From Caldivirga sp. (GTDB taxonomy: Archaea; Thermoproteota; Thermoprotei; Thermoproteales; Thermocladiaceae), in assembly GCF_023256255.1 (NCBI RefSeq), contig NZ_JAGDXD010000022.1, positions 1-36,512 on the forward strand: DNA of 36,512 nt, in the 5' to 3' direction. The translations under genes and the position numbers were made by a program. This document shows positions 1-36,512 of the stretch, piece after piece; the first letter of the stretch is position 1; every line of letters begins with the position of its first letter. The notes beneath the pieces are model-generated. The model was not told the DNA's origin, did not search any database, and was given only the letters and a program-made list of their open reading frames with translations.

Positions 1-645
1 CCTAGGCAACAAGGCACTAAGCAAACCACGCAAAACACCCAAAGCCTCATCAAAGTTGCCGCCGCTAGACTCGGTGAATACGTTATCTAAGTCCTGGGTT
101 ATGGTTTGGTTAATTCTCTCACTCCAAGGCATGCCGTAAAGCTCAGCGGCAAGTATTAGCTGCTCCCTTGAGACGCTTGTGAAGGGAACCTTCTTGAAGG
201 CCTCTGTTAATGCTTTAAGTAACTCAACCTTAACGGCATCATCATTAATAATCCTAGCTAATTCAAGGGCACTTGAGGCGTACGCCCAAAACCTCAGCGC
301 TGAGTAATCCCTAGTAACAAGGTAGGGCTTACCAGCATTAATGCCCACTAATTCACCGAATGCAGCGTAGGGTGTGAACTCAGCCTCCACTGTATGTGAA
401 CCACTGGGTAGTGGAATGGACTTATGGTACCCGTCTAACTCAAAGTAGGGGGAACCATCAAGCTTAACTAATGCGCTACCCCTATAACCAATGACCACTA
501 GTTCACTTGAATCACCAGCGTTAACACTTAGCTTAAACTTCCCATCACCAATAGTATCCCAGGTAAGTGGCTTTATGTTTCGGAATGAACTCGCAATCAC
601 AAATACTAGCCTTGCGCTAAGTTCATCAAATGACCTAGTAACCAT
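1..645 (-). CDS. GH38-type alpha-mannosidase, N-terminal part (gene cut by window edge)
   Basis: An open frame of 215 codons runs from an ATG at 645 leftwards and off the window without a stop, so only the N-terminus is present. The protein has the feel of the non-catalytic N-terminal beta domain of long GH38 alpha-mannosidases: it starts MVTRSFDELSARL, has an FRNIKPLTWD stretch, then beta-rich sequence (residues about 50-100) and a helical part with RFWAYASSALELARI. The GH38 catalytic Asp region would lie beyond the window, so the family call rests on similarity recalled from archaeal mannosidases. Such enzymes trim alpha-mannosides in glycans or storage sugars. A TATA-like box on the minus strand at 667-674 is 25 bases before the ATG, which supports a leaderless start here. 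It is divergent from the ABC membrane gene. Confidence 0.55.
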   Translation of the reverse strand, partial: MVTRSFDELSARLVFVIASSFRNIKPLTWDTIGDGKFKLSVNAGDSSELVVIGYRGSALVKLDGSPYFELDGYHKSIPLPSGSHTVEAEFTPYAAFGELVGINAGKPYLVTRDYSALRFWAYASSALELARIINDDAVKVELLKALTEAFKKVPFTSVSREQLILAAELYGMPWSERINQTITQDLDNVFTESSGGNFDEALGVLRGLLSALLPR

Positions 646-666
646 ACTAGGTGTTTAGGCATTACC

Positions 667-715
667 TTAAAAGCTTAACCTCCTTAGATAATAGTAACCT
701 CAAGGTATTTAAATA
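667..715. promoter_or_regulatory. Divergent promoter pair for GH38-like and ABC membrane genes
   Basis: Minus strand: GCTTTTAA at 667-674, centred about 25 bases before the ATG at 645. Plus strand: TATTTAAATA at 706-715, centred about 25 bases before the ATG at 736. Both fit archaeal TATA boxes serving leaderless mRNAs. Confidence 0.5.
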
Positions 716-735
716 CCTATTAGGCATGCTTGATT

Positions 736-1725
736 ATGAAGCTTAAGGTTACTGAGGTTCTTGACTTAACCTGGAAGTTTTACAGAAGGTATGTATACTC
801 ATGGGAGATCAATATTGGTTTTATTACAGCCTTCATAGCCTTCGTACTTAGGGCCATTGCCTCAGGTTCATTAATGCCACTTGCATTAACGGGTCTAGTT
901 AATTCACTGGAGAGCTCAGCATCAGGAGGTTCATTGAGTATTAGGGAGAGCGGGATAATGAACTCAATATTAATGATACTAGCAGCCACTATAATATACA
1001 CAGCTACTGAATGGTTGTTTAAGCCATTTTGGAACACTATAACTAAGGCTATTGTTAATATTAAAAATGATGTCATAATGGAGATTAATGGCTCAAGAAA
1101 CTCGAGGAACGTAAACGACATGGTTGGTAGGTTAGCTAGTGATGTAGACTTCGTAATGTGGAATATTGGAGGCATGTATACTACATTCACGCCCAACATA
1201 CTGACAGCGGCAGTATCATTGGCAACAATATTTCAATTAAACCCAATGATAGGTGCCATGGCTGTTGCCGCAACGCCATTCTCCCTCCTAATAATGGAAC
1301 CGTACATAAAGGGTGTTGAGGAAGCTAGACAAGTGGAGAGGGGAAGCTACAGTGAGGTTATTCACTTGATTAACGAGTACTTTAAGGGTAATGCTGAACC
1401 AGAGCAAATAAAGGAGGCACTAAATAAGTGGTATAAGGGCATGACCAAGCAAATCTTCTACGACAGAACTTACTGGTCTTCATCATTTGCGTACAGTTAT
1501 GTAGTGCCATTGTTATTGACTATATTCGGGATCCATGAAGTCGAGAAAGGGAAGTTACCTGTAGGTAATCTGGTTGGCATAGTGTACGCAGGCCTAAACG
1601 TCTACTCACCATTAATAAACGCACTATGGGGCTTATGCGTATTAGCTCAAAACATGGTTCCAATGCGTAGAATAATGCAGTTAAGTGAGAATAATAAAGA
1701 GGTAGCAACTGCATCAATGCCGTAG
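736..1725 (+). CDS. ABC-exporter-type transmembrane domain protein without ATPase domain
   Basis: A 329-residue membrane protein with about five to six hydrophobic segments and the long cytoplasmic-loop pattern of type I ABC exporter membrane domains (for example RLASDVDFVMWNI at about 130, matching the usual RLTSDVD region). It ends at the linker (VPMRRIMQLSENN) where a nucleotide-binding domain would normally begin: no Walker A, signature or Walker B is present. It may pair with an ATPase encoded elsewhere, or be a truncated exporter. An in-frame TTG at 730 would add two residues; ATG at 736 is preferred because the TATA box TATTTAAATA at 706-715 sits 25 bases upstream. No partner gene follows within 450 bases. 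Confidence 0.65.
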   Translation: MKLKVTEVLDLTWKFYRRYVYSWEINIGFITAFIAFVLRAIASGSLMPLALTGLVNSLESSASGGSLSIRESGIMNSILMILAATIIYTATEWLFKPFWNTITKAIVNIKNDVIMEINGSRNSRNVNDMVGRLASDVDFVMWNIGGMYTTFTPNILTAAVSLATIFQLNPMIGAMAVAATPFSLLIMEPYIKGVEEARQVERGSYSEVIHLINEYFKGNAEPEQIKEALNKWYKGMTKQIFYDRTYWSSSFAYSYVVPLLLTIFGIHEVEKGKLPVGNLVGIVYAGLNVYSPLINALWGLCVLAQNMVPMRRIMQLSENNKEVATASMP

Positions 1726-2182
1726 GATTTGAGAGAAACAAGCCTTAGAATCAGCTGTAGTTCCTTTATTAACATCTAATGATTAATGATAATATGAGAT
1801 AGAGATGGAATAAAAGAGAATTCAACTTTCATTACGATTATTAGCATTACTCAGCATTTACCAAGAATCTTCCTCCACTTCACAATACTCATTAATCCCA
1901 ATAATAGTGTACGCATATTAAGGGGGTATGTTAACTGGGCTACTTAAATGAAACAATCTATGCGGGCTTAGGGCAACAATATTCTAAGGTAAATCAAACT
2001 ACCCTTACCTAAAAGATCCTTCTCAGAATAAGGGACACATAGACAGGTAAGGGGCAGTAACGTATTTGTACTTTGTTTTTATGATTTAAAGACAATTGAA
2101 TCATTCAATTTACTTTGAAGGATAGTGTACTATGCTATTAAACTAGGAGGAGGAAATAGTCCTGAGGGCTAAGTAGATTTAG
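1726..2182. other. Intergenic region with inverted repeat and promoter
   Basis: No convincing gene is seen on either strand. An inverted repeat pairs CCCTTACCT at 2002-2010 with AGGTAAGGG at 2045-2053 around a 34-base loop. Near the right end CTATTAAACTA at 2135-2145 looks like a TATA box for the molybdoenzyme gene, followed directly by a purine run (AGGAGGAGG, 2145-2153). Confidence 0.35.
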
Positions 2183-2947
2183 GTGAAATTCCGAATAATT
2201 CTTATTAGTTGCTTGTGTGTTTTAATAATTGTGGATTTGATTGATCGGAGAAGGTTCATTAAACTCATGTTGAGTATGGGTGGTTTAGCGTTACTTAGTG
2301 GTTACGTTAGTAATCAGTTACCTGAAATTAGGGCCACTGGTGTTAAGGTGCCTCCTAATTCGCATGTATCTGCAGTTAGGAGTTATGGTGGAAATTCAAC
2401 ATCATCTAGCGTTGAGTTAACCCCTGAATACCTTTGGTATATTGTTCAAGTTGGTCCAACTCCATCAGTGAACTTAAACAATTATACCCTAGTCGTTGAT
2501 GGTCTTGTTAATAATCCCCTTAAGTTAACTTACGATGAAATCACTTCATTACCATCCGTTGAAATCACAAATACTCTTCAATGCGTTTCGGATCCATACT
2601 TCCTAAAAGCCACGGTAAGATGGAGGGGTGTTAGATTAAGTACTATACTTAACATGGCGGGAATATCCAAGAACGCAGTTAAGATCATTGCCTATGGCGC
2701 AGATGGGTACACCAGTGATCTACCTCTCTGGAAGGCTATGGAGCCCGATACCCTAGTAGCCTACATGGCTGATGGAAACCCCTTACCTAAGAACCATGGT
2801 TATCCTGTTAGGCTAGTGGTACCTAGGTGGTGGGGGTATAAGAACGTTAAGTGGCTGGTTAAGTTAACGGTTACTGATGAGAATTACTTAGGCTACTGGG
2901 AATCCCTAGGTTACCCTGATATAGCTAAGAAGAACACTGGTGATTAG
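2183..2947 (+). CDS. Sulfite-oxidase-family molybdopterin oxidoreductase, Tat-exported
   Basis: The mature part matches the oxidoreductase molybdopterin-binding fold (sulfite oxidase/YedY group): NTLQCVSDPYF places the Mo-ligand Cys at residue 134, followed by VRWRGVRLSTIL, LVAYMADGNPLP and GYPVRLVVPRWWGYKNVKWL, the usual cofactor-pocket segments. The N-terminus carries a twin-arginine type signal, DRRRFIKLM at 21-29, followed by a hydrophobic stretch, so the enzyme should act outside the membrane. The substrate is unknown. The GTG at 2183 gives a long n-region; GTG 2231 or TTG 2237 would start just before the DRRRF motif and look more like a normal Tat signal, so the start is unsettled. The stop overlaps the next gene, a likely membrane partner. 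Confidence 0.8.
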   Translation: MKFRIILISCLCVLIIVDLIDRRRFIKLMLSMGGLALLSGYVSNQLPEIRATGVKVPPNSHVSAVRSYGGNSTSSSVELTPEYLWYIVQVGPTPSVNLNNYTLVVDGLVNNPLKLTYDEITSLPSVEITNTLQCVSDPYFLKATVRWRGVRLSTILNMAGISKNAVKIIAYGADGYTSDLPLWKAMEPDTLVAYMADGNPLPKNHGYPVRLVVPRWWGYKNVKWLVKLTVTDENYLGYWESLGYPDIAKKNTGD

Positions 2948-2951
2948 GGTA

Positions 2952-3440
2952 ATGCGGATTAACGCAGTTAACCCAAATACAATAGGGATAATAATCCAAA
3001 CTGAGGTTGCATCATTTGCACTACTCCTCAGCCTACAACCCCAGTTAACACCATACTTACTCCCCCTCATAGCGGCTACGGTAATTATACCTGACATAAA
3101 CAAGAGCATATACTCCCCATCATTTCAAAGACAGACCGCATGGGTACTATTGGCGTTAGCAGTCATGGAGGCTATTACTGGGTTCGCGGCTGGACCCGTT
3201 TCATCGAATGTAATCTTTAAGGCAACCGGGGGCTTATTAACCAGGGGACTTAGCATTCAACTTCACATACTCCTAATAGATCCCTTAGCCTTCTTCTTCA
3301 TACTGCACATAGCCAGCGGCATAGGATTATCATTGATTAGGCGTGGTATAAGGTGGCCACCACTATATAGGTTTATAATACCAATGTTACTCCTCATGGG
3401 CTTCGCTGCAGTGGTTTACCTTGATAGCCTAATGCTTTAG
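2952..3440 (+). CDS. Small membrane protein, likely partner of the molybdoenzyme
   Basis: About 162 residues with four to five hydrophobic segments. Two His residues lie in or beside membrane segments (IQLHILLIDP and FILHIASGIG), spaced so that they could bind haem b as in YedZ-like anchors, but this is inference and the sequence is not recognisably YedZ. An in-frame GTG at 2940 overlaps the end of the molybdoenzyme gene by eight bases; the ATG at 2952 follows that stop by a few bases. Either way the genes are translationally close and almost surely co-transcribed, which suggests an electron-transfer or anchoring role for this protein. Confidence 0.6.
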   Translation: MRINAVNPNTIGIIIQTEVASFALLLSLQPQLTPYLLPLIAATVIIPDINKSIYSPSFQRQTAWVLLALAVMEAITGFAAGPVSSNVIFKATGGLLTRGLSIQLHILLIDPLAFFFILHIASGIGLSLIRRGIRWPPLYRFIIPMLLLMGFAAVVYLDSLML

Positions 3441-3446
3441 GGAATC

Positions 3447-3816
3447 TTAAGTTAAGTATACGTAAAGCGCCGTTAGCAGCAATAGGGCTATAACTAGGTA
3501 ATCTAGGTGAGCTGGGTTAATTTTCATTAGGGTTATTGATAATCTGTTAATCATTAGCATTAGGCTCACTATGGATAATACACTTGCTAACACGTAGACT
3601 ATGCTCAACAGGAACACGTATAAGCCACTTCACCAATAAGGCTAACGGGGCCAACAACAAAAACTGGAATAGGCACAATAGCAGAGGAGGAGGCTATGGG
3701 AAAGCTGAATTAACTATACCCGAATGAATAGGTGACTTATTAACTTGGTGTAGGAGGAGGACCAGTAAAGTAGAGGCAATGAGTATAATCAGTAATATCA
3801 GAATACCCTTACTCAT
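3447..3816 (-). pseudogene. Frameshifted small membrane protein gene
   Basis: Read from the ATG at 3816, the minus strand gives MSKGILILLIILIASTLL and a hydrophobic first segment, stopping at about 3697. The reading continues in another frame (FPIASSSAIVPIPVFVVGP) and then in a third (YVFLLSIVYVLASVLSIVS ... LVIALLLLTALYVYLT) to a stop at 3447. All three pieces are typical membrane-protein sequence with local codon use, so this is one gene of about 120 codons with two frame breaks. A good TATA box (ATTTTAAAAT, about 3837-3846) lies some 26 bases before the ATG. Family not recognised. Either decay or two sequence errors. Confidence 0.55.
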
Positions 3817-3819
3817 GCA

Positions 3820-4201
3820 CTAAATAACCACTAAAGATTTTAAAATCTTACTCCAAGGCATATACTCCTTGTTTTCAGTATTTCAATAACTTGTCGTTGG
3901 GTTTAAATATCCATATTCTATGATTTCTTAGTAACCAATCCCTAATAAAAAGGAGGGGAAAACTGTTGGTTTAAATGTAAGTAAAAGGACTTTAACATGA
4001 GTAATCATGTGACTAAGCCAAGGAAAATGCAAGTAAATAACAGTAATAAGGAGAGGAACATGATTATTAAAATCGTTAAGGCTATTAAAGATACGTAACT
4101 AAGCCATTATCATAGAATTAAGTATAGGAGATAAGGAATACTTAGATTTAGGTTATAACGGCATTTGAGTTTCCTTAATGTTACAAAATATGCGTAGAAA
4201 A
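3820..4201. other. Intergenic, AT-rich, mostly empty
   Basis: Apart from the promoter of the broken membrane gene and one possible small ORF (3997-4098), nothing recognisable is seen. A second TATA-like stretch, GTTTAAATATCC, sits near 3900 with no evident gene after it. Confidence 0.3.
3997..4098 (+). CDS. Possible 33-residue basic small protein
   Basis: An ATG at 3997 opens 33 codons (MSNHVTKPRKMQVNNSNKER, then a short hydrophobic and basic end, KIVKAIKDT). GGTTTAAATGT around 3969-3979 is about 24 bases upstream, the same geometry as the leaderless genes in this window. No family is recognised and a chance ORF of this size is quite possible. Confidence 0.25.
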   Translation: MSNHVTKPRKMQVNNSNKERNMIIKIVKAIKDT

Positions 4202-4897
4202 TTAAGAGTAAGGATTATTTGAAGGTGCAACCCCAGTAGCTAACCCATAGAAAGCTGGTACATAGTATGTTTGATTATTAATAGTTACTTCAATAATTAA
4301 TGGTCCCCCTACTCCATATCCCATTCCATCTGCTATGGGGGTTATACGTCCCCACTCTTGCATTGTCTCATTATACATTAAACTGTTCTGTGTATTTGAA
4401 TATATTACCTTAAAGTTCTCAGTTTCAAATCCATATGTGACTTGTTGCGTATCTTGTGAGGGTATAATTACATAGTCATAATTAGCATTGTTATTTATTA
4501 TCAATATATCAGGGCGATTTTGATACGTGTATATTCCATTGTTTGCAGTTACGAATAATGTTGTTACATTATAACCGAATTTCTGAGCTAAATTCCGCAT
4601 TCCGTAAATTAACTTATTTGGATCATTTGCATTACCTCCGAATTCTAGTGTGTATTCCCCTATTGGTTGTCCTTGTGGGTTTAGTAATTCTGCCTTCAGG
4701 ATAGTGTATCCTGCATTTTGTCCGCTGGTTACATATTCTATTATTTTTGTTGGTTTGAATACTAGGTATTGGTAGTTTGGTAGGTTCTTGTCTAGTACTG
4801 GCTTCTCTATTAAACCCGGTGCGTATAGGTAGAGTAGGCTGTAAGCCACAATGCCTACCACAATGACCACTACAACCACTATTAAAAACCTACGCAT
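4202..4897 (-). CDS. Single-pass anchored extracellular protein, function unknown
   Basis: 231 residues. Residues 5-27 form one strong hydrophobic segment behind MRRF, then the remainder is soluble and unusually rich in Asn, Tyr, Thr and Gly, as expected of an exposed surface protein. No cysteines and no known catalytic motif are visible. The last third has short Gly-rich turns (GMGYGVGGPL). A TATA-like TTTAAAAGTTTAA at about 4914-4926 precedes the ATG. Codon choice is more A/T-rich than in the neighbouring core genes, which may just reflect the amino-acid content. It stands alone between the broken membrane gene and tRNA-Gln. Confidence 0.6.
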   Translation of the reverse strand: MRRFLIVVVVVIVVGIVAYSLLYLYAPGLIEKPVLDKNLPNYQYLVFKPTKIIEYVTSGQNAGYTILKAELLNPQGQPIGEYTLEFGGNANDPNKLIYGMRNLAQKFGYNVTTLFVTANNGIYTYQNRPDILIINNNANYDYVIIPSQDTQQVTYGFETENFKVIYSNTQNSLMYNETMQEWGRITPIADGMGYGVGGPLIIEVTINNQTYYVPAFYGLATGVAPSNNPYS

Positions 4898-5080
4898 GAT
4901 TCACTAACTAGCTTAAACTTTTAAACATTGTCGCAACATGCTAGGAGTATACTTCAAGTGTCTTGACTCCTCGTGGTGTAGGCTCTAGGCTCAGTAGTCT
5001 TAATGTCATTAATCGTAAGTGCTTAGTCTTGTTGATTTGTAATGAGTTGAATAAACCATTCAATTCAAGAACCATTAAAC

Positions 5081-5156
5081 TGGTAGCCGGGCCCGGATTC
5101 GAACCGGGGTCAGTGGGTCCAAAGCCCACCATCCTTGGCCGCTAGACGACCCGGCT
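5081..5156 (-). tRNA. tRNA-Gln (anticodon TTG), CCA encoded
   Basis: The minus strand folds as a full cloverleaf: acceptor AGCCGGG with CCCGGCT (7 pairs), D arm GTCT/GGAT with an AGCGGCCAA loop, anticodon stem GTGGG/CCCAC holding loop CTTTGGA (anticodon TTG at 34-36), and T arm CCCGG-TTCGAAT-CCGGG. Discriminator A at 5084 is followed by CCA in the DNA at 5083-5081. No intron. Short open frames crossing this stretch are artefacts. Confidence 0.93.
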
Positions 5157-5227
5157 CACTAGAAGCAATGAGGAAGCCCTTTAAAAACACTACCCAATGA
5201 AAACAATGTGTACTGTGTGATAATACT

Positions 5228-6664
5228 TCATTCATCACTGTGTTTAGGGTAGTTGGCTAGTATCCTATCAATGATCTGCGCAATGGCTTTCTCAACCTCA
5301 GATGGTGCTTGAGCCTCCTCTGGGTACTCCTCACCGTTATACTCACCTGGTAGTTTCCTGGTGGCGTCAAGCCCTAGCTTACTCCCTAAGCCTGGTATGG
5401 GGGTTGATGGGTCAAGTTCCTCCGTAGGGTATTCTGGCATTACTACTACGTCCCTTTGTGGGTTTAGGTTAGCGGCTATTGCATACGTAACCTCCTTCAT
5501 GTTTTTAACGTCAATATCATGGTCAACCACCACCACTATCTTATTGAATACTGGTAGTAGGCCCCATAATGCCGCCATAATCCTCCTGGCTTGACCCGGG
5601 TACCTCTTCCTTATTGAAACCACCGTCCAGTAGCCAACTCCCTCGGGGGGCATGTAGACGTCAACCACCTCAGGTAGTAGTTGCCTTAGGAGAGGCTTCA
5701 TTACCTCGGTACCGAATCTTATTATGTTCCCATCCTCAAGCACAGGTTTACCCGTAACTGTTACAGGCACCACTGGGTTCTCCCTTGAGTAAACTGCAGT
5801 CACCTTTACGACTGGATACTCTTTCACAATGGAGTAGTAGCCAACGTGGTCTCCAAAGGGCCCCTCCTTAACGTATTCCCCAGTTAACTTACCCTCAATC
5901 ACAATCTCCGCGTTGGCCGGGTATTCGACGCTAATAGTGGAGCCGCCCGTTAACTCAATACCCTCACCCCTGATTACCCCCGTCACCAGGACCTTATCCA
6001 ATGGGTGAGGTACTGGTACGCCAGCCATAAGCATGGTTACTGGGTCTGGGCCAAGCACTACGGCTACCTCGGTTTCACCAGCATCAGCGTACTGGCTACT
6101 CCTCCTCCAAGGCATCCAATGCATTATGAACTTATCCTTCCCAATAATTTGAAGCCTATAGTAGCCGAAGTTTGTTACATCACCGTGCTTAATGAATGAT
6201 ACTGCGAAGGTTAGGAACCTGCCTGGTTCCTTAGGCCATTGCCTTATTGCGGGTAGCCTGAATAAGTCAATGTTACCCCACTCATTCTCCTTAACGGGAG
6301 CCTTATTGATGAGCCTAGGGAAGTACCTTGAAATGCTCCTTAATTCGCCAAGGGACTTTAAGGCATCAATTATTCCTGTTGGTGGCCTAAGGCTTGTTAA
6401 CTCACTAATCCTCTCAGCAGCCTTACCTGGCTCTACACCATTAAGAGCAGTTAAAATCCTACTCCACTTCCCGAATAAGTTACCTACAGCCGGCAGTGTG
6501 TTCTCCCTAGTCCTCTCAATCATCACTGCAGGCCCACCCCTGTACATTAACCCCCTCAGTAATGCCGGTAACTCTAGCTCAACGCTAATTGGTTCATTAA
6601 CCCTAATTAACTCACCCTCAGCCTCCAATGCCCTCAAGTAACTCCTTAAGTCATTAAACACCAT
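5228..6664 (-). CDS. UbiD-family prenyl-FMN decarboxylase (candidate anhydromevalonate phosphate decarboxylase)
   Basis: 478 residues, the usual UbiD length. Family marks: FGYYRLQIIGKDKFIMHWMP at 167-185 with the cofactor-site Arg (170), and KEGPFGDHVGYYS at 266-278 with catalytic Glu267 and Asp272 as in classical UbiD. The enzyme needs prenylated FMN made by a UbiX partner, not seen here. In crenarchaea a UbiD homologue decarboxylates trans-anhydromevalonate 5-phosphate in the modified mevalonate route. The HMG-CoA synthase operon 3 kb away makes that role attractive, but a quinone or aromatic-acid substrate cannot be excluded, especially with a UbiA gene divergent next door. ATG at 6664 is 25 bases after a minus-strand TATA box (6686-6692). 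Confidence 0.85.
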   Translation of the reverse strand: MVFNDLRSYLRALEAEGELIRVNEPISVELELPALLRGLMYRGGPAVMIERTRENTLPAVGNLFGKWSRILTALNGVEPGKAAERISELTSLRPPTGIIDALKSLGELRSISRYFPRLINKAPVKENEWGNIDLFRLPAIRQWPKEPGRFLTFAVSFIKHGDVTNFGYYRLQIIGKDKFIMHWMPWRRSSQYADAGETEVAVVLGPDPVTMLMAGVPVPHPLDKVLVTGVIRGEGIELTGGSTISVEYPANAEIVIEGKLTGEYVKEGPFGDHVGYYSIVKEYPVVKVTAVYSRENPVVPVTVTGKPVLEDGNIIRFGTEVMKPLLRQLLPEVVDVYMPPEGVGYWTVVSIRKRYPGQARRIMAALWGLLPVFNKIVVVVDHDIDVKNMKEVTYAIAANLNPQRDVVVMPEYPTEELDPSTPIPGLGSKLGLDATRKLPGEYNGEEYPEEAQAPSEVEKAIAQIIDRILANYPKHSDE

Positions 6665-6685
6665 TAATCCATGTTTACACTAAGG

Positions 6686-6720
6686 TATTTAAGTGAACCG
6701 CCTATGCCAACTTTTAAAAC
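6686..6720. promoter_or_regulatory. Divergent promoter pair for UbiD and UbiA genes
   Basis: TATTTAA at 6686-6692 (minus-strand TTAAATA) lies 25 bases before the UbiD ATG, and CTTTTAAAAC at 6711-6720 lies 27 bases before the ATG at 6743 of UbiA. Both imply leaderless transcripts that do not overlap. Confidence 0.5.
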
Positions 6721-6742
6721 CAACCCCTCAACCCCCCTCTTA

Positions 6743-7678
6743 ATGAAGCTTAGGCCTTGGTTAATTTCCTTTAGTCCAACAACCCTGACTAGCGCCTTCT
6801 CCTCAGTTACCTTAGGCACAGCCCTCTCCTGGTACCTTAACGGTGTCTTTAAGCCGCTAATATACGTCATAACCCTGATAGCCATAATGCTTGCCCAAGC
6901 TGGGGTTAACCTGATTCATGATTACGTGGACTACAGGACAGGGGTTGATGTTCTCTATAGGGCTGGTGGATTCTCACATAGGCCTAACCCAATAATTGAC
7001 CTAGGCCTTAACCCACGTAGCGTTAGGATGGTGGGCTACTTCTTCATTACGGTAACCATAGCCTCAGGCGTATACTTAGCCTTAGTGGTCGGTTTCCCAG
7101 TCCTAATACTAGGCTTAGCCGGTGTACTAATTGGGATTGGTTATAGTGAAGCCCCATTGAAACTGCATTATAGGGGGCTTGGTGAGGCTTTTGCGGCATT
7201 AGCCATGGGTCCATTAGTCACCTGGGGCTCTTACATTGTTCAAACGGGTATTTACCTTAACCCAGCACCATTAATAGTGGGTATACCTAATGGATTATTC
7301 ACACTACTCATACTACTGGGTTCAGGGGCTCTTGAACTAGACGCCTCAAGGAGGGTGGGTAAGTTAACGCTGGTTCTGCTGCTGGGGTTGAGGAGGGTTA
7401 AGTACCTAGTGTACGGTATTATCGCGTTCATTTACTTAACCTTAATTGCATCGGCACTACTCGGCTACATACCTTACCTATCCCTAGTCTCCCTAATTTT
7501 GATTCCAAGAACCCTTAGGCTCGCAGGCCCACTACTAAGTGGTGATGAGGGGGAGGTTAGGAGGCGGTGGAGGGAGTTGAGGCTACTGTGGGCCGGTCCA
7601 TTCAGCGTTAGGTTAATTATCCTAGCCATACTAATAGTATCAATGATTATTGTTAAACTAGCACCATGGATACCTTAA
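6743..7678 (+). CDS. UbiA-family membrane prenyltransferase
   Basis: 311 residues with eight or nine membrane segments. The first UbiA motif is clear: NLIHDYVDYRTGVD, with Asn56, Asp60 and Asp64 spaced to bind Mg-diphosphate. The second Asp-rich motif is weaker (GALELDASRRVGKLTL at about 217-232), keeping Glu/Asp and the GK-TL end. The group transfers isoprenyl chains to aromatic or other acceptors (quinones, haem, archaeal lipids); the spacing resembles MenA-like members, but the acceptor is not decided. A longer frame from 6671 exists, but the ATG at 6743 is 27 bases after the TATA box CTTTTAAAAC and the added 24 residues would overlap the opposite promoter. Confidence 0.75.
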   Translation: MKLRPWLISFSPTTLTSAFSSVTLGTALSWYLNGVFKPLIYVITLIAIMLAQAGVNLIHDYVDYRTGVDVLYRAGGFSHRPNPIIDLGLNPRSVRMVGYFFITVTIASGVYLALVVGFPVLILGLAGVLIGIGYSEAPLKLHYRGLGEAFAALAMGPLVTWGSYIVQTGIYLNPAPLIVGIPNGLFTLLILLGSGALELDASRRVGKLTLVLLLGLRRVKYLVYGIIAFIYLTLIASALLGYIPYLSLVSLILIPRTLRLAGPLLSGDEGEVRRRWRELRLLWAGPFSVRLIILAILIVSMIIVKLAPWIP

Positions 7679-7702
7679 AAGAGTGGGCTTAAACCCTCAC
7701 TA

Positions 7703-7752
7703 GTGATGAGTGAGCTCCGTGCATGAGTGAGTGATGAGTTTGAATCAGCTGA
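7703..7752 (+). ncRNA. Candidate box C/D guide sRNA
   Basis: The spacer has box C GTGATGA at 7703-7709, a 13-base guide, a degenerate D' (ATGA, 7723-7726), four bases, box C' GTGATGA at 7731-7737, an 11-base guide and box D CTGA at 7749-7752. This is the compact layout of archaeal methylation-guide RNAs. Weak points: D' is not CTGA and there is no clear terminal stem. Targets were not searched. Confidence 0.35.
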
Positions 7753-7800
7753 TTAAGCCTCAAGACTCATTATTTATTAAGTCAAGCCCCTTAATCACCC

Positions 7801-8886
7801 ATGGAGTGCGTTAACACAGTTAAGGGGCTAATGGAGAGTTTAGTTAAGGACGCCTACCCAGGTGCGTCGCTTGTAGTAAACGCTAATGGTGAAACCTTAA
7901 TCAACATGACTGTTGGTTACGCTCAGCTAAAGCCCATTGAGAGACCCATGAGGGGTGGTATGCTTTTTGACTTAGCCTCCTTAACCAAGGCTTTATCAAC
8001 ATCATTAATAGTGATGAAACTAGTGGAGAAGGGGGCATTAAGCCTAAGCCAGAGAGTGTCTGAATTGATTCCTGAATTCAGTAGGACTAATGCAGGTGTT
8101 AATGATGCTAAGGATAAGGTTAGGGTTTGGATGCTTCTATCGCATACCTCAGGGTTACCAGCATGGTTACCCCTCTATAAGTCTGCCTCAAGTAGGGATG
8201 AGTTAATTAACCAAGCCATAACCTCCTTCCCCGTTTACGAACCAGGCTCCAAAGTGGTTTATAGTGACTTAAACTACATTGTCTTAACTGCACTAGTTGA
8301 GAGGATTACTGGCCAACGCATAGACTCATTATTCCAGGAAATGGTAGCTAAGCCCCTTAACTTAAGTAAGGCGCTCTATAATCCATTATCAAGGTTCAGT
8401 AAGGATGATGTAGTAGCCACTGAGTACGTTAATGGCGATGCACTAGTGGGTGTGGTTCATGATGAGAACGCAAGGGCCATGAATGGGGTTTCAGGGCACG
8501 CTGGGTTATTCGCCACCGCTGAGGATGCCGCCAAGATAGCGGATTCTCTACTTGAATCCTATAGGAATGGGGTATTCCTATCAAGGCCGAGCATTAAGGC
8601 GATGTGGACTCCCTGGGCATGTGGTGAATCATGCTATGGTCTTGGTTGGCAAATATACAGGAGGGGTGTGACCACCAGTGGTGGGGATTTTCTAACCGAT
8701 GGTAAGGCTTTCGGCCACACTGGTTTCACTGGTACTTCCCTATGGATTGATGTTGAAATGGGGTTAACAATAGTTCTCTTCACTAATAGGGTTCATCCAA
8801 GTAGGGATAATAGGAGGATTGATTACGCTAGGCCTGTTTTACATAATGCAGCTGTGTCATGCGCTGATAAGTTAATCCACCACTAA
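7801..8886 (+). CDS. Class C beta-lactamase-fold serine hydrolase
   Basis: 361 residues with all three active-site motifs of the beta-lactamase/esterase (penicillin-binding) family: SLTK at 60-63 (nucleophile Ser60, base Lys63), YSD-N at 154-158, and HTG at 306-308 in place of KTG. LLSHTSGLP at 112-120 and GHAGLFATAED at 232-242 are further family marks. No signal peptide, so it is probably a cytoplasmic esterase or peptidase rather than a defence against antibiotics. TTTATTA at about 7773-7779 lies some 25 bases before the ATG. Monocistronic. Confidence 0.85.
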   Translation: MECVNTVKGLMESLVKDAYPGASLVVNANGETLINMTVGYAQLKPIERPMRGGMLFDLASLTKALSTSLIVMKLVEKGALSLSQRVSELIPEFSRTNAGVNDAKDKVRVWMLLSHTSGLPAWLPLYKSASSRDELINQAITSFPVYEPGSKVVYSDLNYIVLTALVERITGQRIDSLFQEMVAKPLNLSKALYNPLSRFSKDDVVATEYVNGDALVGVVHDENARAMNGVSGHAGLFATAEDAAKIADSLLESYRNGVFLSRPSIKAMWTPWACGESCYGLGWQIYRRGVTTSGGDFLTDGKAFGHTGFTGTSLWIDVEMGLTIVLFTNRVHPSRDNRRIDYARPVLHNAAVSCADKLIHH

Positions 8887-8976
8887 TGCCTAATCATTAA
8901 TCTTATCTTAAGGTTAAAATGCCCTTAAGGCGCCTGCAAAATTGTTTTAACGTGATTTGAGCATTAACTGAGTTAA

Positions 8977-9279
8977 CTACTCTTCCTCAAATTCTTCTCC
9001 CTGAGAGGCCTCCTCGGGCTGGGTCTCCTGACCGGTGGCGGTTGCTCCTTGCCCCGCCTCTGGGGCTAGTTCAGCAACTGCGAAGGATGGACCAACCCTC
9101 GTTATCTTAACCTTAACCTTCTCACCAGGTTTAGTGTTCGGTATGAAGATTATGAAGCCTCTTATCTTAGCAACACCATCGCCCCTCTTAGACACTTCAG
9201 TTACCTCCACTTCCACAACGTCACCGACTTTCACTGGTTTTGGACCACGGCCCCTTCGTCTAGGCCTTCCCCTATTCAT
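8977..9279 (-). CDS. TRAM-domain RNA-binding protein
   Basis: 100 residues. An Arg/Gly-rich start (NRGRPRRRGRGPKP) is followed by a TRAM fold at about 14-72: VKVGDVVEVEVTEVSKRGDG, then GFIIFIPNTKPGEKVKVKI, ending FAVAELA. The C-terminal 25 residues are acidic and low-complexity (EEASQGEEFEEE). Stand-alone archaeal TRAM proteins bind RNA and have been described as RNA chaperones. No ATG, GTG or TTG lies upstream in frame near the start. An AT-rich box at about 9329-9336 would leave a leader of some 26 bases, unusual among the leaderless genes here. Confidence 0.85.
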   Translation of the reverse strand: MNRGRPRRRGRGPKPVKVGDVVEVEVTEVSKRGDGVAKIRGFIIFIPNTKPGEKVKVKITRVGPSFAVAELAPEAGQGATATGQETQPEEASQGEEFEEE

Positions 9280-9418
9280 TCCGGAACCTGTTGACGTCCG
9301 TATCGCCGTTAATCCAGCAATAGTCCCCTTAATAAATGTTTCGTATATGTGGTAGGTTAAGCATTACCCGGGTGGTCAATGGTAATATTCGTTTTAAATA
9401 AAGGTAAATTAATAATCA

Positions 9419-10468
9419 TTAACCGTGAATCATCCTTATTATCCTCCTGTACTTTAAGTAGAGGGAGTAGTCTATGTAAACCTTATCCTCAAGCATCTCG
9501 CTGATTGTCCTAGCTAACTTAACCTTACCTGGCAATTGATCGGTGGTTTCAATGTAGAATGCGTTGGATCCTGCGCCGCTACCGAAGGTGACTACGATTA
9601 TTCTTGAACCAGGCTTAGCCTCCTCAAGAACCTTAGCTAGCCCTAATAAGGCTGAGGCATTGTAAGTGTTACCTATTAAGTCAACAACAATACCTGGCTT
9701 AACCTTCTCAAGTGGGAAACCCAACATTTGGGCAACCCTCACCGGGAACCTGGCATTAGGCTGGTGGAAAACCGCGTAATCGAAGTCACTCGGCTTCATA
9801 CCTAACTCATCCATTAACCCCTTAGCGGCACCCATTATGTGCTTGAAGTAGGCTGGCTCCCCCGTGAAACCCTCGCCGTGAACCGGATACGGTGAACCAT
9901 CCCTCCTCCAGAAGTCAGGTGTATCGGATGCGTATGGGTAAGTGTACTTAATTTCAGCAGCCAGGTTACTTGAACCAATAATGTACGCAACCGCACCAGT
10001 ACCCACGGTATACTCCAGGTGTTCCCCTGGTTCACCCTGGGATGAGTCCGTACCGACAGCTATACCGTACTTTATTGAATTAGCCTTAACCAGGCCCATT
10101 AGGTTAATTATTGCGTCTGAACCAGCCTTACAGGCAAACTCCATGTCCACTGAGTAAACCTGCCTACTTAAGCCGAGCGCATCAATTAATATTGATGATA
10201 TTGGCTTAACGGCGTATGGCTTCGACTCCGTCCCAGCGAAGACGGCGCCAACTTCACTTGGCTTCACCCCAGCTCTAGTTAAAGCATCCCTAGATGCCTC
10301 AACAGCCATGGTTACTGGGTCCTCATCAATGTACCCAACAGCCTTCTCCTCAACAAGGTACATGTCCCTTATCCTGAGGGCATCATCCCCCCATGCCTCC
10401 GCTATTTCACGGGTCTTAATCCTGTACCTCGGTATGTAGGCGCCCCAACCAACTATGCCTACCGCCAT
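9419..10468 (-). CDS. Hydroxymethylglutaryl-CoA synthase
   Basis: 350 residues from the ATG at 10468. It condenses acetyl-CoA with acetoacetyl-CoA in the mevalonate pathway for archaeal lipids. Seen: [15 protein letters not shown] at the start, [12 protein letters not shown] with the catalytic Glu, [13 protein letters not shown] with nucleophile Cys113, and [10 protein letters not shown] with His235. [15 protein letters not shown] closes the fold. It is third in an operon with a thiolase homologue and a DUF35 protein; the ATG shares its A with the DUF35 stop (TGATG), so translation is coupled. In Methanothermococcus the three proteins form one complex that channels acetoacetyl-CoA. A start at GTG 10477 would overlap further and is less likely. 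Confidence 0.93.
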
Positions 10469-10881
10469 CACCAACACCCCTTCACTGGCCTTAACTTAAA
10501 GCCGTAGTAAATTATACCGTAGTCACTGTCCTCCTTAACCCTCCTGAAAACTACCTCAACCTCAGTGTTATCACTAAGCTTCTCTGGATTGGGGCAGTCA
10601 ACCAATTGCCCAAGTACCCTAACTCCATTCAAGTCAACTATACCGAATATTAATGGCCTCTGCTTCTCGAAGTCTGACGTGACGCTCCTAAGCACAGTGA
10701 ATTCAATTAACTTACCCCTCCTCGGTAACTCAACTTCATCAAACTCCCTTGAACCACATTCGCAAACAGCCCTAGGTGGGAAGTAAACCCTGCCGCATTT
10801 CCTGCATTTAAGGGCGGTAAGCCTATAGTACTGTGGTATCCTCCTCCAGTATTTTGGTACTGATAGGGATTGGTCAACCAT
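10468..10881 (-). CDS. DUF35 OB-fold/zinc-ribbon protein of thiolase-HMGCS complex
   Basis: 137 residues: a helical lead-in ([15 protein letters not shown]), a zinc ribbon with Cys26, Cys29, Cys40 and Cys42 ([12 protein letters not shown] ... VCECGS), then an OB-fold ([14 protein letters not shown] ... [21 protein letters not shown]). This is the standard DUF35 layout. In the characterised archaeal complex the protein bridges thiolase and HMG-CoA synthase and shares the CoA site. It starts one base after the thiolase stop and overlaps the HMG-CoA synthase ATG by one base. Confidence 0.92.
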
Positions 10882-10882
10882 A

Positions 10883-12025
10883 CTACTTCACCACCTTAAG
10901 CATGAAGACTACGCTCTCCTGATCCACACCAACCATGTCCTCAACCACAGCAGCCTCGGCGTTTAAGCCATTAAATGGTTTATCACCCCTAAGCTGCATT
11001 GTTACGCTGGCTAACTGGTAAACACCTGAAGCACCCATTGAATTACCCACTGCCTTTAAACCACCATCTAAGTTAACCATAACCTTACCCCCTGGATCAA
11101 AGTAACCCTCATTAAGGAGCCTTAACGCACTACCCCTCTTACATAACCCCAGGGACTCCAAAGCCAGGACTCCAAGTATACTATATGTGTCGTGGACGCT
11201 TACTATGCCGTTGAAATCATTAAGTGGGTTAAGTGCCTTAACAGCCTCAGTAACTGACATTAGCACAGTGTAGTCGTTCCTAGATGCGAAGTATGAGTTT
11301 GATGCACCGAAACCATAGCCCAATACACCCACTGCCTGATCCTTGGAGTTGGGCTTACTGCATAGTACTAGGGCTGCTGCACCATCGACGAAGGGTGAGA
11401 CATCGTAGAGCCTTAATGGATCGGCCACAAGCTCTGAGTCAAGTACATCCTTTAACTTAGCTGCCTTCTTAAAGTAGGCGAAGGGTGTTTTTGATCCCCT
11501 CTCATGCATTTTAATAGCCCATGTAGCTAAGTCCTCGTACTTATACTCGTAACTCCTCATGTACTGCTTAGCCATTAACGCAGCTAAGACTACTGGGGTT
11601 GCCCCGAAGTATGATTCATAGTCGGAGTCAAGTAGATATGATGCATACTTATTCTGCTTAAGCGAGGTGACTTCATGGGGCTTATCAACGCCAACCAGTA
11701 GTACGCATCCATCATTCATTGATGCCACGTGGTTTAACGCAACCATGAACGCGAAACCCCCTGAACCATCACCATTCTCCACCCTTATGGATGGCGCATT
11801 CCTAATGCCTGAATAATCCCTGAGGACATTACCTATCGCCATTTGCTCCCCGGCTAGTTCAGAGAGAGCGGATGCAATGTAGATTGCCTTAATGTCGGGG
11901 TTACCTGCGGATTCAAGGGCCTTTAAAGCAGCCTCGGCGAATAATTCCCTATAACCCTTATCGTAGTATCTACCTGGAGGGATAATGTGTACTCCATTTA
12001 TATAGCCTAATGCCGAAATGCTCAT
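10883..12025 (-). CDS. Thiolase-fold protein lacking catalytic Cys (acetoacetyl-CoA thiolase position)
   Basis: 380 residues with a thiolase fold and the position of acetoacetyl-CoA thiolase in the operon. The nucleophile segment, normally E-x-x-C-A-S-G/S, reads RVENGDGSGG at 81-90, with Asp86 where Cys should be. The C-terminal GHP-G-A motif reads GNSMGASG at 327-334, with Asn328 for His. The third site, HDTYSI with His278, is kept. The C-terminal Gly-rich segment NLDGGLKAVG is kept too. It therefore cannot work by the normal thiolase mechanism; it may be a scaffold, or act on a preformed acyl-CoA. TTTATTAAGC at 12047-12056 is the probable TATA box of this three-gene operon. Confidence 0.85.
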   Translation of the reverse strand: MSISALGYINGVHIIPPGRYYDKGYRELFAEAALKALESAGNPDIKAIYIASALSELAGEQMAIGNVLRDYSGIRNAPSIRVENGDGSGGFAFMVALNHVASMNDGCVLLVGVDKPHEVTSLKQNKYASYLLDSDYESYFGATPVVLAALMAKQYMRSYEYKYEDLATWAIKMHERGSKTPFAYFKKAAKLKDVLDSELVADPLRLYDVSPFVDGAAALVLCSKPNSKDQAVGVLGYGFGASNSYFASRNDYTVLMSVTEAVKALNPLNDFNGIVSVHDTYSILGVLALESLGLCKRGSALRLLNEGYFDPGGKVMVNLDGGLKAVGNSMGASGVYQLASVTMQLRGDKPFNGLNAEAAVVEDMVGVDQESVVFMLKVVK

Positions 12026-12042
12026 CGACTTTCCCTTTCACA

Positions 12043-12060
12043 TAAAGCTTAATAAATATT
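12043..12060 (-). promoter_or_regulatory. Promoter of thiolase-DUF35-HMGCS operon
   Basis: An AT-only stretch (minus strand AATATTTATTAAGCTTTATG) is centred about 25 bases before the ATG at 12025, consistent with a TATA box and a leaderless operon mRNA. Confidence 0.5.
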
Positions 12061-12182
12061 ACACCGTGCTTAAAACAAGACACCATTATGGTGTTAACGC
12101 TAATTAAAGTTCAATGTGCATTATCGTGAAGCATCAGTTCAGTAAACCTTAAAAGTTAAACGCAAAAATAGTGTGTTTACAT

Positions 12183-12635
12183 ATGGTTAGTGTTCATGGT
12201 TTCATGATTGGAAGAAGCCTAGTTCTCGGTGATGCTGAACCAGCCTTAACAATACCTTCAATATACGTTACTGATGATGTAGGCAATACTAGAATTAAGA
12301 AGGCCATTAACGAGACTGGGGGTGACTTAGTGTTATCGAGTTACGTTAAGTTACCCGTCAGGGATAAGGCTGTTGAGTCAAGTGTACTTAACTTAACGGG
12401 TAACGTTAGTAACATTACTACACTCATCAATGAGTTAATTAGGGTTAGTAAACTAACCGTAGTTATCGTTGGTTGGCAACCTGATAAGGGGTGGTCAACA
12501 ACCCCTCTCTTCACCAGTGAATTAAGTGTAATTAGGAATAAGGTTAAGGCATTTGCCTCCCTATTCCCTCACGACGTGTTTGAGTTAAGTGATAGGTACA
12601 TTTACGTACTGTACATTAATCATCCCTCAGGCTAA
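12183..12635 (+). CDS. Hypothetical protein, 150 residues
   Basis: No family recognised. The protein has alternating hydrophobic strands and helices (GDLVLSSYVKLPVRD, SKLTVVIVGWQPDKGW, DVFELSDRYIYVLYI), like part of an alpha/beta domain, but no binding-loop motif. No signal peptide. ATG at 12183 is chosen over GTG 12171, as TTAAAAGTT at about 12150-12158 is roughly 28 bases upstream of it. Its end overlaps the convergent endonuclease V gene by nine bases. Confidence 0.5.
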   Translation: MVSVHGFMIGRSLVLGDAEPALTIPSIYVTDDVGNTRIKKAINETGGDLVLSSYVKLPVRDKAVESSVLNLTGNVSNITTLINELIRVSKLTVVIVGWQPDKGWSTTPLFTSELSVIRNKVKAFASLFPHDVFELSDRYIYVLYINHPSG

Positions 12636-13313
12636 TGCGTTAAAGCAGCCACTACGCTTAGCCTTATTAGCCATTGTGTGGGCATGCAGTATTGGTTCAG
12701 GCATTCTATCCCTTAGGCATAGCCCTGAAATTAAAGTGAGGGCATCATTAAGCGTAACCATGTTGCCTACGCTTACGTAGACCTCATGACTACCGCATTT
12801 AACTACACCGCCAATAACCTCCCCATTACTTGGATCAAGTATTAGGGATTCCCTAACCTCACCGTAGAGTAATGATTTTGCAACTCCAATGGTTGGTAAA
12901 CCCATTACAACCCCGAAGTGCGCGGCTATGCCAAGCCTATAGGGGTGGGCTATCCCATGACCATCAATTAACACAACCTGGGGTCTTCTACTAAGCCTCA
13001 TGAAGGCCTTAATCATGGGTGAAAGTTCCCTGAATGATAATAGTGTTGGCACGTATGGGAACGTAACCTCACCTTCATAGCACCCATACTCAATAACGTG
13101 ACTCAGCCTTATTGAGTAGGTTGCGGCCACTGAGTAGGCGTAATTACCCTTATACGCCACATCAATGCCTGTAATGAGGTCTATGGGTTGCTTCAACGGT
13201 GTAGTCACCACCATTGAGGCTAGCCTCCTCTGAACCATGCGTGCAGCCTCAAGGTTAAAGCCCCTTGGTATCCTTGACTTAACGTAATTCTCGCTAATAG
13301 TCCTCTTAACCAT
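12627..13313 (-). CDS. nfi: Endonuclease V (deaminated-base repair)
   Basis: 228 residues, family length. Cuts one strand 3' of hypoxanthine (deaminated adenine), useful at high temperature. Seen: LITGIDVAYKG with the first metal Asp, YVPTLLSFREL with the catalytic Glu, VVLIDGHGIAHPYRLGIAAH with the second Asp, GVAKSLLYG with the conserved Lys, and ILHAHTMANKAKR with the late His. The start is preceded by a basic lead. It converges on the hypothetical gene at 12183 with a nine-base overlap. Confidence 0.92.
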   Translation of the reverse strand: MVKRTISENYVKSRIPRGFNLEAARMVQRRLASMVVTTPLKQPIDLITGIDVAYKGNYAYSVAATYSIRLSHVIEYGCYEGEVTFPYVPTLLSFRELSPMIKAFMRLSRRPQVVLIDGHGIAHPYRLGIAAHFGVVMGLPTIGVAKSLLYGEVRESLILDPSNGEVIGGVVKCGSHEVYVSVGNMVTLNDALTLISGLCLRDRMPEPILHAHTMANKAKRSGCFNALA

Positions 13314-13398
13314 TCGGTTAATTCACCGATTAAACCAGGTTGAACTACCCTTTATTGGTTTCCCACAGCGTCCTCTTAGGTTTAAGCAATGATGAGCC

Positions 13399-14121
13399 CT
13401 AATGATTATTCAATGATGCTAATTCCTTAGACATCTCTATTATTCTCTTAACTATACTAGTGGTGCTGCATAGTTGGCAATTAACCATGTTAGGCATCCT
13501 AACAACCTCAACATTAATGCCTCTACTCCTCAAGGCCCTCCTAATCTCATCCTCAGTGAAGGGTTGGTTAGGCCCAAGGAGTATTACGTCAGGCTTCTCC
13601 TCCTCAACAACCCTGAACATGTCGTCCCCGTAACCAACCCTAGCCTTAGTCACGTACTCTAAAGCCCCAAGTACCTCAGCCCTTTGCTTAGCTGGTATTA
13701 TAGGCTCCCTACCCTTAATCCGCCTAACGCTCTCATCAGTGGATACTACGGCTACAACCCTACCTAAACTCCAAGCGTACTTGAGGTAACCTATGTGGCC
13801 TGGGTGTATTATATCAAATGTACCGGCTACGAAAACCTTCCTTGAGGCTGACTTAGCTAGTTCACTCGGCTTCCTCCAATTAACATCACTTAGCTTAAGG
13901 ATTCTTAAGGCGTCCAATAGGCCCTCTGCATATGATATTGTCGCTAGGGCAGTCTCATAATCACCAACCTTGAAGTAATGTAAAGTATCCTTAAGGTAAG
14001 CCTCAGCCAATTCAATTAATTCACCAATATCCCCATTTCCATTAGTACCCTTGCGCAGTGCCTCAATGGCCTGCTCAACGTTTCTAACATAAGTCATTAC
14101 TCTATCGGCTAAGGCATTCAT
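13399..14121 (-). CDS. DUF357-cytidylyltransferase fusion (RibL-like FAD synthetase candidate)
   Basis: 240 residues in two parts. Residues 1-80 are an all-helical domain like DUF357 (ELIELAEAYLKDTLHYFKVGDYETALATISYAEGLLDAL). Residues 93-230 are a nucleotidyltransferase: VFVAGTFDIIHPGHIGYLKYA holds the GTFD and HPGH signature that binds the nucleotide, and AVVSTDESVRRIKGREP and LLGPNQPF follow. The late NCQLCSTTSIVKRI retains the cysteines and S/T-T-x-I-V-K end seen in archaeal FAD synthetase RibL and relatives. FAD from FMN is the likely product, but glycerol-3-phosphate or phosphopantetheine relatives are possible. Stands alone. Confidence 0.8.
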   Translation of the reverse strand: MNALADRVMTYVRNVEQAIEALRKGTNGNGDIGELIELAEAYLKDTLHYFKVGDYETALATISYAEGLLDALRILKLSDVNWRKPSELAKSASRKVFVAGTFDIIHPGHIGYLKYAWSLGRVVAVVSTDESVRRIKGREPIIPAKQRAEVLGALEYVTKARVGYGDDMFRVVEEEKPDVILLGPNQPFTEDEIRRALRSRGINVEVVRMPNMVNCQLCSTTSIVKRIIEMSKELASLNNH

Positions 14122-14267
14122 TAATTGCCTAATGTTACGCCGGGTTAAAAACGCTTGCGACTAAACAATACGTATCACGGTGCGGATACGTTAATGGGGT
14201 TAGAGCACGATTGAATCGCTTAGGCAACTTCACAATGCTTAAATAGGTGCCTCTACAATAATGATAC

Positions 14268-15434
14268 ATGAACATACTTCAAGCCCTCGCCCTACTAATA
14301 ATAGTAATCGCAGTACTCTCATCATCATTATCCCTTTACTTTGAGGTTAAGTACTGGAGGAGTTTAAGGGACCCTAATGATGATGTTAAGTACCCATCTG
14401 TCACAGTAATCATGCCAGTCAGGGGCATTGACCAGAACCTTGAAGGCAACATTAAAAGCGTCTTAGAGCAGAAGTACCCTGCAGCAAGAGAGTACTTATT
14501 CATTATTGATGATGCTGATGACCCAGCCTACGGCTTAGTAAGCGGCATCACGAAACACTACAGTAATGCAAGGGTCATTATTAATAACGGCGGCTTCAAT
14601 AAGGGTTCAGCATTAGCTAAGGGTATTAGTGAAGCTAAGGGTGATGTAATAGTTATTGTTGATAGTGACGCCTATGTTCATGATGAGTGGTTAATTAACC
14701 TAGTTAAGTTACTTAAGGCTGGTTTAGGAGCAGCAACAACGTACAGGTTCTACGTACCATTAAGTAGGTTAAACCTTGGTTTACTGCTTAAGGCCAGTTT
14801 TAACATGATTGGGATAACTGCAATGCAGAATGAGAAGGCTAGGTTCACTTGGGGAGGATCAACGGCAATTTGGAGAAGCCTAATGGTGAAGTGGGGTGTA
14901 GTAAAGTATCTGCCCTACTACCTCAGTGATGATTACGTGTTAACGCACATGGTTCATAGAGATGGATTAAAGGTAGGCTTTACACCAAGGTCAATTGTAA
15001 TAACACCGGAGAACACTGGGATTAGGGATGCCTTTAAATGGGCTGTTAGGCAACTCTGGTATGTTAAGGTATACAGCTTTAACGGTTTCATGCTCTATGC
15101 TGCATCGTATACGCTTTACGCAGTAACGCTGCCATCAGCGTTAGCATTATCGGTGTTCATTAATTGGATTATACTGCTTGGACTAGCACCCTACCTAATT
15201 GGGGTGGTTAAGGACTACTACAGGATTAGTAGGATTAGGACTCAGAACATCTTCTATGCTAGGAATATTGGGATTAAATACACCTATGCCTTAGCTGCCA
15301 CATCAATACTTAATGTCTACTTCTCCTGGCTTGCATTAATCGTAACCATGTTCACTAAGTCCATTAACTGGAGAGGTAGAGTATTTACAATTAATGACGT
15401 TAGGAGGGGTATTGAATTAATGCCCCTTCCTTAA
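14268..15434 (+). CDS. Family 2 membrane glycosyltransferase
   Basis: 388 residues: one N-terminal membrane segment (about 2-25), a GT2 catalytic domain, then three or four C-terminal membrane segments. Motifs: VTVIMPVRGIDQNLEGNI, IIDDADDP, DVIVIVDSDAYVHDEWL (the DxD site), WGGSTAIWRS, YLSDDYVLTHMV and RQLWYVKVY (Q-x-x-W type end). The overall shape is that of ceramide-glucosyltransferase-like enzymes that build lipid-linked glycans. TTAAATA at about 14239-14245 is some 25 bases before the ATG. Monocistronic. Confidence 0.85.
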   Translation: MNILQALALLIIVIAVLSSSLSLYFEVKYWRSLRDPNDDVKYPSVTVIMPVRGIDQNLEGNIKSVLEQKYPAAREYLFIIDDADDPAYGLVSGITKHYSNARVIINNGGFNKGSALAKGISEAKGDVIVIVDSDAYVHDEWLINLVKLLKAGLGAATTYRFYVPLSRLNLGLLLKASFNMIGITAMQNEKARFTWGGSTAIWRSLMVKWGVVKYLPYYLSDDYVLTHMVHRDGLKVGFTPRSIVITPENTGIRDAFKWAVRQLWYVKVYSFNGFMLYAASYTLYAVTLPSALALSVFINWIILLGLAPYLIGVVKDYYRISRIRTQNIFYARNIGIKYTYALAATSILNVYFSWLALIVTMFTKSINWRGRVFTINDVRRGIELMPLP

Positions 15435-15518
15435 TTAACTCGCTAATGGTAAGGGGGTATACTCCATGAGGGTATGCCTAAATTAAGTGATGAGAGGTTA
15501 ATTAGGGATGAAGGTTAG

Positions 15519-15609
15519 TGGGCCCGCCGGGACTTGAACCCGGGATCTCCCGCTCTCCAAGCTAACTGCTCGTAAGGCGGACATCCTAACCAAGCTAGAC
15601 TACGGGCCC
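15519..15609 (-). tRNA. tRNA-Val (anticodon TAC) with 16-base intron
   Basis: Acceptor GGGCCCG/CGGGCCC, D arm GTCT...GGAT, T arm CCCGG-GTTCAAG-type with its CCGGG partner. The anticodon stem TCCGC/GCGGG encloses 23 bases instead of seven; taking a 16-base intron at the usual 37/38 site leaves the standard loop CTTACGA, anticodon TAC (Val). A Pro (TGG) reading would need an eight-base loop and an odd intron site. The 3' end after discriminator A is CTA, so CCA is not encoded, unlike the Gln tRNA. The bulge-helix-bulge fold was not checked in full. Confidence 0.85.
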
Positions 15610-15779
15610 TCTTTCTATGGGCCATTGGTTCACGGTTTATTAAGCTTTAACCTTCATGCGTGTTAAAAATGCTTTAATCAATTTAAGCAGCAGTTTAATT
15701 AGCGTAATGTACTGGAAACGCGTATTGAGTTAGCGGCCTTAGTATCATATTTAAATAGGAGGTAGGTATGGGGTTCTTA

Positions 15780-16457
15780 ATGATGTTTCATAGAGAGTTA
15801 GCAATGATATATGAGGCTAATGGTAAAACAATAGTTGAATTCATCATTAGGCTTAGTGAAGATAGGCCAGGCATATTAGCAGCCATATCTGACGTCTTCG
15901 CTGAGAATGGGGTAAACATAGTTAATGCATCCTTCAATAGGCTTCAGAAGATGATTCACGTTGTTGCTGACTTCACTAACTCAGTGTCTTCAATTGGTGA
16001 TGTTGAGAACATGCTTAGGAAATTCTCCTTCGTCTATGATGTTATGGAGAAGGTGCTTAATAATGACTCATACGTTATGGCAACGTTATCAATACCAACA
16101 TTCAACAATAACTACGTATTAGCCATAGACCATGATGTCTTTGAGAACCAGGTGAATGAACTATTATTAGGCATATTGAAGAGTTTAGGGAAGAAGGATG
16201 GTGAATTAATTCTAGGCATGTATGGCTCCTTTAAAGCCAGTGAACTAAGCATTCTCCAGTTAAGGGGCTTAGGTAGAGTTCAAGTGCAGTCAACAGGTAA
16301 TGTAACCATTGTTAAGGTCTGCCGCGAGAACCTTAATGAGGAGTTCTCTAAACTAATCTTAAGCTATCTTGAGGGCTTCACCGGGTTATTTAATGCTAAG
16401 ATTCAGGGACAAGGTATAAGTGAATCATGCCTACAAGTTAAGATAACTACTGCATAA
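15780..16457 (+). CDS. ACT-domain regulatory protein
   Basis: About 225 residues. The N-terminal third is an ACT domain: VEFIIRLSEDRPGILAAISDVF, then AENGVNIVNASFNRLQKMIHVVADF. The rest is beta/alpha sequence, perhaps a second degenerate ACT-like unit, with no catalytic motif. ACT domains bind amino acids or other small ligands; the target is unknown. Three starts are close together: ATG 15768 sits 4 bases after AGGAGGT (15757-15763), but the TATA box ATATTTAAATA at 15747-15757 would put the transcript start near 15778-15780, which favours ATG 15780 or 15783. Confidence 0.75.
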   Translation: MMFHRELAMIYEANGKTIVEFIIRLSEDRPGILAAISDVFAENGVNIVNASFNRLQKMIHVVADFTNSVSSIGDVENMLRKFSFVYDVMEKVLNNDSYVMATLSIPTFNNNYVLAIDHDVFENQVNELLLGILKSLGKKDGELILGMYGSFKASELSILQLRGLGRVQVQSTGNVTIVKVCRENLNEEFSKLILSYLEGFTGLFNAKIQGQGISESCLQVKITTA

Positions 16458-16649
16458 TACCTCTTTAGTTTACGGGCCTACACTAAGTGTTGGATCATCA
16501 ATAGTGACTACTGAAGCCTTAGGTAATATTTATGATCACAATTCACTGGATGCTTAAATCTCATGTTAGAGAAATAATTTACCTTATCTTAAAGTGTGAG
16601 GCTTACTGCTTGTTTTACTAAGTATTTCATTGAATTGAAAGGTAACTAA

Positions 16650-18098
16650 TCATTCAACCCCAAGAATTCTCTTAAGTCCTGGGTAAGCCTCGAATAGCTG
16701 CTCCTGCATGGCTATCGTGTAGTACTGTATTATTATCTCCACCATTAGTATTAGCCCTATTCCAGTACCGTAAACCCCTAGGATATCCCCTAAGGCAGCA
16801 ATGAAACCTGCCAGTAAGCCACTGGTGAATGTTAAGGAGTTAACGTACCTCTTCAAGTGTATTGCCAGCGACCTTGCAGATGCCCTGAAGCCGGGTATTG
16901 ATAGGCCACTTGAAACCATTGTCCTGGCTTGATCCTCAGCGCTTAATCCAGCTAGGTTAACCCACAGGTATGCGAATACTACAGATAATGCTACATACAT
17001 AAGTATGTGGACGACCACGTACTGAGGGGTCATGTTATAGGGTATCACGGTGAAGTAGTATATTAGGGATGTGGGGCATGGTTCATTAACGGTGCCGAAC
17101 TTAGCTGTTGTAATAACCCTTATGCAGGCTATTGAGTTTAATAGGGCGTTTGCATTATGGGGATTGTAGGTTGCCCAGACGAAGTAGAGTCCATTGTATA
17201 TTAAGGCAACTGTGTACGCTGTGAATATTATCGGTAAAACTGAGACATACATTACCTTGAATGGGTACGACATCTTGTAGCCACCATACTGAACAAAGGA
17301 TAATGGTATCCTAACCTCCATTAACTCAACGTACGCTATGAATCCACCTAAAACTATTGTTGAAATTAACCCTACTAAGCCAGGTAGGTTAAACCTGTAG
17401 ATTATTGATAATAATGGTACAAGCGTATGAGAAACTGCGGCATTGTATATTGCCGCTACGAGAGCTGGTACAATACCTAGTAATTCCCCTGCGCCAACAG
17501 TTACCGGCATGAATGTGGACTGGAATATTGACCTAATTATGCTTATTAATATGAAGAGCGATATGCCGCTTCCGATACCCCAACCCTTAGATATTAGGTC
17601 ATCAAGCAGTATTACTATTACCGCCCCGAAGAGCATTTGAAGCCATACGACGAAGGCTAATCCGGCATTAGCCACTGTTAACTGATGAGTTGACATTATG
17701 AAGGCACCCTCAAACATTGCTATTACCACAGCAACAAGTTTCGTTAATGCCGTGAATCTTGCCTGATCCTGGGGATCATTTAAATCAACATCCATCAATT
17801 CCGAGAACGCAACAAGCTCCATTATTATGCCAGCTATTATTATTGGGCCTATACCTAACTGTGCTAGGGTACCGTTAGTTGAAGCGAATATTATAGCCAC
17901 AAGTGGGTTAAAGAGCGGGCTACTTGATGATGCTACAATACCGTACAGTGGGGTTACTGATAGGAGTAGGTAGACTGTGGCCGCTAGGAAAGTCCATATT
18001 AACCTACTGCCCAGCGTAACAGGCCTATTAGGCCTAGGGACAGTGGGCATTAGCGTTAAGAGCGGTTCCACTAACTCTATGAATCGCTTGGACGCCAC
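16650..18098 (-). CDS. secY: Protein translocase channel subunit SecY
   Basis: 482 residues with ten membrane segments, archaeal SecY/Sec61-alpha type. Seen: PTVPRPNRPVTLGSRLIWTF at the start, FASTNGTLAQLGIGPIIIAG (second segment/plug area), QMLFGAVIVILLDDLISKGW, GIGSGISLFI, VELMEVRIPLSFVQYGGYKM, and late RMVSSGLSIPGFRAS-like sequence. It forms the protein-conducting channel in the cytoplasmic membrane. The start is GTG at 18098. It is not in a ribosomal protein cluster here; the neighbours are an ACT protein and a tRNA-thiolation gene. Confidence 0.95.
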   Translation of the reverse strand: MASKRFIELVEPLLTLMPTVPRPNRPVTLGSRLIWTFLAATVYLLLSVTPLYGIVASSSSPLFNPLVAIIFASTNGTLAQLGIGPIIIAGIIMELVAFSELMDVDLNDPQDQARFTALTKLVAVVIAMFEGAFIMSTHQLTVANAGLAFVVWLQMLFGAVIVILLDDLISKGWGIGSGISLFILISIIRSIFQSTFMPVTVGAGELLGIVPALVAAIYNAAVSHTLVPLLSIIYRFNLPGLVGLISTIVLGGFIAYVELMEVRIPLSFVQYGGYKMSYPFKVMYVSVLPIIFTAYTVALIYNGLYFVWATYNPHNANALLNSIACIRVITTAKFGTVNEPCPTSLIYYFTVIPYNMTPQYVVVHILMYVALSVVFAYLWVNLAGLSAEDQARTMVSSGLSIPGFRASARSLAIHLKRYVNSLTFTSGLLAGFIAALGDILGVYGTGIGLILMVEIIIQYYTIAMQEQLFEAYPGLKRILGVE

Positions 18099-18243
18099 AG
18101 TTTCACCTAAAATTACTGGGATTAATAAGGTTTATTAGAGGGCATTGCAACTATGAACTATCAATATGTTAATATTAACTGGAGCGTATCCACTCATTTA
18201 CACCATGAGCTTAAGGCTAGTTGCGGATGATTAATAATTAGGC

Positions 18244-19257
18244 TTACGCGCCTTGTTGAGTGCTCGTGAGCCTTATGTGACCTAAGTACTTTTCAAGTAA
18301 CCCAGCCTGTTTAAGTAGGTCACATACCCTGCACACGTTCCCTGAGGTTGGGAAACCACAGTAGGTGCATTTATTGAGCTTAACCTGCCCCTTAAACCTC
18401 TCATTAATCATCCTTGAGAGCTCATCACCAAAGGACACCATGGAGTACTTAACGTTTGGATTATCCCTCTCCCACCTGGCTAGGGTGAATTTAAGTTCAT
18501 AGCGTGGATTATTGTAAACAAAGGGGCATTCAATGGTCATTAACGGTATCCCATGGTAGTAGGCGTATAAGGCCACCTCCTCCTCCCTAATGAACCTCAG
18601 GGGCTTAATCCTAGGTATGAACTCCTCCTCAACAACATCATTACTTGGGGTGGCTCCAAACCAAGCGAAGCGCTTAATATCATTACTAGTTACGTTGAGG
18701 AGCACGGTTTGAGCCTCATCATCAAGATTATGCCCCGTGGCTATCTTAGTTAAGTTAAGCATCTTACCTACAATATTCATTGCCCTCCGCCTCATGACAC
18801 CGCATATGGTGCACATGTGAGCATTAACACCCTTCCCCCATAATCCCTGGGCAATGTCGAACGCCGTTACTCCAAATAATTCACTGAACCTGAACACCCT
18901 ATACCCTATGTTGAATTCCTCAGTTAACTTAGCTACATAATCCGTTGAGTTAGCCCTCCTAACGCAACTGTAGGGTTGTCCCTCATCAATACTGAAGGCT
19001 ATTAACTCAACATCCTTAGGTATCCTACCCAGTCTCCTCAACTTACCCAACAAATACATTAGCACTAGGCTGTCTTTACCACCACTTACAGCTATACCAA
19101 CCCTATCACCACTTACTATTAACCTATATCTCCTCACCGTCCTAGCTACAGTATCCTCAATGGAGCTGAATAGGCAGTTTAAGCATAGTTTCTCACCACT
19201 GGATGCCTTAAGGTACCTTGCCTCCCTAACACCGCACCTATCACATAAAGTAACCAT
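18244..19257 (-). CDS. ttuA: TtuA/NcsA-type tRNA 2-thiolation enzyme
   Basis: 337 residues. Makes a 2-thiolated pyrimidine in tRNA by adenylating the base and transferring sulfur. Seen: N-terminal zinc knuckle with Cys5, Cys8, Cys25 and Cys28; PP-loop AVSGGKDS at 56-63; HMCTICGVMRRRAMN with the catalytic/Fe-S CxxC; ATGHNLDDEAQTVLLN; and a C-terminal zinc knuckle CTYCGFPTSGNVCRVC. This order of two zinc sites around a PP-loop is the TtuA/Ncs6 design. T54 in thermophiles or U34 could be the target base. Divergent from nothing; the neighbouring membrane gene lies downstream of a short gap. Confidence 0.9.
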   Translation of the reverse strand: MVTLCDRCGVREARYLKASSGEKLCLNCLFSSIEDTVARTVRRYRLIVSGDRVGIAVSGGKDSLVLMYLLGKLRRLGRIPKDVELIAFSIDEGQPYSCVRRANSTDYVAKLTEEFNIGYRVFRFSELFGVTAFDIAQGLWGKGVNAHMCTICGVMRRRAMNIVGKMLNLTKIATGHNLDDEAQTVLLNVTSNDIKRFAWFGATPSNDVVEEEFIPRIKPLRFIREEEVALYAYYHGIPLMTIECPFVYNNPRYELKFTLARWERDNPNVKYSMVSFGDELSRMINERFKGQVKLNKCTYCGFPTSGNVCRVCDLLKQAGLLEKYLGHIRLTSTQQGA

Positions 19258-19317
19258 ACTACCGCACTGGCTTTAACACCAATTATTAAATAACTTACCT
19301 ACCTGTTAAGCTGATAC

Positions 19318-20079
19318 TCACTGGATTAAGAGAAGCCTAATTGCGAAAATCACCACTGCACATAGTAATGGGGTTGCCTTCAATATTATTGAGGCTAAGG
19401 CTAAAACCACCAATGCAATCACAAGGTACCCACCCCTCACCTTAGCTAGAGGCATACCTACTATTATTAATGCAAGTAGGCATGCAGTGATGATGATTAC
19501 TTGAATAATCGAGGTGATTGCATTGAAGAGTAAGTACAATGTGAATTGAAGTAATGCCGCTGCTGGCGTTAGTTTACTTAAGCCGACATGACCACCATAT
19601 GCGCTTCTTAATTGCGCTAGCATTAACAATGCTGTAATGAATGGTATTAGGGATAGGAATGCAACCATTTGAGGTGAATAGCCTGCTAGCATTAATACTG
19701 GGGAAGCTGAAAGCAGTGGGGTCGTGGTTAACGATGAGCTGCGCCTAACAGCTAATCCAATAGCCATGGCTAATGCCACGAACGGCATCACGATTAGTAG
19801 CGGCAATTGATTACTGAGACTTATGGCTATGAAACCCACTATGAGTAACCATGATAATGCTAAGGCATGCATTGATGCGGTGTAGGTCCTAACTAACCCA
19901 TTGTACGTGAATAGGCCACCCTTGATTAAGTAATTCTGAATCAATGGAATGAGAATTAACGCCAGTGAGAGGGCGTATTCAGCATTAACTAACCTTAGGT
20001 GTGAGAATACGTAAGTGACGTAGACTAGCATAGAGACTACAATATCATCACCAGCATTAATTAACACTGCATTACGCAT
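19318..20079 (-). CDS. Polytopic membrane protein, function unknown
   Basis: 253 residues, with about eight hydrophobic segments and very few charged residues. No transporter or enzyme motif recognised. The start MRNAVLINAGDDIV leads straight into the first segment. It is followed 60 bases later on the same strand by the ttuA gene and may share its transcript, but ttuA appears to have its own AT-rich promoter (about 19280-19290). Confidence 0.55.
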   Translation of the reverse strand: MRNAVLINAGDDIVVSMLVYVTYVFSHLRLVNAEYALSLALILIPLIQNYLIKGGLFTYNGLVRTYTASMHALALSWLLIVGFIAISLSNQLPLLIVMPFVALAMAIGLAVRRSSSLTTTPLLSASPVLMLAGYSPQMVAFLSLIPFITALLMLAQLRSAYGGHVGLSKLTPAAALLQFTLYLLFNAITSIIQVIIITACLLALIIVGMPLAKVRGGYLVIALVVLALASIILKATPLLCAVVIFAIRLLLIQ

Positions 20080-20219
20080 AATGACTTCACTTTAGGCATG
20101 GCATTTTATAAAGATGATTGTCTAGGGCATGAAGAAGCACTCTCTAGAATGAAGCACCCTTTATGGGAGTGCGGCGTTAATTAAAAAGGCACTTAGCTAG
20201 GTATTGTTTCCTTAATGCA

Positions 20220-20984
20220 GTGAAGCATAATAAGCCTAGTTACTGGGCTAATGCTATGCCCACTATTCACCTGTATCAGCAGGATAGTTACCTTAAGGAG
20301 GCGGATGCGAAGGTTATCGCGGTTGACGGTAATAATGTCATTCTCGATAAGACCATAATACATCCAAGCAGTGGTGGTGTTGCTCACGATACTGGATTAA
20401 TCATAGCTGGAGGCGAGCAGTACAGAATTGTGGATGCTATCCACAAGAGGGATACTGATGACGTTATCCACGTGTTGGATAGGAATCCCCAGTTTAAGCA
20501 TGGTGATGATGTTAAGGTTGTGTTAGACTGGGATAGGCGCTATAGGTTAATGAAACTTCACACGGCATCACACATAATGGCTGGCATAGCCTACTCCAAG
20601 TATAATGCCCTAGTGACTGGAGGTGATATTCAGCCTGACTACGCTAGGGATGATTACAGCCTCACTGTTGGTGGTGAGGAGCTTAGGAGGATATTTAATG
20701 AAATAGTTACTGAGGCTAACGAGGTTGTTAAGAGGGGGGTTGAGGTTAAGGTTTACTGGATGCCGCGTGAGGAGGCTCTTAAAGTACCTGGCATAGTTAA
20801 GCTTGCTGAAAGGGAGCCGCCGCCTGGTGATAAGTGGAGGATTGTTGAAATACCTGGTGTTGATATTCAGGCTGATGGTGGACCGCATGTAGCCAACACT
20901 AGGGAGATTGGGGAAATCATTATTCAGAAGATTGAGAACAGGGGTAGGAATAAGAAGAGGGTTTACTTCACTGTTAAACCGTAA
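20220..20984 (+). CDS. AlaX-type trans-editing protein for mischarged tRNA-Ala
   Basis: 254 residues, matching AlaX-M (an OB-like lead-in plus AlaRS editing domain). Seen: HPSSGGVAHDTG at 48-59, MKLHTASHIMAG with zinc ligands His114 and His118, and VDIQADGGPHVANTREIGEI with His223. The position of the usual Cys ligand in C-G-G-T-H is Asp219 here. It hydrolyses Ser- or Gly-tRNA-Ala. GTG 20220 is the longest start; ATG 20256 begins at MPTIHLYQQDSY, close to the normal AlaX start, and cannot be ruled out. Confidence 0.85.
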   Translation: MKHNKPSYWANAMPTIHLYQQDSYLKEADAKVIAVDGNNVILDKTIIHPSSGGVAHDTGLIIAGGEQYRIVDAIHKRDTDDVIHVLDRNPQFKHGDDVKVVLDWDRRYRLMKLHTASHIMAGIAYSKYNALVTGGDIQPDYARDDYSLTVGGEELRRIFNEIVTEANEVVKRGVEVKVYWMPREEALKVPGIVKLAEREPPPGDKWRIVEIPGVDIQADGGPHVANTREIGEIIIQKIENRGRNKKRVYFTVKP

Positions 20985-21024
20985 AAACTTGCGGTATTTG
21001 AGTAAGCGCTTAAACTCAAGTTGA

Positions 21025-22826
21025 TTACTCAATCGGCATGCCCTTAGCCTTAATTTCGGCTAACTCCTTGGTTTCGAAACCCTGCATAACTGAAACCACA
21101 AAGAACACTACTGAGGCAGCTAGGGCTATTAAGTAATCCCACGGGTACTTTAAGTAACCCATGCCTAGTGAGCCAAGGTAGGATAACGCACCCATAATTA
21201 GCATGTAGCCTATGAACCATGATGCTGAGGAAACCTCTAAGGCTGCGTAGGATCCCTTGGACTTATGGTAAAGGTAGAGCAGTGACATTACCATTATCAC
21301 TGCGAATGCACTCCAGTAAATGGTGAAGCTTAGTGACGCATTTATGAGGCCTAGGTACATTACTAGCGCAATTGAAGCCCAGTAAATTATGGAGAATAAT
21401 GCACTCTCCTTAGCGCTTAAGCCTAACTTCCCCCTATACCCCAGTACCACTAGTGGTAATCCGAAGGCCGTAACAATGAAGACGTAACCTAAGCTAGGCC
21501 AACCCGTCAAGTATATTAACATTGATGATGCAGTGAAGCTGATTAAGCCTATTAACCACGGTGAGTAAACACGGTACCCCCTCCTTAACTCTGGGGCAGT
21601 TCTCCTAAGGACTACTAGTGATGAACCACCAGCCAGGTAGTTAACAACAGTGGCTGTTGATGATATGCTTACTATCTGGTACCAGGTTGGGAACGGGAGT
21701 AGGAAGAGAAGCGCCAGTATTAGGGTGAATACCATTGAGAACCAGGGCGTCTGGAATCTCTTATGCAGTGAACCGAACACCTCAGGGAAGTAACCTTGTC
21801 TTGAAAAACCGTAAAAACTTCTGGCGGTGGTACCAATGTAGACGCCCATTGTGCCTGCTGGGGATACCCAAGCATCTACGAGTAGTATAGCCGCAAACGC
21901 AACTAGTAAGGCTACACCACTTGTGGCTAATTCAGTGTAGAATGGTGAACCAGCCCAATTAGACTCAGCTAGGTTCTGCCAGTCACCTGGCTTAATTAAT
22001 ATAGTGTACTTACCTTGACTATCCTGGAGAAATACCTTACCCCAATCAATACCTCCGATGAAAGCCACTTCTAGTGCTACGTATAAGCCGGCGGTAATTA
22101 GTATTGAAAGTATTAACGCTAGGGGGACATCACGGTGGGGGTTCCTTGCCTCACCAGCGTACTCTAAGGCTTGCCTAAAGCCTTCATATGCCCACACTAT
22201 ACCGCTTGGTATCATTGCACTGAACACTGCAGACCAACCCAACGGCATGAAGCCACCATACGCGGTGAAGTTGCTTGGGTGGAAGTAGAGGGATATGAGT
22301 AGTACTACTGTTAATGATGGTATGATGAATTTCCATATTGTTATGGCTGTGTTAACCTTACCGAATACGTTTACTCCGATGATTTGAATGAGCGTGAATA
22401 ACGCTATTAATGCTGCTGCAGCAGTAATGCCAAGTGGCGTTAAGTAACCTGACGCTGAACTGAACACTGGTAAATACTTGTTAGTGTACATTATTATTGC
22501 CTCAGCCTCCATCGCCACTGTGGTTGCTGCACCTATTAAGTAGGCCCAACCAAGCAGGTAATTTGATATTGAACCATGCGCGTAATGGTCTATGCGAACC
22601 AGTGAACCGGAGAAGGGTAGCATTGATCCTAATTCTGCGTAGGCTAGTCCAATGAATATGAACAGTACTGCTGCTATGACCCAGGATATTAATGACGCTG
22701 GACCAGCGTATGATGCACCAGCCAGTGCAGCAAATAACCAACCACTCCCAACCATTCCACTTATTGATAGGAATAGTAAGTCACTGAACGTTAGGGTTTT
22801 CCTTAACTTAACTTTGACTTCTCCAT
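21025..22826 (-). CDS. APC-superfamily amino acid permease with N-terminal frame break
   Basis: The intact part, from an internal ATG at 22755, has 576 residues and about twelve to fourteen membrane segments: an APC transporter (SGMVGSGWLFAALAGASYAGP, the helix 1 substrate site; PSGIVWAYEGFRQALEYAGE; GFSRQGYFPEVFG). That ATG lies in the middle of helix 1. Upstream, the same frame reads LRKTLTFSDLLFLSISG, clearly coding, but has no start codon before a stop. An ATG at 22826 opens MEKSKLS and stops. The two join if one copy of a 5-base tandem repeat (AAGTTAAGTTAAGG, minus strand, about 22802-22815) is removed. So the gene is frameshifted, phase-variable or misassembled. Confidence 0.8.
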
Positions 22827-22860
22827 TATCGAAGACTCATCGGCTGGGTCATTAGGTATC

Positions 22861-22872
22861 CCTTTATAAACC
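22861..22872 (-). promoter_or_regulatory. TATA box of APC permease
   Basis: Minus-strand GGTTTATAAAGG. Its centre is about 26 bases from an ATG at 22840 that reads only four codons, and about 40 bases from the ATG at 22826 that best begins the permease, leaving a leader of some 14 bases. Confidence 0.45.
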
Positions 22873-23034
22873 TTTACTCATTAATCATGGGTATTATTAG
22901 GGCTTTATTAACATTAGATAATCAGCAAGATGAAAAGCCCCAGCTTCATCAATTACTTATTCTATATATTTAGTTATACAAATCACACACCTATGACTAG
23001 AAGGGTTAAAAAGATAAATACTAGTGGGTTTCGT

Positions 23035-23835
23035 ATGCAAGGTGAATTAGTGGATAAGTTCAAGAGGATATTCGCAAGGAGGGGGCGATCAATAATACTT
23101 GCGTATGACCACGGTATAGAGCATGGTCCATCAGATTTCCTAGAGAACCCTGACTCAGCGGACCCAGCATACATAGTTAAGTTAGCTAAGGACGCTGGAT
23201 TTGATGGGCTTGTGCTTCAGAGGGGATTAGCAGAGAAGTACTATGATGGGGGTGTACCCTTAATAGTTAAACTCAATGGTAAAACAAACCTGTACACTGG
23301 TGAACCATTATCAGTAGCCAATTGCACAGTTGAGGAGGCCGTTAGCCTAGGTGCAAGCGCCGTTGGCTACACTATATACGCTGGTAGTGGGTATGAGTGG
23401 AAGATGTTTGAGGAGGTTGCGAGAATAAAGAAGGATGCGTTAAGGTTCGATATACCTCTAGTAATATGGTCTTACCCAAGGGGTGGTAAAGTAAAGGATG
23501 AGACCGCACCTGAAATAGTAGCCTACGCGGCTAGGGTTGCCCTTGAGGTTGGGGCTGATGCAATGAAGATTAAGTACACGGGTGACCCTAAGACATTCTC
23601 CTGGGCCGTTAAGGTGGCTGGTAAGGTTCCAGTGCTAATGTCAGGTGGACCAAAGACTAAGACTGAGGTGGAGTTCCTGAAGCAGGTTGAGGGTGTTATT
23701 GAGGCTGGTGCATTAGGCATAGCAGTGGGTAGGAATGTGTGGCAGAGGAAGGACGCATTAAAGTTCGCTCAGGTACTCGGTAAACTAGTCTACGAGGGTA
23801 GGAAGGTTGAGGAACTGGCAGGTGAGGTGCAGTGA
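23035..23835 (+). CDS. fba: Archaeal class I fructose-1,6-bisphosphate aldolase
   Basis: 267 residues. Interconverts fructose 1,6-bisphosphate and the triose phosphates. DhnA-type family marks: SIILAYDHGIEHGPSDF at 19-35, GLVLQRGLAEKYY, VGYTIYAGSGYEWKMFEE, and DAMKIKYTGDP with the Schiff-base Lys (178), then PVLMSGGPKTKTE and IAVGRNVWQR, the phosphate loop. A longer frame from 22930 adds unlikely sequence; ATG 23035 is about 26 bases after the box GTTAAAAAGATAAATA at 23005-23020. It overlaps the next gene, PPi-phosphofructokinase, by four bases, as in the fba-pfp operon of Thermoproteus tenax. Confidence 0.93.
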   Translation: MQGELVDKFKRIFARRGRSIILAYDHGIEHGPSDFLENPDSADPAYIVKLAKDAGFDGLVLQRGLAEKYYDGGVPLIVKLNGKTNLYTGEPLSVANCTVEEAVSLGASAVGYTIYAGSGYEWKMFEEVARIKKDALRFDIPLVIWSYPRGGKVKDETAPEIVAYAARVALEVGADAMKIKYTGDPKTFSWAVKVAGKVPVLMSGGPKTKTEVEFLKQVEGVIEAGALGIAVGRNVWQRKDALKFAQVLGKLVYEGRKVEELAGEVQ

Positions 23836-24842
23836 GGATTGGAGTATTAACTGGAGGGGGGGATGCCCCTGGCTTAAACATTGCAGTGTACTCGTTCGTT
23901 AGGCTGGCTGAGAGGAATCATGAAGTCTACGTAATATACCATGGCTGGAAGGGGCTACTTGAGAGGGAGGTTAGGAAAATATCATCACTGGACCTAGTTG
24001 ACTTCGCCTTCTCGGGTGGAACATACATTAAGACCTCCAGGACTAATCCATTTAAGGATGAGGAGAGGGCTAGGTTACTTGAGAAGAATGTTAAGGAGCT
24101 TGGCTTAGACGTAGTGGTGGCAATTGGGGGCGATGACACGTTAGGCGCCGCTGGTGAGGCTCAGAGGAGGGGTATTTTGAACGCTGTGGGTATTCCTAAG
24201 ACTATTGATAATGATGTTTTTGGTACTGATTTTACTATTGGTTTTGATTCTGCTGTTAATGCTGCTGTTAATGTTACTGAGTCTTTTAAGACTACGTTAG
24301 TGTCTCATGAGAGGATTGGCGTAGTTGAGGTTATGGGTAGGGAAGCAGGATGGGTAGCACTACACACAGGACTAGCAACAATGGCAGACGCAACACTAAT
24401 ACCTGAGAAGCAGGTTAGCTGGGATTCAGTGGCTAGGAGGGTTAAGGAGGCTTACGAGAAGAAGCACTGGGCCCTTGTAGTAGTCTCAGAGGGTATTAAG
24501 GAGTACGGTGGCCCAAGGGATGAATTCGGCCACGCTAGACTTGGGGGTGTTGGTAATGAATTAGCTGATTACATTGAGAAGGTGACTGGAATAGAGACTA
24601 GGGCCGTTATACCAGGGCACATAATAAGGGGTGTACCGCCATCAGCGTTTGATAGGACTCTAGCAATAAGGTACGCTACGGCGGCATATGAGGCTATTGA
24701 GAACGATAAGTTCGGCGTAATGATGGCGTATAGTAATGGTGAGTTAACCCATATACCCATTGTTGAGGTTGTGGGTAAGAATAAGCTAGTGAGTGGGTAC
24801 TGGTTAAGACTATACGAGACCTATTGGGGAGATCTAAACTAA
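23832..24842 (+). CDS. pfp: Pyrophosphate-dependent 6-phosphofructokinase
   Basis: 336 residues. Reversibly phosphorylates fructose 6-phosphate with PPi. GVLTGGGDAPGLN at 4-16 is the nucleotide/PPi loop; AIGGDDT at 97-103 has Asp102 where ATP enzymes have Gly, the mark of PPi use; GIPKTIDNDVFGTD at 120-133 has Lys123 and the catalytic Asp; VEVMGREAGWVALH is the sugar-phosphate site. Start is GTG in the overlap GTGA with the aldolase stop, so the two are translated together. Codons at about 24187-24300 end almost only in T, and those at about 24343-24405 mostly in A, unlike the rest of the gene. Confidence 0.93.
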   Translation: MRIGVLTGGGDAPGLNIAVYSFVRLAERNHEVYVIYHGWKGLLEREVRKISSLDLVDFAFSGGTYIKTSRTNPFKDEERARLLEKNVKELGLDVVVAIGGDDTLGAAGEAQRRGILNAVGIPKTIDNDVFGTDFTIGFDSAVNAAVNVTESFKTTLVSHERIGVVEVMGREAGWVALHTGLATMADATLIPEKQVSWDSVARRVKEAYEKKHWALVVVSEGIKEYGGPRDEFGHARLGGVGNELADYIEKVTGIETRAVIPGHIIRGVPPSAFDRTLAIRYATAAYEAIENDKFGVMMAYSNGELTHIPIVEVVGKNKLVSGYWLRLYETYWGDLN

Positions 24843-24978
24843 GTAACTAATTAATGCATTATTCCGGGTTAAATATCATCTATTAACTTAACTCTAATTA
24901 GTATTAAATTACTTTTAAGAACAATGTCGTACTAGCCTCATCAGTCTCATACCGAATTATTCGTCGAGACTTCTAAAA

Positions 24979-25301
24979 TTTGTGTGAAACAGGACAACCT
25001 ACACTTGGGGTTATGGACATAGCTGTTGTTAGAAATGCTTTTGGTAGACAAAGGGATTCCTTTGAATTGGACCTTAACCTAGAGGACCTCGGCTCACTAA
25101 GGGCTGTCTTCATAAGGGCTCCTGCTATTACTAAGACCTGGGGGTAACACTAAGATCCTTGCTAGGCTTAAGCATCCTAGAGTTAGTTATGTTATCGTCG
25201 CTGCAGTGGAAGACAACATGATAGCCACGTCATTTCACCCAGAATTAGCGACAACTAAGGTGCATAAGCATCTACTTGAACTCACCAAGGGTAAAGTTTA
25301 A
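24979..25301 (+). pseudogene. pdxT remnant (PLP synthase glutaminase subunit, C-terminal part)
   Basis: The fragment reads [20 protein letters not shown], then [14 protein letters not shown] and [14 protein letters not shown], then stops at about 25146. In another frame it resumes TKILARLKHP ... VEDNMIATSFHPEL to a stop at 25301. These are the second half of PdxT: RNAFGRQ-DSFE, FIRAP and the catalytic SFHPEL with His and Glu. The N-terminal half with the nucleophile Cys is missing (an in-frame stop lies just before it), so the gene is truncated and frameshifted. A working pdxT, if any, must be elsewhere. Confidence 0.8.
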
Positions 25302-25333
25302 GCTGGTGAATACTTGGATTTTATAATTGAAAA

Positions 25334-26845
25334 TTAACCTTTAGTTGTTAGTCGTTCACTTTTTCTTGAACCTGGTATCACGTAGTTCCTTGTCCCTCTC
25401 CAGAACTCCTCTTCAACCTCCGGTGGTAAGTCATACTCCACTGGGTCCCTAATTCCATTAATCTTGAATGCTAACCTACGCATGTAGCATGGCCCACACC
25501 GACCGCAGTGCTTAGGACCCTTATCGTAGCAGCTCCAAGTTAAGTGAAGTGGTGCGTTAACTTCTAGGCCTAGTTTCACGATCTCATGCTTAACCAAGTG
25601 TCCCACTGGCATTAGTAATTCAACATGCTTATTTGGGCCTACTGCATACGGCATTACCTGATTAAGGAGCCTTATGAACTCCATTTCATTATCAGGGTAA
25701 GCCCCTGATTCCTCTAGGTTAACTCCAGTGGCTACGTAGTCGTAACCCATTGCCTCAGCTATGGCCACGGCTAAGGCTATGAAGACTAGGTTCCTTGCTG
25801 GGACCCATTCGTGGGCGAATTCAGCACCATTAATACCACTCCTCCTCCTATTAATCTCACCCTCACCGAGTAATGGTGAGTGCCTAACTATCTTGAAGAA
25901 GTCCATGTTAACCTCAAGTAATGGCACATTAAGGAACTCTGCAATTCTCCTAACAGCCCTATCCTCGGGACCCTCCGCAACATGACCGTAGTTAAAATGC
26001 AGCAGTGTAACGTCATAACCCTGTTTAATCAATTGCGTTGCCGCAGTTGTAGAATCCAATCCCCCACTAGCCACCACAAGCACTCTCCTAGGCTTACCCT
26101 GTTCATCCCTCCACAGCCTTAATACACGCCACTCCCCATCCCTAGTTACTTCAATTACACTGTATGGTTCAATTCTCTTGATTACGTTAGCATCCCATGG
26201 TGGTTTATCAGGGTCTTCAAGGTACGTATCCAAGCTCGAGAAGAAGAGCGCGTTTAATTCCCTATCCCACATGACGTATAGGGGCTTGAAGTTAACGGCA
26301 AGCCAAAGCTTACCTGGTCTTCTCCTATCAATAATGGCTAGTGCAAAGGACCCCACTACCTCATCCCTAAGTATTCTTTGAAGACCCTCAAGTGAACCAT
26401 CCCAAGCCTTCTCAAGTAGGGGTGGTAGTATTGATGAGTCTATTTTACTGATTTTCCTTATCCCATACTTACCCTCAAGCTCAACATCATTGGCGATAGT
26501 GCCGTTGTGTGAAACAACCACATATTCACTAATCATTGGTTGAATATCATTAAGCCCCTTTTCCTTAACATACTCTGTCGTTGGCTCAGCCCTATTATTA
26601 GCTATAGCCACTACAGTATCAGTATCCAGTATCCTTGGATAATTAGGTAGGGTTTCACTGGCCTTACCCAGTGATTTAATCGACTTAATTTCCCCATTCC
26701 TACTCATGGTTACAATACCCCAACTATCCCTACCCCTCTCCTCAGCCCTCATCACAATACTCCTTAACTTACCCTCAATACCCCTAACCCTAGTCTCATC
26801 CAACTCCCCAAATACTAGCACACCGCTAACTGAACATTCAACCAT
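25334..26845 (-). CDS. GAT-QueC fusion (preQ0/archaeosine amidotransferase)
   Basis: 503 residues. Residues 1-250 are a class II glutamine amidotransferase: ECSVSGVLVFG, RGRDSWGI, ANNRAEPTTE, VSHNGTIAN, VGSFALAI. The rest is QueC-like: VVASGGLDSTTA (PP-loop), NYGHVAEGPEDRA, EWVPARNLVF, and zinc site CYDKGPKHCGRCGPCYMRR. In crenarchaea such GAT-QueC proteins replace ArcS in turning preQ0 in tRNA position 15 into archaeosine. The amidotransferase Cys must be N-terminal to work; here it is residue 4 (MVEC), so a three-residue removal or a different start is implied. ATG 26845 lies 27 bases after box GGTTTAAATGC; a TTG at 26854 would add three residues. Confidence 0.88.
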   Translation of the reverse strand: MVECSVSGVLVFGELDETRVRGIEGKLRSIVMRAEERGRDSWGIVTMSRNGEIKSIKSLGKASETLPNYPRILDTDTVVAIANNRAEPTTEYVKEKGLNDIQPMISEYVVVSHNGTIANDVELEGKYGIRKISKIDSSILPPLLEKAWDGSLEGLQRILRDEVVGSFALAIIDRRRPGKLWLAVNFKPLYVMWDRELNALFFSSLDTYLEDPDKPPWDANVIKRIEPYSVIEVTRDGEWRVLRLWRDEQGKPRRVLVVASGGLDSTTAATQLIKQGYDVTLLHFNYGHVAEGPEDRAVRRIAEFLNVPLLEVNMDFFKIVRHSPLLGEGEINRRRSGINGAEFAHEWVPARNLVFIALAVAIAEAMGYDYVATGVNLEESGAYPDNEMEFIRLLNQVMPYAVGPNKHVELLMPVGHLVKHEIVKLGLEVNAPLHLTWSCYDKGPKHCGRCGPCYMRRLAFKINGIRDPVEYDLPPEVEEEFWRGTRNYVIPGSRKSERLTTKG

Positions 26846-26866
26846 TAATGCCAAGATTAAGCAGCA

Positions 26867-26877
26867 GGTTTAAATGC
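26867..26877 (-). promoter_or_regulatory. TATA box of GAT-QueC gene
   Basis: Minus-strand GCATTTAAACC, centred about 27 bases before ATG 26845; decides the start in favour of that ATG. Confidence 0.5.
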
Positions 26878-26895
26878 TTTAGTAAAGTGTAAGCT

Positions 26896-26944
26896 AACCA
26901 CTCACCTGGGAGTGGTGCTCCCTCAACACCCTTCTGGAGTGGTT
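26896..26944. repeat. Nested inverted repeats, RNA-like fold in a gene-free spacer
   Basis: AACCACTC (26896-26903) pairs with GAGTGGTT (26937-26944), and inside it GGGAG (26908-26912) pairs with CTCCC (26918-26922). The spacer 26855-27281 (427 bases) otherwise shows no gene; an 80-codon minus-strand frame across it is not convincing. The element could be a structured RNA or the worn end of an IS200/IS605 element, whose transposon RNA ends in such hairpins, but no transposase is present. Confidence 0.35.
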
Positions 26945-27281
26945 CTTGGGAACTCAGGGTCACCAAAAAGCCTATAAGCAAGTTGATTATAAAACCATCT
27001 GGAGAAGAAAAATAAGCAAACAAAGAGAAAATAAATACAAAAAGACTCCTATTACAATGAAAAAGAATGCAACCCATCATGATCAGCGGCCATTGAGATT
27101 GAGAATCCCCATAAGTAGAGTTTAATTAAACCCTTCACTATATCCCCACTATGAATAACGAGGCTTTAAGTACGCTGTAATCATAACCAGGGGCATGGCA
27201 GTCACGGATATAGTTCGTGCTGAAGCCATTAAATGAAGGCTGTACTTCACTTAAATCCCTAAGGAGGCGCGTTAATTTTTA

Positions 27282-27614
27282 CTAATAAAGCAGCAGTGTC
27301 CGTTCTCTTAATCTACCAGTTAGTGGATCAACCTCAAGTTCAAGAACCTCAAGGGTTGTTACCCCTATCAGAATCTTATCTATAATGTCTGATATAAGTA
27401 CTGGAACCACCTCACCCCTACCCTCAATCTCGACCCAGGCCCTAGACCTCTCAAGTTCAATAACTCCAGCACCAGTCTCAATCCTAGACTTACCTGTAAT
27501 GCTTAAGCTGAGTTCATTGGCCAATGACCTAGGTATTACCGTTAAAGTAACCTCAGTATCGACTAGGGCCTTAACCTCAACTACCCTACTGAGGTTAATA
27601 TTGCTGATCCTCAC
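27282..27614 (-). CDS. Clan AA aspartic protease-like protein with altered DTG
   Basis: 110 residues, the size of one retropepsin-like domain. VEVKALVDTEVTLTVIP at 12-28 corresponds to the flap-side active motif (A-L-V-D-T-G-A-T), with Glu21 where Gly is nearly always found. The remainder fits: ERSRAWVEIEGR, VPVLISDIIDKILIGVTTLEVLELEVDP, with the I-G-hydrophobic-L-E turn. Such small proteins are common in archaea and their substrates are unknown; the changed motif may have cost activity. Start is GTG; an in-frame stop lies shortly before. Confidence 0.65.
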   Translation of the reverse strand: MRISNINLSRVVEVKALVDTEVTLTVIPRSLANELSLSITGKSRIETGAGVIELERSRAWVEIEGRGEVVPVLISDIIDKILIGVTTLEVLELEVDPLTGRLRERTLLLY

Positions 27615-27815
27615 ATTAACCTACACATGGCCCATCGGTAGGAATCCTGCATTCCAGTTTAAAATCTTTAAAGCATCAATATCCCTCCTCAACATGGTTC
27701 CTCATCCATTCTTTCAAACCTTCAGCCTCTTAGCAATGTTGTAATAGCCATACGGCTTAATGCAGTGTTATTTCGATTAAATTAAAGAATATATTCCCTA
27801 CACTCACAGTATGAT

Positions 27816-28318
27816 GTGGAATCTATAACGCATCCTTGGAAGGATCTGAATAAATATATGGAGGTTAGGGTTAAGGAAGCACTTTATGAGTTTGAACTTG
27901 CTGAGAGGTTTCTGGAAAATGGCCTTTATAGGAACGCCGCAGGTAAGGCCTTTCAGGGTTGGAAAGCAACCCTGGCCGCCCTGGCTGCGAATTCCCGTAA
28001 CGAGTGGCGAGTGAGTTTAAAGGTATTGTTAGGTTACGGGAGAGGATTAAGGTTGAGGCCGTTGATTTTATCGTAGCTATAATGCCCATGACGCGCATGA
28101 AGAAGGTTGCCGCATTGTTAAGGTCTAAGTATGGTGATGAGGTAGTGTTGTTGACGGAATTGGCGCTTGATTTACATGAATTCCAGTACAATGGCCTAGA
28201 CCCTGAGGGTGTCCTCAGCCGTTACTCTGACTTAGACATGGTTAAGCAGGATATAGTGAGCATTATTGAGGGCGGCAGAAAGCTATTAGCATCGTTAACG
28301 AATATGCGCCAGTCTTAA
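27816..28318 (+). pseudogene. PaREP1/HEPN-family gene, frameshifted
   Basis: The first frame (GTG 27816) reads VRVKEALYEFELAERFLENG, LYRNAAGKAFQGWKATLAAL, then runs into nonsense after about 28000. A second frame from about 28004 to 28318 reads the rest: RLRERIKVEAVDFIVAIMP, LLTELALDLHEFQYNGLDP, VSIIEGGRKLLASL. Together they match the crenarchaeal PaREP1 helical family, HEPN-like proteins first found as repeats in Pyrobaculum. One frame break, next to an imperfect repeat (CGAGTGGCGAGTGAG), separates the halves. Without it the product would be about 165 residues. Confidence 0.65.
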
Positions 28319-28334
28319 GCCCTAAGGACAATAC

Positions 28335-28846
28335 ATGACCCATCAGTATTTAAAGGTGGGGCGAATTAATCACCCAATGGAGATGCCTAGGGAGGTTATT
28401 GATGCTGCAGAAAAATACGGTATTGACGTAATTGACGTGATCATGGCCCAATTATATCTAAGGGACCCGTCGGAATCAATGCGGTTAAGGCTTGAATTGG
28501 CTAGGAGGTATTTAGCTGAGGCTAAGGAGCACTTGAATAGGGGTAATGCTGTCCAAGCCTCAGAGAAGGCCTACAAGGCTGTTGAGGAAGCTGTAAAGGC
28601 CCTTGCCGAAAAATACGACCTCCCAGAGAACCAGCAGGCAGTTAAGGAAGGCAGATGGTACACTTATCTACTGCTTAAGGCAAGCTCCCGGTTATCTAGA
28701 ATGCTTGGTGATTGGGTATTGGATGGGTGGAATGCAGGCTATTCAATGCACGTGTGGGGTTTTCATGAAACTAAAATATTGAGCCATTAATGGGCAGGGT
28801 TGAGGGACTAGTCAACGAGACCATTAAGGCCCTGGGCCAGGAATAA
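28335..28846 (+). pseudogene. Second PaREP1/HEPN-family gene, C-terminus frameshifted
   Basis: The main frame from 28335 has 151 codons: a hydrophobic N-terminal DAAEKYGIDVIDVIMAQLYL, then the family core ELARRYLAEAKEHLNRGNAV, ASEKAYKAVEEAVKALAEKY and MHVWGFHETKI. The frame stops at 28790, but another frame continues IEPLMGRVEGLVNETIKALG to a stop at 28846, which is the normal family ending. A single small indel near 28775 explains this. The N-terminal two-thirds are intact and could still be made. ATG 28374 or 28383 would give the typical shorter start. Confidence 0.6.
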
Positions 28847-28906
28847 ATCAAGTCGACACTGGTATACTTTTCAGTTCTTAAGCTAGGTAACTTATTAGTG
28901 ACAGTT

Positions 28907-29000
28907 ATGTCGATTAACTTGAATGAAATCTCAAGGGCCAGGGTTAAGGAGGCTATGGCGGAGGCTGAGTTGACTGAGTAGTTTCTAGAGAGGGAACCAA
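28907..29000 (+). pseudogene. Third PaREP1/HEPN fragment, N-terminus only
   Basis: ATG 28907 reads MSINLNEISRARVKEAMAEA, ELTE, then a TAG at 28979 followed in frame by FLERE: the usual opening of a PaREP1 protein (R-V-K-E-A ... AEA-E-L ... FLERG) with an in-frame stop in place of the second helix. Family similarity is lost after about 29000. Confidence 0.5.
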
Positions 29001-29030
29001 ACCCCAACTCCAACTAGAGCATTTAAACCC

Positions 29031-29054
29031 AACCTAACCTTAAAAGGTGAGGTT
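29031..29054. repeat. Stem-loop, possible end of the PaREP1 or GTPase transcripts
   Basis: AACCTAACCTT (29031-29041) and AAGGTGAGGTT (29044-29054) pair over eleven positions with one mismatch and a two-base loop. A second perfect palindrome CGGTAATTTTACCG is at 29136-29149, just past the stop of the minus-strand GTPase gene. Terminator roles are guesses. Confidence 0.35.
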
Positions 29055-29191
29055 TACTGTTCACATTATCACTAAACCATATACCTAACGTGAGTCTGTA
29101 CTTAATATTGAAAGTCCTCCATTCCCTTTAGGGCGCGGTAATTTTACCGTAATTAAACCCTAACCATTACGTGGGGGTTAGCCTTGAATCC

Positions 29192-29755
29192 TTATGTTCC
29201 TGTATCTGAACCACTCTTACTGATTGAGGATAAGGTTGAACCGTACATTAACCTATGAACCTCACTGAGTAGCGTTATAAGGGTCTCCAGAACCATCTTC
29301 TTATTTACCGCTATTAATGGAACAATCTTAATCTCAGGCTTAACGCCTAGTACTGTTCTAACATCATTGAGGCTTACCTTAGCTATGTCCTGCTTATTAG
29401 CGGCAATAATGTGAGGCGTGTTGGGGAATGTACTTGTGAAGTAATTATACATGAATACGGCTGCCTTAACCGATTCAAGCGATGATGAGTCAACCATGAA
29501 TATGTATGCATGCATACCCCTTGCAACTATCCTCCAAAGGAAACTGAACCTCTCTTGCCCTGGTACACCAAATAAGTGAACAACAATATCATTAACTCTT
29601 AACTTACCGTAGTCGAAGGCGACGGTGGTGCTTTTACCAACACTGGGTACGTCGGTTTCAATAGGCACTACTTCACTCAAGGTTTTAACGAAGGTTGTCT
29701 TACCTGCACCATAGGGTCCAGCTATCACCAGCTTAAATACCTTAGCCAAACTCAA
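29192..29755 (-). CDS. Small Ras-like GTPase (COG2229/MglA-like)
   Basis: 187 residues. P-loop GPYGAGKT at 13-20; switch I Thr at about 43-44; G3 reads LFGVPGQERF at 61-70, with Gly in place of the usual Asp, as in bacterial COG2229 GTPases; AANKQD at 118-123 is the G4 guanine site. No membrane anchor. In bacteria this group works with roadblock/LC7 partners in polarity or signalling modules. It starts at a TTG that overlaps the upstream gene stop by four bases, and that upstream protein may be such a partner. Confidence 0.82.
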   Translation of the reverse strand: MSLAKVFKLVIAGPYGAGKTTFVKTLSEVVPIETDVPSVGKSTTVAFDYGKLRVNDIVVHLFGVPGQERFSFLWRIVARGMHAYIFMVDSSSLESVKAAVFMYNYFTSTFPNTPHIIAANKQDIAKVSLNDVRTVLGVKPEIKIVPLIAVNKKMVLETLITLLSEVHRLMYGSTLSSISKSGSDTGT

Positions 29756-30267
29756 TCACCCTTAACCTCAAGTTCACTTAGCTTACTTCTGAAGTAATCA
29801 ATCAACATTAGTATATCCTCCTCAGTGATTTCATCACCCTCCACTGTAACAGCAGGCTCAATGGCCTTAGCCTTACCCATTAATTCCCTACTAATCCTAA
29901 TTACCCTATCAACATACTTATTAAGCAGGTTTAATGCACCCTCCATTACATGGGGTTCAGTTAGGAAGATTACTGTTAATTCATCATTTTTAACAGCGTA
30001 GACGTATACATCACTTGATTTAACCTTAACTTGACTAATCCTATTAACCTTATTAATGAATACTACTAGCGATGTTATAAGTGGTTTCAAGTCGCCAGGT
30101 AATTCACTCGCAAACACAATGTCATTATTGCTGAAAACCAGCACGCCAAGTATGCTAATGCCTAATTCCTCTGCAATAACCTTAACTATTGAGTTCGGGT
30201 CAACGGCATTTGTTCCCATTAAGCCAGAGACCATATGGTTGAGTAGTATATATGTTTTCCGCATCAT
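29752..30267 (-). CDS. Putative roadblock/longin-like partner of the small GTPase
   Basis: 171 residues. Residues 20-140 alternate helix and strands in the profilin-like order expected of roadblock or longin domains (helix about 22-35, ISILGVLVFSNNDIVFASEL, helix 57-75, VKVKSSDVYVYAVKNDELTVIFL, helix 108-130). The C-terminal 40 residues are acidic and helical. This is a fold inference, not a recognised family. Coupling to the GTPase gene (four-base overlap) is the best support. The ATG is 25 bases after an AT-rich box at 30281-30300, so the pair has its own promoter. Confidence 0.5.
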   Translation of the reverse strand: MMRKTYILLNHMVSGLMGTNAVDPNSIVKVIAEELGISILGVLVFSNNDIVFASELPGDLKPLITSLVVFINKVNRISQVKVKSSDVYVYAVKNDELTVIFLTEPHVMEGALNLLNKYVDRVIRISRELMGKAKAIEPAVTVEGDEITEEDILMLIDYFRSKLSELEVKGD

Positions 30268-30280
30268 ATTGCATTAATGA

Positions 30281-30300
30281 CTATATGTTTATATTTAATC
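30281..30300 (-). promoter_or_regulatory. Promoter of the two-gene GTPase operon
   Basis: Minus-strand GATTAAATATAAACATATAG, centred about 25 bases before the ATG at 30267. Confidence 0.45.
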
Positions 30301-30337
30301 CAAGTGAAATGACGTCTAGCTGAGGGGATATAGAATC

Positions 30338-30652
30338 CTAAGACTCCTTAGGGACATTAAGTATGCTTAAAATATCATTAACAGTTAATTCATTAAGTAT
30401 CTTTACTTGGCCACGGTTAAGCATTACCCAGCCCCTATCAGTCCTGTAGAATTTAGCATCAACCTCACCAGTGATTATTATCTTGCTTACTGACTTAATG
30501 AAGTTATTAACTAAAATTAACACTGATTCCAAGTCACCATCCTTAACCTCAACCTCAGCATCATACTCAAGTACCCCAGTGAAGCCATTATTTCTCCTAG
30601 CAATTAATAGCCTAAACATCCTGCCATCAGTAATAACGTAAGTTACTTTCAC
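30338..30652 (-). CDS. Hypothetical protein upstream of GTPase operon
   Basis: 104 residues, beta-rich start (MKVTYVITDGRMFRLLIARR) followed by helix and strands (LVNNFIKSVSKIIITGEVD) and a helical end. No family recognised. It lies 70 bases upstream of the GTPase pair on the same strand, with its own TATA-like GTTAAAAC at about 30673-30680 25 bases before the ATG. Likely related in function by position only. Confidence 0.55.
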   Translation of the reverse strand: MKVTYVITDGRMFRLLIARRNNGFTGVLEYDAEVEVKDGDLESVLILVNNFIKSVSKIIITGEVDAKFYRTDRGWVMLNRGQVKILNELTVNDILSILNVPKES

Positions 30653-30827
30653 TGAACTTTGAGGTAAGGCCTAGTTTTAACCTTTACGCCCATAACGTAT
30701 TAATCTAACTTCTGCCTAATTCCTTTAATATTAAAGTAATCAATATGTGCTACTAATATCGATAATATACTTAAAATACACATTACGAACCGTAATACTT
30801 TAAAGGAAGCTAGAAACTACTAGCATC

Positions 30828-31613
30828 ATGAAGAATAGGGGAATAGTCTTAGGCGCTAGTGTACTGGCGTTAACACTACTTATGCTGGTGCTTTCACTAT
30901 CAACCGCTAAACTGGTAGTGTTTTCACATCAAATGATTAAGGTAAGTCAAGTCAATGGGCAGGTTGCTAGTTTAAACTGGGCTGGTTACGTTGTTCCCGC
31001 TAATAAGTACACTGTAACTAGTGTAGCTGGCTCATTCATAGTCCCTAGCCTAACATGCAGTAAGCAGACTACTTACGTTGCATTGTGGGCTGGTCTAGAT
31101 GGCTACAGTGATAATACTGTGGAGCAGGCTGGTGTACTTGGAGAATGCGAGCATGGGAAAGCCTACTACTATGCCTGGTACGAATTCTACCCATCACCTG
31201 CAGTATTCATATCCGGTTTCACAGTTAAACCGGGTGATAAAATATCGGTTACGGTTAGTTACATTGGCAATAGTGAATTTAAGGTTACGATAAATGATGT
31301 TAGCGAGAGTGAAAGTTACACTACGACTGGTTCTGTTAGTGGCGCTGAGTTATCATCTGCAGAGTGCATTCTGGAGAGACCAATGGTTAATGGCCACTTA
31401 TCCACACTAGCAAACTTCGGTACAGCCTACTATGGCCAGGACTATACAAGCATCCCTGGCACATGCTACGCAACAATTAATGGAGTTACTGAACCCTTTG
31501 GATCATTCCCATCAGTAACCAGTATAACCATGGTTAATTATAATGGTGAAACCCTAGCCTATCCATCAGCACTATCATCCGACGGCTCAAGCTTCACTGT
31601 AACATACGGTTAG
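30828..31613 (+). CDS. Secreted G1 (eqolisin, A4-type) glutamic peptidase
   Basis: 261 residues. Residues 8-28 are a signal peptide or membrane anchor. The remainder is the G1 beta-sandwich: VASLNWAGYVV at 46-56, YVALWAGLDGYSD, then NTVEQAGVLGE with catalytic Gln100, and SAECILERPMV with catalytic Glu183. VNYNGETLAYPSALSSDG ends the domain. These peptidases act at low pH outside the cell, fitting an acid hot spring. The catalytic dyad is complete. TACTTTAAAGG at 30797-30806 lies 26 bases before the ATG. Monocistronic. Confidence 0.88.
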   Translation: MKNRGIVLGASVLALTLLMLVLSLSTAKLVVFSHQMIKVSQVNGQVASLNWAGYVVPANKYTVTSVAGSFIVPSLTCSKQTTYVALWAGLDGYSDNTVEQAGVLGECEHGKAYYYAWYEFYPSPAVFISGFTVKPGDKISVTVSYIGNSEFKVTINDVSESESYTTTGSVSGAELSSAECILERPMVNGHLSTLANFGTAYYGQDYTSIPGTCYATINGVTEPFGSFPSVTSITMVNYNGETLAYPSALSSDGSSFTVTYG

Positions 31614-31852
31614 GCTTCAAGTGCAGGGTAAGGCATTCACTTAAATTAAATTAGTTTTAATTCACTAATCATTAATAATTGATCTAATGTTCATGTAACT
31701 ACTGAAGACTCATTAATTATATTATTTTATATTAAAATATTAATGATACTGTAGTTCCCTCATTTATATTAGTCTATATTTTACTTAAACTAACTAGGTA
31801 GTGAGAATTATGAGACATAAAGTTTATTAATACCATTCGGGTAACCCTAATT
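31614..31852. other. AT-rich spacer
   Basis: Nothing recognised except a TATA-like TTTATTAATA at about 31825-31834, which would serve the transporter gene starting at 31853. Confidence 0.35.
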
Positions 31853-32599
31853 ATGGGCCTCACGGTGAGCAGCAAGGAACTAATACTGGCTGTAACGGTT
31901 GCATTAGCAATAATAGTTGCTATACTTTCCCTACCTGACATACTTGAACCCATAGCTAAAAACATAGTTAAATCAATGGGGCCATATTGGCTACTCGCAG
32001 TATTAGTAATTGGGATTATTCATGGTTTGAAACCTGACGAACACACTTGGCCAATAACAGTATCCTACGGTTTAATGCAGAGGACGATAAGGGGCGTTAT
32101 CTTATCAACAATAGTCTTCACAGGTGCATTAACCTTAGTTTGGACCCTAATGAGCGCACTAGTTGGTCAACTAATGGGCTTACTAGATGTAGATGTCTTG
32201 AAGCCTTACGTAGACTTAACAGTAGGGGTAACTATGGTTGGTGTTGCAGCCTACCTAGTTTTCGGCAACCATGAGGAACATGAGGGTATTAGGACCGCTG
32301 ACTTCAAGTTAATTTGGATTCATGGCTTAGCCGCAGCCTTTGGCGGTGACTTCATAATAGTACTAATATTAACCATTGCCTTAGTACCAGCAATGCCCAG
32401 TAACTTATCATTCCTAGTGGGCTTCATGTTTGGCTTCGGATCATGGGCCTCACAAACCCTAATAGTGCTACTAGTCTATAAGGGTGTTATGCGTAGTGTT
32501 AAGGATTGGAGCGTGATGGCTAAGGCCGGTAGGTTAGCCTTAGGAATACTGGGAATATTCATGATTTCACTAGGCGTGTTCTCAATGTTCCATGATTAA
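31853..32599 (+). CDS. NicO/NiCoT-like metal transporter, putative
   Basis: 248 residues, six or seven membrane segments. GIIHGLKPDEHTWPIT at about 54-69 resembles the H-x4-D-H metal site of nickel/cobalt transporters, and a His/Glu cluster FGNHEEHEG follows at about 136-144; a second IHGLAAAFGGDF segment matches the repeated half. Ni or Co transport is the likeliest role, but related SaoM/UreH-like proteins carry other cargo. Starts at ATG 31853. Confidence 0.65.
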   Translation: MGLTVSSKELILAVTVALAIIVAILSLPDILEPIAKNIVKSMGPYWLLAVLVIGIIHGLKPDEHTWPITVSYGLMQRTIRGVILSTIVFTGALTLVWTLMSALVGQLMGLLDVDVLKPYVDLTVGVTMVGVAAYLVFGNHEEHEGIRTADFKLIWIHGLAAAFGGDFIIVLILTIALVPAMPSNLSFLVGFMFGFGSWASQTLIVLLVYKGVMRSVKDWSVMAKAGRLALGILGIFMISLGVFSMFHD

Positions 32600-32770
32600 C
32601 AGGCAGTGGTACCTCTATAATATTTAATATGGCTGTAAAGTACCGCATTCCCTTAGTCTTGACGTCACCGTAAGTCCTAAACCTTATAGTGAATTAAGTT
32701 AACTGGGTTTAAACATTAAGGCGTACGGGAACTAATGTAGATTTATAAATAACTATACTGCGTCTTTAGA

Positions 32771-34282
32771 ATGGGTCATTTCACTAAACCACCGTGGATT
32801 AGTCAAATTGGTGGAGTTGCATCAGAACACCCTGTAGCTAGTAATGTTGGCGTAGAGGTGTTGAGAAGTGGGGGTAACGCCTTTGACGCTGCAGTAGCAG
32901 TCTCACTTACCTTGGCTGTGGTTCAACCCCACTTGGGTGGGTTAGGTTCAGACCTAGTTGCCTTAACCTATGAGGCTAGTGAGGGTGAGGTGGAATTCCT
33001 AAACGCCACCGGTTGGGCCCCAGCAGGGTTAAGTAAAGGATTATTAGAGTCTAGGGGATTAAATGGGGTACCATTAAGGGGTCCCTTATCTCCAGTGGTT
33101 CCAGGCATGTTAGCTGGCTTATACTCAATGTGGAGGAGGTTTGGGTCCATTGAGTGGCGCAGCTTAGTTAACTATGTAATTAAGGCTGTTGAACCAGGCT
33201 TCCCAGCGGGCCCCAGTTTAGTTAGGGCTATTGGGAGTGTGGTTAAAACTGGCGCTATTGATGATTCATTTAAGGCTGTTTACCCAATTAATGCGGAACC
33301 TTGGAGTATTGTTAAGATACCTAAACTTATTAAGGCACTTAGGTTAATTGCTGAGGAAGGCGATGAGGCGTTTTACAATGGTGAAATAGGGGAATCAATA
33401 ATTACCCACGTTAATTCATTGGGTGGTGTATTTAATGCCAGTGACTTAAGGGATTATAGGCCTGAGTGGGGTAAGGCCTTAAGTGTTAATTACAGGGGTT
33501 TCACCGTTAACGAGACTCCACCTAATACTCAAGGCTTAACCACATTAATGATACTTAAGCTTCTTGAGGATTATAGGCCTAAAGGGCCATTCACTGCCGA
33601 TAGAATAATAAAGCACCTTGATGCTTATAAAGTGGCCTATAGGGCTAGGGACATGTTCATTGGTGACCCAAGGTTTATTGAAGTACCCATTAATAATTTA
33701 CTTGACCCAGGCTTCCTAAGGGGTATCGGTGAGAGTGGTGGTTCATTAAGTGGTACTGGGGATACGACGTACTTCGTGGTGGCTGATGGCTACGGTAACG
33801 TTGTTAGTGGTATACAAAGCCTATACCACCACTTTGGTTCACTGGTAACCGACCCCAACTACGGGGTTACTTTAAATAATAGGGCATCAGACTTCTCGTT
33901 AAGGGGGCCTAATGCCCTGGAGCCTAGGAAGAGACCTCTTCACACATTATCAACAGTAATGGTTACTAAGGATGGTGAGTTGAAGTACGCCTTAGGTACA
34001 TCAGGCGCCCACTATAGGCCACAGCAGCATGCATTAATGTTAACTAACATTATTGACTACGGCATGAGCCCCGTTGAAGCAGTGGATGCGCCAAGGTTCC
34101 TGTGGAGCAATAGTGAACTCCTAATAGAGGATGGTTACGACACTACTGGTCTCAATACTAAGTACACTACGTTAAGTTACCCAGGTGCCACTGGGGTGGC
34201 TAGTATATTGGCTTCACTTAACAGTGGGTTTAAGCTACTGTACTCGGACATCAGGGGTGATGGATTAGCCCTTGGGCTTTAA
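32771..34282 (+). CDS. Gamma-glutamyltransferase-family Ntn hydrolase
   Basis: 503 residues without signal peptide. SNVGVEVLRSGGNAFDAAVAV and LAVVQPHLGGLGSD at the start are family marks. The self-cleavage site is GTGDTTYFVVAD with Thr332 as the nucleophile of the small chain; TLSTVMVTKDGELKYALGTSGA follows. In E. coli GGT an Arg in G-R-E-x-A-P binds glutamate, but here the segment reads NATGWAP, with no Arg, so the acyl donor may differ. TTTATAAATA at about 32742-32751 is about 25 bases before the ATG. Monocistronic. Confidence 0.85.
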   Translation: MGHFTKPPWISQIGGVASEHPVASNVGVEVLRSGGNAFDAAVAVSLTLAVVQPHLGGLGSDLVALTYEASEGEVEFLNATGWAPAGLSKGLLESRGLNGVPLRGPLSPVVPGMLAGLYSMWRRFGSIEWRSLVNYVIKAVEPGFPAGPSLVRAIGSVVKTGAIDDSFKAVYPINAEPWSIVKIPKLIKALRLIAEEGDEAFYNGEIGESIITHVNSLGGVFNASDLRDYRPEWGKALSVNYRGFTVNETPPNTQGLTTLMILKLLEDYRPKGPFTADRIIKHLDAYKVAYRARDMFIGDPRFIEVPINNLLDPGFLRGIGESGGSLSGTGDTTYFVVADGYGNVVSGIQSLYHHFGSLVTDPNYGVTLNNRASDFSLRGPNALEPRKRPLHTLSTVMVTKDGELKYALGTSGAHYRPQQHALMLTNIIDYGMSPVEAVDAPRFLWSNSELLIEDGYDTTGLNTKYTTLSYPGATGVASILASLNSGFKLLYSDIRGDGLALGL

Positions 34283-34358
34283 TAAGTATGCCTTTAATTT
34301 AACAATTTTAGGCAAATAACAGTGGCTAAGTGATTTAAAGGAGTTCTACTAAGGGTTA

Positions 34359-34544
34359 ATGCTCATGCAGCAGGGTAGGTGCATATTTCTACAGAGGACC
34401 GCAGATGGAGAGAGATGTGTCCTACTGCCCCCTGAACTTTGGCCGCAGATGAGGCAGAGGTATTATCAACAGTTCTGCCTTAACCAGGGCCATGGGTGCC
34501 CAGTTTACGAGAAGGTTCTCTCCCCTAAACGCACCGGTGGTTAA
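34359..34544 (+). CDS. 61-residue protein with four cysteines
   Basis: MLMQQGRCIFLQ ... GERCVLLPPELW ... QFCLNQGHGCPVYEK: Cys at 8, 20, 40 and 47 could bind a metal. Function not recognised. A TATA-like ATTTAAAGG at about 34333-34341 is about 25 bases before the ATG. It converges with, and overlaps by four bases, the wHTH gene on the other strand. Confidence 0.55.
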   Translation: MLMQQGRCIFLQRTADGERCVLLPPELWPQMRQRYYQQFCLNQGHGCPVYEKVLSPKRTGG

Positions 34545-34870
34545 CTGGCTAAGTAGGATAATTGATCATTAATAATTTTCCTCTTTACCCTACCTAGCTT
34601 ACTTAACCTATATATTGCACCAAAGAGTTGGGCTGACGTCAACCCCTTAACCTTACCCCAATCCTCAAGTTCCTTCCTTGACACTGTACCCCTAGATTTA
34701 ATGAACTCATACACCTCATTATCAATACCAGATAATTGAACACCCTGTTCACTAGTTGCAGTAGACTCACCCACCTTAGTCTCCTTTACTACTGATTCCT
34801 CAGGTTGGAGGAATGACGTTATAGCCGCGGACTTTCCCTCCTCCCTACTCTTCCTCCTGCCCTTAACCAT
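34541..34870 (-). CDS. Small winged-helix protein with basic N-terminus
   Basis: 109 residues. A basic start (VKGRRKSREEGKS), a low-complexity linker rich in Ser, Thr and Glu to about residue 48, then a winged-helix domain at about 52-108: NEVYEFIKSRGTVSRKELED, LTSAQLFGAIYRLSKLGRVK, wing KIINDQLSYLAS. Probably nucleic-acid-binding; regulator or architectural protein. Divergent from the basic-tailed protein at 34921 with only 50 bases between them. Confidence 0.65.
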   Translation of the reverse strand: MVKGRRKSREEGKSAAITSFLQPEESVVKETKVGESTATSEQGVQLSGIDNEVYEFIKSRGTVSRKELEDWGKVKGLTSAQLFGAIYRLSKLGRVKRKIINDQLSYLAS

Positions 34871-34920
34871 GATTAATTAATGGGCTTAGCGTTATAAACC
34901 TATTCCCGGCAATAGCTTAA

Positions 34921-35268
34921 ATGAGTTCAATAAGCAAGGAGATTGATGGAGAGGTAGTTAGGGTAATTATTAACCCCCCTCAGGGCGTACCAGTTGATAA
35001 GCTCATTCAATACTTAAAGGGTGTACTAGGTATTGAGGGTGAGTTAGTTAATGGTGTGGTTAGCGTAGTTATAACAATGAATAAGAGCGAATTAGGTGAG
35101 GTGGCTGATAAGCTAGCAGATGAAGTGATTAGTAAGCTTAACTCAATAAACTGGGAGGATGTGGCTAAGTACAGGATACCCACCACTGAGCCTAAGAAGC
35201 ATAAAAGGCGTAGGCGTAAGTCCAGGAAATCAAAAAGGAGAAGTAAGAAAAAGAGTAGGAGGAAGTAA
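34921..35268 (+). CDS. Small protein with strongly basic C-terminal tail
   Basis: 115 residues. Residues 1-85 form a small alpha/beta unit (VVRVIINPPQGVPVDKLIQY, GVVSVVITMNKSELGEVADK). The last 25 are nearly all Lys, Arg and Ser (KHKRRRRKSRKSKRRSKK), typical of proteins that bind nucleic acid. No family recognised. GTTATAAACC at about 34890-34899 is about 26 bases before the ATG, giving a divergent promoter region with the winged-helix gene. Confidence 0.65.
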   Translation: MSSISKEIDGEVVRVIINPPQGVPVDKLIQYLKGVLGIEGELVNGVVSVVITMNKSELGEVADKLADEVISKLNSINWEDVAKYRIPTTEPKKHKRRRRKSRKSKRRSKKKSRRK

Positions 35269-35408
35269 CCTCCTAAGTTAAGGCAACTTCCTTCAATTCC
35301 CAACTTCCTGTTTCCTCACTAATAACTTCATTGATAAGTTACATAACCCACATAGCGTTATCCTCACAGAACCTTAGGAATCAATACTAAGTATTTAAAT
35401 AAATTTAA

Positions 35409-35639
35409 GAGAAAAATAACCTAGATATTAATAAAAAATATTATATAATACTTACCAGTTTTCTGGAGAAGAACAGTCCAAAGATTATCAAAGAGCTGAA
35501 AGACGGCCCAAAAACAATTAATGAGCTATCTAAAACCTTGGGCTTAGACCAGGAAGCCCTAAGGGGGATACTTTATGTAATGGGCGAACAGGGGGATGTT
35601 ACAGAAAATAGAAAGGACATTTTCGCACTTGTCGAATAA
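35409..35639 (+). pseudogene. Winged-helix protein fragment, no usable start codon
   Basis: An open frame of 77 codons ends at 35639. From about residue 17 it reads LTSFLEKNSPKIIKELKDGP, then NELSKTLGLDQEALRGILYV and GEQGDVTENRKDIFALVE, a small winged-helix DNA-binding domain. No ATG, GTG or TTG occurs before the domain, and the first 16 codons are very A/T-rich, so the 5' end is probably lost at a junction. Base and codon use are those of the tail segment. Confidence 0.5.
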
Positions 35640-35682
35640 ACAAATCTAGAGTCATTGAATCCTAGCAGGAGCACAATAGTCA

Positions 35683-35838
35683 TTAGAGCGGAAGCACTTT
35701 GTCCAGTACTATTATCACAATCACAAATATCAGCACAGCTATTAATAGTGTTTTAACTTCCACCTTTGGGCCTTTCTCCGGTGCGTCATAAAAGCTCAGT
35801 ATGCCTGCCTGCTGTGCTGGCGCCGAAAGCTGTGCCAT
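35683..35838 (-). CDS. Sec61-beta (SecG-like) translocon subunit
   Basis: 51 residues, too short for most gene finders. MAQLSAPAQQAGILSFYDAP is the typical cytoplasmic start of archaeal Sec61-beta (G-L-x-x-F-Y-D/E), then EKGPKVEVKT and one membrane segment (LLIAVLIFVIVIIVLDKVLP). It is the small partner of SecY. Codon use (CTT, TCG, GCG, GCA) differs from the resident SecY region at 16.6-18.1 kb, so this copy probably belongs to another genome. An AT-rich box at about 35864-35873 precedes it. Confidence 0.75.
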   Translation of the reverse strand: MAQLSAPAQQAGILSFYDAPEKGPKVEVKTLLIAVLIFVIVIIVLDKVLPL

Positions 35839-35890
35839 TTGATCATTAATTATTTAAAGAGAAATATATAAAAATGCTGAGTAAGGCGGG

Positions 35891-36512
35891 CTACTTTTTG
35901 CTTTTGCTACTTCTTCCCTTTTTCTTTGTTGCAATACCGTACGCCAGAATGGCTCCTATTGCCACGATTGCTATTGCTATCGCGTAATATTCCGATGCAT
36001 TTGCATGGCTGCTGCTTATTTCCGCAAAATAATTTGTTGTTTGGGAATACTCTTGATTTACTGCACCATTAGGTTGCTGCCATTGCTCATACACAATTAT
36101 CGGGTAATTTCCTGGAATCGCTTGAGAATCAGAGCTTACCAGAAATGTTATGTTTGCCGAGCTTCCGGGCATGAGTTTTGAAAGGTAATATGTGCTTGTT
36201 ATGGGCGTGATAGGGTATAAGCTTTGTAGGCTGAATTCTATTCCAGTTGCTTCTTCGTTCCCTGTATTTTCTACAGTTAGAACTAGAGGAACGTCTGTAG
36301 CTCCAGGAATCATGCTCGAACGTTCATTTATTATCTGGAATTGGGCAGCAGGCGCAAGGCTTAAATTTATTTGCTGTATGGAGGCATATTTTGTTGCATA
36401 ATTGGCTGAGTAGTAAGTCAGATTTGCAAGAATGCTTGCCTTAGTTTCGTTTGAACTTGCATTTGCAGAAACGAGCACAGGAATGGTAACGGTAGAGTCT
36501 GGGGCGAGCGTT
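35891..36512 (-). CDS. COG1361/NEW3-type surface (S-layer) protein, C-terminal end
   Basis: The frame runs past the right window edge, so the N-terminus is missing; a GTG at 36478 is not the true start. It contains a repeat-like region (LTYYSANYATKYASIQQINL), then a NEW3/COG1361 domain: DVPLVLTVENTGNEEATGIE, ... SKLMPGSSANITFLVSSDSQ, IPGNYPIIVYEQW. A C-terminal membrane segment (YYAIAIAIVAIGAILAYG) and a Lys/Ser tail (TKKKGRSSKSKK) anchor it. It is an exposed or S-layer-linked protein. Composition and codons are unlike the first 35 kb. Confidence 0.65.
   Translation of the reverse strand, partial: TLAPDSTVTIPVLVSANASSNETKASILANLTYYSANYATKYASIQQINLSLAPAAQFQIINERSSMIPGATDVPLVLTVENTGNEEATGIEFSLQSLYPITPITSTYYLSKLMPGSSANITFLVSSDSQAIPGNYPIIVYEQWQQPNGAVNQEYSQTTNYFAEISSSHANASEYYAIAIAIVAIGAILAYGIATKKKGRSSKSKK

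Follow-up and report, generated by a model that had tools for sequence, protein, structure and literature searches.

A thiolase homologue without the catalytic Cys and GHP His in the HMG-CoA synthase operon of Caldivirga, probably kept as a structural, CoA-pocket-sharing subunit

In the archaeal mevalonate complex as it is described, acetoacetyl-CoA is channelled from a thiolase to HMG-CoA synthase (HMGCS), and the step expected of this thiolase is the first one of isoprenoid (membrane lipid) synthesis. In the genome of a Caldivirga sp. (2.07 Mb, 97% complete), the operon for such a complex is found on contig C22, of which a stretch of 36,512 nucleotides (the window) was analysed. The operon gene that occupies the place of the thiolase encodes a homologue with two of the three catalytic positions replaced. 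This locus raises the questions of what such a protein does next to HMG-CoA synthase and of where the acetoacetyl-CoA comes from.

Operon layout and catalytic positions

The three genes and their key residues, all on the minus strand, are as follows.

12049..12056, minus strand: putative TATA-like element TTTATTAA, roughly 25 nt before the start codon of the pseudothiolase gene
10883..12025, minus strand: pseudothiolase (SCP2-type archaeal thiolase homologue), 380 aa, ATG start, first gene of the operon
11768..11770, minus strand: Asp86 codon GAT, on the catalytic Cys (Cys85 of the Methanothermococcus thermolithotrophicus thiolase)
11192..11194, minus strand: His278 codon CAC, HD motif, the sole kept one of the three catalytic positions
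11042..11044, minus strand: Asn328 codon AAT, at the GHP His position
10468..10881, minus strand: DUF35 protein (zf-ChsH2 zinc ribbon and OB fold), 1-nt gap after the pseudothiolase gene
9419..10477, minus strand: archaeal HMG-CoA synthase, TGATG overlap with the DUF35 gene
10130..10132, minus strand: codon of Cys116, the nucleophile of HMG-CoA synthase (numbered from the GTG start); the residue is the same in 94/94 homologues

The HMG-CoA synthase exceeded the cut-offs of NF003274 and TIGR00748 and had 6esq_I as its best PDB relative, while the best PDB match of the DUF35 protein was 6esq_E. For the HMG-CoA synthase, the ATG at 10468 is a likelier start than the GTG. In a Pfam search, the pseudothiolase matched PF22691 (Thiolase_C_1) and PF00108 (Thiolase_N). 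The NCBIfam archaeal thiolase models also matched it, all below their cut-offs (NF004720, 286.8 versus 420 bits; NF053570, 206.4 bits versus a curated cut-off of 600). Among named organisms, those nearest to this genome are Caldivirga sp. UBA161, whose homologue of the pseudothiolase is 95% identical, and Caldivirga sp. MU80, with 86% identity. The plus strand across 10883-12025 contained many stops. Judging from its position, the putative TATA-like element would make the pseudothiolase the promoter-proximal gene. Upstream of the operon and on the opposite strand (12171-12635, plus strand) is a 154-aa ORF without a Pfam match.

The residues were mapped by alignment to solved thiolases and about 80 relatives. 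The nucleophile segment reads VENGDGSGG in Caldivirga versus VEAACASGG where the nucleophilic Cys is present, and Thr280 replaces the Cys of the SCP2 "HDCF" motif, which reads HDTY (278-281) in Caldivirga. No substitute Cys aligned with the active site in these alignments, as Cys107, Cys222 and Cys296 all fall outside the active-site motifs. An earlier note on this DNA had described a thiolase homologue without catalytic Cys and His, next to DUF35 in an HMG-CoA synthase operon. The alignments with archaeal thiolases place Asp86, His278 and Asn328 exactly as it had numbered them, and the three-gene operon, with profile matches for both partners, was found as described.

The AlphaFold2 model of the pseudothiolase had a mean pLDDT of 95.4, and its best fold match was the 6et9/6esq thiolase chain (TM-score 0.92, 1.9 Å, 30% identity). 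Among solved relatives ranked by sequence, a Pyrococcus thiolase was first and 6ESQ second. The predicted fold is that of a thiolase and agrees with 6ET9, the structure of the thiolase from the archaeal complex.

Conservation and selection across Thermoproteota

The search for HMG-CoA synthase covered 45 Thermoproteales genomes together with a range of others from the class and phylum, and operon neighbourhoods were taken from a sample of the matches. The genus names used for the genomes of relatives and for the g-codes are inferred. Caldivirga, g2, g3, Pyrobaculum and Thermoproteus all share the gene order thiolase homologue-DUF35-HMGCS. Vulcanisaeta differs: its Asp-type thiolase homologue adjoins the DUF35 gene (L067 and L068 of G013; L069 and L070 of G016) and the HMG-CoA synthase gene lies hundreds of kb from this pair. 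That the pair is kept without HMG-CoA synthase fits the expectation for one functional unit. Both partners are intact: His238 of HMG-CoA synthase, like Cys116, is invariant in 94/94 sequences, and the four zinc Cys of DUF35 are invariant in 89/89.

Asp was found at position 86 in 32 of the 33 full Thermoproteales sequences and in 32/32 of those from the two main families; the remaining sequence, from G025, comes from a different family and has Cys, HD and GHP all in place. Asp also stands in place of Cys in all nine Sulfolobaceae sequences. The GHP His is replaced by Asn in Caldivirga, Pyrobaculum and Thermoproteus, by Phe in Vulcanisaeta and g3, and by Tyr in g2, a sister genus in which the HD His is Ser or Cys. 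The search of Thermoproteales for the same substitutions, which the earlier note had proposed, thus found Asp86 nearly throughout and a state at position 328 that differs by genus. The Cys is replaced by Glu in putative Aeropyrum, Acidilobus and Ignicoccus genomes and by Leu in a putative Pyrolobus genome, and the position is occupied by Ser, Thr, Ala, Gly, Gln, Asp or Glu in other Thermoproteota lineages. Cys is kept in Thermofilum-like genomes and other members of the class, as well as in five f14 genomes and three others in which the thiolase lies outside the operon. In these f14 genomes (putative Staphylothermus and Thermosphaera; L112, L113, L114, L115 and L131), HMGCS-DUF35 is followed by an HMG-CoA reductase-like gene, and the Cys-bearing complex-type thiolase sits elsewhere in the genome.

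On a thiolase gene tree built without the catalytic columns, the Cys state changed at least three times on the starred branches and five times on the best tree. A single origin of all Cys losses is unsupported by these changes, of which long branches blur the exact number. Within the large Cys-less clade, position 86 is Asp or Glu in 36/38 sequences and Leu or Gln in the two other members. The catalytic positions vary separately (D/E/L/Q; H/S/C/R/Y; N/F/Y/H/E) around an invariant core of K115, H174, D214, G215, D279, N318, G321, G322, K324 and G327.

The dN/dS values of the pseudothiolase between Caldivirga species were 0.024, 0.037 and 0.056, similar to those of HMG-CoA synthase (0.030-0.033); these are simple Nei-Gojobori counts, and the most distant Caldivirga pair is near saturation. 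Values of 0.02-0.06, together with conservation of Asp86 across the clade, rule out a decayed gene or a sequencing error. The earlier view that the frame is intact and not decayed is therefore borne out by purifying selection (0.024-0.056) and by Asp86 in 32/32 sequences.

The strict invariance of Asp86 and the preference for Asp or Glu in 36/38 members of the clade suggest that this position has some specific role, and invariance over 41 sequences from two orders keeps new chemistry or ligand sensing among the readings to be weighed. For new chemistry, the acyl-CoA site would have been rebuilt around the conserved carboxylate, so that Asp86 and His278 carry a new catalytic activity on acyl-CoAs (e.g., retro-aldol cleavage, decarboxylation or hydrolysis), acting on the substrate or product of HMG-CoA synthase in the crenarchaeal mevalonate complex. 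The retention of H174, D279 and K324 speaks for such an enzyme, as does the finding that the DUF35-linked, nucleophile-less homologues Ltp2 and Sal (Gly there) are active aldolases (PMC12329534). However, where steroid aldolases have a Tyr as the base in their YD[HC][FY] motif (PMC12329534), the Caldivirga protein has His (HDTY). Neither g2 nor G128 (putative Pyrolobus) keeps His278, and two clade members carry Leu or Gln in place of the nucleophile, so that the clade has no catalytic set in common. No gene of a new pathway adjoins the operon, whose partner is HMG-CoA synthase. With variation at each of the three catalytic positions inside the Cys-less clade, shared new chemistry is unlikely. 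A steroid-type aldolase was rejected, as its catalytic Tyr motif is unmatched. Of the different acyl-CoA reaction that the earlier note had offered as an alternative, the steroid retro-aldolase part thus falls, and other new activity is kept as an unlikely rival.

For ligand sensing, the protein would be a regulatory subunit: acetyl-CoA, acetoacetyl-CoA or HMG-CoA would bind at its dead site and HMG-CoA synthase would be tuned in response, Asp86 either mimicking the bound acyl group or repelling acylation. An intact fold, the retention of most of the glycine-rich active-site loops (N318, GG321-322, K324 and G327) and the strong preference for an acidic residue at position 86 would fit such a subunit. 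We regard it as quite improbable, given that it differs at several positions of the pocket motifs from what Cys-bearing homologues conserve.

Source of acetoacetyl-CoA

Exactly one other thiolase was detected in the Caldivirga genome, a canonical acetyl-CoA acetyltransferase (contig C13, 3380-4567, minus strand), which is the only Cys-bearing one found. It is intact, with CSSG, NEAF, GHP and CHGTGG motifs (C/NH/H/C). The complete Caldivirga genome G001 likewise has two Thiolase_N matches, and homologues of the canonical enzyme, 62-74% identical, are present in the sampled genomes of g2, g3, Vulcanisaeta, Pyrobaculum and Thermoproteus. The second, Cys-containing thiolase whose existence the earlier note had raised is therefore at hand in Caldivirga. 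Its gene adjoins matches to ribosomal proteins S7 and L22 (L038:1955-4567), away from the mevalonate genes.

Among the 79 genomes compared, a canonical thiolase, as defined by TIGR01930, was found in 39/45 of those whose complex-type subunit is Cys-less versus 1/34 of those in which it bears Cys (Fisher p 5e-15, kinship ignored), and the catalytic residues are kept in 18/18 sampled canonical thiolases. The best HMGCS tree shows nine changes of the Cys state, with only two independent pairs on well-supported branches. Since the p value ignores kinship and the independent events are few, the data suggest, but do not prove, an association of Cys loss with a separate canonical thiolase across Thermoproteota.

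Six Cys-less genomes lack a canonical thiolase, and five of these contain another Cys-bearing SCP2-type thiolase. In the sixth, G113, no Cys-bearing thiolase was found with PF00108, TIGR01930 or NF004720, and none was found in PF00108 searches of G173 and G239, which belong to the same family. These Fervidicoccaceae-type genomes (f30; L198:5334-6491, L217 and L218) keep HMG-CoA synthase, and their second thiolase homologue reads NTSGSGG (Ser), as does ST0096 of Sulfolobus tokodaii (4YZO). The pairing of Cys loss with another Cys-bearing thiolase thus has a real exception in Fervidicoccaceae. A different arrangement is seen in G322 (L222, L223 and L229), which has a Glu-type pseudothiolase in the operon and two Cys-bearing SCP2-type thiolases; one of the latter groups with Ignisphaera-like complex-type thiolases, a possible intermediate state.

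These observations also bear on whether the Caldivirga protein is itself a working acetoacetyl-CoA thiolase with non-canonical residues. Its place in the operon is that of a thiolase, its HD His is kept, and it has Cys-less relatives in Fervidicoccaceae, a family whose examined genomes yielded no Cys-bearing thiolase. Nevertheless, the nucleophile and the GHP His are both gone, replacement of the equivalent Cys88 of PhlC by Ala or Ser abolished activity (PMC6392133), and a complete canonical thiolase is encoded in the same Caldivirga genome. Retained thiolase activity is accordingly very unlikely.

The 4-hydroxybutyrate CO2-fixation cycle is another route that produces acetoacetyl-CoA. Searches of Caldivirga, g2 and g3 gave no match to its 4-hydroxybutyryl-CoA dehydratase (PF11794), which is also listed as absent from C. 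maquilingensis, a heterotroph (PMC12794621). The missing dehydratase rules out this cycle as a general supply, though it may help in Sulfolobaceae, Pyrolobus, Ignicoccus and Thermoproteus.

As an adaptor, the pseudothiolase might also bring the canonical thiolase to HMG-CoA synthase and let channelling continue with the replacement enzyme. That Cys loss accompanies a canonical thiolase, and that the 62-74% identical canonical enzymes occur in all five of the sampled relatives named above, would agree with an adaptor. We give it only the slimmest chance, as there is no sequence sign of an interaction and the canonical thiolase gene lies apart, near the ribosomal protein genes.

Probable role and comparison with known systems

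A protein that has lost its catalytic residues and is nonetheless tightly conserved has probably been retained for a structural role, as a part of the complex that holds CoA. As expected of a pseudoenzyme subunit with a PhlA-like role (see below), the catalytic residues were lost under purifying selection and those of the HMGCS partner were kept. We therefore consider it probable that the pseudothiolase is kept as a structural subunit that shares the CoA pocket, and that a separate canonical thiolase makes acetoacetyl-CoA. The thiolase subunit of the thiolase/DUF35/HMG-CoA synthase complex would have lost its thiolase chemistry and become a pseudoenzyme, and the acetyl-CoA acetyltransferase of contig C13 would make acetoacetyl-CoA. 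The pseudothiolase would most likely still assemble with DUF35 and HMG-CoA synthase, holding the complex together, and most likely supply its share of a three-protein CoA pocket, at which the externally made acetoacetyl-CoA may dock for HMG-CoA synthase. The pocket is known from 6ESQ, where the three proteins together form the interface at which CoA binds (PMC6392133; PMC12329534). For Caldivirga, we infer complex assembly, CoA docking and the absence of thiolase activity from these lines of evidence. The earlier proposal of a structural member of the complex, with acetoacetyl-CoA coming from another thiolase, is thus well supported, although unproven, by the C13 thiolase, the association across genomes and the invariant HMGCS residues and DUF35 Cys.

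Were the thiolase subunit catalytically dead in Thermoproteales, Sulfolobales and several other lineages, the channel could not work there as described and HMG-CoA synthase would have to be fed from outside. An enzyme would then have become a scaffold repeatedly, its partner and its replacement both being identified, and database names such as "acetyl-CoA acetyltransferase" would be wrong for the Cys-less genes. The thiolase/DUF35/HMG-CoA synthase complex itself is already known. No report of Cys-less complex-type thiolases, or of a repeatedly lost, dead thiolase subunit across the phylum, surfaced in the literature searched, a search that lay outside the primary paper (Vögeli et al., 2018).

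The closest known system is the M. thermolithotrophicus complex (6ESQ and 6ET9), which has the same three-gene set and provides the best or second-best solved relative of each Caldivirga partner. In contrast to its thiolase, the Caldivirga protein has Asp86 for Cys85, Asn328 for the GHP His and Thr280 for the Cys of HDCF. ST0096 of S. tokodaii (28% identity) is also an archaeal SCP2-type fold with the nucleophile missing, but it keeps HD and GHP, and its relatives in Fervidicoccaceae lie apart from the HMGCS operon. Ltp2-ChsH2 (6OK1) and Sal-Shy (9MYR) likewise combine a thiolase fold without the nucleophilic Cys with a DUF35 partner. These steroid aldolases use the Tyr of YDHF/YDCY, whereas the Caldivirga protein has HDTY and HMG-CoA synthase as its neighbour. 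Finally, the diacetylphloroglucinol acyltransferase PhlABC (5M3K) consists of HMGCS-like, DUF35 and thiolase subunits (PMC6392133). Its HMGCS-like subunit PhlA has lost the Cys (replaced by Gly115) and the Glu, and yet the complex needs PhlA (PMC6392133). In PhlABC, PhlA is dead and the thiolase PhlC is active; the Caldivirga complex, in which the reverse probably applies, would be its mirror image.
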